64,000 bases of DNA from Parabacteroides faecis (GTDB taxonomy: Bacteria > Bacteroidota > Bacteroidia > Bacteroidales > Tannerellaceae), in assembly GCF_014647375.1 (NCBI RefSeq), contig NZ_BMPB01000005.1, positions 62,001-126,000 on the forward strand, in the 5' to 3' direction. The notes under the pieces are model-generated. The model saw nothing but the letters and a program-made list of their open reading frames with translations, made no database searches and was not told where the DNA came from. Position 1 is the stretch's first letter, and each line of letters opens with the position of its first letter. The translations under genes and the position numbers were made by a program. Shown piece by piece: positions 1-64,000 of this stretch.

Positions 1-1580
1 AAGAGGAGCAACGGCGTAAACTGATTTCGCTGAATGCAGAGATAGAACAGGTGACAGCCTCTAAATTGCAGTTCTTTACGAATATCTCCCATGAAGTACG
101 TACTCCGTTGACTCTGATACTCGGCCCGCTGGACAAGCTGCTTAATTTGTTGCATGATTCGCCCTATATATCCGATCTGGAACTGATCCATAAGAATGCA
201 GGCCGTTTGCTCAGGGTGATCAATCAGATCCTGGATTTCCGGAAAGTGGAGAATAAACAGGAGACACTAAAAATCCGCGAAGTCGAGATCGTCTCTTTTG
301 TCAGCGAGCTGAAGTCTTATTTCAACAGTATGGCGAAGGTACGTTCCATCGATTATACATTTTTCCCGGAGATGAAAGAGTGTACTGTCTGGATGGATGC
401 CGACCTGATGGAGAAAGTTCTGGTTAATCTGCTGTCCAATGCCTTCAAATTCACTCCCGAAGGAGGAAAGATTCGTGTGTCCCTTTACGATAAAGGAGAA
501 TGGGTAGAGATTGGTGTCGAAGATAGCGGCTGTGGTATAAAAGAGGAAAATATACCTTATTTATTCAACCGCTTTTATTCGGAGAATGGCCGGGTTGGTA
601 CCGGTATCGGCCTTCATTTGGTGGATGAATATGTCCGGATGCACAATGGTAAGGTGTCTGTCGATAGTACATTGGGTAAAGGGTCCTTATTTACCGTCAG
701 TCTCAGAAAAGATAAAAAAGAACTGAAAGGGGATTACATAACGGAAACGCCTGTCTCGCTGCTGGCTTATGATGCCTCCCAGTTGGATGATTCGGAAGAA
801 AGAGCGTTGGTAAGCAAGGAGTATCCTTATACGGTTCTTATTGTGGAGGACGACGATGAGGTGCGGAGTTTCCTGGAAAAAGAGCTGTCCGCTAACTTCC
901 GTGTTCTGACAGTTACCAATGGAAAAGTCGCTTTGGCAATTTTGCAGGATGAGGAAGTCTCGTTGGTGTTAAGCGATGTAATGATGCCGGAGATGAATGG
1001 TTTTGAGTTATGCCGGTCGATAAAGACGGATTTGCTGACAAGCCATATACCGGTGATTCTCCTGACGGCTTTGTCTGACGAACGTCAGCGGATGTACGGT
1101 ATCTCAGGCGGTGCGGACGGTTATATCCAGAAACCGTTCCGGATCAACTATGTGAAGATCCGCATTGTCCGTATCCTGGAGGAACGCAGACGCTTGCGGG
1201 AACAACTGTTGCATAAATTGCAGGATAGCAACCTACTGATGTCAGAGCCGGAGAAAGTGGAAAATATGGATGACCTTTTCCTTCGTAAATTTGTGACACG
1301 TATAGAAGAAATTTATACGGACCCGGAATTTAACGTCGAAAAACTAAGTGACACCCTGGGCCTGTCACGCGGGCATTTACACCGTAAGATAAAAGAACTG
1401 ACCGGAACGACTCCTGTCGACTTTCTTCGTAATTACCGCCTGGGAAAAGCGGCACAGTTACTTAAACAAAAACAATATTCAGTCAGCGAGATAGCCTATC
1501 AGACAGGTTTCTCTTCTCCCGCTTATTTCTCGAAATGTTTTAAAGCGGTGTATAATATGACTCCTTCCGAATTCCAGTAA
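1..1580 (+). CDS. Hybrid two-component system sensor/regulator (HTCS), C-terminal part, cut by window edge
   Basis: The reading frame is open from base 3 to the stop at 1580, so only the C-terminal part is present; the periplasmic sensor domain lies outside. Visible in order are a HisKA domain with the phospho-acceptor His in SHEVRTPL (codon 90-92), an HATPase domain (NLLSNAFKF, DSGCGI, GTGIGLHL), a receiver domain whose acceptor Asp is in LSDVMMPEMNG (codon 975-977), and a C-terminal AraC-type helix-turn-helix ending in a YFSKCFK motif. This is the one-protein HTCS layout of Bacteroidota. It sits directly upstream of and on the same strand as the fructan genes. By analogy with BT1754 of B. 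thetaiotaomicron it probably senses fructose or fructo-oligosaccharide and activates the susC promoter. The ligand is inferred from context only, because the sensor domain is not visible. Confidence 0.93.
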   Translation, partial: EEQRRKLISLNAEIEQVTASKLQFFTNISHEVRTPLTLILGPLDKLLNLLHDSPYISDLELIHKNAGRLLRVINQILDFRKVENKQETLKIREVEIVSFVSELKSYFNSMAKVRSIDYTFFPEMKECTVWMDADLMEKVLVNLLSNAFKFTPEGGKIRVSLYDKGEWVEIGVEDSGCGIKEENIPYLFNRFYSENGRVGTGIGLHLVDEYVRMHNGKVSVDSTLGKGSLFTVSLRKDKKELKGDYITETPVSLLAYDASQLDDSEERALVSKEYPYTVLIVEDDDEVRSFLEKELSANFRVLTVTNGKVALAILQDEEVSLVLSDVMMPEMNGFELCRSIKTDLLTSHIPVILLTALSDERQRMYGISGGADGYIQKPFRINYVKIRIVRILEERRRLREQLLHKLQDSNLLMSEPEKVENMDDLFLRKFVTRIEEIYTDPEFNVEKLSDTLGLSRGHLHRKIKELTGTTPVDFLRNYRLGKAAQLLKQKQYSVSEIAYQTGFSSPAYFSKCFKAVYNMTPSEFQ

Positions 1581-1593
1581 GATTGAAAATATA

Positions 1594-1652
1594 ACAAATG
1601 TCATCTGATTATGACAAATGTCGCATGCTGTAGGCTTTTTCTTACAGATGTT
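1594..1652 (+). promoter_or_regulatory. Candidate HTCS operator: spaced direct repeats
   Basis: ACAAATGTC occurs at 1594-1602 and again at 1614-1622, exactly 20 bp apart. A looser third copy, ACAGATGTT, is at 1644-1652, a further 30 bp on. Two and three helical turns put all three on one DNA face, as expected for AraC-type regulators. The first two copies also overlap an inverted repeat, TGTCAT-N6-ATGACA (1599-1616). The site lies between the HTCS gene and susC. Confidence 0.5.
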
Positions 1653-1706
1653 ACATTTATTATCGACTTGAGCAGGATTGTGATCGTCGGCTATTCAGGC
1701 GGGTGG

Positions 1707-1714
1707 TATTTTTG
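1707..1714 (+). promoter_or_regulatory. Probable -7 box of the fructan susC promoter
   Basis: TATTTTTG fits the Bacteroides -7 consensus TAnnTTTG and lies 35 bp before the susC start. No good -33 TTTG is found at 19-21 bp; the nearest TTG (1678-1680) is 26 bp away. A weak -33 box suits an activator-dependent promoter. Confidence 0.45.
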
Positions 1715-1749
1715 TCGAAAATAATTGTTCAACAAATAAATTTAAACAC

Positions 1750-4700
1750 ATGAAAACATCACTCACTAAATGGTGCCTCTGTGTCTGCCTGTTATTCTTT
1801 ATACAGACAGTTTGCGCACAACAAGTGTCTGTAAAAGGTGTTATCACAGCCAAATCAGACGGATATCCTGTTATCGGTGCCTCTATTGTGCAGACAGGAA
1901 CCACAAATGGGATCGTATCCGACCTGGATGGTAAATTTACACTGGATGTGCCGGCCGGCTCATCATTGACCATATCTTATATAGGTTATAAGACAATCAC
2001 GTTGAAGGCTGCTCCGGAGATGGAGATCGTTATGGAAGACGATTCGCAGGCATTGGAAGAAGTGGTCGTAACAGGTTATACCACCCAGCGGAAAGCTGAT
2101 CTGACCGGTGCCATATCGGTGGTCAGCATGGACGATATTGCAAAGCAAAATGAAAATAACCCTATGAAAGCATTGCAAGGACGTGTCCCGGGTATGAATA
2201 TTACAGCCGACGGTAATCCGAGCGGAAACACCACGATCCGTATTCGTGGTATCGGGACGTTAAATAACAACGATCCTCTTTATATTATCGACGGAGTACC
2301 GACGAAAGCCGGCATGCATGAACTGAATGGGAATGATATCGAATCCATTCAGGTTCTGAAAGATGCCGCTTCCGCTTCCATCTACGGTTCGAGAGCCGCA
2401 AACGGGGTAATCATCATTACGACTAAAAAGGGGAAGGAAGGACAGTTGAAGATCAACTTCGACACATCTGTTGCTGCTTCTATGTACACGAATAAAATGG
2501 AGGTGCTGAATACCGAACAGTATGGCCGTGCCATGTGGCAGGCTTATGTCAATGAAGGACAGGATCCCAATACCAATGCCTTGGGTTACAAATATAATTG
2601 GGGATATGATCCGAACGGTTACCCATTGCTGAACAGTATCAGCATGTCTAAATATCTGGATGCGGCCAATACGGTGCCGGCAGCGGATACCGACTGGTTT
2701 GACGAAACGACCCGTACCGGTATTATACAACAATATAATGTATCGGTAAGCAACGGCTCTGAAAAAGGAAGTTCTTTCTTCTCTTTGGGTTACTATAAAA
2801 ACCTGGGTATTATTAAAGAGTCTGATTTCGAGCGTATCTCAGCCCGTATGAACTCTGATTATAATCTGATTGGGAAAGTCCTGACGATCGGTGAACATTT
2901 TACCTTGAATCGTACTTCTGAAGTACAGGCTCCGGGTGGCTTCCTGCAGAATGTATTGCAATTCAATCCCTCTTTGCCTGTATATACTATTAACGGAGAA
3001 TATGCCGGCCCGGTAGGAGGATATCCCGATCGTGAAAATCCGGTAGCAAGACTCGAACGTAATTCGGATAACCGTTATACCTACTGGCGTATGTTCGGTG
3101 ATGCTTATATAAACCTGAATCCGTTCAAAGGCTTTAATCTCCGCTCCACTTTCGGATTGGATTATGCCCAGAAAGCACAGCGTATTTTTACTTATCCGAT
3201 TACCGAAGGAAATGTAGCAAACGATAAAAATGCTGTCGAGGCAAAACAGGAACACTGGACGAAATGGATGTGGAATGCGATCGCAACCTATAATCTGGAA
3301 GTGGGTAAACATCGTGGCGACGCTATGGTCGGTATGGAGCTTAACCGGGAAGATGATATGAGTTTCTCAGGTTATAAAGAAGATTTCTCTATTCTTACCC
3401 CTGATTATATGTGGCCGAATGCCGGTTCGGGAACGGCTCAGGCTTACGGTATAGCCGAAGGATATTCGTTGGTTTCCTATTTCGGGAAATTCAATTATGC
3501 TTATGACGATAAATATTTGGTCTCTTTAACCGTACGTCATGACGGTTCTTCCCGCTTCGGAAAGAACAACCGGTACGCCACTTTTCCTTCTTTCTCTGTG
3601 GGATGGCGTTTGAAACGTGAAAAGTTTATGGAAAGCATTACCTGGCTCGACGATCTGAAAGTTCGTGCTTCATGGGGGCAGACCGGTAATCAGGAAATCT
3701 CCAATATAGCCCGGCATACGATCTATGTTCCTAATTACGGCGTTACGGAGTCGGGAGGTCAAAGCTACGGGACTTCTTATGATATTGCCGGAACCAATGG
3801 CGGAAGTATCCTTCAGTCCGGATTTAAACGGAATCAGATCGGTAATGATGATATCAAATGGGAAACGACTGCACAGACTAATCTGGGGGTTGACTTTTCT
3901 CTTCTCGATCAGACATTGTACGGTTCGCTCGACTGGTTCCATAAAAAGACAACAGATATTCTGGTTGAAATGGCCGGTATTGCCGCTATGGGTGAAGGCA
4001 GTACTCAGTGGATCAATGCCGGAGAAATGAAAAACGTCGGTTTTGAATTTAATCTGGGTTACCGTAATACGACCTCTTTCGGTTTGAAATATGATCTGAG
4101 TGCGAATATCTCTACTTACAGGAATGAAGTTACCGCATTACCGGCCACGGTTGCGGCAAACGGTACTTTTGGAGGTAACGGTGTGCAGAGCGTGATAGGA
4201 CATGCCAACGGTTCGCAGGTGGGTTATGTCGCTGACGGCATTTTCAGATCGCAGGAAGAAATTGATAACCACGCAACGCAGGAGGGGGCCGGTCTGGGAC
4301 GTATCCGCTGGCGTGACCTGGATAATAACGGTGTGATCAATGAAAAAGATCAGCAATGGATTTACGACCCTACTCCCGCATTCAGCTATGGCTTGAATAT
4401 CTATCTGGAGTATAAGAATTTCGATCTTACCATGTTCTGGCAAGGCGTTCAGGGAGTAGATGTCATCAGCGACCTGAAAAAAGAAACGGATTTGTGGAGT
4501 GGGTTGAATATCGGTTTCCTGAATAAAGGCAGGCGGGTACTGGATGCCTGGACGCCAACTAATTCCGGTTCGGATATTCCAGCATTATCACGCAGCGATT
4601 TGAATAATGAAAAGCGGGTTTCCACCTATTTCGTGGAAAACGGTTCTTTCCTGAAACTGCGTAATATCCAGTTAGGCTATAATCTGCCGCAGTCTTTAAC

Positions 4701-4857
4701 CAGAAAAATAAAGATGGAACGATTACGCTTTTATTTAAGTGCTCAGAATGCACTGACGATCAAGAGTAAGAGTTTTACGGGAGTGGATCCGGAAAATGCA
4801 AACTATGGTTATCCTATTCCGATGAATTTGACATTTGGCATTAACGTAGGTTTTTAA
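1750..4857 (+). CDS. SusC-like TonB-dependent transporter of the fructan locus
   Basis: This 1035-residue outer-membrane importer would move fructo-oligosaccharides into the periplasm using TonB energy. A signal peptide ends near VCAQ (about residue 24). A carboxypeptidase-regulatory-like beta domain follows (VKGVITAKSDGYPVIGAS, about 26-105), then a TonB box-like stretch (EEVVVTGY), the plug domain (ALQGRVPGMN, IRIRGIGTLNNNDPLYIIDGV, about 120-225) and a long beta-barrel ending in the aromatic C-terminus NVGF. It pairs with the SusD gene 19 bp downstream. The gene order matches the levan locus BT1763-BT1757 of B. thetaiotaomicron, so a fructan substrate is likely. There is no STN domain, which fits control by an HTCS rather than by an ECF sigma factor. 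Confidence 0.95.
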   Translation: MKTSLTKWCLCVCLLFFIQTVCAQQVSVKGVITAKSDGYPVIGASIVQTGTTNGIVSDLDGKFTLDVPAGSSLTISYIGYKTITLKAAPEMEIVMEDDSQALEEVVVTGYTTQRKADLTGAISVVSMDDIAKQNENNPMKALQGRVPGMNITADGNPSGNTTIRIRGIGTLNNNDPLYIIDGVPTKAGMHELNGNDIESIQVLKDAASASIYGSRAANGVIIITTKKGKEGQLKINFDTSVAASMYTNKMEVLNTEQYGRAMWQAYVNEGQDPNTNALGYKYNWGYDPNGYPLLNSISMSKYLDAANTVPAADTDWFDETTRTGIIQQYNVSVSNGSEKGSSFFSLGYYKNLGIIKESDFERISARMNSDYNLIGKVLTIGEHFTLNRTSEVQAPGGFLQNVLQFNPSLPVYTINGEYAGPVGGYPDRENPVARLERNSDNRYTYWRMFGDAYINLNPFKGFNLRSTFGLDYAQKAQRIFTYPITEGNVANDKNAVEAKQEHWTKWMWNAIATYNLEVGKHRGDAMVGMELNREDDMSFSGYKEDFSILTPDYMWPNAGSGTAQAYGIAEGYSLVSYFGKFNYAYDDKYLVSLTVRHDGSSRFGKNNRYATFPSFSVGWRLKREKFMESITWLDDLKVRASWGQTGNQEISNIARHTIYVPNYGVTESGGQSYGTSYDIAGTNGGSILQSGFKRNQIGNDDIKWETTAQTNLGVDFSLLDQTLYGSLDWFHKKTTDILVEMAGIAAMGEGSTQWINAGEMKNVGFEFNLGYRNTTSFGLKYDLSANISTYRNEVTALPATVAANGTFGGNGVQSVIGHANGSQVGYVADGIFRSQEEIDNHATQEGAGLGRIRWRDLDNNGVINEKDQQWIYDPTPAFSYGLNIYLEYKNFDLTMFWQGVQGVDVISDLKKETDLWSGLNIGFLNKGRRVLDAWTPTNSGSDIPALSRSDLNNEKRVSTYFVENGSFLKLRNIQLGYNLPQSLTRKIKMERLRFYLSAQNALTIKSKSFTGVDPENANYGYPIPMNLTFGINVGF

Positions 4858-4876
4858 TACAATAAATCGGTTTATC

Positions 4877-6610
4877 ATGAAAAGAATAATATATACAACA
4901 ATTTTAGGGCTAACCTTGATGTGCAGTAGTTGCTCCGACTTTCTGGAAGATCAGGTGCCTCAGGGAACGATCAGTGACGAACAGCTGAAAGATCCTGCTT
5001 ATGTAGACAATCTGGTTATATCGGCTTATGCGGTATGGATCACGGCCGAAGATATCAATTCCTCTTTCTCTATGTGGAACTACGACGTACGTTCGGATGA
5101 CGCTTATAAAGGAGGAAACGGTACGGAAGACGGAGATGTGTTTCATGCTTTGGACGTTTCACAGGGCATCATGACCACTGCCTGGAATATCAGCGACATG
5201 TGGCAACGTCTGTATAACTGTATTTCGCGTGTCAACACTGCATTGCAGTTGCTCGAACAGGTAGATGGAACCAATTATTCGTTGAAGCAGGAGCGTATTG
5301 CAGAAATGCGCTTTCTGCGCGGACATGGTCATTTCTTACTGAAACGCCTGTACAAACAGATTGTATTTGCCAACGATGCAAACTTATCGCCCGAAGAATA
5401 CAATTATTTGTCGAATACAACCTATACAAACGATGAAGGCTGGCAACAAATCGCCGATGATTTTCTGTTTGCTTATGAGAATCTGCCTGTAAAACAAGCG
5501 GAAAAAGGACGTCCGGCAAAAGCAGCAGCGGCAGCATACCTGGCAAAGACTTATCTCTACAAGGCGTATCATCAGGATAACGCAGGATCTCATGAAGTTA
5601 CGGGGATCAGTTCTGAAGATTTGCTTCAGGTGGTGAAATATACGGAGAATGCGATTATGTCGGCTGGAGGTTGTGCGCTGGAGCCGGATTTCCATTCAAA
5701 CTTCCGTCCGGAACCTCAGTATGAGAATGGGCCGGAATCTTTATGGGCAATGCAGTATTCCATGAATGACGGGACAAATAACGGTAACTGTAACTGGTCT
5801 TACGGGTTGATCGTGCCGAATATACCTGGAGTGACTGACGGAGGTTGCGATTTCTATAAACCGAGCCAGAACCTGGTGAACGCATTCAGGACAGATGCGG
5901 CCGGACATCCGGTATTCGATTCTTTTAACAGCAAAGATTATGACTCGCAGTCGGATTATGCAGACCCTCGTTTGTTCCTGACTGTCGGAATGCCCGGATT
6001 CCCTTATGCTTTCAATAAGAAATACATGATGGACGAATCTACAACCTGGAGCCGTAGTAACGGACTTTATGGTTATTACGTGACTTTGAAACAGAATGTA
6101 GATCCTGATGGAGGTTATCTGATAAAAGGATCCTGGTGGGGATCTCCGATGAACCGGATCGTATTGCGTTATGCGGATGTATTGTTGATGCGCGCCGAAG
6201 CATTGATCCAGTTGAACGACGGCCGTATCAATGAGGCTATAGGCCTGATCAACCAGGTACGTAACCGCGCCAGGCAGAGCACGTCTTCGATCTCGGATTA
6301 TGAACTGGAATATGGCGTACGTTTTAATGTGCAACCTTACGCCGGAACTTACCCGCAGCAGGATGCCCTCAAATTATTGAAGTTCGAACGTCGTGTAGAG
6401 ATGGCGATGGAATCGGAGCGTTTCTTCGACCTGGTCAGATGGGGAGAGGCTGCTGAGGTATTGAATAAGTTCTATGCAGAGGAAGCCAATGATTGTACAA
6501 TCTATTCGAACGCTTTATTCACAAAGAATAAGAATGAGTATTTACCGATTCCGTTTGCCCAGATGAGTGCCAGCAATGGCAACTATACACAGAACTGTGG
6601 AGGCTGGTAA
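4877..6610 (+). CDS. SusD-like surface glycan-binding lipoprotein of the fructan locus
   Basis: This 577-residue SusD/RagB-family protein would form the lid on the SusC barrel and capture fructan at the cell surface. The N-terminus is a lipoprotein signal with the lipidated Cys at residue 19 (MCSSCSDF), followed by acidic residues as in surface-exported Bacteroidota lipoproteins. SusD hallmarks include the early ISDEQLKDPAYVDNLV helix, YRLIN-type TPR segments, RYADVLLMRAEALIQLN, and the C-terminal KFERRVEMAMESERFFDLVRWGE segment ending in YLPIP. It lies 19 bp after susC and 26 bp before the next lipoprotein, so all are probably one transcript. Confidence 0.95.
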   Translation: MKRIIYTTILGLTLMCSSCSDFLEDQVPQGTISDEQLKDPAYVDNLVISAYAVWITAEDINSSFSMWNYDVRSDDAYKGGNGTEDGDVFHALDVSQGIMTTAWNISDMWQRLYNCISRVNTALQLLEQVDGTNYSLKQERIAEMRFLRGHGHFLLKRLYKQIVFANDANLSPEEYNYLSNTTYTNDEGWQQIADDFLFAYENLPVKQAEKGRPAKAAAAAYLAKTYLYKAYHQDNAGSHEVTGISSEDLLQVVKYTENAIMSAGGCALEPDFHSNFRPEPQYENGPESLWAMQYSMNDGTNNGNCNWSYGLIVPNIPGVTDGGCDFYKPSQNLVNAFRTDAAGHPVFDSFNSKDYDSQSDYADPRLFLTVGMPGFPYAFNKKYMMDESTTWSRSNGLYGYYVTLKQNVDPDGGYLIKGSWWGSPMNRIVLRYADVLLMRAEALIQLNDGRINEAIGLINQVRNRARQSTSSISDYELEYGVRFNVQPYAGTYPQQDALKLLKFERRVEMAMESERFFDLVRWGEAAEVLNKFYAEEANDCTIYSNALFTKNKNEYLPIPFAQMSASNGNYTQNCGGW

Positions 6611-6636
6611 TAATAATCTTTTTAAAGCATAAACAT

Positions 6637-8040
6637 ATGAAATCAATGATAAATAAAATCAGTTTGCTTCTTCTGGGATTTACGATACTGTTTGTTCTTC
6701 CGGGATGTAGCGATGACAATAAATCCGATCTTCAGTTGGATGGGGATACCTGGCTGACGGTTCTTGAACTGGATGATAATTACCAGGGAATCATAGACCG
6801 GACGACAAAAACGGTAACAGTGGCGGTTCCCGAAATATATCAAACGGACGCCATGAAGGTTACGGCTATTGAGGCTTCTGAGGGTGCTGTCACTTCCATA
6901 CAGCCGGGCGATATGGTAAATTTCTCTTTCCCTCAGGTAATTAAGGTTTCAAATGGAGATGTTTTTCTGGATTTTACAGTTCAGATAAAACATGATGAGG
7001 CTAAGATAATCTCTTTCAAGTTGAATGATACGTATGCCGGGGTAATCGACCAGACTAACCATACTATTACCGTGCGTGTTCCGGGAACTGTGGATGTGAG
7101 GAATCTGGTGCCGGTGATAACGACGTCGGAAGATGCCCTTGTAACTCCGGCTTCCGGTCAGGCTGTCGATTTTACCGATCCTGTCGATTTCAAAGTAACA
7201 TATAACACGGCTTCGGCGGTTTATAAAGTAACGGTTATTCCTACGGATGCCCCAAGTGCCGTATATGTCGGTTTGGCTGTATCCATGGACCAATTGAATG
7301 CAGAAGAGAAAGAAGCGGCAATCTGGATGCTGAATAATATTGCAAATTCACAATACATCTCTTTTGAAGATGTTCAGGCAGGAAGAATCGATTTAAGTGA
7401 ATGTAAACTGATGTGGTGGCATCTGCATATCGACGGAGGCATCGATACGATGGACAAATTCGATAAAGCGGCTCCGCAGGCTGTTAATGCTTTAGTCAGG
7501 ATGAAAGAGTTGTACAATGACGGTATGAATTTGTTGTTGACCCGTTATGCGACCTATTATGCGGCTAAACTGGGAGCGACTAAAGACGGGAACAATCCGA
7601 ATAACTGTTGGGGACAGTCGGAAGAATCGGGTGAAATAGCCGGAGGTCCGTGGAACTTCTTTATCGCAGGACACGAATCTCATCCTATCTATCAGAACCT
7701 GATCATGAATAGCGGTGAAAATGATAAGGTTTACACCTGTGATGCCGGATACAGGATAACCAACAGTACGGCACAATGGCATATCGGCTCTGACTGGGGC
7801 GGCTATGATAATAATGATGTATGGAGAGAAAAGACCGGCGGAGTCGATCTGGGTTATGGCGGTGACGGTGCTATTGTGGTTTGGGAATACCTGCCGGAAG
7901 AAACCAAAGGCGGAATTGTCTGTATCGGTTCCGGTTGCTACGATTGGTATGCCTTCGGGGTAGATGCTTCGGGTGACAAATATCACGGGAATGTTGGCCG
8001 GATGACAGAGAATGCAATCAACTATTTAATGAGTAAATAA
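6637..8040 (+). CDS. Surface fructan-binding lipoprotein, DUF4960/BT1761-like
   Basis: This 467-residue protein has a lipoprotein signal with Cys24 followed by SDDNKSD, an acidic surface-export signal. Two related beta domains follow (about 30-120 and 120-210). Both contain a YxGxIDxxxxTxTVxVP repeat (YQGIIDRTTKTVTVAVP and YAGVIDQTNHTITVRVP), indicating internal duplication. The C-terminal half, from AVYVGLAV to the end, resembles DUF4960, the binding module of BT1761. Its place between SusD and the surface GH32 matches BT1761 exactly, so it is probably an accessory levan-binding protein. The start could also be Met4. Family recognition is by pattern and position, not by a search. Confidence 0.8.
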   Translation: MKSMINKISLLLLGFTILFVLPGCSDDNKSDLQLDGDTWLTVLELDDNYQGIIDRTTKTVTVAVPEIYQTDAMKVTAIEASEGAVTSIQPGDMVNFSFPQVIKVSNGDVFLDFTVQIKHDEAKIISFKLNDTYAGVIDQTNHTITVRVPGTVDVRNLVPVITTSEDALVTPASGQAVDFTDPVDFKVTYNTASAVYKVTVIPTDAPSAVYVGLAVSMDQLNAEEKEAAIWMLNNIANSQYISFEDVQAGRIDLSECKLMWWHLHIDGGIDTMDKFDKAAPQAVNALVRMKELYNDGMNLLLTRYATYYAAKLGATKDGNNPNNCWGQSEESGEIAGGPWNFFIAGHESHPIYQNLIMNSGENDKVYTCDAGYRITNSTAQWHIGSDWGGYDNNDVWREKTGGVDLGYGGDGAIVVWEYLPEETKGGIVCIGSGCYDWYAFGVDASGDKYHGNVGRMTENAINYLMSK

Positions 8041-8051
8041 AAAATTAAATT

Positions 8052-9641
8052 ATGAGAACAATGATATATTCATTTGCCCTGACTGCCTTACTGACATCAT
8101 TTGTCGGTTGCAGTGACGACAACGATCCGGTCCTGACACAGAAAGACTGGGATGGAACCACGACTTATTTCGCTCCGACCGATGCTATGAGTTTTGATAC
8201 TTATTATAAACCTTATGCCGGTTATGTAGGCGACCCGATGCCTTTTTACGACCCGGTTGCAGGAGACTTTAAAATAATGTACTTACAGGAATTCCGGCCG
8301 AACCAGGCCGGAACTTACCATCCTGTCTGGGCGTTAAGCACTGAAGATGCGGCTTCATATACGGCGTTGGGAGAACTGATCTCTTGCGGAGGTTTGGCGG
8401 AGCAGGATGCTGCTATCGGTACGGGCAGTACGATTTATAATCCGGCCGATAAATTGTATTACACATTCTATACAGGCAATAAATATCGTCCTACGTCTGC
8501 CGATAACGGCCAGGTTGTGATGGTGGCGACTTCTCCTGACTTTAAAACCTGGACAAAGAACCGTTCTTTTTATCTGAAGGGAGATATCAACGGTTATAGC
8601 AAAAATGATTTTCGTGACCCGTATGTTTTTGAAGGAGAAGACGGAAAATATCATATGCTTGTTTCTACGACCAAAGATGGGAAAGGAGTATTGGCTGAAT
8701 ATACGTCTGCCGATATGAATAACTGGGAACATGCAGGTATATTTATGTCAATGCACTGGGATCGCTTCTATGAATGTCCCGACGTTTTCAAGATGGGAGA
8801 CTGGTGGTATCTGGTTTATTCGGATATGTCGAAATACTCCCGCAAGGTGCAGTATTTTAAAGGCCGTACGTTGGATGGGTTGAAAAATACAACCGATCCT
8901 CTTGCCTTTCCGGATAATAAAGAAGGTGTTCTGGATTCACGTGCTTTTTATGCCGGAAAAACGGCTTCGGATGGAACAAATCGTTATATTTGGGGATGGT
9001 GTCCGACACGTCCGGGCAATGATAATACGGATGTCGGTGCGGATAATGAACCGGAGTGGGCAGGAAACCTTGTCGCCCATAAAATTGTTCAGCATGCAGA
9101 CGGTACATTATCTTTTGGGTTAATAGACGGCATTGGTAATAAGTATACAACGGAATCGACCGTAAAGGTGATGGAGAAAAGCAACAGTGTATCTGAAAAT
9201 GGTGGTAGTTACACGTTGACAGGTAGTTCGTATGTTCTTTTCAATCGTTTGAATGTACATAACAAGATATCGTTTACGGTGAAAACTGCCGGTAATGCGG
9301 ATAAATTCGGTTTCTCCTTTGCCCGTGGCACCGATTCAGAAAAGTATTATTCGGTAGTTCTGAATCCGGAAGACAACGGTAATAAACGGAAAATAAATTT
9401 TGAAGAGGAAGGTGAGAGCGGTAAAGGTTTTATCGCCGGAATAGATGGTTATCTGTTCGATACTCCTACGGATCATGTATATAACGTGACCGTTTGTACG
9501 GATAATTCGGTTTGTGTGATTTATATAAATGATAACGTGGCTTATACAAACCGTATTTATGGTGTACAGCAAAATACATGGTCTGTCAATTGTTATTCGG
9601 GAACTGTGGAAGTGAGTAATCTGAAGATTAGCTATTATTAA
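8052..9641 (+). CDS. Surface GH32 lipoprotein, probable endo-levanase (BT1760-like)
   Basis: This 529-residue protein has a lipoprotein signal with Cys20 followed by SDDND, so it probably faces outward. The GH32 five-bladed propeller shows a nucleophile motif GDPMPF (Asp61) in place of the usual NDPNG, the transition-state Asp in FRDP (Asp189) and the acid/base Glu in ECPD (Glu241). The C-terminal GH32 beta-sandwich starts near residue 380. The GDPMPF variant and lipoprotein status match BT1760, which cuts levan internally at the surface so that SusCD can import the oligosaccharides. Levan rather than inulin is therefore the favoured substrate. That choice rests on family knowledge and has not been shown here. 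Confidence 0.88.
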   Translation: MRTMIYSFALTALLTSFVGCSDDNDPVLTQKDWDGTTTYFAPTDAMSFDTYYKPYAGYVGDPMPFYDPVAGDFKIMYLQEFRPNQAGTYHPVWALSTEDAASYTALGELISCGGLAEQDAAIGTGSTIYNPADKLYYTFYTGNKYRPTSADNGQVVMVATSPDFKTWTKNRSFYLKGDINGYSKNDFRDPYVFEGEDGKYHMLVSTTKDGKGVLAEYTSADMNNWEHAGIFMSMHWDRFYECPDVFKMGDWWYLVYSDMSKYSRKVQYFKGRTLDGLKNTTDPLAFPDNKEGVLDSRAFYAGKTASDGTNRYIWGWCPTRPGNDNTDVGADNEPEWAGNLVAHKIVQHADGTLSFGLIDGIGNKYTTESTVKVMEKSNSVSENGGSYTLTGSSYVLFNRLNVHNKISFTVKTAGNADKFGFSFARGTDSEKYYSVVLNPEDNGNKRKINFEEEGESGKGFIAGIDGYLFDTPTDHVYNVTVCTDNSVCVIYINDNVAYTNRIYGVQQNTWSVNCYSGTVEVSNLKISYY

Positions 9642-9672
9642 GTAAGTAGAACATCAAAAGAATAAACGTACC

Positions 9673-11490
9673 ATGAAAACACACGATCAGTATATCTATA
9701 AACTAAAAACGGCATGTATGGGATTCTTATTGGGAATAGCATCCATAGTCAATGCGGCAGATACTTCACTGACCATCCGGCATCTTGCCAATGAGCAGAA
9801 TATCCTGTCGGTTAAGTCGGCGACAAGGTTTGTACTGCTTCCTGTTCAGGATAGTGCTCCGGAAGGAAAAGTGTATGTCGTAGTCGATAATCAGGCTGTG
9901 AAAGGAATGAATGTTCGTATGGCGAGAGAAAAGGTCGATTATTATGTGCCGCTGGACCTGACCGGGTTTGAAGGAAAGGACCTTGCGATCGACGTGCAGA
10001 ATGTTCCCCAATCCTCTCTTTGTTGGAAAGAAATTAAATTATCCGATACGTTCGATCTGACAAATCGTGAGTCTTATCGTCCTGTCTATCACCATACACC
10101 GCCTTACGGGTGGATGAACGATCCGAACGGAATGTTTTATAAGGATGGCGTGTATCATTTGTATTATCAGTTCAATCCTTATGGTTCGACCTGGGGAAAC
10201 ATGCACTGGGGGCATTCCACCAGCACAGACCTGGTAAGCTGGAAACATGAAGATATAGCGCTGTCTCCTGACGCCTGGGGTTCTATATTCAGTGGTTCTT
10301 GCGTGGTAGACCATGATAATACGGCGGGTTTCGGAGCCGGGGCTGTTATTGCCATTTATACTTCCGCAAAGCCGACTCCCTGGGGAGATTGCCAGACACA
10401 GAGTCTTGCATACAGTCTGGATAACGGATATACATTTACCAAATATGCACATAATCCGGTATTGACATCCACGGAACGCGATTTTCGCGACCCGAAAGTG
10501 TTCTGGTATGCACCGGATAAACATTGGGTGATGTTGTTGGCTGTAGGTCAGGAGATGGAAATTCATACCTCTGCCGATTTGAAAGAATGGAAGAAAGAAA
10601 GTACTTTCGGTGCAAAACAGGGGGCACATGGCGGAGTCTGGGAATGTCCGGATCTGGTGGAGCTTCCCGTTGAGGGGACCGGTCGGAAGAGATGGGTATT
10701 GATCTGCAACCTGAATCCTGGCGGACCTTTCGGGGGAAGTGCCGCCCAATATTTTGTCGGTTCTTTCGATGGTAAAACATTTGTAAACGAATCGCCGGCA
10801 GTGACGAAATGGCTGGACTGGGGAAAAGATAATTACGCGACTGTAACATGGAGCAATGCTCCCCAGGAACGTTGCATAGCATTGGGGTGGATGAGTAACT
10901 GGCAGTATCAGGCTATACTTCCAACCAAACAGTATCGGGGAGAGAATACGATAGCACGTGATCTGACTTTGTACGATCAGGGAGGAGAGCTTTATTTGAA
11001 GTCGTCTCCGTCTCCTGAAATAAAGATGATCCGTAAGGAAAAAGTATCGATGCCTTCTTTTAACGTAAGCGACACTTATGAGATCGCGGAATTGCTTAAG
11101 GATAATTCCGGTACGTACGAACTGGAAATGACAATAAAGAATATAAGTGCCGGGAAAGTTAAATTCTGCCTCTCAAATGAAAAAGGGAACAAGGTGGACA
11201 TGTATTACGATATGAAACGTAAACTGTTTGTGATGGACCGTAGTCTGAGTGGCAAAGTCGATTTCAGTAAAGAATTCCCGGCTGTAACTGTTGTACCGAT
11301 TGCTGAAACGAAGGAGATGCAGATACGTTTGTTTGTAGATAAGTCCAGTATAGAGGCCTTCGGTGAAGAGGGTAAGTTCGTTATGACTAATCTGGTATTT
11401 CCGGATGCTCCTTACAATCGTATCAGTTTCCAGTCTGAAGACGGTTCTTATAAAGTTTCCTCATTGAAGCTATATAAATTAACCCTTTAG
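9673..11490 (+). CDS. GH32 exo-fructanase, exported
   Basis: This 605-residue protein has a signal peptide ending near SIVNAAD (about residue 29) and no lipobox Cys, so it is probably periplasmic. An N-terminal beta domain of about 110 residues, of the DUF4980 type common in Bacteroidota GH32 enzymes, precedes the catalytic propeller. Catalytic motifs are complete: WMNDPNG (Asp150), FRDP (Asp273) and WECPD (Glu324). A C-terminal beta-sandwich ends in a SIEAFGEEG motif typical of GH32. It would release fructose from imported fructo-oligosaccharides. It lies 31 bp after the surface GH32 and 133 bp before the next GH32. Confidence 0.92.
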   Translation: MKTHDQYIYKLKTACMGFLLGIASIVNAADTSLTIRHLANEQNILSVKSATRFVLLPVQDSAPEGKVYVVVDNQAVKGMNVRMAREKVDYYVPLDLTGFEGKDLAIDVQNVPQSSLCWKEIKLSDTFDLTNRESYRPVYHHTPPYGWMNDPNGMFYKDGVYHLYYQFNPYGSTWGNMHWGHSTSTDLVSWKHEDIALSPDAWGSIFSGSCVVDHDNTAGFGAGAVIAIYTSAKPTPWGDCQTQSLAYSLDNGYTFTKYAHNPVLTSTERDFRDPKVFWYAPDKHWVMLLAVGQEMEIHTSADLKEWKKESTFGAKQGAHGGVWECPDLVELPVEGTGRKRWVLICNLNPGGPFGGSAAQYFVGSFDGKTFVNESPAVTKWLDWGKDNYATVTWSNAPQERCIALGWMSNWQYQAILPTKQYRGENTIARDLTLYDQGGELYLKSSPSPEIKMIRKEKVSMPSFNVSDTYEIAELLKDNSGTYELEMTIKNISAGKVKFCLSNEKGNKVDMYYDMKRKLFVMDRSLSGKVDFSKEFPAVTVVPIAETKEMQIRLFVDKSSIEAFGEEGKFVMTNLVFPDAPYNRISFQSEDGSYKVSSLKLYKLTL

Positions 11491-11576
11491 AAGAAATAGT
11501 GCCTTGTTTTCAGTGTAAAGCGACGTTTGTAATAGTTTATGTGTGATTTGTTATCGTCTATTTTATAAGTATATCA

Positions 11577-11584
11577 TACTTTTG
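11577..11584 (+). promoter_or_regulatory. Possible internal promoter (-7 box) before the third GH32
   Basis: TACTTTTG matches TAnnTTTG in the only long gap (133 bp) of the fructan operon. The nearest TTTG upstream (11547-11550) is 26 bp away, longer than the usual 19-21, so the -33 box is weak. It could give extra or separate expression of the GH32, fructokinase and transporter genes. Confidence 0.35.
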
Positions 11585-11623
11585 CCATACACTTTGAGTA
11601 TAATTTAATAACATGAAAACAGT

Positions 11624-13273
11624 ATGAATTACGGTAAATTGTTAACTTTATTAGTTATGGCGTTTACTCTTTCGGGAAGTATGAACGCAGAAGATCTTAC
11701 ACTGAAAATTACGAAGAAATATCTGAATCTTCCGGTTTCTCATCAGAAAGAACGGGCTGTGATGACTTTGGCTGTAGATGGAAAGCCTGTCCATTCTTTT
11801 GATATCCGACTGGCATCGGCAGAGCCGGATTACTGGGTGTTTTGTGATGTATCTTCTTTCAAGGGGAAGCAGATAAAAATATCTTACCGCGGAGATGCCG
11901 CCGGTATGGATAAGATCTATCAGGCAGATGAAATAGCCGGGCAGGATAGTCTTTATAAAGAGACGAATCGTCCGCAAATACATTATACTCAACGCCGGGG
12001 ATGGAATAACGACCCGAACGGATTGATTTATTATGAAGGCGAGTATCATCTGTTTTATCAACATAATCCTTATGAGCGCGACTGGGGAAATATGCATTGG
12101 GGGCATGCTGTAAGCAAAGACCTGATCCATTGGGAAGAGTTACCCATCGCTTTATTCCCGGACGAACATGGAACCATGTTTTCAGGATCGGCTGTGATCG
12201 ATTATAAGAATACGGCTGGTTTCAATAAAGGCAATATTCCGGCGATGGTTGCTGTTTATACTGCCGATAGTCCGGAAAAACAGGTGCAATGTATTGCATA
12301 TAGCCTGGATAAAGGGAGGACCTGGACGAAATATGACGGAAATCCGGTTGTCGACTCCAAAGCAAAGTGGAATAGTCATGATACCCGGGATCCGAAAGTC
12401 TTTTGGTATGAACCGACCGGTAAATGGGTGATGGTACTGAATGAACGGGACGGACATTCCATTTATAATTCGGATGATCTGAAGCATTGGACTTTTGAGA
12501 GCCATATAACCGGTTTTTGGGAATGTCCCGAATTATTCGAGTTACCGGTCGATGGAGTTACCGGTAATAAGAAATGGGTGATGTACGGAGCTTCCGGTAC
12601 TTATATGATCGGTTCATTTGATGGCAGGACTTTCGTGCCGGAATCGGGTAAACATTATTATTCAACCGGAACGATTTATGCTGCCCAGACGTTTACTAAT
12701 ATTCCTTCCGGCGACGGACGCAGGATACAGATTGGCTGGGGACGGATTTCTCATCCGGGAATGCCGTTTAACGGAACCATGTTGTTGCCTACGGTTTTAT
12801 CTCTGCGGACGACAAAGGATGGCATTCGTTTATTCAGTGAGCCGATAAAGGAATTGGAGGCCCTTCAAATTGCGAAAGGACAGTGGAAAGATCTGTCGGC
12901 AGAAAAAGCCGGAGAGTTATTGCAGCCTTACAATCATACCGGCAGTCTTCGTATTCGTACGACTTTGTCTTTGTCACATGCCACCAATGCCGGATTGAGC
13001 TTGTATGGACAGAATCTGTTGGATTATGATATGAATTTTAATAAAGTGAACGGAGTCTTTTATTCTCCGGAAGATATGACCAGCATGGAGATTTCCGTTG
13101 ATATTATTCTGGACAGGACTTCCGTAGAGGTGTTTGTGGATGGAGGTGCCTATTCCTATTCGATGGAAAGAAGGGCTGATTCGAATAATAAAGACGGTTT
13201 CCGTTTCTGGGGGAATAATATACAGGTGAAGAACCTGGAAGTTTATGAACTTCAGTCTATTTGGAATAAATAA
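11624..13273 (+). CDS. GH32 exo-fructanase/fructosidase, exported
   Basis: This 549-residue GH32 enzyme has a signal peptide ending near SMNAED (about residue 23) and no lipobox, so it is probably periplasmic. A short N-terminal beta domain (about 24-110) precedes the propeller. Catalytic motifs are WNNDPNG (Asp130), TRDP (Asp256) and WECPE (Glu300), and the C-terminal sandwich has TSVEVFVDGG. It differs enough from the neighbouring 605-residue GH32 to suggest a different chain-length or linkage preference. A four-codon ATG frame just upstream (11613) ends at once, so the start at 11624 is preferred. The fructokinase follows 11 bp later. Confidence 0.92.
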   Translation: MNYGKLLTLLVMAFTLSGSMNAEDLTLKITKKYLNLPVSHQKERAVMTLAVDGKPVHSFDIRLASAEPDYWVFCDVSSFKGKQIKISYRGDAAGMDKIYQADEIAGQDSLYKETNRPQIHYTQRRGWNNDPNGLIYYEGEYHLFYQHNPYERDWGNMHWGHAVSKDLIHWEELPIALFPDEHGTMFSGSAVIDYKNTAGFNKGNIPAMVAVYTADSPEKQVQCIAYSLDKGRTWTKYDGNPVVDSKAKWNSHDTRDPKVFWYEPTGKWVMVLNERDGHSIYNSDDLKHWTFESHITGFWECPELFELPVDGVTGNKKWVMYGASGTYMIGSFDGRTFVPESGKHYYSTGTIYAAQTFTNIPSGDGRRIQIGWGRISHPGMPFNGTMLLPTVLSLRTTKDGIRLFSEPIKELEALQIAKGQWKDLSAEKAGELLQPYNHTGSLRIRTTLSLSHATNAGLSLYGQNLLDYDMNFNKVNGVFYSPEDMTSMEISVDIILDRTSVEVFVDGGAYSYSMERRADSNNKDGFRFWGNNIQVKNLEVYELQSIWNK

Positions 13274-13284
13274 AATATAAAATC

Positions 13285-14154
13285 ATGGAAAAGAATAAAC
13301 CAGTAGTAGTCGGTATCGGTGAATTGCTTTGGGATGTTTTGCCCACCGGAAAAAGAGCCGGAGGAGCCCCGATCAACTTTGTTTATCATGCCACGCAGAT
13401 GGGAGCGGAGGGATATGCGATCAGTGCTGTCGGGAATGATCTGTCCGGTACGGAAATTGTTCAGGAGTTGGAAAAGAACCATATCTCCAACAGCCTGGGA
13501 ATCGTGGAATATCCGACCGGAAGTGTGATGGTCGAATTGAAAGAAGGTATTCCGACCTATACGATCATTGAAGGTGTAGCCTGGGATCATATTCCTCTGA
13601 CTCAGGAATCGATCGATCTGGTAAAGAAAGCAGATGCCATTTGTTTCGGTACATTGGCTTTGCGTTCACAGGCATCCAAAGACACTATTTTATCTTTGTT
13701 GACGTATGCCCGTGAAGAAGCTCTGCGCTTTTTCGATATCAATATCCGTCAGTCGTACTATTCGAAAGAACTGATAGAAACATTGCTCCACAAAGCGAAT
13801 GTATTTAAAGTAAATGATGAAGAACTGGTTTTACTTCGTGGCATGTGTGATTTGGAGGGCTCGGATGAAGAGGTCTGCCGCAAGATGCTGCGGAAATATA
13901 ATCTGAAATATGTCATTCTGACGGCAGGCAGTGCATTCAGTTCTATCTATTCGCCGGATGAGCAGTCTACTATCCCGACACCTAAAGTTGAAGTGGTCGA
14001 TACGGTCGGTGCCGGTGACTCCTTCTCCGGTGCGTTTGTTTACTCCCTGTTAACCGGGAAATCCTTGCGTGAAGCTCATCAGATCGCTGTAGAAACGGCC
14101 GCATTTGTTTGTACCCGGGAAGGCGCATGGCCTCCTTATCCTAATAAAGATTGA
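13285..14154 (+). CDS. PfkB-family fructokinase
   Basis: This 289-residue cytoplasmic sugar kinase would phosphorylate imported fructose with ATP. PfkB/ribokinase features are the N-terminal GIGELLWDVLP and GGAPINFVYHA substrate-binding motifs and the C-terminal signature DTVGAGDSFSGAF, which holds the catalytic Asp and the anion hole. Length is normal for the family. It lies 11 bp after a GH32 gene and 2 bp before the sugar transporter, matching the BT1757-BT1758 pairing of the B. thetaiotaomicron fructan locus. Fructose is therefore the likely substrate, though the PfkB family alone does not fix it. Confidence 0.9.
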   Translation: MEKNKPVVVGIGELLWDVLPTGKRAGGAPINFVYHATQMGAEGYAISAVGNDLSGTEIVQELEKNHISNSLGIVEYPTGSVMVELKEGIPTYTIIEGVAWDHIPLTQESIDLVKKADAICFGTLALRSQASKDTILSLLTYAREEALRFFDINIRQSYYSKELIETLLHKANVFKVNDEELVLLRGMCDLEGSDEEVCRKMLRKYNLKYVILTAGSAFSSIYSPDEQSTIPTPKVEVVDTVGAGDSFSGAFVYSLLTGKSLREAHQIAVETAAFVCTREGAWPPYPNKD

Positions 14155-14156
14155 TC

Positions 14157-15323
14157 ATGAAAGAAAAAGGACTCTATATAAAGTTGATCCCGATCATGCT
14201 GGCGTTCTTCGCTATGGGATTTGTGGATTTGGTGGGTATTGCCTCTAATTATGTAAAGGCAGACCTTGGGTTGACCGATTCGGAAGCTAATATCTTCCCC
14301 TCTCTGGTTTTCTTCTGGTTTCTTATTTTCTCCGTTCCGACAGGAATGCTGATGAACCGTATCGGGCGGAAAAAGACTGTATTATTAAGCCTGGTTGTCA
14401 CTTTCTTTTCTTTACTTCTGCCCATTTTTGGCGATGGTTATACGCTGATGCTTATTTCCTTTTCGCTGCTGGGTATCGGTAATGCATTGATGCAGACTTC
14501 ACTTAACCCATTGCTGTCAAATGTGATACGAGGAGATAAATTGGCCAGTAGCCTTACTTTCGGTCAGTTTGTAAAGGCAATCGCCTCTTTCCTTGCACCG
14601 TATATCGCTATGTGGGGGGCAACGGCAGCAATTCCTTCGTTCGGTCTGGGATGGCGTGTGTTATTCCCGGTCTATATGGTCATTGCGGTCATCGCTATCC
14701 TGTTGTTGGGAGCAACGCAGATAGAAGAAGAGAAACCGGAAGGGAAACCTTCTACATTCAGCGAATGTTTTGCCTTGTTGGGTAAGCCCTTCATCTTATT
14801 ATGCTTTATCGGGATCATGTGTCATGTCGGTATCGATGTCGGTACGAACACGACAGCACCGAAGATATTGATGGAACGTCTCGGAATGGGACTTCATGAT
14901 GCTTCGTTCGCAACCAGTCTTTATTTTATCTTCCGTACGGCAGGTTGTTTCCTCGGAGCAATTATCCTGAGTCGTATGTCGGCAAAGCTGTTTTTCGGGA
15001 TCAGTGTGATGATGATGGCTGCGGCTATGGTCGGGCTATCCATTTTCCAGAGTAAAGATATCATATATATATGTATTGGATTGATCGGATTAGGGAACTC
15101 CAATGTATTTTCGATCATCTTCTCTCAGGCTATCCAATCGATGCCGCAACGGAAGAATGAAATATCCGGCCTGATGATTATGGGATTGTTCGGAGGAACA
15201 ATTTTCCCTCTGTTTATGGGGCTCCTTTCGGATGCGATGGCTTCCCAACTAGGTGCTGTGATCGTGTTGAGTATAGGCGTATTGTATTTGATATTCCTTT
15301 ACCCGAAATTGAAATCGGCCTGA
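14157..15323 (+). CDS. MFS sugar transporter, probable fructose permease (FucP-like)
   Basis: This 388-residue inner-membrane protein has about twelve hydrophobic segments. It carries the MFS motif GMLMNRIGRKKTVLL between the second and third helices and resembles the FucP/GlcP sugar:proton symporter branch. It would carry periplasmic fructose into the cytoplasm for the upstream kinase, as BT1758 does. The ATG at 14157, 2 bp after the kinase stop, is preferred over an in-frame TTG at 14151. It is the last gene of the fructan operon and is followed by a strong hairpin. Confidence 0.88.
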   Translation: MKEKGLYIKLIPIMLAFFAMGFVDLVGIASNYVKADLGLTDSEANIFPSLVFFWFLIFSVPTGMLMNRIGRKKTVLLSLVVTFFSLLLPIFGDGYTLMLISFSLLGIGNALMQTSLNPLLSNVIRGDKLASSLTFGQFVKAIASFLAPYIAMWGATAAIPSFGLGWRVLFPVYMVIAVIAILLLGATQIEEEKPEGKPSTFSECFALLGKPFILLCFIGIMCHVGIDVGTNTTAPKILMERLGMGLHDASFATSLYFIFRTAGCFLGAIILSRMSAKLFFGISVMMMAAAMVGLSIFQSKDIIYICIGLIGLGNSNVFSIIFSQAIQSMPQRKNEISGLMIMGLFGGTIFPLFMGLLSDAMASQLGAVIVLSIGVLYLIFLYPKLKSA

Positions 15324-15352
15324 TGGACCTGTAAGATTCATACAAATAGAAT

Positions 15353-15388
15353 CAGTGCCGGATCATACGACTGCATGGTCCGGCACTG
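15353..15388. terminator. Hairpin between convergent operons
   Basis: A 10-bp perfect stem (15353-15362 with 15379-15388, CAGTGCCGGA/TCCGGCACTG) can extend inward by four pairs including one G-T. It lies between the + strand transporter and the - strand lipoprotein gene. Neither side has a long T run, so it may act in both directions with modest efficiency. Confidence 0.7.
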
Positions 15389-15410
15389 AACTCAAAACTA
15401 CTTCGCTATA

Positions 15411-16265
15411 TTATTCCCAGCTAATATCCAGGGCATTATATCCTTTGGTCTCATCACTGTTAAAGTTGTAATGATACAAGCGTCCTTTCTTTGTCTTTAG
15501 ATTCAGGTAAGTATAACTTGCTCCTAAATACAGGTAGAACGAGTTGATGGAAATCTCAGATCCGGTAGGGTAACATGGGATAGGGATTTTTTCCGTATCA
15601 TTATTATAGAAATACCAGGCTGTTGCACTCGATTGATAGCCACCTGCCGGTGTGATAACATTCGTGGTGGCATCTAATGTAAATATAAAATCAGTACCGG
15701 AATTCAGATAGTTGGTGATCTTATATTTGTTCGTACCTTCCATTTGCAGGATATCTTGTTTGAATGCCGGGAAGATGGAACCGAATTTGAACGTTGCCTC
15801 TTTGATGGCAACTTCCCAACTGGCAACTAATACCGAACCTGTGAATTTACTGGCTCCGTCGAGTATTGAATAGGGATCTGCATATTCGCTGCCGTCTATC
15901 TCGAGACGGTAAGAATAGGGAGTTGCCGTTGCAGCATTCGGAAAACTGATCTTGATAGTTGAAATGCTTTGACCGGCAGTAAATTCTACTTTTGTCGGAA
16001 TGGAGAGCACTTCGTCCTGGCTAAGTATTTTAATGGGTACGGATGCGGCAGATGCGGTTTGTTCGCGCCCTATTTTCAACGTGATGGCATATTCTTCCGA
16101 GGCATCGATTACTTTAGATGCTTCGTTCGTACTCAGGAAATAAACCTGCATGCAGTTCGGAGATGTTTGCGGACCGGGTTCGTAAGAATCATCGTCGTTG
16201 CATCCTGTGAAACCGAATCCAATCAGACCGGTCAACAGATATATAATGTTTTTAATTGTTTTCAT
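15411..16265 (-). CDS. Surface lipoprotein, third gene of the phase-variable SusCD operon, function unknown
   Basis: This protein has 284 residues if started at the second Met (16265); an in-frame ATG at 16277 adds four. The lipoprotein signal ends at Cys22 (GFTGCNDDDSYEPG) with an acidic stretch typical of surface export. The first part looks like a beta-sandwich of the Calx-beta or DUF1735 kind (about 40-130, with EYAITLKIGRE and VPIKIL). A second beta-rich domain follows. No catalytic motif was recognised. It is 23-35 bp downstream of the SusD gene, so it is probably a substrate-binding partner of that SusCD pair. It would share the OFF state of the operon if it has no promoter of its own. 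Confidence 0.7.
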   Translation of the reverse strand: MKTIKNIIYLLTGLIGFGFTGCNDDDSYEPGPQTSPNCMQVYFLSTNEASKVIDASEEYAITLKIGREQTASAASVPIKILSQDEVLSIPTKVEFTAGQSISTIKISFPNAATATPYSYRLEIDGSEYADPYSILDGASKFTGSVLVASWEVAIKEATFKFGSIFPAFKQDILQMEGTNKYKITNYLNSGTDFIFTLDATTNVITPAGGYQSSATAWYFYNNDTEKIPIPCYPTGSEISINSFYLYLGASYTYLNLKTKKGRLYHYNFNSDETKGYNALDISWE

Positions 16266-16300
16266 AAGATTATTCATTTACTGATTTGAGAATAGACGGA

Positions 16301-18046
16301 TTATTCAGACCAGAGTTTGATCGCCATGGTTGGATCCGGATTATTGATGACACTATCGTTGATCCTGTTTTCCGTTTCTGTGATATAGATATTAAGCCAT
16401 GGGGCAACATATCCCAGAATGGAATTGAAACGTTGTGAAGCGACATGATTAGTTCCTTTGTATCCGCGGACTATTTGCATTTCCAGGCGTTTGTAATCAA
16501 AATAGATAATACCTTCTCCCCAGAATTCGATGCGTTTCTGTACTATTAACTTATCCATAAACTCTTCTATTCCGGCTAATTGCCCGCATTCATACGAACC
16601 GTCTGTGTAGCGATATTGGTTCATAAAACTTTCCAGTGCGGATACCCCGGCTTCCATTCCTTGCGTAAAAGCCAGTGCTTCAGCTTCGATGAAATACATT
16701 TCTTCGATTCGCATGACCGGAATGTCTGTTGCTGCCCCGATTTTGTAGGTATCCATTTCGCCTGAACCCGGACGGAATTTGAAACCTGTGTATGCCGGTG
16801 TTTTTGCCCAGTTCTCATCGCTTAATAATGTGTGATATTTGGCCGAAGGAGCTTTTCCGGCATCTTCAGGGGCAATCCAGGTTACTTTTCGCCAGTCACC
16901 GTCGGGAATCTGGTCGAAAAGGCTTTTACTGATCATCCTGTATGTGTTGTACTTATAGTTAGCCACACCGAATGTTGTTTCCGGCGATATGTTACCGATA
17001 AAGTTCTTGTAATTTGAGTTTATGGAGTTGGTACCGATAATGATGCCCAACATCCACGACATTTGCGAATCACTTTTATTAAAACCTGAAGTCGTGTTAT
17101 GCCATTGATCTTCCGTCAATGGCGAATAGGCTCCGGAGTTGATCGCTTTTCGTGCGTATTCCAGTGCTTTGGCATAGCATCCTTCAGCAGATGTTACTCC
17201 CAGAGGGACCAGATCCTGGAGCTCGGCATCGCTTTCATGAGACATTTGCGTCGATAGGTCATCCGGATAAAGCCGGAAACGTGTTGCAATCTCCAGCCAG
17301 GTACGTGCTTTCAATCCGTAGACAACTGTCAGGTCCGGAGTGTTCCTGGCTTTGCGTGTAAAACCGGCCAGATATTCTTCAGCTTTGTCGAGGTCATTCA
17401 GGATGAAACGGTACATCTTGTAGAAAGGAGCACGCGGGTTGTTTTTGGCTTCTTCTTCAGATATATTTTCCGTTATGATAGGAACTGTAAGGCCGTAAAT
17501 CTTATCGGCTGCGGCTTTACTGTCCAGGCTTGATACTCCTGTGTGCTTATATTCAAACATACAGGATAACTCCAGATATGCCAGTGCCCGGTAAGCCAGA
17601 GAGCTGCCCAGATATTGTTTGGCTGCTTCAGTCGCTTCTTCCGGGTCGACTGTACGGATGGTACTGTGGGCATTGTTGATCAATCGGTAATAAAAATACC
17701 AGATAATCTGTTGATATGTATAATTTCCCAGGTAATTCGTACTGCCCCACGGGTTATTAAAATAATCGTATCCTGTTTTGCTGACCGGGAAATCGTTACA
17801 CATAACATCCCGCGAGGTCATAATGGCTGGATAGCCGTAATCTGTAGCTCCGGCACTGGTACTGTTCAGAATATTATATGCATTCATATGGGCTGCTGTC
17901 GCGTTAGCCAGGGCTTCCAGTGCCGTGGTCGACTTTGCTACTTGTTCCGTTGAAGCGACATCTGTTGGGAATGTCTCTTCAATACAGCTGCTTAATAAAG
18001 TGACTGCTGTACAAAAAGCGATTGTTTTTATAGATATTTTTTTCAT
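16301..18046 (-). CDS. SusD/RagB-like lipoprotein of the phase-variable operon
   Basis: This 581-residue SusD-family lipoprotein has its lipidated Cys at residue 21 (VTLLSSCIEETFP). TPR-like helical segments (YRLINNAHSTIRT, AYRALAYLELSCMFEYK), a PVMRIEEMYFIEAEALA segment and the C-terminal VQKRIEFWGEGIIYFDYKRL are present. It lies 18 bp downstream of the SusC body, so its expression probably depends on the same invertible promoter. No degradative enzyme is nearby, so the ligand cannot be guessed. Confidence 0.9.
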   Translation of the reverse strand: MKKISIKTIAFCTAVTLLSSCIEETFPTDVASTEQVAKSTTALEALANATAAHMNAYNILNSTSAGATDYGYPAIMTSRDVMCNDFPVSKTGYDYFNNPWGSTNYLGNYTYQQIIWYFYYRLINNAHSTIRTVDPEEATEAAKQYLGSSLAYRALAYLELSCMFEYKHTGVSSLDSKAAADKIYGLTVPIITENISEEEAKNNPRAPFYKMYRFILNDLDKAEEYLAGFTRKARNTPDLTVVYGLKARTWLEIATRFRLYPDDLSTQMSHESDAELQDLVPLGVTSAEGCYAKALEYARKAINSGAYSPLTEDQWHNTTSGFNKSDSQMSWMLGIIIGTNSINSNYKNFIGNISPETTFGVANYKYNTYRMISKSLFDQIPDGDWRKVTWIAPEDAGKAPSAKYHTLLSDENWAKTPAYTGFKFRPGSGEMDTYKIGAATDIPVMRIEEMYFIEAEALAFTQGMEAGVSALESFMNQYRYTDGSYECGQLAGIEEFMDKLIVQKRIEFWGEGIIYFDYKRLEMQIVRGYKGTNHVASQRFNSILGYVAPWLNIYITETENRINDSVINNPDPTMAIKLWSE

Positions 18047-18064
18047 CTTTACTTCGTTTTCAAA

Positions 18065-21000
18065 TTAGAACTGGACATTTATGCCTCCTGAAATACTCCG
18101 GACAGGCGAGTAGGATAATCCGGACGGGTTACCATCGAAATTGCTACGCGGGTCGAAACCTTTTCGTTTTGACCAGTAGAAGAGGTTGTCGCCGGCTACA
18201 TAGACACGTACCTTGTTAAGGTATAAAGTTTTAACCAGTTTAGTGGGGAACGTATATCCCAGATTGACATTTTGTAAAGTTAGCCAACTGGCATCTGTTA
18301 ACCAACGGTCGGAGGAACTCGTCGTATTGGTGTCTGCATATTGCCAACGTGGTATATTGGATGTCTGGTTGTCTTCCGACCAGGCGTTCAGGATATCTTT
18401 GTGGATATTTGATCCTGTTGAACCGGCAATAGGCGAACCCATCAGGGATGCATAGTCCTTGTCATAGAATTTCCCTCCGATAGAGTAAGAGAAGGATACG
18501 CCCAGGTCGATTCCTTTAAATGACAGATTGGTCCCGAAACCTCCGTACAGGTCGGGGAGGGCCGTTCCGCATAAATGGTAGTCAGCATCACTGTACACCG
18601 TTGTTTTTTGCTCGTTTCCCTCTTTGTCGGTATAATACCACATCTGTTGCCCTTCTTCGGATACTCCGGCATATCTTTTTAGACGCCAGCTATACATAGG
18701 AAGGCCTTCTCCATAAAATTGGTTACTGCTGGGATAACCTTTATATCCGTCTAATTCGGTCCCTTTTCTGTCTTCAGCCAGATAGGTGATCTTGTTTTTA
18801 TAATGGGTCAGGTTCAGATTGACCGACCAATTCAGATCTTTCGTCCGTATGGGTGTGACAGTCAGGTCCAGTTCGAGTCCTTTATTGGTCATATCGCCGA
18901 TATTGTCGTAATATCCGCTGTATCCCATCGAGAGGGGAGTGCCTAGCCAGCATAACATATCAGTCGTTTTGCGGTAAAAATAATCGATACTTCCGTTCAG
19001 TCGTCCCTGGAATAATTCGAATTCGAGGCCTGTATTGAAGTTCCCGTTTGTTTCCCAGGTTATCTCTTTATTCCCTTTTGTTTTGAATACGAGTGAGATC
19101 GATCCGTCTGAGTCCTGGATATCATAGGTATCCGTATATCTGTTATAACCTATGTCGTCATTTCCTTGTGAGCCGTATGATACTTTATATTTCAGCATGT
19201 CGATCCAGTTTTGTTTGAACCAGTCTTCTTTGCTGATAATCCATGCACCGCCGACCGACCAGAAGTTTCCCCAGCGGTGATCCGGATGGAAACGTGAGGA
19301 AGCATCCCGGCGATAAGAGCCGGAGATAAAATATTTTTCCTTGAAGTCGTATTGTCCGCGTAAGAAATAACCTTCTGTATTGTAATCTTCCGATTTAGAA
19401 TTGGTATCGTTCAGAGTAATTGCTCCGGCCAGTTCCTGGTTGTCAAAATAAGAATACATATTTGTTTTACTTCCCCACACATATGCATAATTGTATTTGA
19501 AATTTTCATGTCCGATCAAAGCGGAGATGCTATGATCGCCAATTTTCTTATTATAATTTAATAATTGCTGGAAGTTGACTGTCGTAGTGCGATAATGGTA
19601 CGTATAGACATATCCGCCCTGTCCGGCATAATAGCCATAGAAGGGTTGTGTAGTCGATGTTTTTCGTCGTTCATAATCAGAAACACCCAGATTAAGTGTG
19701 AATTTGAAATCGTTCAGGAATGAGATATCCATGAAACCGCTTGCATTAATGGAATTCCCGTTTGTTTTATTTGTGTTTAACCGATCTGTCTGTAACGGGT
19801 TGGTGTTGGGGAGCACGGAACGTTCCAAACCTGCATTATTGCCTTTTCCGTAATCATATACATTGCCGTTTTCATCCTGCAGGATATTCCCCTGACCATC
19901 ACGGACGTAGAGAGGATAGATCGGAGCGATTGTAGTGACGTGCCCGAATAAATTTGTAGAACTCAAGTCGCTGGGGTCTACACCGGAAATTCCGTTTGTT
20001 ATACTGTGTGTGTAACTGATATTTCCACCGGCTTTTAACCATTTCTTTGCCTGGTAGGCAGCTTTTAAACGGCCGGAATAACGTTCGTAGTCGGCGTTGT
20101 AGACAACGCCTTCATTCTTAAGATAACCTAACGACAGGTAGAACTGGAGTTTCTCCGTGCCTCCGTTTATGTTTAGATTATATTCCTGGCGCAGGGAGGA
20201 GCGGTAGGCTTCTTTCTGCCAGTCGTCGGGCGTTAATAAGTAATCTTGTCCGTTATAGTTAACGATGTTGCCTAAAGTTGCGTTAGGGTTCAGACGTCCG
20301 TTTTCTCCGATCAGGTATTGTCCGTCCGGTACATTATATATCATATATCCCAATCCGCCGTTGGCAGAAGATTGCGGAATCATTTCGTTTGCGTGTTTAT
20401 GCGCATCATAAACGCTTTGGCCTTGTCCACGTTGATAATAATTGTAAAGGGCCAGATAATGTTGTTCGTAATATTGTCCGGGATCAGTAATATAATCATA
20501 CAGTTTGGCGGCATGTGTATTAACCCCCCATTTGGCATCCAATGTGACAACTGCGTCACCGGCTTTTGCTTTTTTTGTCGTGATCATGATCACACCATTA
20601 GCTCCACGGGCACCGTATAGGGCATTCGATGCGGCATCTTTCAGGACGGTCAGTGATTCTACATCCGACGGGTTGATATTGTTCCAACCGCCATCATAGG
20701 GTATTCCGTCCAGGATAATTAGCGGGTCTTTGCCTGCGTTGATCGAGCTAAGACCACGAATACGGATTTCGGGAGTTGCATCAGGGGCTCCTGAAGCATT
20801 TATCATTTGTACGCCAGCAACTTTGCCGTTCAATGCGTCTACAACGTTCGTCACCTGCCGGGTACTTATGTTTTCTGCTTTTACAACACCGGCAGAACCG
20901 GTAAAAGCAGCTTTCTTTTGTTCTCCGAAGGCAACGACAAGCACTTCACCCATTTGTTGGACATCTGTCTTTAATACTATTTTTAAATTCGGTTTAATCG

Positions 21001-21073
21001 CTGTCTCTTCGGGTTGCATACCTAAAAATGAGACGACCAGAGTCTGTGCAGAACTTGGTACATTTAAATTCAA
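18065..21073 (-). CDS. SusC-like transporter body, 5' end missing because the switch is in OFF orientation
   Basis: The open frame runs from 21073 (TTG, not a credible start) to 18065. From the shared NVPSSAQT onward it holds the end of the carboxypeptidase-like domain (LVVSFLGMQPEE), a TonB box-like MGEVLVVAFG, the plug (ALNGKVAGVQM, EIRIRGLSSINAGKDPLIILDGI) and a complete barrel ending GGINVQF. It has no signal peptide, no promoter and only the tail of its first domain. The missing pieces lie at 21199-21498 on the opposite strand, bounded by perfect inverted repeats. Inversion would restore one in-frame 1063-residue SusC: 72 residues from the cassette plus 991 from here. The barrel and plug are intact with no frameshift, which argues for a silent gene rather than decay. 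Confidence 0.9.
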   Translation of the reverse strand: MNLNVPSSAQTLVVSFLGMQPEETAIKPNLKIVLKTDVQQMGEVLVVAFGEQKKAAFTGSAGVVKAENISTRQVTNVVDALNGKVAGVQMINASGAPDATPEIRIRGLSSINAGKDPLIILDGIPYDGGWNNINPSDVESLTVLKDAASNALYGARGANGVIMITTKKAKAGDAVVTLDAKWGVNTHAAKLYDYITDPGQYYEQHYLALYNYYQRGQGQSVYDAHKHANEMIPQSSANGGLGYMIYNVPDGQYLIGENGRLNPNATLGNIVNYNGQDYLLTPDDWQKEAYRSSLRQEYNLNINGGTEKLQFYLSLGYLKNEGVVYNADYERYSGRLKAAYQAKKWLKAGGNISYTHSITNGISGVDPSDLSSTNLFGHVTTIAPIYPLYVRDGQGNILQDENGNVYDYGKGNNAGLERSVLPNTNPLQTDRLNTNKTNGNSINASGFMDISFLNDFKFTLNLGVSDYERRKTSTTQPFYGYYAGQGGYVYTYHYRTTTVNFQQLLNYNKKIGDHSISALIGHENFKYNYAYVWGSKTNMYSYFDNQELAGAITLNDTNSKSEDYNTEGYFLRGQYDFKEKYFISGSYRRDASSRFHPDHRWGNFWSVGGAWIISKEDWFKQNWIDMLKYKVSYGSQGNDDIGYNRYTDTYDIQDSDGSISLVFKTKGNKEITWETNGNFNTGLEFELFQGRLNGSIDYFYRKTTDMLCWLGTPLSMGYSGYYDNIGDMTNKGLELDLTVTPIRTKDLNWSVNLNLTHYKNKITYLAEDRKGTELDGYKGYPSSNQFYGEGLPMYSWRLKRYAGVSEEGQQMWYYTDKEGNEQKTTVYSDADYHLCGTALPDLYGGFGTNLSFKGIDLGVSFSYSIGGKFYDKDYASLMGSPIAGSTGSNIHKDILNAWSEDNQTSNIPRWQYADTNTTSSSDRWLTDASWLTLQNVNLGYTFPTKLVKTLYLNKVRVYVAGDNLFYWSKRKGFDPRSNFDGNPSGLSYSPVRSISGGINVQF
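21041..21065 (+). repeat. Left inverted repeat of the susC switch (25 bp)
   Basis: It begins AGTCTGTGCA and ends GGTACATTT. It is the exact reverse complement of 21499-21523, and the match stops sharply on both sides. The inner part is roughly palindromic (TGTGC ... GTACA), as recombinase sites often are. Confidence 0.92.
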
Positions 21074-21198
21074 TACCCTGATTATATCTCATATATAACT
21101 TGTTTTTATAGCATCAAAAAATAGAGCTATACCAACAGGGTAGAAAATAAGAGATGGTAAGTAAAACACACCATAAAACATCATTTTGTAAATTTAAA

Positions 21199-21230
21199 TT
21201 TGTTTTTTTTGATAAAATTTATTATATTTG
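21199..21230 (+). promoter_or_regulatory. Invertible promoter of the switch
   Basis: TTTG at 21199-21202 and TATATTTG at 21223-21230 are 20 bp apart, a full match to the Bacteroides consensus. Transcription should start near 21237, about 70 nt before the ATG at 21308. As written it points right, away from susC. Confidence 0.8.
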
Positions 21231-21307
21231 CATATATAAAGAGGTCACACTAGTAATTCCTTGAAAAACAAATCAGGAAACAGTATATTAAACTATAATT
21301 ATCCATT

Positions 21308-21541
21308 ATGAAAAAGAAGCTTATATTATTGTTAGGAAGCCTTTTAGCTAGTATCACTCTGGCTCTTGCGCAAAAAATCACAGTAAACGGTACTGTATTC
21401 TCGGAAGAAGACAGCGAGCCCATCCAGGGAGCAACCGTATTGATAAAAGGAACGAATATAGGAACAATCACCGATGCAGACGGAAAATTCATTTTATCAA
21501 ATGTACCAAGTTCTGCACAGACTAATTCAAATAGTTTTTAA
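21308..21541 (+). CDS. Invertible 5' cassette of susC: signal peptide and first domain
   Basis: As written this encodes a 77-residue exported peptide: a signal peptide ending near LALAQ (about residue 22), then VNGTVFSEEDSEPIQGATV, the start of the carboxypeptidase-regulatory-like domain seen at every SusC N-terminus, through NVPSSAQT. It then runs past the repeat into NSNSF and stops. No plug or barrel follows on this strand; the next gene is frr. After inversion residue 72 would join the SusC body at 18065-21065 in frame. In the present orientation it may yield a short secreted domain of unknown fate. Confidence 0.88.
   Translation: MKKKLILLLGSLLASITLALAQKITVNGTVFSEEDSEPIQGATVLIKGTNIGTITDADGKFILSNVPSSAQTNSNSF
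21499..21523 (-). repeat. Right inverted repeat of the susC switch (25 bp)
   Basis: This is the exact reverse complement of 21041-21065. It lies inside the cassette reading frame, where it encodes NVPSSAQT. Confidence 0.92.
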
Positions 21542-21550
21542 ATAAAAACT
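21533..21550 (+). terminator. Weak AT-rich hairpin after the cassette
   Basis: AGTTTTT (21533-21539) pairs with AAAAACT (21544-21550). It is all A-T apart from one pair, so termination would be poor. It is the only structure seen between the outward-facing switch promoter and frr. Confidence 0.25.
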
Positions 21551-21685
21551 CTATATTTTAATGTTGTTTTTCTCAAATATATATGCTTCCTTTGGGATAA
21601 CTTACCATCTGTATCCTATTCTGACATAAGTTTACTGTGGTGTTTTGTCAACTTATTTCAGGACAGGACATCCTTTACTTTTTAG

Positions 21686-21773
21686 CGGCTGATAATTGTG
21701 AGCCATACGGTTGATGATTGTCAGCCAAGCGGTCGATAATTATCAGCCAAGCGGCTGACGGTTATCAACCGCT
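21686..21773. repeat. Tandem array of four degenerate 22-bp palindromic units before frr
   Basis: Units start at 21686, 21708, 21730 and 21752. Each is a variant of the palindrome GGCTGATAATTATCAGCC with a four-base spacer. Each unit can fold alone. The rest of the 21542-21866 gap shows no gene. Confidence 0.75.
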
Positions 21774-21866
21774 GATTAGTCGCCGTAGTAATTGGAATTA
21801 GTATGCATAGTAATTCAAAAAAACATGGTAGGAAACCTGAAAAGATACCGAATCATTTTGTTCTTG

Positions 21867-21897
21867 TTTGTCAGGTTCAAAAACTTTACTACTTTTG
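21867..21897 (+). promoter_or_regulatory. frr promoter
   Basis: TTTG (21867-21870) and TACTTTTG (21890-21897) are separated by 19 bp, a full consensus match. The predicted start near 21904 leaves a leader of about 30 nt. Confidence 0.75.
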
Positions 21898-21934
21898 TTT
21901 ATCGAAAAAACAGAAAACAAAATATCAATCAGTT

Positions 21935-22498
21935 ATGGCAGATATCAAGCAGTATGTAAAGTCAGCAGAAGAGAAAATGTCGTTCGCAATCGATTATCTT
22001 GACGAACAGTTAGCTCATATCCGTGCCGGAAAGGCTAATCCGAAGATTCTTGACGGAGTGAAGGTCCCTTATTATGGAGGTCTTGTTCCTCTGACAAATG
22101 TGGCTTCGGTTACTACTCCGGATGCAAAAACGATTATTATCACTCCCTGGGAAAAGCCGCTTATCAAAGAGATTGAGAAAGCGATCATGAATTCTGAAAT
22201 AGGTATCACTCCAGAAAATAACGGTGAAGTGATCCGTTTGGGTATTCCTCCGTTGACGGAAGAACGTCGTCGTAATTTGGCAAAACAATCCAAACAGGAA
22301 GCTGAAACGGCAAAGATCAGTATCCGTAATGCACGTCGCGATGCTATCGAATCGATAAAGAAAAGTGTGAAAGCCGACGGAACTCCTGAAGACGTGGCAA
22401 AAGATACAGAAGCGGAAGTTCAGAAGATACATGATAAGTTTATCAAAAAGGTAGATGACCTCTACGCTGCTAAAGAAAAAGAAATAATGACAGTTTAA
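21935..22498 (+). CDS. frr: Ribosome recycling factor
   Basis: This 187-residue protein splits the post-termination ribosome together with EF-G. Family features are the N-terminal helix with [26 protein letters not shown], the beta-rich middle ([21 protein letters not shown]), [15 protein letters not shown], and the C-terminal helix with [14 protein letters not shown]. Length is normal. The frame stays open upstream to 21803, but those 44 codons have no family match, and the consensus promoter at 21867-21897 would not include them. The ATG at 21935 is therefore chosen. Confidence 0.97.
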
Positions 22499-22505
22499 CT
22501 TGTAG

Positions 22506-22536
22506 GGGCGAAACATTTTTCGCCCTTCTTTTTTTA
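22506..22536 (+). terminator. Rho-independent terminator after frr
   Basis: GGGCGAAA (22506-22513) pairs with TTTCGCCC (22518-22525) around a four-base loop, followed by a T-rich run to 22536. Confidence 0.9.
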
Positions 22537-22554
22537 TAAGATAATAAATAGAAA

Positions 22555-23487
22555 ATGAAAGGACTGGTAATAAAGAATACAGGTAGCTGGTATACCGTAC
22601 GTACCGATGACGGACGTGATGTGGAAAGTAAAGTAAAAGGAAATTTCCGTTTGAAAGAGATCCGCAGCACGAATCCCGTCTCTGTCGGTGACCGGGTTGA
22701 TATCAATATCAATAATGAAGGAACTGCCTTTATTACCGAGATCGAAGACCGGAAGAATTATATTATCCGCCGGGCCTCCAATCTATCCAAACAGTCGCAT
22801 ATTATTGCTGTCAACCTGGATCAGGCTATGCTGATCGTGACTGTTAATTATCCTGTCACTACCACGGTTTTTATCGACCGTTTTCTGGCTACGGCAGAGG
22901 CTTACCGTGTGCCGGTCAAATTGGTTTTCAATAAGATCGATCGTTACAAAGGCGAGGATAAAGAATATCTGGATGCTTTGATCAATTTATATACGACGAT
23001 CGGTTATCCTTGTTCCACTCTTTGTGCCAAGACGGAAGAAGGACTCGATGCACTCAGAGATGATTTGAGAGATAAGATAACGCTTTTATCAGGACATTCG
23101 GGAGTCGGAAAATCGACTATAATCAATAAACTGGTTCCGGGTGTGAATCTTCGGACTGGTGATATTTCCGAATATCATAATAAAGGAATGCATACCACCA
23201 CCTTTTCTGAAATGATCCCGTTGCCGGAAGGCGGCTACCTGATCGACACTCCGGGGATCAAAGGATTTGGAACGATCGAAATGGAAACGGCAGAGATTTC
23301 CCACTATTTCCCCGAAATATTTAAGTTTTCCGAAGATTGCAGATTCAGTAATTGCTCCCATCGGCACGAACCGGGTTGTGCAGTGTTGCAGGCACTTGAA
23401 GAACATTATATCAGCGAATCCCGTTATAAGAGTTACCTCAGTATCCTGGAGGATAAAGAGGAAAGTAAATATCGGGAAGACTATTAA
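22555..23487 (+). CDS. rsgA: Ribosome small-subunit biogenesis GTPase RsgA
   Basis: This 310-residue circularly permuted GTPase helps mature the 30S subunit. An OB-fold occupies about residues 1-70. The G motifs run in permuted order: NKID (126-129), then GHSGVGKST (180-188), then DTPG (231-234). A C-terminal zinc site follows with Cys262, Cys267, His269 or His271, and Cys275. It starts 56 bp after the frr stop, behind a terminator, so it is probably transcribed separately or by readthrough. Its stop overlaps the stop of the convergent dgt gene in a shared TTAA. Confidence 0.96.
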
Positions 23488-24809
23488 ACAGCCGGCAGGC
23501 TCATGCCTGTGATCTTACGGTAAAGGTCGAGTGCATATACATCGGTCATACCTGAAATATAATCGAGTACACATTGTATTTTCCCATAAGTTGTTGGTGC
23601 GTTTGTGTCGTATTGCTCCGGAATACGTTGCAGTAATAGCTTACTGTATGCATGACTTTGGTTCATCACCGCTTCTGTCAGGCTGTCGATCAGATGACTG
23701 AAAATATGGTACCCCGCCAGTTCTATGTCCAGAACTTCTTTTGCACGGTAAATCTTTTTGTAAGCCGTTTTAGAACAAGCCGCATACGCTTCTTTAGCCT
23801 GCTCGCCGATCTGCTCTATTAGCGGGGCGTTATAAGTTCCGTCAAGTATACCTTGTTCATTTTCCAAGAAAACGCGTGAACATTCATCTACCAGAAGTCC
23901 GATAATGCAAGAGCGGAGATAAGCGATCTGTTCGTTTGTATCGTCCACCATTTTCATGACACGGGTGATATGATCCAACCGTTCTCCTTCAAAGAAGTTT
24001 AGTAGCAGTTGGATAGCCTCTTCGGTTGTCAGGATATGAAGCTTGCATGCATCTTCTATATCCATGATCTGGTAACAGATATCGTCGGCGGCTTCAACCA
24101 GATAAACCAATGGGTAACGGACGAATTTGTTATCATCTTCCGGATTGCGGTTTATGCCGAGTTCTGTGGCGATACGCATATAGGTCTCTTCTTCAGACTG
24201 GAAAAAGCCGAATTTTCCTTTTTTGCCTGAATAAACTGATGCATAAGGATATTTGACGATAGAAGCTAATGTGCTGTATGTTAAAGCAAATCCACCTTTT
24301 CGTCTTCCGATGAACTGATGGGTAAGTAAGCGTATCGCATTGGCGTTTCCTTCAAAATGAAGAAAATCTTCCCAGCGTCCTCCGGCTGAGCGGATCTCGC
24401 TTTCCAGATAACTGCCGTTCCCTTCCAGGAAATAAGCGGAGATAGCCCTTTCTCCGGAATGCCCGAAGGGGGGATTTCCCATATCGTGTGCCAGGCAGGC
24501 GGCAGAAACAATAGAACCTATTTCCGGGAAATTGATACTTCCGTCGGGATACTTCTGCATCAATCCTTTGGATACATTATTACCTAATGAACGGCCTACA
24601 CAGGATACTTCAAGACTGTGTGTCAAACGGTTGTGTACAAAAATGCTTCCCGGTAAGGGGAACACCTGCGTTTTGTTCTGTAATCTGCGGAAAGGGGAGG
24701 AGAAAATTAAACGGTCATAATCCCGCTGGAAGTCGGTACGTTCGTGTTTACGTTCGTGATACTCTTCCATTCCAAAGCGTTTACCTGATAATAATTGGGT
24801 CCAGTCCAT
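23484..24809 (-). CDS. dgt: dGTP triphosphohydrolase (dGTPase)
   Basis: This 441-residue HD-domain enzyme hydrolyses dGTP or other dNTPs to the nucleoside and triphosphate. The metal ligands are visible as [16 protein letters not shown] (His64) and [16 protein letters not shown] (His108-Asp109), followed by [16 protein letters not shown]. The N-terminal [22 protein letters not shown] is typical of Dgt. It converges with rsgA and shares four bases with it, so the two stop codons interlock with no terminator between them. Confidence 0.93.
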
Positions 24810-24834
24810 AGTTCAAATTAATAATGTAGTTCTA

Positions 24835-24842
24835 CAAAGGTA
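24835..24842 (-). promoter_or_regulatory. Probable dgt -7 box
   Basis: On the - strand this reads TACCTTTG, a match to TAnnTTTG, about 26 bp before the dgt start. No clear -33 box was found. It overlaps one of the AGTTCT palindrome copies. Confidence 0.45.
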
Positions 24843-25054
24843 ACTAAAATGTGGATACGGTTTTAGTATTTAGCGGAGACTTTGTTTTAAAAAGGATAAG
24901 TCCTACAAGAACTATGTTAAATAGAAGGTAAATAGTAGGGTTTCTGATGTTGCAAATGTGAATATTAATGTTTGAAAGGTTAAATATGACTAATATTTGC
25001 TTTTTAAGATAAAGCTTCCATCCTTTATATAGTGTATTAATAAAATAATTAAAT

Positions 25055-25062
25055 TACATTTG
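25055..25062 (+). promoter_or_regulatory. Possible -7 box for the susC/susD pair at 25199
   Basis: TACATTTG matches TAnnTTTG. No TTTG is found at the right distance upstream. It would give a leader of about 130 nt that contains the perfect AGTTCT palindrome and a short upstream reading frame. Confidence 0.4.
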
Positions 25063-25157
25063 TAATCTATGTACATGAGTTCTTGTAGAACTATGTATGA
25101 ATCTAAAGTTAATTGGATACGACTATTAACAATTTAACTCGTTTTAAAAAGTGCATT

Positions 25158-25202
25158 ATGAAAAATTATTTATTGTCAAACCTAAACAATCTGTCTGTAT
25201 GA
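25158..25202 (+). CDS. Possible 14-codon leader peptide overlapping the susC start
   Basis: ATG at 25158 begins MKNYLLSNLNNLSV. The stop TGA overlaps the preferred SusC ATG (25199) in an ATGA arrangement. Such overlaps allow translational coupling. The peptide is too short for composition to prove coding. The alternative is that SusC starts at the in-frame GTG at 25151. Confidence 0.3.
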   Translation: MKNYLLSNLNNLSV

Positions 25203-28200
25203 GAAAGAGCTTTGTTATGTTGGTACTATTCTGCATCGGGATATGTACGAATGTGCTTTGGGCACAAGGAAAAGTAAGCGGTGTTGTAATGGACAAAGAA
25301 CTGAATGAGCCTCTCGCTGGTGTTAATGTTCTACAAAAGGGTACGACTATCGGTACTGTAACTGATTTGGATGGTAAGTATTCACTGGAAGTTGATGGTA
25401 ACGCAATTTTAGTCTTTTCTTATTTAAGTATGAAAACAATAGAGGAGCCGGTTAACGGACGTTCCGTTATCAATGTCTCTATGGTTTCAGATTCGGAGCA
25501 ATTGGGTGAAGTTGTCGTAACAGCCATGGGTATCAAGCGTGAGTCGAAGACACTCTCGTATGCTGCCCAGACAGTTGGGGGCAAAGACCTGAACGAAATC
25601 AAGAATGTAAACATGATCAACTCTTTGCAGGGAAAGAGTGCCGGTCTGCAGATCACTCCGAACTCAACTGGTGCCGGTGGTGCATCTAAGATCCTGTTTC
25701 GTGGTAACAAATCTATTAATGGTAGCAACCAGCCGCTGATCGTTGTGGATGGTGTTCCTTTGATGATGAATGTGTCAGACTCTCAGGTGAACAGTAACTA
25801 TGGTGGAGGTCGTGACGGTGGTGATGCCATGTCTACGATCAACCCGGATGATATTGCTCAGATAACATTGTTGAAAGGTGCATCTGCTGCCGCTTTGTAT
25901 GGTGCTGTTGCTGCCAATGGTGCGATCATGATCACAACAAAGTCGGCTTCGTCCGGAAAAGTTTCGATCGATGTATCCAGTAATACGACAGTAGAAACTG
26001 TTTCTTCGTTGCCAAAGTTCCAGAATACTTATGGAATGAGTGATGAAGGTACATTCAGTTGGGGCAGTAAATTAGCTAGTGCAGCTCCTAACTATGCAAA
26101 AGAATTCTATCAGACAGGTTTCACTACCAACAACTCTATTTCTTTGAGTGGTGGTAATGAACATATCTCTTCTTATTTTTCTTATGCAAATGTCGCTTCT
26201 AACGGTGTTACACCGAAGAATACTTATATGAGTCATAACTTATTGGCTAAAGTAGGTTTCAATTTGTGGAAGAAAGTTCATATCGACGTAAGTGCACGTT
26301 ACAATAATCAGGATATAGAGAACCAGGCTGCTGCCGGTTTCCTTAATAATCCGGTCACAGGTGCTTATCTGTTCCCGAGAGGAGAAGACTGGGATAACTA
26401 TAAAAACAATTACGAAGTTTATAAACCCTCTTTGAACGCAAGTGTTCAGAACTGGACAAATACAGCTCAGGAACAATTCTCCAATCCTTACTGGATGGTG
26501 AATCGTCAGAAACCGACATCAAACCGTAACCGTTATGAATTTGGTGGTAGCGTGAAGTATGATATTATGGAAGGTCTTTCTGTTACCGGTCGTTTACGTT
26601 ATGAACGAGGTGATGAAAAATGGATCTATAATGAATATGCATCCAGTACTGGTGGTCGTAACCAGATGGGGACAATGAAAGATTCCCGTATCTTCAGTGA
26701 ACAGATGTATGGAGATTTCCTGGCTAGTTATAATAAGACCTGGGAAGAAACTTATACTTTGTCGGTAACTGCAGGTAGCAGTTTCACGAAAACGACCGGT
26801 TCGAGTGTGGATCTGATCGGATGGGGTGATTCTAAGTTCGCAGTAGTCGACGGAAAGCCGACAGGTAGCGCTTATTATCCGAATATCTTCTCACCGGCAA
26901 ACTATTACCGGATGAGCACAACGGAATCATTGAAAGAAAAACGTTTGAATTCAGTATTTGCAACTGCTCAGTTTGGTTATAAGGAAGGTCTGTTCCTGGA
27001 TGTAACTGCCCGTAACGACTGGTCTTCTGCTTTGGCATATACAGATGGCGTTTCATTCTTCTATCCGTCGGTAGGTGCCAGTGCATTGCTGGATAAGTTT
27101 ATCGACTTCGGTAAGAATGTGAATATGTTCAAATTTCGTGCTTCTTACTCTATGGTAGGTAACGACGTTCCTGTCTTTATGACCAATCTGCGTTATGAAT
27201 TGGCTGATCAGGGTTCTCTTACTCCTCCTGAAAATGCTCCGTTCAAGACATTGAAACCGGAAAAGACCAATTCTTTGGAAGTCGGTTTCGACGGTACATT
27301 CTTCCAAAACCGTCTGGATGTAAACCTGACTTACTATAAGACCAATACAAAGAACCAGTTCTTCTCAATCTCTGCTCCTTGGGAAACAGGTCTGAGAAAC
27401 CGTTATGTAAATGCCGGTAACGTAGAGAACCAGGGTTTTGAAATCGGTTTAGGATGGCACAATCAGTTTACCGATCATTTCAGCTGGAGCACAAACTTCA
27501 ACTTCGCTTATAACCAGAATAAGATCAAAGAATTGGTGGATGAACTGCCTGACGGTCTGACATTGGCCGATTATGGTGGCGCAAAAGTGATCCTGAAAGA
27601 AGGCGGTCATTATGGTGACTTGTTCGTACGCCAGATTAAAAGAGATGAAAACGGTAAACCTCTTGTTTCTGAAAGCGGTGCACCTCAGTTGGGTGGTGAT
27701 GGTATCGAAGACCTGAAATATGTCGGCGATATGAATGCGAAGGTAAATATGGGTTGGACCAATACATTCCATTATAAAGACTTTACTTTATCATTCCTGA
27801 TCGATGCAAAGGTCGGTGGTAAAGTGATGTCGACCACAGAAGCCACTTTAGACGGTTGGGGCGTTTCAGAACGTTCCGGTGCTGCCCGCGATGCTGGTAG
27901 GGTTGTATTTGAAGGCGTTTCATTCGATCCTCAGCAGTTCTATTCTGTAGTAGGTGCAACGAACTTCAACTCACAATATGCAAATGAACTGTATGTTTAT
28001 GACGCAACAAATGTCCGTTTGCGTGAATTGTCTATCGGATATACATTCCGTAATCTCTTTGGTATCGGCAAGAATCTGAATGCTTCGATCATTGGCCGTA
28101 ACCTCTTCTTCTTCTACAAAGACGCTCCGATGGATCCGGATGTATCAGCCGGTACAGGAAACGGCTGGCAGGGAATCGATATGTTCGCTTTGCCGTCTTC

Positions 28201-28237
28201 ACGTAGCGTTGGTCTTAACTTGAAATTAAACTTTTAA
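25199..28237 (+). CDS. SusC/RagA-like TonB-dependent transporter
   Basis: This 1012-residue protein is counted from the ATG at 25199, which gives a clean signal peptide ending NVLWAQ. The frame continues up to a GTG at 25151 that would bury it. The carboxypeptidase-like domain (VSGVVMDKELNEPLAGVNV) is followed by a TonB box-like LGEVVVTAMG, the plug (LQGKSAGLQI, ILFRGNKSINGSNQPLIVVDGV) and a barrel ending LNLKLNF. There is no STN domain. The genes nearby give no substrate hint. T-rich, uniform codons such as GGT and CGT suggest strong expression. The partner SusD follows 12 bp later. Confidence 0.93.
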   Translation: MRKSFVMLVLFCIGICTNVLWAQGKVSGVVMDKELNEPLAGVNVLQKGTTIGTVTDLDGKYSLEVDGNAILVFSYLSMKTIEEPVNGRSVINVSMVSDSEQLGEVVVTAMGIKRESKTLSYAAQTVGGKDLNEIKNVNMINSLQGKSAGLQITPNSTGAGGASKILFRGNKSINGSNQPLIVVDGVPLMMNVSDSQVNSNYGGGRDGGDAMSTINPDDIAQITLLKGASAAALYGAVAANGAIMITTKSASSGKVSIDVSSNTTVETVSSLPKFQNTYGMSDEGTFSWGSKLASAAPNYAKEFYQTGFTTNNSISLSGGNEHISSYFSYANVASNGVTPKNTYMSHNLLAKVGFNLWKKVHIDVSARYNNQDIENQAAAGFLNNPVTGAYLFPRGEDWDNYKNNYEVYKPSLNASVQNWTNTAQEQFSNPYWMVNRQKPTSNRNRYEFGGSVKYDIMEGLSVTGRLRYERGDEKWIYNEYASSTGGRNQMGTMKDSRIFSEQMYGDFLASYNKTWEETYTLSVTAGSSFTKTTGSSVDLIGWGDSKFAVVDGKPTGSAYYPNIFSPANYYRMSTTESLKEKRLNSVFATAQFGYKEGLFLDVTARNDWSSALAYTDGVSFFYPSVGASALLDKFIDFGKNVNMFKFRASYSMVGNDVPVFMTNLRYELADQGSLTPPENAPFKTLKPEKTNSLEVGFDGTFFQNRLDVNLTYYKTNTKNQFFSISAPWETGLRNRYVNAGNVENQGFEIGLGWHNQFTDHFSWSTNFNFAYNQNKIKELVDELPDGLTLADYGGAKVILKEGGHYGDLFVRQIKRDENGKPLVSESGAPQLGGDGIEDLKYVGDMNAKVNMGWTNTFHYKDFTLSFLIDAKVGGKVMSTTEATLDGWGVSERSGAARDAGRVVFEGVSFDPQQFYSVVGATNFNSQYANELYVYDATNVRLRELSIGYTFRNLFGIGKNLNASIIGRNLFFFYKDAPMDPDVSAGTGNGWQGIDMFALPSSRSVGLNLKLNF

Positions 28238-28249
28238 TCTTGATTATCT

Positions 28250-29902
28250 ATGAAATTAAATATATTATTCAAATATGCAGCCGCATTGGGCTTGACTATT
28301 GCCTGCGGTACGATGGTTGTAGGCTGTACTGATAATTTTGAAGAACTGAATACGAATAAGTATGAAGTGGATCCGGATAACATGCCGTTTGAAGCTCAGT
28401 TTATAGAACCGATCACTTATGTGTATGCTCCGCAGCAGAATATGTTCCAGTTCTGGACAAATCTGAGTGTGGACTTGTTTGGCGGTTATTTTATGACTCC
28501 TCACAACTTTGGTGGTAATGGTAATGTCGATTATAATCTGAACCGTGGTTTTTGTGGTGGTATGTATGAAAACTTTTATCTGCATATCTTCAACAATACC
28601 CGTCGTTTGATCAATGCCTGTGAAGAAAAGGGCATTAAGGATTATGCTGCCGTAATGCGTGTCGTTCAGGTTTACGGCATGCTGATGATGACCGATGCTT
28701 ATGGTCCTATCGCTTACCAGTCTGTTCTGGATGGGAATGATGTAGCCTTTGCTTATGACACTCAGGAAAGTGTTTACAACAGTATGTTTACTCTGTTGGA
28801 TGAAGCTATTGAAGGATTTAAGAACGGCAATTCTGCAGTATCGGATATGCAACAGTTTGATTACTGGTGTAAAGGTGACCGCAGCTTGTGGGTAAAGGTT
28901 GCCAATCAGTTCAAATTGCGTATTGCTATGCGTATTGTCAAAGCCAATCCGACTTTGGCAAAACAGAAGGCGGAAGAAGCTGTAGCAGGGGGGGTATTGA
29001 CCTCTGCCGATAAAGATATCCTGATCGACCAGGGTTTGAGTAACGAGTTGACCCGTATGTTCGAATGGGGGGACTGCGGTATTAATGCAAACCTGGTAAC
29101 TATTATGGAAGGTTATAAAGATCCGCGTATTGCCCTGTATATCACGAAGAATACCAATGATATCAAAGACGGAGAAAAAGTGATTGTTGCTAAAGGAACC
29201 CAATATTTGGGCATCCGTGGTGGTTGTAATCTGCCGAATAAGCCTAACCAGTGGGGCAACTTCTCCAGTGTAGTATGTTCTTATTCAACTCCGTTCCCGG
29301 TAATGAAAGTAGCCGAATCATATTTCCTGCGTGCAGAAGGTGCTTTGCGTGGCTGGAGTATGGGCGGCAATGCAAAAGATTTGTATGAAGAAGGTATCCG
29401 TCTCTCTATCAAGAATGAATTGAAGTATAAAGGTGTTTATGCCGGTGTCACTTCCATTACTGACGAAGAAATCGATGCATACATTAATGGAACGTCTATT
29501 CAGGCCGACTTTGTCGATCCGGTTGACGCTAAGAATAGCATTAAGGCTATGAATACTATTCCGGTGAAATGGAATGACGGAGCAAGCAATGAAGAAAAGC
29601 TGCAACGTATCATTACGCAGAAGTGGATTGCTAACTTCCCGTTGTCAACAGAAGCCTGGGCTGAATATCGTCGTACGGGTTATCCTAAACTGTTCCCTAA
29701 CCGTGTGAACAGCAGTAACGGAACAATCGATACGGATGAACAGATCCGCCGTTTGATCTATTCGAATATTGAGATCAATACCAATAATATCGAATTACAG
29801 AAAGGTATCGAACTGCTCAACCAGGAAGCAAGTTCAAGCTTCAAGGGGGATATCGGTGGTACTCGTGTTTGGTGGGATAAAGCGAACGTAGGAAACTTCT
29901 AG
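28250..29902 (+). CDS. SusD/RagB-like lipoprotein of the SusD_2-like branch
   Basis: This 550-residue lipoprotein has Cys26 as the lipidation site (TMVVGCTDNFEELNTNKYEVDPD). The NFEELNTNKYEVDPD start, MRVVQVYGMLMMTDAYGPIAYQ, the YFLRAEGALRGW helix and the LQRIITQKWIANFPLSTEAWAEYRRTGYP C-terminus mark the SusD_2 (nutrient-binding) branch rather than classical SusD. It is 12 bp downstream of its SusC and ends before a strong terminator, so the pair forms a two-gene operon without enzymes. Substrate unknown; peptides or small nutrients are as possible as glycans. Confidence 0.9.
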   Translation: MKLNILFKYAAALGLTIACGTMVVGCTDNFEELNTNKYEVDPDNMPFEAQFIEPITYVYAPQQNMFQFWTNLSVDLFGGYFMTPHNFGGNGNVDYNLNRGFCGGMYENFYLHIFNNTRRLINACEEKGIKDYAAVMRVVQVYGMLMMTDAYGPIAYQSVLDGNDVAFAYDTQESVYNSMFTLLDEAIEGFKNGNSAVSDMQQFDYWCKGDRSLWVKVANQFKLRIAMRIVKANPTLAKQKAEEAVAGGVLTSADKDILIDQGLSNELTRMFEWGDCGINANLVTIMEGYKDPRIALYITKNTNDIKDGEKVIVAKGTQYLGIRGGCNLPNKPNQWGNFSSVVCSYSTPFPVMKVAESYFLRAEGALRGWSMGGNAKDLYEEGIRLSIKNELKYKGVYAGVTSITDEEIDAYINGTSIQADFVDPVDAKNSIKAMNTIPVKWNDGASNEEKLQRIITQKWIANFPLSTEAWAEYRRTGYPKLFPNRVNSSNGTIDTDEQIRRLIYSNIEINTNNIELQKGIELLNQEASSSFKGDIGGTRVWWDKANVGNF

Positions 29903-29929
29903 TTCACGGATATTCATTGAATAAAATAA

Positions 29930-29972
29930 GAAAGGCTTCCGGCTCTGTCAGAGTGGGGAGCTTTTCTATTTT
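29930..29972 (+). terminator. Terminator after the susC/susD pair
   Basis: An 11-bp stem (29930-29940 with 29956-29966, two G-T pairs) holds an inner CTCT/AGAG extension and is followed by TATTTTTAT. Confidence 0.8.
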
Positions 29973-29987
29973 TATATAGGTCTTGTT

Positions 29988-31244
29988 TTATCGGGGAGAG
30001 TCCGGTGTATCGGAGGCCCAGATGGCTTTGATCGTTTCCTCCTGATTGTAACCTGCTGGGCAAGCCTTGCTACGTGTATTGGCCCTGTAGGTGTTTTGCG
30101 TTTCATTCGGACAACAGATGCCTCTTAGGCCAGGCATTTCGATATGTCCGTTCGGATCGGTCTGTTTGATCCACTGCCAGGCATATCTGAGCCAGTCATT
30201 CCGATAGGATTCCGGTTGTTTGGCATACCAGGATATCTCATCCCAACCCCATGGGAAATAAGAAGTCGTATCGGCAGTATTGACCGGTTCTTCATGGCCG
30301 TAGTTGTCTATCTCCACCAGATACGGGAGCGATTCGCATTCCCAACCGCTGGGTGTTTTGCATCCCTGGCTTTTCCCGTAAATACCGTCCAGGTGGTTGA
30401 CGCGTAATTCCGCTCGTTGTGCTTCACCTTCTTTTATATTTTCAGGAATGGCACAGATGCGCATGGGAAATGAATTGAAGTCGATCAGGCTTTTACCGTC
30501 TTTCAACTTGCCTCCTTTAGGTGTGTGGGCATCGAGAAGAACCCAATGGCGGCGGGCGTGGCTGGCGGCATAATCGCGGATATGGCTGATTACGTCTGCC
30601 CAGTGTTTCCGTTGAGGATCATGCATACCTATCAGTTCGATCTGTCCCAGGTGGAAGGCTTCACAACCGATATTGATAAATGAACAGGCCAGGTACTGAA
30701 ACCATAACTGTGTTTCGGTACGGCTGATATCCGGTACGCTTCCTCCTTTGTGCCAGTGATCTACATATTTACCTTCCTGGCTCAACATGTCTTTATAAGA
30801 GAAGTTGCGCTTTTCCGGTTGTAGGCCGTATGATTGGAATACCCAGTCGGGAATAGGTATTGTGTTGACATCTTCGGAAATGGCTTCGAACAGGCAAGCC
30901 TGAAAGATGATATCCGGGTCGTAAGCATGTAATTCCTGTATGATCGATTGGGCTTTCGTCCAAAAGCCCGGATCGTTGAGAATATGTTCGTTTTCCCAAC
31001 GGAAGATGGCACGGCCGATGAACTTGGCTCCGGTGTTTTTGATCATGCGGATATCATCCGTATAAAGATCCGGATTGTTTTTACCCGGTACCAATACACA
31101 GGAGAGCGTGATGGAACGGTCCAGATAGTTTTCCAGTACTTCCCGGTCTATCCCGTTCCGGTCAAAATGATAAGCCTTATGCTGGGCATTTATGCAAAGA
31201 GGGAATAAGGCTAACAAAAAGAAAAGTTTACAGATCTGTTTCAT
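29988..31244 (-). CDS. Exported protein of unknown function, possible glycoside hydrolase-like fold
   Basis: This 418-residue protein is counted from the ATG at 31244, with a signal peptide ending FPLCINAQ. An upstream in-frame ATG at 31265 falls inside a probable -7 box, so it is disfavoured. I do not recognise the family. Segments such as MIKNTGAKFIGRAIFRWENE, DPDIIFQACLFEAI, CEAFHLGQIELIG and HWVLLDAHTPKGG look like successive strands and helices of a TIM barrel with acidic residues at strand ends. The C-terminal part is rich in Trp (YFPWGWDEISWYAKQPESY) and Cys. It lies 30 bp downstream of the Sua5-like gene on the same strand and converges on the SusD operon. Confidence 0.65.
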   Translation of the reverse strand: MKQICKLFFLLALFPLCINAQHKAYHFDRNGIDREVLENYLDRSITLSCVLVPGKNNPDLYTDDIRMIKNTGAKFIGRAIFRWENEHILNDPGFWTKAQSIIQELHAYDPDIIFQACLFEAISEDVNTIPIPDWVFQSYGLQPEKRNFSYKDMLSQEGKYVDHWHKGGSVPDISRTETQLWFQYLACSFINIGCEAFHLGQIELIGMHDPQRKHWADVISHIRDYAASHARRHWVLLDAHTPKGGKLKDGKSLIDFNSFPMRICAIPENIKEGEAQRAELRVNHLDGIYGKSQGCKTPSGWECESLPYLVEIDNYGHEEPVNTADTTSYFPWGWDEISWYAKQPESYRNDWLRYAWQWIKQTDPNGHIEMPGLRGICCPNETQNTYRANTRSKACPAGYNQEETIKAIWASDTPDSPR

Positions 31245-31262
31245 ATGTTTCCTGATTATTTT

Positions 31263-31270
31263 CAAATATA
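31263..31270 (-). promoter_or_regulatory. Possible -7 box for the exported protein gene
   Basis: On the - strand this is TATATTTG, matching TAnnTTTG. Transcription would start near 31256, inside the first annotated codons, which supports the ATG at 31244. The -33 region is weak. Confidence 0.4.
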
Positions 31271-31295
31271 AAGAATAATCAGGAAATGCAGAAAA

Positions 31296-31901
31296 CTATT
31301 CTAATATTCCTTTACCCTGACGTATAATTTCGAAATCGTCTGTCGTGCAGTCTACTACCGTCGAGGCTTCAAAACCACCGTAACCCCCGTCGATCACGAT
31401 ATCTACCGTATTCTCATACTTTTCGTAGATCAGTTCGGGATCGGTGGAATACTCGATCATATCGTCGTCGTCATGTACGGACATGGTCAGTATCGGGTTT
31501 CCCAACTCTTTGACCAACGTACGGATGATATTATTGTCCGGTACACGGATACCGACTTCTTTCCTGTTCTTATATATTTTCGGTAACTCGCTGCTTGTCG
31601 GAAGAATAAAAGTGAAAGGACCGGGCAAGTGTTTTTTCATCAGCTTGAAAGCTGAATTGCTTACTTTGGCATATTCACTCAGATTGGAAAGATCATAACA
31701 GATGATGGAAAGGTTACTCTTTTGCGGGTTGATCCCTTTCATTTGGCATATCTTTTCAACGGCACGGACATTCAGTGCGTCACAGCCGATCGCATATACC
31801 GTATCGGTCGGATAAATGACCAGACCTCCGTCACGGAGAACACCGATCACTTTGTCTATTTCCCTGGGATTGGGGTTTTCAGGGTAAATCTTTATTAGCA
31901 T
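31296..31901 (-). CDS. L-threonylcarbamoyladenylate synthase family protein (YrdC/YciO/Sua5)
   Basis: This 201-residue cytoplasmic protein belongs to the YrdC family, which makes threonylcarbamoyl-AMP for the t6A37 modification of tRNAs that read ANN codons. Characteristic segments are GGLVIYPTDTVYAIGCDALN near the N-terminus, KGINPQKSNLSIICYDLSNLSEYA, LPGPFTFILPTS and VGIRVPDNNIIRTLV. The C-terminus has STVVDCTTDDFEIIRQGKG. Length is that of a single-domain YrdC/YciO protein without the Sua5 extension. It could be the YciO paralogue rather than TsaC itself. Confidence 0.88.
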   Translation of the reverse strand: MLIKIYPENPNPREIDKVIGVLRDGGLVIYPTDTVYAIGCDALNVRAVEKICQMKGINPQKSNLSIICYDLSNLSEYAKVSNSAFKLMKKHLPGPFTFILPTSSELPKIYKNRKEVGIRVPDNNIIRTLVKELGNPILTMSVHDDDDMIEYSTDPELIYEKYENTVDIVIDGGYGGFEASTVVDCTTDDFEIIRQGKGILE

Positions 31902-31909
31902 AGTTTTTT

Positions 31910-32000
31910 CAGTTGATAGTTGACAAGTGACAGTTGACAGTTAAAACAAGAAAATTAATCGGCTGAAAGCCACATATCTGTCAACTGTCAACTGTCAACT
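31910..32000. repeat. Heptamer-built palindromic intergenic element, copy 1
   Basis: The left arm (31910-31942) is a run of TTGACAG-like heptamers. The right arm (31978-32000) is a run of the reverse complement CTGTCAA. The two can pair into a long hairpin around a 35-base centre. Related elements occur at 58325, 62401 and 63761. Confidence 0.8.
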
Positions 32001-32008
32001 TTTACGGC

Positions 32009-32866
32009 TTAGCCGTAAATTATGTTGCCGTTCTCGTCGGTAAATTCTTCTAATCCTTTGCTATACTGGTTCATGGCTCGAAGGCTCATGCCCATGCTTG
32101 AGAAGCCACCGTCGTGGTATAGGTTCTGCATCGTTACCTTACGGGTAAGGTCGGAGAACATCATTACGCAATAATCTGCGCATTCTTCTGCCGTTGCATT
32201 TCCCAGCGGACTCATCTTGTCGGAGAAGTCCAACAGGTGTTCCATGCCTTTTACTCCGCTACCGGCGGTTGTCATGGTCGGTGACTGGGAGATGGTGTTG
32301 ATACGCACTCCCTTTTCGCGTCCATAAATATAGCCGAAGCTGCGTGCAATCGATTCCAGCAAGCTCTTGGCATCCGCCATGTCGTTATAACCGAAGAAAG
32401 TACGCTGTGCTGCCACATACGATAAAGCAAGTACGGAACCGCCCTGGGCGATAGCATCCTGCTTTTTAGCTACCTGAAGCATCTTATGGAAAGAGACAGC
32501 GGAGATATCCAGTGTCTTATCCAACATATCATAATCCAGGTCATCATATGTACGTTTCTTGCGCACGTTCGGGCTCATGCCGATTGAGTGCAATACGAAA
32601 TCTATTTTTCCTCCCAGTATTTCTACTGATCTGGAGAATACCGTTTCCAAATCTTTTACGTTTGTAGCGTCTGCCGGCAGAACTTCAGCATTCAGCTTCT
32701 TAGCCAGGGCATCGACTTCGCCCATACGTACTGCAACCGGTGTATTACTCAATGTAATGGTTGCACCTTCTTCTACAGCCTTTTCTGCCACTTTCCAGGC
32801 AATAGACATTTCATTCAGCGCGCCGAAGATAATGCCTCTTTTACCTTTCAATAAATTATGACTCAT
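32009..32866 (-). CDS. fabI: Enoyl-[acyl-carrier-protein] reductase (NADH)
   Basis: This 285-residue enzyme makes the last reduction in each round of fatty acid elongation. The N-terminal nucleotide-binding motif is GIIFGALNEMSIAWKVA. The divergent SDR active site Y-x6-K is Tyr160 to Lys167 (YNDMADAK), with SIGMSP and SQSPTMTTAGSGVKG elsewhere. The ATG at 32866 (MSHNLLKGK) is chosen. The frame extends to 32902, but the promoter -7 box lies at 32892-32899, so those codons would not be transcribed. The C-terminus DENGNIIYG is normal for Bacteroidota FabI. Confidence 0.96.
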   Translation of the reverse strand: MSHNLLKGKRGIIFGALNEMSIAWKVAEKAVEEGATITLSNTPVAVRMGEVDALAKKLNAEVLPADATNVKDLETVFSRSVEILGGKIDFVLHSIGMSPNVRKKRTYDDLDYDMLDKTLDISAVSFHKMLQVAKKQDAIAQGGSVLALSYVAAQRTFFGYNDMADAKSLLESIARSFGYIYGREKGVRINTISQSPTMTTAGSGVKGMEHLLDFSDKMSPLGNATAEECADYCVMMFSDLTRKVTMQNLYHDGGFSSMGMSLRAMNQYSKGLEEFTDENGNIIYG

Positions 32867-32891
32867 ACCTTTATTTAATTTATTTACGGCA

Positions 32892-32922
32892 CAAAAGTAC
32901 ACAATTTGTGCAAGATAAACAA
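32892..32922 (-). promoter_or_regulatory. fabI promoter with palindrome in the spacer
   Basis: On the - strand a TTG (32922-32920) and TACTTTTG (32899-32892) are 20 bp apart. The spacer contains CACAA-T-TTGTG (32900-32910), a possible repressor site. Confidence 0.6.
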
Positions 32923-32967
32923 TTTATGTCCGGCTTTGCTGTATAACTAATGCGTGAAATGGTTATA

Positions 32968-33012
32968 AAACGATAAACCCGGATACAAAATCTGTATCCG
33001 GGTTTATCGTTT
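32968..33012 (-). terminator. Terminator of the HU-GSCFA-murF/alr operon
   Basis: A perfect 20-bp stem (32968-32987 with 32993-33012) closes a five-base loop just past the murF-alr stop. On the - strand TTTTATAA follows. Confidence 0.88.
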
Positions 33013-33024
33013 ATGTTCAGAACG

Positions 33025-35490
33025 TTATTCTCTGTAATATACCCTTTTTACCCGTGGAGACACTGACGTCAGAATCTCGTAAGGTATTGTTTTTAACTTG
33101 TCGGAAAGTTCACTGACCGGTAACTCTTCTCCGAAGACAATCACCGGATCGCCTTCCTGGGCATTTGTATCGGTGACGTCGATCATGCAGGCATCCATAC
33201 AGATGTTTCCGACGATCGGGCAACGTTTCCCATTGATGAACACCTCGCCTCCCCGGTTACTGAAATGGCGGTCCAGCCCATCGGCATAACCGATCGGGAT
33301 GATGGCAATGCGCGAATCGCGATCAACGTAGGTCCGGCGACTGTAACCGATAGAATCGCCTGCCGGTACTTGTTGTATCTGAAGGATAGTGGTGCGCAGG
33401 GTACTGACGTTGCGTAACCCTTTCATGCCTGAAGCACTGACTCCGTATAAGCCGATTCCCAGGCGGACCATATCCATCTGATAGTCCGTAAAACGTTCGA
33501 TCCCGGCCGAGTTCAGGATATGTTTGATAACCTTATATTCCAAGCCGTTCTCCAGTTCAGCGGCAGCCAGGGTAAATGTATCCAGTTGTTTCTTTGTGAA
33601 GTCATCGAAGACAGACGAATCGCTGCCCACCAGATGGGAGAAGACAGAACGTGCCGTAACGCCGCTTTGTTCTTTCAACCGTTCGCAGATGGCAGGGACG
33701 TCGCCCGGCTGGAATCCCAAACGGTGCATTCCCGTATCTATCTTGATGTGGATCGGGTAGGAGGTAATCCCCCGGCGTTCCGTTTCCTTGATCATGGCAT
33801 CCAACAGGCGGAAACTGTATATCTCCGGCTCCAGATTGTTTTCAAATAATACATTGAAACTGCTGAACTCCGGATTCATAACGATGATGGGGATCGAAAT
33901 ACCTTCTTTCCGAAGTTCCGCCCCTTCATCGGCTACCGCAACGGCAAGGTAATCGCAACGATGCTCCTGTAATGTCTTGGCCAATTCGTATGAACCGGCA
34001 CCGTATCCGAATGCTTTTACCATGCAGACCATCTTGGTTTCCGGTCTCAGCTTCGAACGGTAATAGTTGAAATTGTGTACAACGGCATCCAGATTTACCT
34101 CGAGTATCGTTTCGTGTACTTTCTTTTCCAATAATTCGGAGATACGTTCGAAATGGAAATGGCGCGAACCTTTTATCAGTATCAGTTCGTCCCTGAAATT
34201 CTTGAAGGTCGGCGATTTAAGGAAATCATCCGTACTCAGGTAGAATTCCTTTTCTATATCGAATGCATTGCCATATTCTTTCAGATCCCGTCCGATGCCG
34301 ATAATACGGTCTATGTTTTTACGCCGTACCAGGTCGGCCACCTTTTTATAAAGCGATTTAGGCAGAGTGCCCGATTGCAGGATATCGGAAAGGATCAGCG
34401 TACACTTGAGGCTCTTATCCACATGACGGCTCTGCTGGAAGTCGAGGGCGATGTCCAGCGAGTTGATATCCGAATTATATGTATCATTGATCAGTATGCA
34501 GTTGTTGATACCCTGCTTAACGTCCAGGCGCATGGCGACAGGTTCCAACTGTGTAAATTTATGAGCGTCATTTACACTGGTAGGCTTTAAGTAAAGCATT
34601 ACCGCCAGGCAGTGGATGACATTCTCGATGGAAGCGTCGTCGATGAAAGGAATGACATATTTCTGAGTCAGTCCGAGCAGCGTGCAACGGATGATCGTTT
34701 CCGATTCTTTTTTCTCGATCGTTTCGATATAAAGCGGTGCTTCCGAATCCGTTCGGCTCCAGGCTATTGCCTTGTGCGAAAGGCAGGCCGATTCGATGCA
34801 GTTGGAGATGAAAGCATCGTCACCGTCATATATGATTGCTTCGCAGTCGTTGAACAGCGTCAGCTTTTCCAGGCATTTCTGGGTAGTAGAAATGAAATTT
34901 TCCTGATGCGCCTCTCCTATATTAGTAATAACACCGATGGTTGGGGCAATGATCGGGCGAAGGTTTTCCATCTCGTCCGGCTGTGAAATACCCGCTTCAA
35001 AGATACCCAGCGTATTCTTGTCGCTCATCTGCCAGACAGACAGCGGCACACCCAGTTGCGAGTTGTAGCTGCGTGGCGAACGGACAATATTGAATTCCTT
35101 ATGCAACAGCTGATAAAGAAACTCCTTTACGATCGTCTTTCCGTTACTTCCTGTAATACCTATTACGGGGATATTAAACCGCTTCCGGTGATAGATCGCC
35201 AGCTTTTGAAGTGCTTTCAACGTGTCTTTGACCACCAGGAAGTTCGCTTCCTGAAGAGATTCGAACTCCGGAAGCATTTCGCTCACTACAAAATTGCGGA
35301 CGCGCAGTTTATAGAGCTCTTTTATATATCTGTGTCCGTCGTTGGTCTTTGTCTTTAGGGCAAAGAAGAGACTTTGTTCCGGAAAAGAAAGCCGGCGACT
35401 GTCAGTCAGCAAGATACTAATGGTACTATCTTGTAGGTTTCTTGCTTTGGCACCAATAACTCCTACTATTTCTTTTATCGAGTATTCCAT
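33025..35490 (-). CDS. MurF-alanine racemase fusion: UDP-MurNAc-tripeptide-D-Ala-D-Ala ligase / alanine racemase
   Basis: This 821-residue cytoplasmic protein joins two steps of peptidoglycan precursor synthesis. Residues 1 to about 457 are MurF, with the ATP-binding P-loop GITGSNGKT (112-119), NIGEAH and LINDTYNSD. Residues about 460-821 are alanine racemase, with the PLP lysine Lys492 in MVKAFGYGAG, the DTGMHRLGF loop and IGYADG. The racemase makes the D-Ala used in the D-Ala-D-Ala that MurF attaches, so the fusion links supply to use. Such fusions are known in Bacteroidota. It starts 3 bp after the GSCFA gene. Confidence 0.95.
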   Translation of the reverse strand: MEYSIKEIVGVIGAKARNLQDSTISILLTDSRRLSFPEQSLFFALKTKTNDGHRYIKELYKLRVRNFVVSEMLPEFESLQEANFLVVKDTLKALQKLAIYHRKRFNIPVIGITGSNGKTIVKEFLYQLLHKEFNIVRSPRSYNSQLGVPLSVWQMSDKNTLGIFEAGISQPDEMENLRPIIAPTIGVITNIGEAHQENFISTTQKCLEKLTLFNDCEAIIYDGDDAFISNCIESACLSHKAIAWSRTDSEAPLYIETIEKKESETIIRCTLLGLTQKYVIPFIDDASIENVIHCLAVMLYLKPTSVNDAHKFTQLEPVAMRLDVKQGINNCILINDTYNSDINSLDIALDFQQSRHVDKSLKCTLILSDILQSGTLPKSLYKKVADLVRRKNIDRIIGIGRDLKEYGNAFDIEKEFYLSTDDFLKSPTFKNFRDELILIKGSRHFHFERISELLEKKVHETILEVNLDAVVHNFNYYRSKLRPETKMVCMVKAFGYGAGSYELAKTLQEHRCDYLAVAVADEGAELRKEGISIPIIVMNPEFSSFNVLFENNLEPEIYSFRLLDAMIKETERRGITSYPIHIKIDTGMHRLGFQPGDVPAICERLKEQSGVTARSVFSHLVGSDSSVFDDFTKKQLDTFTLAAAELENGLEYKVIKHILNSAGIERFTDYQMDMVRLGIGLYGVSASGMKGLRNVSTLRTTILQIQQVPAGDSIGYSRRTYVDRDSRIAIIPIGYADGLDRHFSNRGGEVFINGKRCPIVGNICMDACMIDVTDTNAQEGDPVIVFGEELPVSELSDKLKTIPYEILTSVSPRVKRVYYRE

Positions 35491-35493
35491 TTT

Positions 35494-36480
35494 TTACATT
35501 AGTTTAGACTTTATTATTTCCATCTCTTTTGTACTATCAAAGGAAGGAAATTTCTCGTTAATTCGTTCCATCTTTAACAAAGTTTGCGAGATGAAACGTT
35601 TATAGGCTTCACTTTCGGGTTGAAACGGGCGGTGATTAATAGCCTTTTGTATCTCTGCCCATTCTTTAAGAAAACCTTTCGTTTCATCGGATAAGAAATT
35701 TTCTGTAAAACGTTGCCAAATATAATCAACAGCCAGCTCTGAAGGGTGTAGCATGTCGTTGGCATAGAAGCGGTAATCGCGCAGTTCGTCCATCATGATC
35801 TCGTAGGCAGGGAAGTAAGCGATACGTTCAGGATAGGTCGTTTGAAGCGTATCGATAGCCAGCAGTAGAGTCGCTTTACTGAGCTGGTTCCCATGTGCCC
35901 CGTCTTTCCAGTGACGGATAGGGCTGACGGTGAAAAGAATCTTTAGTTCCGGGCATTGCTCCCAAAGGGAAAGCAGCAGCTCTTTCCATTCCGACACGAT
36001 TTCTGCTACGGATAACATCGAGCGGTCGAATATCTTTTCGGGTAGTTTATGGCAGTTTGCCACCACTTCGCCCGTACTTTTCAACCGGTAGACATAAGCT
36101 GTCCCCAAGGTAACCACGATGTATTTCGTCTCCCGGAGTTCTCCCGCCGAAGCAAACAGCCTGTCGTTTATATTCTCCAGGCATTCCGTTTCCGAAGTGG
36201 AAGAAAAGCGGCTGTGGTGCGTAAAGCTGTGAAATACGCCTTCGTGGCGGAACAGATCGTCGGAAGTGAACCGCTCCGGATGCAGCAACCTGCGTAACGC
36301 CGCTGCGATGGATGCCGGATTATACAGTGTCCCGAACGGGTTAATGTCGACATTGAACCGGTTCTCTGCCAGCTTCGTCCCGATATTTTCCGCAAAGCAG
36401 GAGCCGAGCAACAGCGTATGTTCCTGCCACGAAAAGCGGAAAGGCGGCTTGGGTAGTTGGATTGCAGTGTATAGCTCCAT
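35494..36480 (-). CDS. GSCFA domain protein
   Basis: This 328-residue protein carries its name motif GSCFA at residues 26-30 (HTLLLGSCFAENIG), with FGTLYNPASIAAAL, VTLGTAYVY, TVSPIRHWKDG and a DMLHPSELAVDYIW segment. These are the block pattern of SGNH-like hydrolases: a Ser near the N-terminus and Asp/His near the C-terminus. The substrate is unknown. It is tightly packed between the HU-like gene (1 bp) and murF-alr (3 bp), which suggests a link with the cell envelope. No signal peptide is seen. Confidence 0.88.
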   Translation of the reverse strand: MELYTAIQLPKPPFRFSWQEHTLLLGSCFAENIGTKLAENRFNVDINPFGTLYNPASIAAALRRLLHPERFTSDDLFRHEGVFHSFTHHSRFSSTSETECLENINDRLFASAGELRETKYIVVTLGTAYVYRLKSTGEVVANCHKLPEKIFDRSMLSVAEIVSEWKELLLSLWEQCPELKILFTVSPIRHWKDGAHGNQLSKATLLLAIDTLQTTYPERIAYFPAYEIMMDELRDYRFYANDMLHPSELAVDYIWQRFTENFLSDETKGFLKEWAEIQKAINHRPFQPESEAYKRFISQTLLKMERINEKFPSFDSTKEMEIIKSKLM

Positions 36481-36481
36481 A

Positions 36482-37123
36482 TTATTCTGTTGGATCGTTT
36501 GGTAACAGATCTGTCGGTGGTTGTTGTGTCGAACGTCTGATATAGAACGCCCGTTTCCCGCACCAGTTCTTTTGTATCTGGTTGTCTTCCAGTAGCTGTT
36601 CCAGGTCTTTTTTAGTCTTTTGACGTGTACACTGGTTCAGGCTGGCTGCTACTGTCAGGTTGATCGTTCCGTAGTTCTTTATATACCACAGGATACGTTT
36701 CTGCCGGATATCCGAATTGTAGTTTTTTTTCTCGCTGGTCCCTTGCCGCCGTTCGATGCGTACGCCCCGGAAACGTTTCTTCATCTCCGGATCAGCGCGG
36801 AACTCTATGTTCTTGAACTCGATGGATGCCGACCGGATATCTTTTTTATTTTCCACCTGTTGCTTGCATCTCAGTGTTACGGAAAACGTTCCGATCCCTT
36901 CCAGATGTACGCTCTGACTGTTGCTTAGGCAGAAGAACAATTGTTCGCAGATCGCTTTGATGGCTCCCTTGATATCGGCAGACGTAAAGGTACTCATGCT
37001 TTCGATCATCCGTGCCAGCTCGTTGGTGTTGACGGTCTGGATATTGATAGCTCTGGCATGTAACGTCGGCTTCTCTTCCCCGTTTTTGGGAGGATTGGCA
37101 AATAAGTCGTATTCAATACTCAT
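36482..37123 (-). CDS. HU/IHF-like DNA-binding domain protein (HU-CCDC81 type)
   Basis: This 213-residue protein has an HU-like fold at about residues 25-130: SMSTFTSADIKGAIKAICEQLFFCLSNSQSVHLEGIGTFSVTL has the helix pair and saddle strand, followed by VENKKDIRSASIEFKNIEFRADPEMKKRF. The C-terminal part (RQKRILWYIKNYGTINLTVAASLNQCTRQKTKKDLEQL) looks like a winged helix-turn-helix. This layout matches HU-related proteins of Bacteroidota. It is first in an operon with GSCFA and murF-alr. Whether it regulates that operon or organises DNA is not shown. Confidence 0.78.
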   Translation of the reverse strand: MSIEYDLFANPPKNGEEKPTLHARAINIQTVNTNELARMIESMSTFTSADIKGAIKAICEQLFFCLSNSQSVHLEGIGTFSVTLRCKQQVENKKDIRSASIEFKNIEFRADPEMKKRFRGVRIERRQGTSEKKNYNSDIRQKRILWYIKNYGTINLTVAASLNQCTRQKTKKDLEQLLEDNQIQKNWCGKRAFYIRRSTQQPPTDLLPNDPTE

Positions 37124-37289
37124 ACACTTCCTTCTGTTTAAGGTTTAACGTCGTAACTATTAAGGATTTTCCTCCCTAATCTTATTTATGAAATAAATTC
37201 TCTTCATAAAAGTAAGGTTAAGGATACAAATAGGTAAGGTATGCTTTTCATTTTCGCAATGTATTCCTTACTTATTTAAAAGTCCGTAC

Positions 37290-37297
37290 CAAAGGTA
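37290..37297 (-). promoter_or_regulatory. Possible -7 box for the HU-GSCFA-murF/alr operon
   Basis: On the - strand this is TACCTTTG. The predicted transcript start near 37283 lies just before the 15-bp hairpin 37228-37277, which would then sit at the 5' end of the mRNA. The -33 box is weak. Confidence 0.4.
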
Positions 37298-37672
37298 ATA
37301 AATCTCCTGATATAAAGAATTAATTGTCCGGTGGTTTTTTCTTGCTTCTGCCGGGTTATTTGTGAAGTGTTGTAAGGTGCTGAAAGAAAAGGAGTATAGT
37401 TATATATATAGATGTACGGGCGTACATTATATTAATTGCTATACAATAGAATAAAATATGTGCGTAATTAGCTGAAAAATAGAAATATGAGTGGAATAAC
37501 GGAGTGACGAATTTAATCGTTCCTTTTTTCTCGTCAACAAAAGTAAGAATTAGTTTCGTATCAACCATTCTTTTTAAGATATTTTTTATTCGTCTATATG
37601 CTTTCTTATCAATTGAATAGCAAACAATGTACAAAACGGGGGCTTTCACAAACGAAAGGAAATGCCCTCTAA

Positions 37673-37714
37673 AAAAATGGCGAGATTAAAGGAACGTTTA
37701 AACTCGCCATTTTT
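37673..37714 (+). terminator. Terminator-like hairpin in the leader of the surface protein gene
   Basis: A perfect 12-bp stem (AAAAATGGCGAG at 37673-37684 with CTCGCCATTTTT at 37703-37714) has an inner five-pair extension. A-run and T-run flanks make it bidirectional. No gene ends here on either strand, so it may be an attenuator or a barrier for the gene starting 71 bp on. Confidence 0.55.
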
Positions 37715-37784
37715 AAGGGGAGTGAGGCGTTTCAATTGTGAATTGAACTTATTACACTTTAGTATTAATATTAAATTATTTATT

Positions 37785-40700
37785 ATGAACAAAAAGTTTT
37801 CTACTCTTTTTGCAGGTGTAGCATTGTTAGGTGCAACATCTGTTTTTGCAGCAGATAACGTTACTTCTTTAGTTGAAGGAACCAATAGTGGTTTGTATCA
37901 ATTGGTTGTAGGTGATGGTACTGCTCGTGATCAGTTTTTGTCGGTTAATGCTGACGGAAAGTTGGTCGCTGTTCCTTCTATTGAAGCAGACAATGTAGCG
38001 AGTACTTTGTGGTGTGTTACTGTTACAGAAGAAAATAAGGGAAAAGCACCTTATTTTGACTTTGTAAACAAAGGTGCTGAAGCGTTGCTGGCCATTACAA
38101 TGGAAGAATTTGCAGCTGGTGCCACAGTAACAACTGCTGCTCCTGAAGTTGGTGGTGAAATCAGTGGTTGGGCATTTTCTTCTACTTATGAAACATTGCA
38201 ATCTAACAAGTCTTTGTATTCTTATTTTACAACAGACTCTGTTGTTGGTTTTGTTGTTGGTGCTGATAATACAGTAACTTTAAAGAAAGAGTTAGCAAGT
38301 AAAGTCGTTGATGGAACTTTCGCTTCTTTCTCTTTGGTTGAAGCTGATTCTGTAACTTTGAATGCAACTCAGATCAATACTAAGCTGGGTATCCAGAAGG
38401 CAGATGCTGGCGTTACGCTGAAATTTACTCCGGATGCAAACAAAACAAGTTTGAAAAATCCGTTTAGCCAGGAATCTTTCTTAGCTGCTGATGCAGAAGA
38501 CGGTTTTGTTTATATTACAAGAAAAGCTGATGATAAAGCTTTATTCGTAGATACAGCTTTCATCAACACAACAGGTTCTATGTTCCTTGCATTTAATTAT
38601 ATGGAGGATCTGGATGAGTTGAAAGATAGCGATTTGGAAGGACATGGTCAGTTCTTGTTCACTTATTTCCCGACAAATGACTCTTTGGTTATTCAGGTAA
38701 AGAGTATCATTAAAGAACCGACTGCTGGTAGCTGGGCTGCTACGGCTGCTACATCTATCACTGATAATGATGATGATTTTAACTATGTAACAGTTCAGGA
38801 TTTGGTAAAAGCAGATCAAATTCGTGTCGTAACAATTGGTGAAAAGAAAGAAACTGATATCGTATTAGGTTTCACTTCTTGTAAAGAAAGCGATACAGAC
38901 AGAGTATCTTTAGAAGATGGTGTATATTTCATCCAGAGTGCTACAAACAATAAGTATTATGCATCTCCGATACATATCGACGGTGAAACAGAAGAATGGG
39001 TAAGCGTTGACGCTAACGAACAGAATGTTAACCACATGCCTGCTTATCAGTGGGTTGTTCTGAAAACTAAAACATCTGAATACTTCTCTGCTACTTCTCC
39101 GGTAGATGTTACAAATCGTGAATATGCAAGCTTGAATGGAACTTATCAGTTTACTCAGGCTGCCGGTTCTTCTAAATATTTCTGTGAAGCTATCTCTACT
39201 ACTGACTCTTTGGTTATTACTAAGATTACAGATACAAAAATCTTAGGAGATGAACATCTGGGTTACAAATATCTGACTGACGATGAATTGATGATCACTA
39301 ACTATGCATTCAACTACTTCAACCCCTACACAATGAAGAAATACATTGCTCAGGTGGCTGGTAGCAACACATTGAATGTATTGCAGGAAACTCCTACTTA
39401 TTTTGAAATCAAGCCGGTTGGTAATAATGTTGCTGCTAATTATGGTTATACAGTAACAGCAGACGTTCAAAAAAGAATCAAAGGATTGGCTCAGTTGAAG
39501 AGAGTAGCTTATACAATCAACACTAAAAATGCATCTATCGTATTAGGTGATGAAAATAACTTCGTGATCACAGATAAAGGTACTGCAAGTCAATTCTTCT
39601 TCAAAGAGAATAACCAATTGGATGAAACTTGCTATTATGCATTTGTAGATGCTGCAAATGTGAATGCTGATAAGTCATTCGAGTTTAAAGCCGGTGTTGC
39701 TGACCAGAGCTTGACTGCATTGTTGCAGCAACAGGTTATCAATGAAGTAAGAACATCTGCATTCTCTATCGGTTTAACCGACCAACCTCTGTATCGTCGT
39801 TTCAACCATGTAGAATTGGATGGTGCCGTAACAGGTAATGAAGATGCAACTAAGCTCTTGAAGTTCAAAGAAGCATACGTAAGCGACTACTTAATGGACG
39901 AAACTAACATATACTTCAAGCGTGAAGGTATGAACTACTTAGGTATCGGCGCTGCTAATATTGCTGCAGCTGGTCTGTCATTCAATGTACGTCCGTTCAA
40001 CATTGGTAAATCTGCACAGTATCAGATCAAACCGCAATACCTGATCTATGTAGGCGAAACTGTAAATGAAGGTTCTGAAAATATTCCTTGTGATGCAACT
40101 AATCACAAGCACATGAATGCTGCTGGTGAAGAATGCGGACCGGAAGATTGTATCCACGCAACTCCGGCTGTAGAAGGATTCAACCGTTACAAACTGTTGG
40201 TTAGCTTCGCTGACTCTACAGATGCAGAAGTTGTTACAGAAAAACAACTTTACAAATTCGGTAAATATGTTCGCGTAGGCTTCGTAGATGCAGTAGAACA
40301 GGATAGTGTAATCTATGTTTTGGGTAACGAATTTGCAGATGTTGCAACTAAAGACTTGAAGATGGATGATGTTAAGGCTGCTTTGAAAGCTGAACAAATC
40401 TCTTCTATAAACATGAAAACAACTGTTAAGGAAGACAAACATCACAACTACACTTGGTCATTCCGTTATATCGACCCGACTAAGGCTGCTAACGAAGTAG
40501 AAGAAGATCGCGCATTCTTGATCGAATCAAATGCTGAAGCTCCTATAGCTCCAAAGAATGCAGCATGGATCAAGAACCAGAATAACTGCTTGGTATTGTC
40601 TGCTATGGATGCTTCTTTCGATGATGCTAAGACTGGTGGTGATGCTGCTTTGATCTTCAACATCGAAAAGGGTGCTGCTGACGATATGGCAACAGATAAT

Positions 40701-40916
40701 GAAAACATCAGCGCTTCTGAAGTATCAGTAGTTGCAACTAACGGTGCCGTTATCATTAAGGGTGCTGAAGGTAAGACTGTTGCTATCAGCAACGTTCTTG
40801 GTCAGACAATTGCTAATACTGTAATCTCTTCTAGCGAAGCTACAATCTCTGTTCCTGCAGGTGTAGTTGTAGTAGCTGTTGAAGGCGAAGCTGCTGTTAA
40901 GGCAATCGTAAAATAA
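37785..40916 (+). CDS. Large exported surface protein with T9SS-like C-terminal domain (DUF6383/S-layer-like)
   Basis: This 1043-residue protein is counted from the ATG at 37785, which gives a clean signal peptide (MNKKFSTLFAGVALLGATSVFAAD). The 41 in-frame codons upstream run through a hairpin and are rejected. The body is a series of Thr/Ser/Ala-rich beta modules of about 150-200 residues without enzyme motifs. The last 65 residues (ATNGAVIIKGAEGKTVAISNVLGQT ... VPAGVVVVAVEGEAAVKAIVK) look like a type IX secretion C-terminal domain. I recall this pattern as DUF6383 of Parabacteroides, and the S-layer proteins TfsA/B of Tannerella are comparable. Codons are strongly biased (GCT, GTT, AAC), as in abundant proteins. 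An S-layer or coat role is inference. Cys769, His774, His776, Cys784, Cys789 and His791 form an odd cluster. Confidence 0.72.
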   Translation: MNKKFSTLFAGVALLGATSVFAADNVTSLVEGTNSGLYQLVVGDGTARDQFLSVNADGKLVAVPSIEADNVASTLWCVTVTEENKGKAPYFDFVNKGAEALLAITMEEFAAGATVTTAAPEVGGEISGWAFSSTYETLQSNKSLYSYFTTDSVVGFVVGADNTVTLKKELASKVVDGTFASFSLVEADSVTLNATQINTKLGIQKADAGVTLKFTPDANKTSLKNPFSQESFLAADAEDGFVYITRKADDKALFVDTAFINTTGSMFLAFNYMEDLDELKDSDLEGHGQFLFTYFPTNDSLVIQVKSIIKEPTAGSWAATAATSITDNDDDFNYVTVQDLVKADQIRVVTIGEKKETDIVLGFTSCKESDTDRVSLEDGVYFIQSATNNKYYASPIHIDGETEEWVSVDANEQNVNHMPAYQWVVLKTKTSEYFSATSPVDVTNREYASLNGTYQFTQAAGSSKYFCEAISTTDSLVITKITDTKILGDEHLGYKYLTDDELMITNYAFNYFNPYTMKKYIAQVAGSNTLNVLQETPTYFEIKPVGNNVAANYGYTVTADVQKRIKGLAQLKRVAYTINTKNASIVLGDENNFVITDKGTASQFFFKENNQLDETCYYAFVDAANVNADKSFEFKAGVADQSLTALLQQQVINEVRTSAFSIGLTDQPLYRRFNHVELDGAVTGNEDATKLLKFKEAYVSDYLMDETNIYFKREGMNYLGIGAANIAAAGLSFNVRPFNIGKSAQYQIKPQYLIYVGETVNEGSENIPCDATNHKHMNAAGEECGPEDCIHATPAVEGFNRYKLLVSFADSTDAEVVTEKQLYKFGKYVRVGFVDAVEQDSVIYVLGNEFADVATKDLKMDDVKAALKAEQISSINMKTTVKEDKHHNYTWSFRYIDPTKAANEVEEDRAFLIESNAEAPIAPKNAAWIKNQNNCLVLSAMDASFDDAKTGGDAALIFNIEKGAADDMATDNENISASEVSVVATNGAVIIKGAEGKTVAISNVLGQTIANTVISSSEATISVPAGVVVVAVEGEAAVKAIVK

Positions 40917-40961
40917 GATAATTTATAATCAAAAATAAATTCTAAAATTTCCACGAGTTGG

Positions 40962-40991
40962 AGTCGAGACGTTAAATGTAACGTCTCGACT
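40962..40991 (+). terminator. Strong hairpin after the surface protein gene
   Basis: A perfect 13-bp stem (40962-40974 with 40979-40991) closes an AATG loop 46 bp after the stop. No T run follows, so it may protect the 3' end of an abundant mRNA as much as terminate it. Confidence 0.7.
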
Positions 40992-41100
40992 ATCCCATCA
41001 ATTACCCTGTGACAGGCGAACAAGTGGTTATTAATATTAAGTAATAAAATAAAGTTCTTACTGTAATTTCTCCCGTGAGGAAGGAATACAGAAAAAAACA

Positions 41101-41137
41101 GCCTCTGCGATCATGTATCGTGGAGGCTTTGTTGTTT
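41101..41137 (+). terminator. Second hairpin with T-rich tail
   Basis: An 11-bp stem (41101-41111 with 41117-41127, two G-T pairs) is followed by TTTGTTGTTT. It is a better intrinsic terminator than the hairpin at 40962 and isolates the sigma factor gene. Nothing else was seen in 40992-41227 except a loose promoter (TTG at 41164, TAATTTAG at 41185, 18 bp apart). Confidence 0.7.
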
Positions 41138-41227
41138 GTCGTTATTTTACATGACGAAATAGGTTGAAAATAAAAAAATGTAATTAATTTAGCTGCCCTA
41201 GAGAAGGTGTTAATTCTTAAAATCGAT

Positions 41228-41806
41228 ATGGGAAAACTGGATAAACAACAAGAATACTTTGTTATGTCTGCCTTGAGGCAAGACAGTAAAGAAGCTTTCT
41301 CATTACTATTTCAGACGTATTATACAGACCTTGTATTGTTTTGTGGAAACTTTGTGAAAGACAAGGACTCTTGTGAAGATATTGTTCAGTCTATTTTCCT
41401 GAAACTTTGGAATGACAGGAAGAATATACAGATAGAAATATCACTAAAATCTTATTTGCTGAAGGCTGTTCGTAACAGTTGCCTGGATGAATTTCGCCAT
41501 ATAGAGATTGTTCGTCAATATGAAACAGAGTATGGGAGTTCTGTCTTGGATAACTATGATACGGAAAATTATATATTGTATTCGGATTTGTATGCCCATT
41601 TATCTCGTGCATTAGAAAAAATTCCGGATTTATACAAGGAAGCTTTCGTATTGAATCGCTTTGAAGGCTTGAAGTATAGGGAAATAGCGGAGAAGTTAAA
41701 TGTGTCGGAACGAACAGTCGAGGTACGTGTAAGCAAAACTCTCGATTTATTGAGAAAACAGTTGAAAGATTTCTTTGTATTTTTAATTTCAATTGGTATT
41801 CCCTAA
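41228..41806 (+). CDS. ECF-type RNA polymerase sigma factor
   Basis: This 192-residue sigma-70 family factor is of the Bacteroidota SusCD/FecI-like group. Region 2 is visible as FSLLFQTYYTDLVLFCGNFVKDKDSCEDIVQSIFLKLWNDR, and region 4 as LEKIPDLYKEAFVLNRFEGLKYREIAEKLNVSERTVEVRVSKTLDLLRKQL. The ATG at 41228 is preferred over an in-frame GTG at 41207. It is followed 63 bp later by its probable anti-sigma factor and then by a SusC with an STN signalling domain, the standard trans-envelope relay. It probably recognises TGTGG-N16-CGTCTTA before fecR and susC. Confidence 0.95.
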   Translation: MGKLDKQQEYFVMSALRQDSKEAFSLLFQTYYTDLVLFCGNFVKDKDSCEDIVQSIFLKLWNDRKNIQIEISLKSYLLKAVRNSCLDEFRHIEIVRQYETEYGSSVLDNYDTENYILYSDLYAHLSRALEKIPDLYKEAFVLNRFEGLKYREIAEKLNVSERTVEVRVSKTLDLLRKQLKDFFVFLISIGIP

Positions 41807-41822
41807 AAAAAGTTATAAGCGA

Positions 41823-41850
41823 TGTGGTAAAGAGATATTAAGGCGTCTTA
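41823..41850 (+). promoter_or_regulatory. Probable ECF sigma promoter before the anti-sigma gene
   Basis: TGTGGTAAA (41823-41831) and CGTCTTA (41844-41850) are spaced as TGTGG-N16-CGTCTTA, exactly as at 43122-43149 before susC. It starts 20 bp before the fecR ATG. Confidence 0.65.
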
Positions 41851-41869
41851 GTACTATAAAATAGAAAAA

Positions 41870-42898
41870 ATGATAGAAAAAGATCACATACAACCTATTA
41901 TAGCAGCTTATCTCTCAGGAAAAGCGACGGATAAAGAACGTTGTGAACTGGAAGAATGGGTGAAGCAATCGCCTGATAATAACCACTATTTCCAGGAAAT
42001 GCGTAATGTGTGGCAGGTAATGAATCCCGCCTTTAATCCTTCTGAGATTGACGTATTTGCTGCCGAAAAAAATATTTTTGTAAATATTGCAGCCACGAAA
42101 AGGAATATAACCCGTACTATACTACTTTATTGGCAACGTGCGGCTGCTATTCTCGTTATTCCTCTATTGATACTTTGTGCTTTTCTATATCTAGATAAAG
42201 ACAGTAGTCGTGATACAATAGAGTATCAGGAGGTAAAATCTCCTCACGGAACGTTTTCCGAAGTCCGTCTGCCTGATGGAACAAATGTCTGGTTGAATGG
42301 CGGAAGTTCTCTTAGATACCCTCTGGCTTTTCGTAAAGGGGAACGGAATGTTTTCTTAAATGGCGAAGGTTATTTTGAAGTACATTCCGATAAAGAAAAT
42401 CCTTTTATTGTAAAAACAGACCAAATGACTTTGCGAGCTACTGGTACGGCTTTTAATATAGAGGCATATAACATTGATTCGATCACGGCCGTTACAATGG
42501 TAAGTGGCAAGATAGATGTTGCTTTTGGAAATTCTTCGCCTGTTACTATGGTTCCGGGGGAACGTGTCTCCTTTAATAACCAGTCAAGAGAGTGCCTTAT
42601 TGCAAAGACAGACCCTTATAAGTGGTATGCCTGGAAAGATGGTTTAATGATATTCCGGGATGATCCATTATCTTATGTGTTCAAACGTTTGGGCTTGACT
42701 TTCAATGTTAATATAGAACTAAAAGACTCCGCATTAGCCAATTCCCCTTATCGTGCTACTTTTGAGTATGAATCATTGGATGAAATATTGCGGTTACTGA
42801 AGATGAGTGCTCCTTTGTCTTTCAAACAAAATAAAAGGGTAAAGGATAAAGATAATATTTATGAGAAGCAAACTATAGAGGTTTATAAAGCAAAATAA
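41870..42898 (+). CDS. FecR-type anti-sigma factor
   Basis: This 342-residue inner-membrane protein has a cytoplasmic N-terminal domain (about 1-85) that would hold the sigma factor. One membrane helix follows near residues 88-108 (AAAILVIPLLILCAFLYL). The periplasmic FecR domain has SPHGTFSEVRLPDGTNVWLNGGSSLRYP and FLNGEGYFEV. The C-terminal DUF4974-like domain (LMIFRDDPLSYVFKRLGLTFNV ... YRATFEYESLDEILRLLKMSAPLSF) probably contacts the STN domain of the SusC. It is closed by a strong terminator, so sigma and anti-sigma form their own unit. Confidence 0.94.
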   Translation: MIEKDHIQPIIAAYLSGKATDKERCELEEWVKQSPDNNHYFQEMRNVWQVMNPAFNPSEIDVFAAEKNIFVNIAATKRNITRTILLYWQRAAAILVIPLLILCAFLYLDKDSSRDTIEYQEVKSPHGTFSEVRLPDGTNVWLNGGSSLRYPLAFRKGERNVFLNGEGYFEVHSDKENPFIVKTDQMTLRATGTAFNIEAYNIDSITAVTMVSGKIDVAFGNSSPVTMVPGERVSFNNQSRECLIAKTDPYKWYAWKDGLMIFRDDPLSYVFKRLGLTFNVNIELKDSALANSPYRATFEYESLDEILRLLKMSAPLSFKQNKRVKDKDNIYEKQTIEVYKAK

Positions 42899-42934
42899 TT
42901 CATTTTAGATTGTAATACTTTACTTGATAAAAAG

Positions 42935-42969
42935 CCCCCGGGAAGTGATAGCCTCCCGGGGGTATTTTG
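42935..42969 (+). terminator. Terminator after fecR
   Basis: CCCCCGGGA (42935-42943) pairs with TCCCGGGGG (42954-42962), followed by TATTTTG. It separates the regulator genes from susC. Confidence 0.85.
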
Positions 42970-43121
42970 TTAGTTACTACCGGATAATATTTCAAAAGCT
43001 CAATTCTATTGCTACAAAACAATTCACATGTTACAGTATACTCTAAGTCTGAAATTGATGATTTGCGTTCTTGTTTTTAATATACTCTAGATAAAAATAT
43101 CAAAAAAAGTATTTTTTGATA

Positions 43122-43149
43122 TGTGGAAAAAATGAGGAGAAACGTCTTA
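43122..43149 (+). promoter_or_regulatory. Probable ECF sigma promoter of susC
   Basis: TGTGGAAAA (43122-43130) and CGTCTTA (43143-43149) repeat the TGTGG-N16-CGTCTTA spacing seen before fecR. The start would be near 43156, giving a leader of about 187 nt. Confidence 0.65.
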
Positions 43150-43248
43150 ATAATGTATAAAGAGATAAAAGTCGTTTGTGTTCACCATTAAAATCTGATG
43201 CCTATGATGTAAAGTTGTGTTATTGTATTAAATAAATGTATTGAACAA

Positions 43249-43279
43249 AAAAGGAAAGGTCTAGCACACCTTCCCTTTT
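43249..43279 (+). terminator. Terminator-like hairpin inside the predicted susC leader
   Basis: AAAAGGAAAGGT (43249-43260) pairs with ACCTTCCCTTTT (43268-43279) with one mismatch around a seven-base loop. No gene ends upstream after the 42935 terminator, so it may be an attenuator in the 5' leader. Confidence 0.5.
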
Positions 43280-43342
43280 AAAAGTTCAGTCATTAAAAAA
43301 GTTTTTAGTCAACCTTATTTTTCTAACTAAACAAACAAATGT

Positions 43343-46300
43343 ATGAATTCCATTTCGAATAATAAAATCGAAGGGCTAAATTTTGCCATTAAAATTTTTC
43401 GAGTTATGAGATTATGCTTGTTATTTGTAGCTTTAAGTCTATCACAAATTCTTGCCTCAGTATCTTATTCACAGTCAATCTCTGTGAGTCTTCAAATGAG
43501 TAATGTTTCAATAGAAGATGTACTGAATCGGATAGAAGAAGAAACTGAATTCCGTTTTCTTTATAACAAGAAAATGGTTGATGTGGAGCGCGAAGTCAAT
43601 GTCTCGGTTTATAACAAGAATATTGTAGAGGTATTGAATAATTTATTTAAAAATGCTGGTATTTCTTATTCGATAAATGGCCGGCAAATAGTTTTAAATA
43701 AAAGAGATACGGATTCGTTTGCACAACAAACGAACAAGGTGACTGGGATTGTCTTAGATTCACAAGGAGAACCGGTTATTGGGGCCAATATTGTGGAAAA
43801 GGGGACAACGAACGGTACGATTACTGATGTTAACGGAACATTCATATTATATGTATCGACAAATGCTATTTTAAAAATTTCTTATATTGGCTATGAAGAT
43901 CAGGAAGTGGCAGTTGGTAATAAAACGAATCTGGAAATCCGATTAGCTGAAAATATAGAACTGATCGATGAAGTTGTAGTAATCGGTTATGGTACAACAA
44001 CTAAAAAAGATTTTACAGGTTCTGTAAGTTCCTTAAAGCTGGAAAATTCTCCTATAGCTCTCTCTCCTAATATGAATGCTTTGGAGTCTTTGAAAGGTAG
44101 TGTATCCGGTTTGGATATTGGTGCGACAAATTCGGCGGGAGGACAACCTTCTATGCAAGTTCGTGGCCAGAACTCTATTTCAGGTTCAAATGATCCTTTG
44201 ATCGTTGTTGACGGTGTGATTTTTATGGGAAGTATCAATGATATTAATCCTAATGATATTGCATCTTTTGATATATTGAAAGATGCTACATCTGCTGCTG
44301 CTTATGGTTCACGTTCTGCGAATGGCGTTATCATTATTTCTACTAAAAAGGGAAAAACAGGTAAACCTATCATAAATATGAACGTGACAGGAAGTATGCA
44401 AAACTGGCATCTTCGTCCGGAATTGCTGCATGGTGAACAGTGGCTGAACATGGTTCGTGATAAGAACAGATACGATGATTATAGCTTTTTATTTGCCCAA
44501 CAGAAAATAAATTATGAAGCAGGTCGTGAAATAGATTGGCTGGACGAGTCTACTCGGACAGGTTGGATGCAGGATTATCAGGTATCGGTGTCTGGTGCAG
44601 GAGAAAAAATGAATTATTACTTATCGACTTCTTATACAGATAATCAGGGAATTGTAAAAGGAGATGATTTCTCCCGAATGACAGTTTTAGGTAAGATGAA
44701 TACAGATATAACGAGTTGGTTACAGATAGGAGTGGATGCTGCATATACACATTCTGATTATTCCGGAGTTGGAGCCAATTTAACGAATGCACAAATTCTT
44801 ACCCCTTATGATATGATGTATCGTGGAGGCTCTACATCTCTATTGGAAAAATATCCGAATGGACAGAGCGAAGCGATGAATCCATTATGGAATGTAGACT
44901 CAGGAAGTTTGGATGACATAGATTTACGAAACAATTTCCGAATGAATGCTTTTATGGTAGTGAAGTTACCTTGGGTTAAGGGATTAAGCTACCGTTTGAA
45001 TTATGCAGGAAATTTAGACTACAGAAGGGTAGGACAATTTTATCATGAATCCAATTATGCCCCTATCGGGCCTTATGATGATGAGTCTCGCTATTCTATT
45101 ACCACTCAACAAAATTATTTGGCTAGTGCAAATGGTTTTTCTCAAAATATAAAAACAACAAGCTGGGTTTTGGATAATATTTTGAATTATAAAAATACAT
45201 TTGGTAAACATACGATCGATTTGACAGCGGTGGCTACCCGGGATAGCCGTTTGAGTAAGGATGAAAAAATGACCGGTTCTGATTTTGCGGCAAACGGGAA
45301 TACTATTTTAGGTGTGAATGGATTGCATTATGCTACTATACAGAAGTTATATAATAATAATGTGAAAAAAAGAAATGTAGGTTATTTTGCCCGAGCCTCT
45401 TATTCGTTTAATGATATTTATTATTTAACAGCTTCTTATAGAAGGGATGGGGCTTCTGTATTTGGAGCACAGAATAAATGGGGTAATTTTGGTGCAGTAG
45501 GTGCAGCCTGGCGTATTTCAAATGAATCATTTATGGATAGTGCAGATTTTCTTGATGATTTGAAACTTAAATTATCCTGGGGTAAGAATGGTAATCAGGG
45601 AATAGATCCGTATGGAACGTTATCGACTGTAAGCGCAGGATCTTCCGGTGGTGTTTTTTATCCTTTCGGGAATATGGGATCACCATCTTATGGAATTAAA
45701 CAACAGATGATCGGAAATGCGTTGTTGGGTTGGGAAACAACTGAAGCATGGAATGTAGGTTTTGAATCTTCATGGTTAAATAATAGGCTGTTTGCCGATT
45801 TGGATGTGTATTTCTCTAAAACTTATGATCAGATATTTAATCGGGCCATTCCTTCTATGACAGGCTTTAATGAAATGAAATCATCGATGGGGGAAGTGAA
45901 GAACCGGGGCGTAGAAATGACACTTCGTTCTGTTAATATTCAAACTCCGGATTGGAATTGGAGTACAAGTTTGACCTTCTGGCTGAATCGTAATCATTTG
46001 AGTCGTCTGTATGGAGAAGATTTGGATGGAGATGGAAAAGAAGATGACGACATTGGTAATAACTTGTTTATAGGACAGTCTATTCATTCCATTTATGGAT
46101 ATAAACAAGATGGCATTGTACAGCAAAATGATGTCGATTACATAAAAGCCAATGGTGTAGAAGCTGGAACTCCTAAATATGTCGATATGGATGGTGATGG
46201 AGTAATAACTGTCGATGATCGTATTATTGTAGGAAATAAGGATCCACGCTTTAAGTTGAGCCTGGGCAATACGATCTCCTGGAAAAATCTGGAATTGTAT

Positions 46301-46714
46301 TTCTTATTTACCGGAACTTTTGGTGGTAATGGTTATTTTCAGGAAAGCAATACGCCTGCTTATATGGCTGGTAGAGCAGACTTCTTCAGTGCAAATAATA
46401 TTTACGTGCCTTACTGGACAGAAGAAAACCCGAGTGATAAGTATCCGGCTGCATGGTTTACGGGAGATAGTAAATTTATCGGATTGCAGAGTCGCTCTTA
46501 TGTCAGATTACAGGATTTGACGATATCTTATACTTTTAATCAACCTTGTATAAAAAATATAGGTATCAATAACCTGAAGGTCTTTTTCACTGGTCGGAAT
46601 CTGGCGACGATCACAGGTTGGAAAGGAGGAGATCCGGAATTAGGGAATATTCTGACTTCGGGAACTTATCCTGTAGCAACAACTTTGTCACTAGGTGCAA
46701 ATATTAGTTTTTAA
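43343..46714 (+). CDS. SusC-like TonB-dependent transducer with STN domain
   Basis: This 1123-residue outer-membrane importer has a long signal region ending VSYSQ (about residue 44). An STN domain follows (SVSLQMSNVSIEDVLNRIEEETEFRFLYNKK ... GISYSINGRQIVLNK, about 48-122), which relays ligand binding to the FecR anti-sigma factor. Next come the carboxypeptidase-like domain (VTGIVLDSQGEPVIGANIV), a TonB box-like DEVVVIGYG, the plug (ALESLKGSVSGLDI, QVRGQNSISGSNDPLIVVDGV) and a barrel ending LGANISF. The extra N-terminal length compared with the other three SusC proteins is the STN domain. It pairs with SusD 18 bp later. The rhamnosidase genes suggest a rhamnose-containing glycan. Confidence 0.95.
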   Translation: MNSISNNKIEGLNFAIKIFRVMRLCLLFVALSLSQILASVSYSQSISVSLQMSNVSIEDVLNRIEEETEFRFLYNKKMVDVEREVNVSVYNKNIVEVLNNLFKNAGISYSINGRQIVLNKRDTDSFAQQTNKVTGIVLDSQGEPVIGANIVEKGTTNGTITDVNGTFILYVSTNAILKISYIGYEDQEVAVGNKTNLEIRLAENIELIDEVVVIGYGTTTKKDFTGSVSSLKLENSPIALSPNMNALESLKGSVSGLDIGATNSAGGQPSMQVRGQNSISGSNDPLIVVDGVIFMGSINDINPNDIASFDILKDATSAAAYGSRSANGVIIISTKKGKTGKPIINMNVTGSMQNWHLRPELLHGEQWLNMVRDKNRYDDYSFLFAQQKINYEAGREIDWLDESTRTGWMQDYQVSVSGAGEKMNYYLSTSYTDNQGIVKGDDFSRMTVLGKMNTDITSWLQIGVDAAYTHSDYSGVGANLTNAQILTPYDMMYRGGSTSLLEKYPNGQSEAMNPLWNVDSGSLDDIDLRNNFRMNAFMVVKLPWVKGLSYRLNYAGNLDYRRVGQFYHESNYAPIGPYDDESRYSITTQQNYLASANGFSQNIKTTSWVLDNILNYKNTFGKHTIDLTAVATRDSRLSKDEKMTGSDFAANGNTILGVNGLHYATIQKLYNNNVKKRNVGYFARASYSFNDIYYLTASYRRDGASVFGAQNKWGNFGAVGAAWRISNESFMDSADFLDDLKLKLSWGKNGNQGIDPYGTLSTVSAGSSGGVFYPFGNMGSPSYGIKQQMIGNALLGWETTEAWNVGFESSWLNNRLFADLDVYFSKTYDQIFNRAIPSMTGFNEMKSSMGEVKNRGVEMTLRSVNIQTPDWNWSTSLTFWLNRNHLSRLYGEDLDGDGKEDDDIGNNLFIGQSIHSIYGYKQDGIVQQNDVDYIKANGVEAGTPKYVDMDGDGVITVDDRIIVGNKDPRFKLSLGNTISWKNLELYFLFTGTFGGNGYFQESNTPAYMAGRADFFSANNIYVPYWTEENPSDKYPAAWFTGDSKFIGLQSRSYVRLQDLTISYTFNQPCIKNIGINNLKVFFTGRNLATITGWKGGDPELGNILTSGTYPVATTLSLGANISF

Positions 46715-46732
46715 TCTTAATACGATATAATT

Positions 46733-48505
46733 ATGAAAATAAGTATCAGAGTAGGAGTGTTGGCGTTGTCTTCTATGTTGTTCAGCTGTAATGATAATGC
46801 TTTTTTAGGAGAAAATCCGGAAACATTTTATACGATAGAAAATATATTTACAACATCAAGTCAGGTAGAACAGGTTGTAACGAGTTGCTATGCTCATGTT
46901 CGTTTGATATATTGCCCTCATGAAAACTGGGATTTGGATTGGTATGCTTACCGGTTGGGAAATGGCACTGATATGTATGATGTAGCTACAATCCGGTTGG
47001 GAAATCGTTTTAATGATTATAGTATTTTAAATTCGCAAACAAAGGGTTTCTTTTGTACGTATTCGGCTTTTTATCAATTGATAAATATAGCCAATACAGC
47101 AATCGCTGCTGCTGATTTGGAGAATATAGTATGGGCTTCGGAATCTGAAAAGGCGAGAATCGTGGCAGAGGCACGTTTCTTCAGAGCATTCGCATATCGA
47201 AATTTGGGTGAGCTATTTGGGGGCGTTCCGATCGTAACGGATTTGACTACTGAACCTCGTTATGATTATACCCGTTCTACGCGTTTGGAGACATATCAGT
47301 TTGCAATCGATGAATTGGAAGCGTGTTTGAATGATTTACCTGAAACGACAGCTGAAGCAGGGAAATTAGTACGTGCTGCAGCCCTGCATAATTTGTGTCA
47401 ATTATATATCGACAAAGGTGTTGTTCTATCGGAAGACGGAGGTGATGTAACATCTGCTTATAATAAAGCCGTGGAATATGCTGATGCTGTTATTAATAGC
47501 GGATTATATAGTTTAATGACGGAACGTTTTGGAACACGTTCAACAGAAGATCCTCAGTTCTATTATGCCAGTTCGGATGCCGAACAGACAGAGGCACATC
47601 TTTATGAGAGAGCAGGATATAAAATTGAAGGAAATGTATTTTGGGATTTGTTTCAGGTTGGGAACCAAGATTATCAGTTAGGGAATAAAGAGGCTATCTG
47701 GGTTGCTCAAATTGATTATGAAGTGTATAAAAAAGAAGGTGCACAGGGTACGATATATTCTGGATATTATTGTCCTGTATTTAGAGATCAGGGAGGTGAG
47801 TATGCAACCGGCTCAATGGAAGATGTCGGTGGATTGGGTACTTGTGCTGTTCAACCGACATTCTATACCCGTGATTTAATTTATGAAGATAAATGGAATA
47901 CGGATTTAAGGAATTCAGATGCTGTTTTTCGTCGTACGATATTAGGAAATGTTCCCGGTACGGACTATTATGGAAAGCGTTTACCTTGGTCGTTACTTTA
48001 TCGTGAAGATGCCTCCGGGAAAAAGAATGATGTGGCAACTACCCAGTTATATCCTGTTTCTTGTAAGGTTGGACCGGATAAATATGTAGGAATTGAGGAT
48101 GGCGAAAACAGGTCTCATCTTTTTAGAGATGATTATCTGATCCGTCTGCCGGAAACGATTTTATTGAGAGCAGAAGCAAAGTTTAGATTGGGGAACAAAC
48201 AATCTGCTGCAGACGATATAAATCTGTTACGAGATCGTGCTAAATGCGAATATAGAGTGACGGCTGCGGATATAGATTTGGATTTGATCCTGGATGAACG
48301 GGCCAGGGAGTTAGTCTACGAAGAATCTCGTTGGAATACTTTGTTGCGAATGGGAGGTACTGTTGCTATCGATCGTATAAAGAAGTATTCTTATTGGGAC
48401 TATCCTCGTACTACCTTAAATAAGACCTTCAATCTATGGCCTATCCCTCAAACTGTCATTGATACCAATAAAGACGTGAAACTGGAACAGAATCCGGGTT
48501 GGTAA
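46733..48505 (+). CDS. SusD-like lipoprotein of the rhamnosidase locus
   Basis: This 590-residue SusD-family protein has its lipidation site at Cys19 (SMLFSCNDNAFLG). SusD features are SSQVEQVVTSCYAHVRL, the TPR-type FFRAFAYRNLGELFGGVPIVTD, DDYLIRLPETILLRAEAKFRLGN and the C-terminal DLILDERARELVYEESRWNTLLRMG, ending LWPIPQTVIDTN. It would bind the glycan at the mouth of the upstream SusC. A terminator follows, so the downstream enzymes may be expressed at lower levels or from their own promoter. Confidence 0.94.
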   Translation: MKISIRVGVLALSSMLFSCNDNAFLGENPETFYTIENIFTTSSQVEQVVTSCYAHVRLIYCPHENWDLDWYAYRLGNGTDMYDVATIRLGNRFNDYSILNSQTKGFFCTYSAFYQLINIANTAIAAADLENIVWASESEKARIVAEARFFRAFAYRNLGELFGGVPIVTDLTTEPRYDYTRSTRLETYQFAIDELEACLNDLPETTAEAGKLVRAAALHNLCQLYIDKGVVLSEDGGDVTSAYNKAVEYADAVINSGLYSLMTERFGTRSTEDPQFYYASSDAEQTEAHLYERAGYKIEGNVFWDLFQVGNQDYQLGNKEAIWVAQIDYEVYKKEGAQGTIYSGYYCPVFRDQGGEYATGSMEDVGGLGTCAVQPTFYTRDLIYEDKWNTDLRNSDAVFRRTILGNVPGTDYYGKRLPWSLLYREDASGKKNDVATTQLYPVSCKVGPDKYVGIEDGENRSHLFRDDYLIRLPETILLRAEAKFRLGNKQSAADDINLLRDRAKCEYRVTAADIDLDLILDERARELVYEESRWNTLLRMGGTVAIDRIKKYSYWDYPRTTLNKTFNLWPIPQTVIDTNKDVKLEQNPGW

Positions 48506-48512
48506 GAATCTT

Positions 48513-48560
48513 AGGCTGTACTGAAACTTTTTCAACTAAAGTAGAAGTACAGCCTTTATC
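48513..48560 (+). terminator. Hairpin between susD and the GH78 gene
   Basis: AGGCTGTACT (48513-48522) pairs with AGTACAGCCT (48546-48555), and ACTTT/AAAGT forms an inner stem. TTATCTTT follows. It probably reduces readthrough from SusCD into the enzyme genes. Confidence 0.7.
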
Positions 48561-48574
48561 TTTAAAAAATGTTT

Positions 48575-48582
48575 TATCTTTG
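48575..48582 (+). promoter_or_regulatory. Possible -7 box before the GH78 gene
   Basis: TATCTTTG fits TAnnTTTG and equals the -7 box at 54838. No -33 TTTG is seen at 19-21 bp, and the leader would be only about 10 nt. Confidence 0.3.
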
Positions 48583-48594
48583 AGATTATAGATT

Positions 48595-51255
48595 ATGGAT
48601 ATGAAAAATATTTTGATCAGAAATTTGTGTTTAGGGATTCTCTCTTTTTTGCTAATGTCTTGTAACTCTTATTCTTCTTTGAAAATAAATATGTTACAAT
48701 GCGAAGAGTTGGATAATCCGTTGGGGATTGATAATACGTCTCCTCATTTTAGTTGGTTACTTCAATCCGAAGAACAGGAATGTAAGCAAACTGCTTATCA
48801 GATACTCGTAGCTTCTTCAGAGAAGCTTTTGTCTGAAGGAAAGGCGGATTTGTGGAATTCCGGAAAAACAGAGTCCGATGAATCTGTTTGGGTGTTATAT
48901 CAGGGAACACCTTTAGTATCTAAAAGTTTGGCTTATTGGAAGGTTCGTGTTTGGGATGAAAAGGGAAATGTAAGCCAATGGAGTGAACCGGCATTTTTTG
49001 CGGTTGGATTACTTCATACGGATGATTGGAAAGCCAAATATATAGGAATAAATTATGGACAAGAACCTCCTCATTCTCCTCAGTTTCATAAAACCTTCCT
49101 ATGGGATAATAAAGGGCAGAAAGCTTTCTTGCATGTAAATTCTTTGGGTTATCATGAAGTTTATATAAATGGCCAGCCTGTTTCTGATGTGGTGTTGACA
49201 CCTGCTGTATCTCAATTTGATAAACGCTCATTAGTGGTCACTTATGATGTGACTGAATTTTTACAAAAAGGAGAGAATGATTTGGTGATTTGGTTAGGGC
49301 AAGGTTGGTATCATAACGGACTGCCGGGCGTAATAGAGGGAGGACCATTTGTTCGTGCTCAGTTAGAAGAGCTGAAAGATGGTTTATGGGATACTTTTTT
49401 GATAACGAATGCTTCCTGGGAAGCTCGGGAAAGTGGTTATGAGTCAACCTGGAGGAAATATAGATTGGGCGGAGAAATAGTTGATGCATCTAGGCTTTTA
49501 CCGGATCTGACTACTGCATCTTTGAGTAAAGTAGAGTGGGATACAGTGAAAGAAGTAATAATTCCGTCTCATCAAACAACCCCTCAGATGGTTGAGGCAA
49601 ACCGGATACAAAAAGAATTTCATCCAAAATCCTTCCAGTCGGTAGGAGACACGGCCTGGATATTTGATTTGGGAACTAATTTCACTGGTTGGACAAAGAT
49701 TAAATTCCCAAAATTAGAAAAACAGCAAAGGATACAAATAAACTATTGTGATTTCCTGGATGAAAAAGGAGAGTTTATAAATAATTCAAATTATGATGTT
49801 TACATTGCCTCCGGACAAGGAAACGAATCTTTTGTAAACAAGTTTAATTATCATGCTTATCGGTATTTGAAATTATCCAATTTGAAAAAGGCCCCGGCTT
49901 TATCTGATATAACCGCATGTCTCATTCATACGGATTATGGAGGAACTTCTTCTTTTTCCTGTTCGGATGGTGATTTGAACGCAATTCACCAAATGATACA
50001 ATATACATTAAACTGTTTGACTTTAGGTGGTGATCTGGTTGATTGTCCGCATGTTGAAAGATTGGGCTATGGAGGAGACGGAAACGCTTCAACTCTGACG
50101 ATGCAAACTATGTATAATATGGCTCCGCTTTATATGAATTGGATGCAGGCCTGGCGCGATTGTATCCGGGAAGACGGAAGTATGCCTCATACAGCACCTA
50201 ATCCTTTTTCTGCAGGAGGTGGTCCTTATTGGTGCGGATTTATAATTACAGCATCATGGCAAACTTATGTGAATTATGGAGATCGTCGTTTGTTGGAACG
50301 TTATTATCCATATATGCAACAATGGTTAGGATATGCCCAAAAGTATTCGAAAGATGGATTACTAAGACAATGGCCCAGTACGGAATATCGTAATTGGTAC
50401 TTGGGAGACTGGGCAACACCGGTCGGGATAGATCAGACGAATCCGGCTTCGATTGATGTAGTGAATAATAGTTTTATGGTTACTTGTTATCAGACGATGG
50501 CTAAAATTGCTAAAGTGTTGGGAAAAGATCAGGATATACAACCCTTTGTTGAAAAAGCGGAAGAACTGGAGCAATTAATCCATAAAACATTCTATGATCC
50601 GAAGCAGAAAAGTTATTCGACGGGAACACAGATTGATTTAATTTATCCGATGTTAGTTGGCGCTACACCTAAAGAAGAATTACCGGATGTACAGAATACG
50701 TTGTTTGCAGTGACTGCCGATCGCTTTAAAGGGCATCTATCTGCGGGTTTAGTCGGGGTTCCTGTGATTACTGAGTGGGCTGTGAAAAATCGGCAGGCAG
50801 ATTTCATGTATTCTATGTTGAAAAAAAGAGAGTACCCAGGTTATTTATATATGTTGGACAATGGGGCGACAACTACGTGGGAACATTGGAATGGTGAACG
50901 TAGCCATATTCATAACTGCTATAACGGTATCGGTTCATGGTTTTATCAAGCCTTAGGGGGGATTTTACCCGATGAAAATGAACCGGGATACAAACATGTA
51001 TTCATTCAACCTCAATTAGTGGAAAGTCTTACCTGGGTAGAGGTTTCTAAAGATACGCCTTATGGACTTTTAAACGTGAAATGGGAAAAGACAAATACAA
51101 CTTTTGCTATGACTATTCATGTCCCTATAGGTTGTGAAGCGACGTTGACTATACCTGTTGATGCGAAATCTGTATTTATTAATGATTTGAAATCAGACAA
51201 ATTGAATGATTTTAAAATACGATCAGGAAATTATCGGATTATGTGTAATTTATGA
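48595..51255 (+). CDS. GH78 alpha-L-rhamnosidase, lipoprotein
   Basis: This 886-residue enzyme has Cys23 as a lipoprotein site (LLMSCNSYSS); a start at Met3 is equally possible. N-terminal beta domains (LENPLGID-like start DNPLGIDNTSPHFSWLL, and FLHVNSLGYHEVYINGQPVSD) precede the (alpha/alpha)6 barrel. The GH78 active-site motif is DCPHVERLGYGGD (residues 483-495). Later come GATTTWEHWNG and a C-terminal beta-sandwich (QPQLVESLTWVEVSKDTPYGLLNVKWE). It hydrolyses terminal alpha-L-rhamnose. The motif usually reads DCPQRxERLGWTGD, so the HV in place of QR and the Y for W are mild variants. It overlaps the next gene by ATGA. Confidence 0.92.
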   Translation: MDMKNILIRNLCLGILSFLLMSCNSYSSLKINMLQCEELDNPLGIDNTSPHFSWLLQSEEQECKQTAYQILVASSEKLLSEGKADLWNSGKTESDESVWVLYQGTPLVSKSLAYWKVRVWDEKGNVSQWSEPAFFAVGLLHTDDWKAKYIGINYGQEPPHSPQFHKTFLWDNKGQKAFLHVNSLGYHEVYINGQPVSDVVLTPAVSQFDKRSLVVTYDVTEFLQKGENDLVIWLGQGWYHNGLPGVIEGGPFVRAQLEELKDGLWDTFLITNASWEARESGYESTWRKYRLGGEIVDASRLLPDLTTASLSKVEWDTVKEVIIPSHQTTPQMVEANRIQKEFHPKSFQSVGDTAWIFDLGTNFTGWTKIKFPKLEKQQRIQINYCDFLDEKGEFINNSNYDVYIASGQGNESFVNKFNYHAYRYLKLSNLKKAPALSDITACLIHTDYGGTSSFSCSDGDLNAIHQMIQYTLNCLTLGGDLVDCPHVERLGYGGDGNASTLTMQTMYNMAPLYMNWMQAWRDCIREDGSMPHTAPNPFSAGGGPYWCGFIITASWQTYVNYGDRRLLERYYPYMQQWLGYAQKYSKDGLLRQWPSTEYRNWYLGDWATPVGIDQTNPASIDVVNNSFMVTCYQTMAKIAKVLGKDQDIQPFVEKAEELEQLIHKTFYDPKQKSYSTGTQIDLIYPMLVGATPKEELPDVQNTLFAVTADRFKGHLSAGLVGVPVITEWAVKNRQADFMYSMLKKREYPGYLYMLDNGATTTWEHWNGERSHIHNCYNGIGSWFYQALGGILPDENEPGYKHVFIQPQLVESLTWVEVSKDTPYGLLNVKWEKTNTTFAMTIHVPIGCEATLTIPVDAKSVFINDLKSDKLNDFKIRSGNYRIMCNL

Positions 51256-54200
51256 GAATGAATCGAATTAATTTAATCTTGTTATTCTGTTTGAGTTGGT
51301 TGGCCAGTACTTCGACTGTATTGGCAGGTGACTCTTTACAATCAGGCTTTATGAATCCTCCGGAATCGGCCAAGGCACGAACTTGGTGGCATTGGATTGA
51401 TGGAAATGTGACAAAGGAGGGGATAACTGCAGATTTGGAGGCGATGAAGCGGGTAGGAATTCAGGAAGTTCAATTATTCAATGCAGGAATGGGCTATCCT
51501 GAGGGTGACGCCATCTATTTAGGTGATAAATGGCTGGAGCTTTTTGAGTTTGCTGTCTCGGAAGTAAAGCGCTTGGGTATGGAGATAGGCTTTAATAATG
51601 GAGCTGGTTGGTCCTCTAGTGGGGGACCTTGGATAACTCCGGAATATGCAATGCAAACTATTGTTTATAGCGAGGTTCAGTATAAAGGGGGAAAATTATT
51701 AAAGGAGAAATTGCCACAGCCGGCAATGAAGCTAGATTATTATAAGGATATTGCAGTCTTGGCATTTCCGAAACCTCGACAAGATATAAAAATTGATGAT
51801 CTTGCTTTGAAGAGTCTTTCGGGACATTCTTTCCGGAATCATTTGGAACCGGAGATGAAAGTAATTTCTGAATCTGCCGTAGTAGATAAAAAGCAGATAA
51901 TAAATTTGACATCTAAACTGACTGCTGACGGCACATTGGAGTGGAATGTTCCTGAAGGAGATTGGGTTATATTGCGATTGGGGCATACCCCGACCGGAAA
52001 AGAAAATAGCCCGGCTGTTACTGGTGGTCGAGGTTTGGAATGTGATAAAATGAACCGTACGGCGGTTGATATGTACTGGAAAGGAGGTATCAAACCTATT
52101 TTAGATAAACTAGGTCCTTTGGTGGGAACTTCTCTTGTCAATTGTATTATTGATAGTTATGAAGTAGGATGTAATAATTGGACTATCGGTTTTCGTGAAG
52201 AGTTTAAACGGCTTCGAAGATATGACTGTCTGCCATATCTGTTGACTGTAGCTGGATATTATGTCGATAGTGGTGAAGTGACGGAACGTTTTCTGTGGGA
52301 TTTTCGGCGAACAATCGGTGATTTGATGGCCGAGAATTATTACGGATATTTTAGGGAGCTTTGTCATCGGGAAGGGCTAAAACTTTCTATAGAACCTTAT
52401 GGGGGACCTTTTGAATGTTTACAGGTCGGTGCGATGGGTGATATTGTTATGAGTGAGTTTTGGTCTGGTGAAAATATCTTTTTTGATTCTCCTAAATTTG
52501 TTGCTTCGGCTGCACATGTGAATGGAAAAACATTTGTAGGAGCTGAATCTTTTACTAATCTGGGAGGTTGGTCGGATCATCCGGCGACATTAAAACCTAT
52601 TGGAGACAGAGCTTGGGTGGAAGGTATTAACCGTTTGATATTTCATACCTACGTACATCAACCCTGGAACGTTGCTCCGGGAATGACTTTGGGTACATAT
52701 GGCTGTGACTTCAACCGATTAAATACTTGGTGGGAGCAAAGTACGGATTATTTGAAATATTTGGCACGTGCTCAGTATTTACTTCAACAAGGGCGATATG
52801 TTGCTGATATTTTAGTCTTCGCTGGAGAGTCGTCTCCCAATGATGCGATATTGAAACCCGATATCAGAGCTTTGGGATATGATTATGATTTGATAGGAAC
52901 TTCAAACATGGCATCTTTGACTGTAAAGGATGGTTGGATTTATACGCCCGCAGGTGGAAAATATAGAATTCTAATATTGCCGGATAGCAGGTGGATGACT
53001 CCGGACTTGTTAGGGAAAATAGAAGAATTGGCTAAAGCTGGTGCTGTAATTATTGGTCCTCAACCTCAACGATCACCGAGTTTGTCCGGATATCCGAAAT
53101 GCGATGATCAAGTAGTCCGTCTAAGTGAAGAACTATGGGGAAACCATTGGGTTAAGGATTGTTCTATGGAGGAGATTCTGGATGAGAAAGGGGTGTTGCC
53201 TGACTGTGCGACTGAAGTGGGTGATGAGAATTTTGGTTTCGTTCATCGTATTACTGGTGACACAGATATTTATTTTGTAATCAATTCGCAAAAAGTCGGA
53301 TATTTAGACACTTGTCGTTTTCGTATTTCCGGAAAGAAACCGGAATTTTGGAATCCGGAAACCGGAGAGATCCGAGATGTTCCTGTTTGGCAAAGTAATG
53401 CAGATGGAACGACTAGTATCCCTATTTCTTTTGAGCCGGAAGGTTCACTTTTTGTTATTTTCCGGCAACCGGTCGCAGAACATATTGTTCAAATGAAAAC
53501 AGAGTTGTTTCCACAGGACGGAACTCCATTACCGGACCTGAAAATTATCAGTGCAGAATATGGTACATTCTTTCCGAATGGACTGGCTGACGTTACTTCT
53601 GCATTGAATGAATCTATTAAACAAGGAGGAATAGATATTTCTGTTGGTAATCATCTGGCCTCAGGAGATCCAGCTCCTGGTTCTATCAAAGAATTGCGTG
53701 TAGAATATAAAATAGGAAATCAATATAAACAGGCTAGTTTTTTAGAAAACCAACATTTTGTCGTAAAAGCTCAACCGGCAGAAGATCTGAAGGTGATAAA
53801 GGCAGCGTATGGAAAGTTTGATCGTCGACTTAATGATATTCCTGTTTCTGTCCCTGTTTTCGATGTTACGGATCGTTTGAATTCATTGCTTGTTTCCAAT
53901 CGATATATAATACCGGTTAATGATTCTTTGATTGGAGGTGCATCATCTTCTGTGGAACAAAAGAAAGAGCTTAGATTGGTTTATGAATGTAAGGGTGAAA
54001 GGTTGCGGTTGACTGTTCCGGAAGGTGGCAAATTGAAATTAATAGAAGATACACCTGAGCCGAAATTAATAATGGATGAAAGAAAGCCTGTATGGATAAC
54101 TCCTTATCGGGGGAAACTTCAGTATACAACTTCAACAGGAAAAAATAAACACATAGAGGTGAAATCTGTTCCGGAACCGATTAAGCTGACCGGAAATTGG

Positions 54201-54737
54201 AATGTTACTTTTATATCAAAACAGGGAACATTGTTCGATTCTGTATTTGATCAATTGATTTCCTGGCCGAATACAGCAAATGAAAGAATACGTTACTTTT
54301 CAGGGACGGCTGTTTACCGGAAACTATTTACGCTGCCAGACAATTTTATCCTTACAGCTTCTTTATTGGAGTTGGATTTAGGTGCAGTACGTGTGATGGC
54401 TGAAGTTATAGTAAATGGGGAAAACTTAGGAGTGGTTTGGAAGGCACCATATCGCATAGATATTAGTCGGGCGGCAAAAGAAGGAGTGAATGAACTGGAG
54501 ATCCGGGTCACTAATTTATGGCCTAATCGGTTAATTGGTGACGAACGTTCTCAGGCTAACCGGGATTATCCACCGAAGAGTTGGCCTGATTGGGTACGGA
54601 ATGGAAGTAAGATCCCGACTCAATATTCTACATTTGCGACATGGAAACATTGGGATGCGGATTCGCCTTTGCTGTCTTCTGGCTTGTTAGGACCGGTTTT
54701 GATACGGCCTTATGTTTCTGTTGAAGGAACTTTTTGA
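51252..54737 (+). CDS. GH106 alpha-L-rhamnosidase
   Basis: This 1161-residue exported enzyme has a signal peptide ending STVLAGD (about residue 26). The GH106 start motif ARTWWHWIDGNVTKEGITADLEAMKRVGIQEVQLFNAG is near residues 42-80, followed by NNGAGWSSSGGPWITPE and a catalytic region with YEVGCNNWTIGFREEF, SIEPYGGPFE and VGAESFTN. Towards the C-terminus a galactose-binding-like sandwich is seen (VRVMAEVIVNGENLGVVWKAPYRIDIS). Length fits GH106. Two rhamnosidase families side by side suggest different linkages or positions in one rhamnose-rich glycan. Its start overlaps the GH78 stop, so they are translationally coupled. Confidence 0.92.
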   Translation: MRMNRINLILLFCLSWLASTSTVLAGDSLQSGFMNPPESAKARTWWHWIDGNVTKEGITADLEAMKRVGIQEVQLFNAGMGYPEGDAIYLGDKWLELFEFAVSEVKRLGMEIGFNNGAGWSSSGGPWITPEYAMQTIVYSEVQYKGGKLLKEKLPQPAMKLDYYKDIAVLAFPKPRQDIKIDDLALKSLSGHSFRNHLEPEMKVISESAVVDKKQIINLTSKLTADGTLEWNVPEGDWVILRLGHTPTGKENSPAVTGGRGLECDKMNRTAVDMYWKGGIKPILDKLGPLVGTSLVNCIIDSYEVGCNNWTIGFREEFKRLRRYDCLPYLLTVAGYYVDSGEVTERFLWDFRRTIGDLMAENYYGYFRELCHREGLKLSIEPYGGPFECLQVGAMGDIVMSEFWSGENIFFDSPKFVASAAHVNGKTFVGAESFTNLGGWSDHPATLKPIGDRAWVEGINRLIFHTYVHQPWNVAPGMTLGTYGCDFNRLNTWWEQSTDYLKYLARAQYLLQQGRYVADILVFAGESSPNDAILKPDIRALGYDYDLIGTSNMASLTVKDGWIYTPAGGKYRILILPDSRWMTPDLLGKIEELAKAGAVIIGPQPQRSPSLSGYPKCDDQVVRLSEELWGNHWVKDCSMEEILDEKGVLPDCATEVGDENFGFVHRITGDTDIYFVINSQKVGYLDTCRFRISGKKPEFWNPETGEIRDVPVWQSNADGTTSIPISFEPEGSLFVIFRQPVAEHIVQMKTELFPQDGTPLPDLKIISAEYGTFFPNGLADVTSALNESIKQGGIDISVGNHLASGDPAPGSIKELRVEYKIGNQYKQASFLENQHFVVKAQPAEDLKVIKAAYGKFDRRLNDIPVSVPVFDVTDRLNSLLVSNRYIIPVNDSLIGGASSSVEQKKELRLVYECKGERLRLTVPEGGKLKLIEDTPEPKLIMDERKPVWITPYRGKLQYTTSTGKNKHIEVKSVPEPIKLTGNWNVTFISKQGTLFDSVFDQLISWPNTANERIRYFSGTAVYRKLFTLPDNFILTASLLELDLGAVRVMAEVIVNGENLGVVWKAPYRIDISRAAKEGVNELEIRVTNLWPNRLIGDERSQANRDYPPKSWPDWVRNGSKIPTQYSTFATWKHWDADSPLLSSGLLGPVLIRPYVSVEGTF

Positions 54738-54815
54738 ACTATTACAGGTAGTGCAAGAGGGATTGTCATATTATTAAGGTATATTGGGTTTATGGAACGT
54801 TTTCTCTTTTTATTC

Positions 54816-54845
54816 TTGTAACATAGTATAACTATGTTATCTTTG
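54816..54845 (+). promoter_or_regulatory. Promoter with a palindromic operator in its spacer
   Basis: TTG (54816-54818) and TATCTTTG (54838-54845) are 19 bp apart. Between them lies the palindrome AACATAGT-ATA-ACTATGTT (54820-54838), which fills the spacer. A protein bound there would block RNA polymerase. The start would be near 54852, 36 nt before the gene. Confidence 0.7.
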
Positions 54846-54887
54846 TTCCTCATATAGACCTATTGTTTACCTTAATAATATGATGAT

Positions 54888-56891
54888 ATGGATAGACGTA
54901 CTTTGATTGTGTTTTTATTCTTTTTCTGTTTTAGCTTAGAAACTGTGATTGCTCAAAACCGTTGGTCGATCAACCCCGGCGGCAGTATCTCATGGGAAAT
55001 AAAAGACCGTATTCCTCATTATGACCATATTGAAATGAGTGGTTTGAAGGTTTCGACTGTACTTCGTTACGGGGTGAATGCAGATGGCTCATTCGAGTTG
55101 AATAAGAGTTTGATCTGGCCGATGCTGCGGACTTTGCCGAATAATACGCATGCCAGTTTGATGCGTCGTTTTGCCTGGAACGCTTCGGATATGGTCTCTG
55201 TAAACGGGCAATCGCTGTCCGGGGAAAAAGTAAATAAAATTACTCTGGATGGTAAAATGACTGTTGAAAGTACAGTGGAGTTGTCGCGTAATGCAAAGGC
55301 AAAGCTGACGCGTGTGATCTTTCCGGCCGTGACAAATCCAGCGGTATATGAAAAATATATCTTACGAAATACGGGAGAAACTCCTCTCGTGGTAGAAGTC
55401 CCCGAATCGCGTGCTGTAACGAATACGGAGGCTGCGAAAGGTGTAGACGGAAGCTATAAATTAGTTTCGGAAATCATAGGAGGGACAACTAGGCAACTCC
55501 AACCCAAGGAGGAATTGGTATTTTATGCCGCTATTACCGGATATAAAAATGGAGAAAGGGAGTTGAAACCGGATATTGAAAAAGAACTTCAGGCACGTAA
55601 AGATCTTATTGCCGGTTTTTGGGATAACCTGATCCTGGAGACACCGGACCCTGTTGTCAATACAATGTTTGCTTTCGCTAAGATACGTGGAGCAGAAAGT
55701 ATTTACGATACGAAAGGCGGATTCATGCACGGACCGGGTGGAGAGTCCTATTATGCTGCTATCTGGGCGAATGACCAGGCTGAATATATCAATCCTTTCT
55801 TCCCTTATATGGGATATAAAGTAGGGAATGGTTCTGCCCTTAATTCATTTAAACACTTTGCCCGTTTCATGAATCCGGAGTATAAGAAAATACCGAGTTC
55901 GATCATCGCGGAAGGCATAGACGTTTGGGGAGGAGCCGGCGACCGTGGAGATGCTGCGATGGTTGCTTACGGGGCTTCCCGTTATGCTTTGGCGAGAGGA
56001 GATAAGGCAGAAGCCGAAGAGTTGTGGCCCCTTATCGAATGGTGTCTGGAATATTGTCGTCGAAATCTGAATGAGCAAGGCGTGGTCGCCTCTGATTCGG
56101 ATGAACTGGAAGGGCGTTTCCCTGCCGGAAAAGCCAATCTTTGCACCTCTTCATTGTATTATGATGCTTTATGTTCTGCCGTATATTTGGGAAAAGACCT
56201 GCAAAAGCCATTTTCCGTTTTGGCTGATTACGGAAAGCAGGCAAAAGATCTTCGTAAAAATATGGAAGACTATTTCGGTGCTAAAGTCGAAGGATTCGAT
56301 ACTTATCAATATTATGAAGGAAATGATATTCTTCGTTCATGGATTTGTATTCCTTTGACTGTCGGGATCTTTGATCGTAAAGAAGGTACGATTAATGCTC
56401 TTTTCTCTCCTCGTCTGTGGACTGAAAACGGCTTGCTGACACAGGCGGGAAGCGAGACTTTCTGGGATCGTTCAACCCTTTACGCTTTGAGGGGAGTATA
56501 TGCCTGCGGAGCAACGGAAAAAGCAACGGAATACTTAAAGTTCTATTCTAACCGTCGCCTGCTGGGAGATCATGTCCCTTATGCCATCGAAGCATGGCCG
56601 GAAGGAAGCCAACGCCATCTTTCTGCGGAAAGCGGTTTATATTGCCGCATCGTTACGGAAGGAATGTTCGGCATTCGTCCGACAGGATTGAAATCTTTCA
56701 CCTTTACTCCGCGTTTACCGGCAGAGTGGGATAAGATGAGCTTGCGTAAAATAAAAGCATTCAATGCAACATTCGATATTGAAGTGATCCGTGAGAATGG
56801 AAAGCCGGTTGTTACTGTCAAATCAGAAGGGAAAACACTGCTTCATAAGGCTATAAAAGAAGGAGAAGTCATTTCTGTGAAACTGGACTGA
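54888..56891 (+). CDS. Exported glycosidase-like protein, (alpha/alpha)6 type, family not identified
   Basis: This 667-residue protein has a signal peptide ending TVIAQ. An N-terminal beta domain (about 25-225) contains YEKYILRNTGETPLVVEV. A helical-barrel region follows with GGFMHGPGGESYYAAIWANDQAEYINPF, AEGIDVWGGAGDRGDAAMVAYGASRY, ASDSDELEGRFPAGKANLCTSSLYYDAL and AESGLYCRIVTEGMFGIRPTGLKSFTFTPRLP, then a short C-terminal beta-sandwich. This is the layout of six-hairpin glycosidases such as GH63, GH78 and GH94 relatives. Acidic residues in ANDQAE, GDRGD and DSDELEG are possible catalytic positions. I could not assign a family. It has its own promoter with an operator, so it may not be under ECF control although it follows the rhamnosidases. 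Its codon use is closer to region 1 than to the AT-rich genes before it. Confidence 0.7.
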   Translation: MDRRTLIVFLFFFCFSLETVIAQNRWSINPGGSISWEIKDRIPHYDHIEMSGLKVSTVLRYGVNADGSFELNKSLIWPMLRTLPNNTHASLMRRFAWNASDMVSVNGQSLSGEKVNKITLDGKMTVESTVELSRNAKAKLTRVIFPAVTNPAVYEKYILRNTGETPLVVEVPESRAVTNTEAAKGVDGSYKLVSEIIGGTTRQLQPKEELVFYAAITGYKNGERELKPDIEKELQARKDLIAGFWDNLILETPDPVVNTMFAFAKIRGAESIYDTKGGFMHGPGGESYYAAIWANDQAEYINPFFPYMGYKVGNGSALNSFKHFARFMNPEYKKIPSSIIAEGIDVWGGAGDRGDAAMVAYGASRYALARGDKAEAEELWPLIEWCLEYCRRNLNEQGVVASDSDELEGRFPAGKANLCTSSLYYDALCSAVYLGKDLQKPFSVLADYGKQAKDLRKNMEDYFGAKVEGFDTYQYYEGNDILRSWICIPLTVGIFDRKEGTINALFSPRLWTENGLLTQAGSETFWDRSTLYALRGVYACGATEKATEYLKFYSNRRLLGDHVPYAIEAWPEGSQRHLSAESGLYCRIVTEGMFGIRPTGLKSFTFTPRLPAEWDKMSLRKIKAFNATFDIEVIRENGKPVVTVKSEGKTLLHKAIKEGEVISVKLD

Positions 56892-56928
56892 TTATTAATT
56901 TATTACAGTTCCTCATAGTTCTGTGCTT

Positions 56929-57038
56929 AGGAAACTGGAGTTCCCTCCTGAAGAAACTGGAGTTTCCTGCGCGGGGAACTATAATTTCCTCCCGAGGAAA
57001 CTCTGGTTTCCTAAGGAGGAAATTGTATTTTATTCCCT
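56929..57038. repeat. Tandem array of five degenerate 22-bp palindromic units before rsmH
   Basis: Units start at 56929, 56951, 56973, 56995 and 57017. Most fit the palindrome GGAAACTNNAGTTTCC plus a six-base spacer; the last is decayed. Period and palindromic design equal those of the array at 21686, but the sequence differs. Confidence 0.78.
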
Positions 57039-57098
57039 GTTCGACCCATTACGGAATTACACATCGGTTACATAACTACCCTGTCGGTATCGGCCATC

Positions 57099-57125
57099 TT
57101 CATAGAACGCAGCGCGTTCTATGAA
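57099..57125. terminator. Perfect 12-bp hairpin
   Basis: TTCATAGAACGC (57099-57110) pairs with GCGTTCTATGAA (57114-57125) around AGC. No T run follows. It may be part of a repeated extragenic element rather than a terminator. Confidence 0.5.
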
Positions 57126-57407
57126 TGGCATCAGTGGGTGAGAGCGTGAAGCGAAGGGGAAAGACGGAGTGTCCGAAGGCTGTGTTGTTTGAGCGAAGCC
57201 GGTGCCCCCTTGACTTTTTGCTTACTTTTCTATCAAGAGAAAAGTAAAATCTCCTACCTGTTGATAACTTTTTTGTACTTTTCTCTTATATTTCTTGGAA
57301 GGTAATTTGATAAATGTTTAATTTTACCCACAAATAGAGTAAAGTGCCAGTTGCCAACGAAGTACGGTGCTTTTGTTTAAGGGAAAGTTTAACATGTAAG
57401 ACATAAA
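57126..57407. other. Gene-free stretch before the division cluster
   Basis: No reading frame with coding character is seen and mraZ is absent. TTACTTTTCT (57222-57231) pairs with AGAAAAGTAA (57238-57247). The stretch 57126-57250 has the look of a dispersed Bacteroidota extragenic repeat. No consensus promoter for rsmH was found. Confidence 0.45.
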
Positions 57408-58325
57408 ATGGAAGAGAAAGAGAACAGCTATCATGTACCGGTGATGCTCGATGAAAGCGTGAAAGGTCTGAATATTCAAGAAGGGGGCATCTATGTTGAT
57501 GTGACTTTCGGAGGAGGAGGACATTCGCGTGAAATCCTGAAACGGATGGATAGCGATAGCGAACTTTACGGATTTGACCAGGATGCCGACGCCGAACATA
57601 ATATTCCTGATGATCCCCGTTTTGTGTTTGTCCGCAGTAATTTTCGTTATTTATATAATTTTATGCGCTATCATGGCGTGAATGGTGAAGTCGACGGACT
57701 GTTAGCCGACCTGGGTGTCTCTTCTCATCATTTCGATGATAAAGACCGCGGCTTCTCTTTTCGTTTCGACGGGGCATTGGATATGCGTATGAACACCCGT
57801 GCCGGTCAGACGGCTGCCGATATTGTCAACACCTATACGGAAGAAGCGTTGGCAGATGTTTTTTACCTGTACGGCGAACTGAAAGTGGCCCGCAGGTTGG
57901 CTTCGTTGATCGTCAGAGCGCGTGAAAACAAGAAAATAGAAACGATCGGTGACTTCCTGGAGTTGGTTAAGCCCTTCACCGGAAAAGACAAAGAGAAAAA
58001 GTTCTTGGCACAGGCATTCCAAGCACTTCGCATCGAAGTGAACGACGAAATGCGTGCCTTGAAAGAAATGCTGCAACAAACCCTGCAGGTATTAAAGCCC
58101 GGCGGACGTTTGGTTGTAATCACTTACCATTCACTGGAAGACAGGCTGGTAAAGAATTTCCTGAAAACAGGAAACTTTGAAGGAAAAAGCGAGCAAGACT
58201 TTTTCGGAAATGTACAAACGCCATTTCGTATGGTAAACAATAAAGTGATTGTGCCTTCCGACGAGGAGATTGAAAGAAACCCTCGTTCGAGAAGTGCCAA
58301 ATTGAGAATTGCAGAGAAAAAGTAG
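57408..58325 (+). CDS. rsmH: 16S rRNA (cytosine-1402-N4)-methyltransferase
   Basis: This 305-residue AdoMet-dependent enzyme (formerly MraW) methylates C1402 in the decoding centre of 16S rRNA. It has the N-terminal HVPVMLDESVKGL, the AdoMet-binding VDVTFGGGGHSREIL, VDGLLADLGVSSHHFDDKDRGFSFR, the LDMRM motif and C-terminal VITYHSLEDRLVKNFLK. Length is normal. It opens the division and cell wall cluster. Usually mraZ lies just upstream, but here a repeat-filled gap takes its place. Confidence 0.96.
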   Translation: MEEKENSYHVPVMLDESVKGLNIQEGGIYVDVTFGGGGHSREILKRMDSDSELYGFDQDADAEHNIPDDPRFVFVRSNFRYLYNFMRYHGVNGEVDGLLADLGVSSHHFDDKDRGFSFRFDGALDMRMNTRAGQTAADIVNTYTEEALADVFYLYGELKVARRLASLIVRARENKKIETIGDFLELVKPFTGKDKEKKFLAQAFQALRIEVNDEMRALKEMLQQTLQVLKPGGRLVVITYHSLEDRLVKNFLKTGNFEGKSEQDFFGNVQTPFRMVNNKVIVPSDEEIERNPRSRSAKLRIAEKK

Positions 58326-58356
58326 ACAGGTGCAGTTGCTGGTCGACTGTCAACTA
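58325..58356. repeat. Degenerate copy of the heptamer-built element
   Basis: GACAGGTGCAGTTG then GTCGACTGTCAACTA resembles a shortened version of the elements at 31910, 62401 and 63761. It lies between rsmH and ftsL. Confidence 0.5.
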
Positions 58357-58367
58357 ATATAGGGGTT

Positions 58368-58721
58368 ATGGAGGAAAAACAACAACGTAAAAAGTCGAAG
58401 AAAAAAGAGAAACGTCTTTCTCTTTTGTATGTGCTGGGCGGTGGTATCCTGAATGAGGATTTTATCGTTAAACACACACGGATGATCGTGCTTGTTGTGA
58501 TAATGATATTCTTCTTTATCGGAAACCGCTACACCTGCATGCAAAAACTACGTGAGATCGACCGCCTGCAACAACGTCTGCGCGACATTCGTTTTGAGGC
58601 ATTGTCCATCTCATCGGAACTGACGGGTAACAGCCGCCAGTCGCAAGTTGAATTATTGATTGAAGAACAAGGTATTGAACTGGAAGGAGCCAAAACTCCG
58701 CCGTATGAATTATACAAATAA
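58368..58721 (+). CDS. ftsL: FtsL-like cell division protein
   Basis: This 117-residue bitopic membrane protein has a Lys-rich cytoplasmic N-terminus (about 1-40), one transmembrane helix near residues 44-62 (MIVLVVIMIFFFIGNRY) and a short periplasmic coiled coil (KLREIDRLQQRLRDIRFEALSISSEL). That is the FtsL layout, although sequence identity in this family is low. Its place between rsmH and ftsI, 2 bp before the latter, is the conserved FtsL position, and the assignment rests mainly on that. FtsL recruits and activates the FtsWI septal synthase. Confidence 0.82.
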   Translation: MEEKQQRKKSKKKEKRLSLLYVLGGGILNEDFIVKHTRMIVLVVIMIFFFIGNRYTCMQKLREIDRLQQRLRDIRFEALSISSELTGNSRQSQVELLIEEQGIELEGAKTPPYELYK

Positions 58722-58723
58722 AT

Positions 58724-60892
58724 ATGGCTGAAGAGATCGAACCAATAGAAACTGCCCCGAAGAGTAACCGTATATTATTCTGTTACTTTATTGTCGTGCT
58801 GCTGTTGGGGCTTATAGCGGTTGGAATATTGCTACGCACGTTTGATACAGCTTTCGTGGAAAAGGAGAAATGGGAAAAAGTGGCAGAAAGCCAGAAACGC
58901 CCAAACCGTCTGATATTGCCCGGACGCGGAAACATCTATTCTTCCGATGGAAAGCTGATGGCTACCAGTGTGCCTCGTTACTATACCTATATAGACTTCC
59001 GGGCCGATGGATTTTCTGTCGATACGTTCCTGAGTTCGAAGGTGAACGGAGTCGATTCTTTGTCGGTCTATTTATCCCGGAAATTCAAAAACCGGACACC
59101 GGCCGGATATAAGGCCCATCTGCTTCGCGGACTGAAAAGTAAAAGCCGCCAGTATCCCGTCTATGAAGGCCGTGCTTCTTATACCGACCTGAAAGAGATG
59201 AAGAAATATCCGTTTCTCCGTTTAAGCCGGTACAAGAGCGGATTCTATACAAAGGAAATGGTGCAGCGTCAGAAGCCGTTCGGAACACTGGCTTCCCGTA
59301 CGATCGGAGATATCTATGGTGAAATTGAAGCTGGAGGTATGACCAAGGGAAAGAATGGTCTGGAGTTGCAATACGATTCGTTGCTCCGGGGCGAAGCTGG
59401 TTTGAGTTCGGTACGTCGTGTAGGTGGCGGTTGGACGAATGTCGTTGAGGTGGAGCCGGTGGACGGTATGGATATCCGTACGACGATAGATATCAATATC
59501 CAGGATATAACCGAGAAGTCATTGGTCGATATGTTGAAGAAGATCGATGCCGAATCGGGAACAGCTGTAGTGATGGAAGTTTCCACAGGCGAGATAAAGG
59601 CAATAACCAATATGGGGCGTATCCGTGAAGGTGCTTATGCCGAAACGAAAAACCATGCTGTGGCTGATGAGATAGAGCCGGGCTCTACTTTCAAGGTCGC
59701 TTCTATGATGGTGGCGTTGGAAGATGGCGTCTGCCAGCCGAGCGATACGGTGGATGTCGGTAAGGGTGTTTATATGTATAAAGGAGCCCGCATGACCGAC
59801 CATAATATGAACAAAGGCGGTTACGGTCGTATTTCGGCAGAACAGGCGATCTGGTATTCATCGAATATCGGTGTTGCCAAGATCATTCTGAAAGGATACG
59901 AAAAGAACCCGACCAAATATGTGGAAGGCCTGTATAAACTAGGCCTGACCATCCCGCTGAACCTGGAAATACCGGGAGCCGGACGTGCCAAGATACGTAT
60001 GCCGAATGATACCACTTTATATTGGTCGAAGACTACGTTGCCCTGGATGTCGTTCGGATACGAAACGCAGATACCTCCGATCTATACGCTGACATTCTTC
60101 AATGCCATAGCGAACGGCGGTAAGATGGTGCGCCCGATGTTTACCAAAGAGATCATGCACAACGGCAAGACGGTGCAGAGTTTCTCGACGGAAGTCCTGA
60201 AATCGTCGATCTGTTCCGACAATACACTGGCTATTATCAAGGATATGTTGTTGGGTGTGGTTGAGCAGGGAACAGGTAAAGCCGTGCATTCGGATATTAT
60301 CCGTATCGCGGGAAAGACAGGTACGGCACAGATCGCATCCGGCGGTGTTTATCGTACGAGCGGTCACCAGGTCGCTTTCTGCGGATATTTCCCGGCCGAT
60401 GAACCGAAGTATTCCTGTATCGTTGTGATCCGCCGTCCGCGTATCGGTTATCCTTCAGGGGGTACGATGTCCGGAGGCGTAGTGAAGGCCATTGCCGAGA
60501 AAGTCTATGCCAGCCATATGTCGTTCGACGTGCGCGATATGGAACGCGATTCGTTGGCAGTTATGCTGCCGGCGGCAAAGAACGGTAATCTGGATGCGTT
60601 GGAAAATGTATTGGGTAAGCTCGATGTCAGTGCAAACACGGATAGCCTGGAAACAAAATGGGTGACCTCTAAGCGGGAAGAAGGAGATGAAGAGCTTCAT
60701 CTGCGTGATCTGACGATCCGTGAAGGACTGGTTCCGAATGTGATCGGCATGGGAGCGAAAGATGCTGTCTACTTGCTTGAAAGTGCAGGTTTACGAGTGG
60801 TATTGGATGGAATGGGACGAGTTTCCTCCCAGTCGATGGGACCGGGAACGCGGATTGCCAAAGGACAGTCCATCCGCTTAACATTAAAATAA
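58724..60892 (+). CDS. ftsI: Septal peptidoglycan transpeptidase with PASTA domain
   Basis: This 722-residue penicillin-binding protein crosslinks septal peptidoglycan. A transmembrane anchor is at about residues 17-38. The dimerisation domain contains RGNIYSSDGKLMATS. The transpeptidase motifs are S-x-x-K at Ser321-Lys324 (EPGSTFK), S-x-N at Ser379-Asn381 (YSSN) and K-T-G at 531-533 (GKTGTAQ). A C-terminal PASTA domain (about 665-722, VPNVIGMGAKDAVYLLESAGL) is present. It is longer than E. coli FtsI because of that domain, as in other Bacteroidota. It is 2 bp after ftsL. Confidence 0.95.
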   Translation: MAEEIEPIETAPKSNRILFCYFIVVLLLGLIAVGILLRTFDTAFVEKEKWEKVAESQKRPNRLILPGRGNIYSSDGKLMATSVPRYYTYIDFRADGFSVDTFLSSKVNGVDSLSVYLSRKFKNRTPAGYKAHLLRGLKSKSRQYPVYEGRASYTDLKEMKKYPFLRLSRYKSGFYTKEMVQRQKPFGTLASRTIGDIYGEIEAGGMTKGKNGLELQYDSLLRGEAGLSSVRRVGGGWTNVVEVEPVDGMDIRTTIDINIQDITEKSLVDMLKKIDAESGTAVVMEVSTGEIKAITNMGRIREGAYAETKNHAVADEIEPGSTFKVASMMVALEDGVCQPSDTVDVGKGVYMYKGARMTDHNMNKGGYGRISAEQAIWYSSNIGVAKIILKGYEKNPTKYVEGLYKLGLTIPLNLEIPGAGRAKIRMPNDTTLYWSKTTLPWMSFGYETQIPPIYTLTFFNAIANGGKMVRPMFTKEIMHNGKTVQSFSTEVLKSSICSDNTLAIIKDMLLGVVEQGTGKAVHSDIIRIAGKTGTAQIASGGVYRTSGHQVAFCGYFPADEPKYSCIVVIRRPRIGYPSGGTMSGGVVKAIAEKVYASHMSFDVRDMERDSLAVMLPAAKNGNLDALENVLGKLDVSANTDSLETKWVTSKREEGDEELHLRDLTIREGLVPNVIGMGAKDAVYLLESAGLRVVLDGMGRVSSQSMGPGTRIAKGQSIRLTLK

Positions 60893-60898
60893 TAGAAG

Positions 60899-60918
60899 GA
60901 CAGGTTTTCTGACCTGTC
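60899..60918. other. Small hairpin between ftsI and murE
   Basis: GACAGGT (60899-60905) pairs with ACCTGTC (60912-60918). No T run follows. It may be a relic of the heptamer-type elements. Confidence 0.35.
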
Positions 60919-60934
60919 TGCAAACAGATAGAAT

Positions 60935-62407
60935 ATGGAACTGAAGAAATTGATTCATACGTTGGATGTACTGGAAACAGTGGGTGCTGATGATGTAAAA
61001 ATCACAGGTATCCAGTCCGACTCCCGTAAGGTGGAAAACGGCTTTTTATTCGTAGCGGTCAGAGGCACGGCAGTCGACGGACATGCCTATATCGACGGAG
61101 CTATTGCCAAAGGAGCCGTAGCGGTCATCTGCGAGGAAATTCCATCCCTTTCGGAAGAAAGGGAAGTTTCATTCGGGAGAAACATTTGTTTTATCCGGGT
61201 GAAAGATTCGGCGGACGCATTAGGTAAGGTCGTCTCGACCTGGTATGACAATCCTTCGGACAAACTGACGCTGGTAGGTGTTACCGGAACGAACGGTAAG
61301 ACGACGATCGCGACTTTATTGTATGAAATGTTCCGTAAGATGGGGCATAAGGTAGGACTGCTTTCAACCGTATGCAATTATATCGACGGCGAAGCGATCC
61401 CGACCGATCATACGACGCCCGACCCGATCACCCTCCACGGCCTGATGGCACGCATGGTAGAAGCCGGATGCGAATATGCCTTTATGGAAGTCAGTTCCCA
61501 TTCGATCGACCAGAAACGTATCAGTGGCCTGTCGTTCGACGGCGGTATTTTTACCAACCTGACACGCGACCATCTGGATTATCATAAAACGGTAGAGAAT
61601 TACCTGAAGGCAAAGAAGAAATTCTTCGACGACCTGCCTGCCGATGCTTTTGCGTTGACTAACGCAGACGATAAATCAGGTCTGGTCATGCTCCAGAACA
61701 CGGCGGCCAGGAAACTGACCTATTCGCTCCGTACCTTGGCAGACTTCAAAGGAAAGATTCTCGAATCTCATTTTGAAGGAACCGAAATGGTTATCAACGG
61801 ACGTGACGTGATCGTGCATTTCGTAGGCCGTTTCAATGCTTACAACCTGTTGGCTGTGTACGGTGCTGCTGTTTCTTTAGGGAAGGACCCGGAGGAAACG
61901 CTGATCGTCCTGAGTACGTTGCATTCGGTCTCCGGTCGTTTTGAAACGATACAATCTCCGTTCGGTTATACGGCGATTGTCGATTATGCCCATACACCTG
62001 ATGCCTTGACAAATGTACTGAATGGTATCCAGGAAGTGCTCGACGGCAGAGGCCGCATCATCACCGTGGTGGGGGCGGGTGGCAACCGTGACAAAGGCAA
62101 ACGTCCGCTGATGGCGAAAGAAGCTGCCAAACTGAGCGACCAGGTGATCCTGACCTCTGATAATCCTCGTTTTGAAGAACCGGACGAGATCATTCAGGAT
62201 ATGGTGGCCGGACTGAGTAAGGCGGATATGGAACGTACGCTTTGCATCACTGATCGTATGCAAGCGATCAAGACAGCGACTATGCTGGCAAAGAAAGGCG
62301 ATGTGATCCTCGTGGCCGGTAAAGGACATGAAGATTATCAGGACGTGAAAGGCGTAAAACACCATTTTGACGACCGGGAAGTAATAAGAAATATATTTAA
62401 TAGTTGA
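60935..62407 (+). CDS. murE: UDP-N-acetylmuramoyl-L-alanyl-D-glutamate-2,6-diaminopimelate ligase
   Basis: This 490-residue cytoplasmic Mur ligase adds the third amino acid of the peptidoglycan stem peptide. Visible are the substrate-binding [22 protein letters not shown], the P-loop [10 protein letters not shown] (GTNGKTT at 118-124), [31 protein letters not shown] and [10 protein letters not shown]. The DNPR motif at 409-412 is the marker for meso-diaminopimelate, so the peptidoglycan is probably of the mDAP type. It is 42 bp after ftsI. Confidence 0.96.
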
Positions 62408-62483
62408 CAGTTGACAGATGATGGTTGACAGTTAAATGTACATCACAAATAACTGTCAACTGTCACTTGTCACTTGTCAACTG
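62401..62483. repeat. Heptamer-built palindromic element, copy 2 (murE-mraY)
   Basis: The left arm has TTGACAG-type heptamers (62401-62433) and the right arm the complementary CTGTCAA type (62451-62483). It touches the murE stop and ends about 15 bp before mraY. Confidence 0.8.
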
Positions 62484-62497
62484 AAAACAAAGTTTTT

Positions 62498-63757
62498 ATG
62501 TTGTATTATCTTTTTAATTATCTGGATCAATTCGACTTACCTGGAGCGGGTATGTTTAAATATGTATCATTCCGTTCCGGATTGGCGTTGATTCTCTCTT
62601 TGTTCATCTCGACAGCCATCGGCCGCCGTATTATCGACCGCTTGCAGATGTTGCAGATCGGCGAGACGGTACGTAATCTCGGATTGGAAGGACAGATGAG
62701 CAAGAAAGGCACTCCGACGATGGGTGGAATCATTATCATCATTGCGATTCTGATTCCGACCTTGCTTTGTGCGAAACTGAATAACATCTATGTGATCCTG
62801 ATGATGGTTACCACCGTTTGGCTGGGTGCCCTGGGTTTTGCCGACGATTACATTAAAGTATTCCGTAAGAACAAAGAAGGAATGCACGGTAAATTCAAGA
62901 TCGTAGGTCAGGTCGGCCTGGGGCTGATTGTCGGGCTGGTGTTGTTTATGAGTCCTGATGTCGTGATCAAAGAGAATATGGAAGTGCGTCACGATAACGT
63001 AATTGAGGAAGTTCATTATCACACGGTGGAAACAAAATCGACCAAGACGACCATTCCATTTATGAAGAATAATAATTTCGATTATGCCCAACTGGTTAGC
63101 TGGGCAGGCGATTATAAAGAAGAAGCAGCCTGGCTGGTATTCGTTTTGATGACCATATTCGTGGTGACGGCCGTTTCTAACGGTGCGAACCTTACCGACG
63201 GACTGGACGGACTGGCGGCAGGAAGTTCTGCTATCATTGGGGTTGCATTGGGTATATTGGCCTATATGTCTGCCCACTTCGAATTTGCTTCCTTCCTGAA
63301 TATCATGTTTATCCCCGGTGCAGAGGAATTGGTGGTTTTTGCTGCTGCCTTTATCGGGGCGACAGTCGGTTTCCTTTGGTATAATTCATACCCGGCACAG
63401 GTGTTTATGGGAGATACGGGTAGTTTGACGTTGGGAGGTATTATTGCTGTGTTCGCTATAATTATACGTAAAGAGTTGCTAATACCGATTCTTTGTGGTA
63501 TTTTTCTCGCTGAAAGTATTTCGGTTATGGTACAGGTTGCCTACTTCAAATATACAAAAAAGAAGTATGGTGAAGGGCGTCGTATATTTAAGATGACGCC
63601 GTTGCACCATCATTTCCAGAAGGCGGGAAACGCAGGAATACAAGCGTTGCTGCAAAAACCGTTCAACGTGGTGCCCGAATCGAAGATCGTGGTACGTTTC
63701 TGGTTGATCGGTATTATTCTGGCGGTTATTACGATTGTGACATTGAAGATGAGATAA
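62498..63757 (+). CDS. mraY: Phospho-N-acetylmuramoyl-pentapeptide transferase
   Basis: This 419-residue integral membrane enzyme transfers phospho-MurNAc-pentapeptide to undecaprenyl phosphate to make lipid I. About ten membrane segments are seen. Motifs are [13 protein letters not shown], the Asp-rich [54 protein letters not shown] and [12 protein letters not shown]. The ATG at 62498 is chosen; the frame extends to 62474 inside the repeat element. An insertion of about 60 residues with charged segments (about 155-205, [20 protein letters not shown]) makes it longer than the E. coli enzyme, as in other Bacteroidota. Confidence 0.96.
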
Positions 63758-63760
63758 ATT

Positions 63761-63841
63761 CAGTTGACAAGTGACAGATGACAGTTGACAGATAAGGTTA
63801 GCGACTGATACCTGTCAACCGTCACTTGTCAACTGTCAACT
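63761..63841. repeat. Heptamer-built palindromic element, copy 3 (mraY-murD)
   Basis: The left arm (63761-63793) holds TTGACAG-type units and the right arm (63832-63841 and preceding bases from 63811) holds CTGTCAA-type units. It fills almost the whole gap. Confidence 0.8.
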
Positions 63842-63858
63842 AAAAAATAAAGTTTTTT

Positions 63859-64000
63859 ATGAAGCGGATTGTTGTATTAGGGGGAGGAGAAAGCGGTGCA
63901 GGTGCAGCCGTGTTGGCGAAGGCAAAAGGATTTGACGTGTTCGTTTCCGACTTTTCGTCTATCAAACCCAAGTATAAGGATATGCTCGACGCCCACGGGA
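63859..64000 (+). CDS. murD: UDP-N-acetylmuramoylalanine-D-glutamate ligase, N-terminal part, cut by window edge
   Basis: The ATG at 63859 begins MKRIVVLGGGESGAGAAVLA, a Rossmann-type Gly-rich start with the GxGESG pattern of MurD, followed by KGFDVFVSDFSSIKPKYKDML. Only 47 codons are present. MurD adds D-Glu to UDP-MurNAc-L-Ala. The order mraY-murD is standard for the division cluster, which supports the call. Confidence 0.9.
   Translation, partial: MKRIVVLGGGESGAGAAVLAKAKGFDVFVSDFSSIKPKYKDMLDAHG

Follow-up and report, generated by a model that had tools for sequence, protein, structure and literature searches.

A putative one-sided inversion switch within a SusC gene of Parabacteroides faecis and its relation to the SusC shufflons of the genus

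SusC shufflons and trans-acting invertases are already known in Bacteroides, according to the excerpted text of PMC4747536, PMC11852207 and PMC5729914. In Bacteroides fragilis Tsr0667, a tyrosine recombinase, drives the SusC/SusD shufflons (Nakayama-Imaohji et al. 2009, as cited in excerpts of PMC4747536 and PMC11852207), and one recombinase inverts three SusC/SusD clusters together with nine other regions (PMC4747536, same excerpt). Inversions in the intergenic shufflon of region EE of this species allow a single promoter to serve alternative pairs of ragA/susC-type genes (excerpt of PMC5729914). The invertible promoters (invertons) of Bacteroidales have been catalogued with PhaseFinder (excerpts of PMC11892184 and PMC10939037), and intragenic shufflons are also mentioned in the excerpt of PMC10939037. 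Jiang et al. described five repeat motifs of Bacteroidota, and others have been published since (excerpt of PMC11892184). The locus described here lies in a stretch of 64,000 nucleotides (the window) on contig C5 of the source genome (G000). Based on its anatomy and on comparison with 38 other genomes of the genus, it is probably a switch that works by site-specific DNA inversion and represents a detached unit, with a single body, of the SusC shufflon of the genus.

Anatomy of the locus and its flanks

The following features were identified.

21036-21040: ACCAG, outer flank of the left arm
21041..21065, plus strand: left arm of the inverted repeat, with the core site AGTCT-GTGCA-GAACT at 21041-21055
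21066..21498: candidate invertible core of 433 bp, which in the assembled orientation points away from the SusC body (OFF)
21200..21230, plus strand: promoter of the Bacteroidales type, TTG-N20-TATATTTG, with the -7 box at 21223-21230
21308..21541, plus strand: N-terminal fragment, with start, signal peptide (by inspection) and first half of CarbopepD_reg_2
21499..21523, minus strand: right arm, with the core AGTTC-TGCAC-AGACT at 21509-21523
18065..21073, minus strand: SusC body, frame open up to 21088, with Plug domain and without promoter or signal peptide
16301..18046, minus strand: SusD-like partner, downstream of the SusC body
15411..16277, minus strand: third gene, probably of the same operon, with a weak DUF5006 match below the cut-off
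21935..22498, plus strand: frr, ribosome recycling factor, start by inspection (MADIKQYV), the first gene facing the OFF-oriented promoter

The two arms are exact reverse complements of 25 bp each (25/25 bases identical), separated by 433 bp. They form the longest exact inverted repeat at a spacing of up to 1 kb in the window, the runners-up being 20 and 16 bp long, and the chance expectation for such a pair is approximately 6e-8 at equal base frequencies. No further full copy of the 25-mer was found among the 40 of 62 candidates scored in the 6.66-Mb source genome. The -7 box begins 85 bp upstream of the ATG at 21308. In the assembled orientation the N-terminal fragment is a truncated ORF of 77 aa ending at 21541, which matches only profile positions 1-47 of the 88 of CarbopepD_reg_2 (50.6 bits). 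The SusC body scores 747.5 bits against TIGR04056 (SusC/RagA outer-membrane protein; cut-off 368.25) and begins inside CarbopepD_reg_2, a domain to which the left SusC frame gave no match at E <= 0.001. As assembled, the body is expected to be silent. A reading made from the sequence alone had described these perfect repeats, with promoter, ATG, signal peptide and half domain pointing rightward from within the core and the SusC body pointing leftward, and each of these elements was confirmed.

The minus-strand product of the left arm is NVPSSAQT, at the start of the SusC body frame; the right arm encodes the same octapeptide at the end of the N-terminal fragment, and the homology of the right side to the left ends exactly with the last base of the core. 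Inversion in silico resulted in a single SusC ORF of 1063 aa (18065-21256), fully open, to which the fragment contributes the promoter and the first 65-72 codons. Its first 236 residues hold a complete CarbopepD_reg_2 (positions 1-88 of 88, 75.9 bits versus 50.6 for the half) and the Plug domain. The in-frame join and the intact 1063-residue product claimed by the sequence-only reading were thus reproduced in silico with the domain restored, and the frame break at the join that it had named as an argument against inversion is absent. Its interpretation as an invertible ON/OFF switch stands as the best reading, with strong comparative support, while a change of orientation of this locus was not observed. 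Contig C5 is unbroken at the switch, from which it follows that one orientation dominated the assembly, and this segment was not seen in the opposite orientation in any of the related genomes compared, among which no second genome with the cassette was found (up to 10 candidates scored per genome).

On the right side the repeat is followed by only five residues (NSNSF), an intergenic stretch and then frr, which the sequence-only reading had not listed; neither the ORF listing nor the Pfam-scanned genes showed a second SusC body there. An MFS gene adjoins frr in G038, G013 and G009, where the SusC-SusD cassette is absent, and in G022 the 7.4 kb examined before frr resemble neither the MFS gene nor the cassette. 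The approximately 6.5 kb (15.3-21.9 kb) between the MFS gene and frr have thus been either inserted here, relative to G038, G013 and G009, or lost from those genomes. The nearest kin of the SusC body among the sequences compared is an unsplit paralogue on C10 of the same genome (62.7%), followed by silent shufflon bodies of other species (56-57%); the best homologue listed was at 56%, in one search that may omit near genomes.

The position of frr raises the question of two outputs, in which the ON state would give SusC and SusD and the OFF promoter would read into frr-rsgA and alter their level. The OFF-oriented promoter does face frr at a distance of about 0.7 kb, with no intrinsic terminator found between them (shuffle mean 0.4), but a promoter-like TACTTTTG belonging to frr itself is present at 21890, within a stretch of 66 bp (from 21864) upstream of frr that is identical in the cassette-free G038 and G013, and a palindromic repeat at 21708-21771 intervenes. 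A second output is considered improbable.

The palindrome (36-bp arms, 75% complementary) is part of a dispersed repeat at 21614-21800, parts of which match at least eight other places in the source genome (79-86%) and further places in relatives (73-96%; up to 10 candidates scored per genome). An 18-bp inverted similarity (89%) between 21371-21388, at the coding start of the fragment, and 21630-21647 in the right flank may be due to chance. A tight perfect 20-bp inverted repeat at 32968-33012 is perhaps a terminator hairpin. Rfam gave no matches in the window at gathering thresholds.

The coding site and the SusC shufflons of the genus

The left arm and its outer five bases constitute ACCAGAGTCTGTGCAGAACT, which is one base off a 20-bp coding site of the genus, ACCAGAGTCTTTGCAGAACT; the right arm retains only the 15-bp core of this site. 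Using the pattern ACCAGAGTCTKTGCRGAACT with up to one mismatch, drafted to admit the G of the window and a G seen in G021, 42 sites were identified in 14 of the 39 genomes of the genus (reversed control, 0). Among 393 genomes sampled from the order it was present in three, all of this genus. The G at position 11 is unique to the window among the 42 sites.

Thirty-four sites from 12 genomes were read out; those left out were the window's own, one each in G001 (C142), G006 and G009, and two each in G029 and G038. All 34 fall within a SusC body, where they encode SSAKTL (CSAKTL in one case). A fragment consisting of a signal peptide and half a domain is joined to one body, and one only, in 10 of the 12 genomes. 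The joined copy of the source genome is cut by a contig end, that of G004 is its only site, and none was found in the pieces of G038 and G001 examined. The plan of the SusC shufflons of the genus is an N-terminal fragment, probably with its promoter, and several bodies, one of which is joined; the promoter on the movable fragment was established for the window switch, and the fragments of the relatives were compared by their coding part. The sequence-only reading had suggested that both the join inside the coding sequence and the one-sided design may be new. The former proved ordinary in the genus, being found at 34 of 34 shufflon-type sites in 12 genomes, and what is unusual is the one-sided form lacking a local recombinase.

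The window unit shares two features with these shufflons, namely the coding site at the join and the movable fragment carrying promoter, signal peptide and half of CarbopepD_reg_2. It lacks two others, having a single body and no recombinase gene found on contig C5. Of the loci read, just one had this one-sided, single-body form without an enzyme nearby. Protein constraint alone does not dictate the site, since the unsplit C10 paralogue has different codons at the position of the join. In G004 one site lies in an intact gene and is partnerless within the 20 kb examined, so possession of the site is no proof of switching.

Sister species differ in which body is joined. A body that G012 keeps silent (G012:2445250) has counterparts that carry the fragment in G015 (97.5% over 590 aa) and in G014 (96.1%); conversely, another body carries it in G012 (G012:2456959) but is silent in G015 (96.6% over 684 aa). 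Such differences are expected if the site class recombines; they concern homologous sites, not the window's copy.

Three further sites of the source genome lie on C18 (two) and C25 (one). C18 ends 42 bp beyond a site, its body bearing the end of the fragment there, and C25 runs out inside the same N-terminal fragment. Pieces of the shufflon thus do occupy contig ends in this assembly, as would suit an artefact that had placed a shufflon fragment in the window. Such an artefact is very improbable, given that the SusC body bears little resemblance to the bodies of the main shufflon (46% to the closest one compared) and that the cassette is consistently set between the MFS gene and frr.

Two other arrangements were noted. 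At G014:C3:343623 a flanking SusC body beside the recombinase is cut to 54 aa, which may mark a transition between the two-sided and the one-sided type of switch. At G003:C35:39343-39996 two divergent SusC N-termini face outward from a region, about 5 kb from the recombinase, which has a 40-bp outer repeat and AGTTC-TATCA/TGATA-GAACT sites.

The wider site class and the candidate recombinase

A wider class, AGTTC-N5-GAACT, is similar to the shufflon site; the site of the window switch departs from it at two arm positions. The source genome contains 66 copies of this class (reversed control, 1). Neighbours up to 2 kb apart form 23 pairs, of which 22 are inverted, and the 5-bp spacers match in all 22 inverted pairs (permuted mean 0.34, maximum 4 in 20,000). 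In the eight other genomes listed in full (G001-G008) there were 12 inverted pairs within 2 kb, likewise all spacer-matched. The context was read for 20 of the 22 pairs (C15 and C17 were left out), and 11 of the 20 directly precede a SusC-like gene. The sole strand with TAnnTTTG, a weak mark, faces away from the SusC-like gene in 8 of 9 unambiguous cases. Class pairs are also present in G002, G005 and G019, all without the 20-mer, with the nearest site 4.4-5 kb from the recombinase described below. A class pair of G006 bears the spacer of the shufflon (AGTTC-TTGCA-GAACT), which ties the shufflon site and the wider class together.

Two spacer-matched pairs were found in the window (reversed control, none), the switch itself and the pair at 24899/25078:

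24899..25092: second candidate inverton, AGTCC-TACAA-GAACT / AGTTC-TTGTA-GAACT, upstream of the SusC gene 25151-28237

The equivalent SusC genes of G038, G013 and G009 are 85, 85 and 49% identical and have two class sites with another spacer (TATCA), both sides having changed together. The cores at this place no longer align.

Tyrosine recombinases generally need identical spacers. The window spacer is GTGCA versus TTGCA in the main shufflon, a G form shared by no other of the 42 sites, and this difference would, if spacer identity is needed, keep the window switch apart from the main shufflon. Tentatively, the spacer may be an address, such that among sites sharing the AGTTC...GAACT arms only those with the same spacer recombine, and the window switch may be an escaped shufflon unit whose spacer went from TTGCA to GTGCA. 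One recombinase could then serve some two dozen promoter and coding switches, the same-spacer rule would spare the chromosome from scrambling, and a new spacer acquired in both arms at a new place would give an independent switch. The case for selection of private spacers was weakened: the 22 pairs use 20 spacers, with 2 coincidences seen versus 4.1 expected from position composition. Spacer diversity is no greater than chance, so drift is enough, and a selected address is compatible with the evidence rather than proven by it.

The window copy could be a relic, with repeats that once worked and an operon that is now permanently off, and the two arm mismatches to the class consensus, the spacer differing from that of the main shufflon, the unbroken contig and the lack of a second body are in keeping with this. 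A relic is nevertheless unlikely, as the arms are identical at all 25 positions, the Lys to Gln codon departure from the shufflon site is found in both arms and the 1063-aa frame is fully open.

A search for the enzyme gave 23 Phage_integrase profile matches in the source genome, none of them on C5. In eight relatives a tyrosine recombinase with an open frame of 397-414 aa is encoded 0.3-5.5 kb from the nearest shufflon site. Its orthologue in the source genome is located on C3 (454683-455873, 397 aa), is the one close homologue and is not on the window's contig. It is 93, 92 and 89% identical to the shufflon-side enzymes of G013, G038 and G009, respectively, and the next-best recombinases of the source genome reach 24-34%. 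The protein has arm-binding, SAM-like and catalytic domains and what we take to be the catalytic pattern R, K, HxxR, H, Y. C3 ends within a SusC body 4.7 kb from the recombinase gene, and therefore a site beside it is not visible. The G029 recombinase at C9:111231 was rejected as a shufflon enzyme, being just 22-28% identical to the others.

Homologues at E <= 1e-60 are present in 26 of the 39 genomes. Class sites lie within 12 kb of the recombinase in 16 of these 26, cases which come from species of shared descent and hence are not independent, and the nearest site is at 4.4-5.5 kb in 14 of the 16. This count is based on 37 listed sites of a degenerate pattern versus about 4 chance hits by arithmetic, the stretch per recombinase varying; a control gave 1 hit in 545 kb with a pattern narrower than the degenerate one. 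No class site was found within 12 kb in the stretches examined in the other ten, which include G000 and G026 (where contig ends come first), G024 (a 75% full-length homologue, approximately 10 kb examined on each side) and more distant homologues (45-59%). Of the 15 genomes that have a full-length orthologue, 10 showed an excess of sites, more than twice the control, compared with 2 of the 24 that lack one (Fisher p = 0.0002, counting genomes as independent and ignoring kinship). Recombinase presence as a full predictor of site number was rejected, 5 of the 15 showing no excess.

Based on orthology and linkage in the relatives, the C3 recombinase, acting in trans, likely flips the window switch. 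A working switch flipped by another tyrosine recombinase of the genome or by a serine invertase is a rather doubtful alternative. None of the 23 matches is on the window's contig and distance thus favours none of them, but it is the C3 enzyme whose close orthologues adjoin the same site class in relatives, linkage having been checked for this enzyme only.

The preferred mechanism is accordingly worded for the 397-aa C3 recombinase, whose orthologues adjoin SusC shufflons with nearly the same site. Strand exchange would take place within the 5-bp spacer of the two 15-bp sites in the coding sequence, and the core would flip. In the OFF state, which was assembled, the promoter, start codon and signal peptide would face a dead end, leaving SusC, SusD and the third gene silent; in the ON state the fragment would be fused in frame to the SusC body, allowing the operon to be expressed. 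We infer that the window copy inverts, that this enzyme acts on it, where the crossover falls and that expression follows orientation; the anatomy, the frame, the kinship of the sites, the close orthologue of the shufflon-linked enzyme in the genome and the different joins at homologous sites were seen in the sequences.

Comparison with known systems

The window unit suggests a route by which a multi-gene SusC shufflon may shrink to a plain ON/OFF unit at a distant position. It also poses a testable question, namely how one recombinase could serve dozens of chromosomal sites without rearrangements. SusC proteins import nutrients, and T-cell responses to one SusC epitope have been reported (excerpt of PMC10939037), so such switches bear on the surface diversification of gut bacteria. 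No description of the one-sided form or of a spacer address was recognised in the literature, as represented by listings and the beginnings of abstracts.

The Tsr0667 system, by the description in the excerpt of PMC4747536, is alike in that a single enzyme serves several SusC/SusD clusters and distant single regions; unlike it, the window unit is single-body and one-sided and has no recombinase on its contig. In region EE the repeats, situated downstream of an invertible promoter, overlap the start codon (excerpt of PMC5729914), whereas the join of the window switch lies 65-72 codons into the ORF and its promoter travels with the fragment. Invertons, as summarized in the sources named above, resemble the window switch in having short inverted repeats around a promoter and are often near susC, but those of the promoter type move the promoter only, while the window switch moves coding sequence too.

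The shufflons of the genus itself (C3, C18 and C25 of the source genome, G003, G009, G012-G015, G021, G026 and G038) have the same 20-bp coding site bar one base, a signal-peptide-half-domain fragment of the same kind and an in-frame join inside CarbopepD_reg_2. They possess at least two bodies and, in eight, a recombinase with its nearest site at 0.3-5.5 kb, whereas a single body and a contig without a recombinase characterise the window unit. What is new is this one-sided, single-body SusC switch without a recombinase on its contig.
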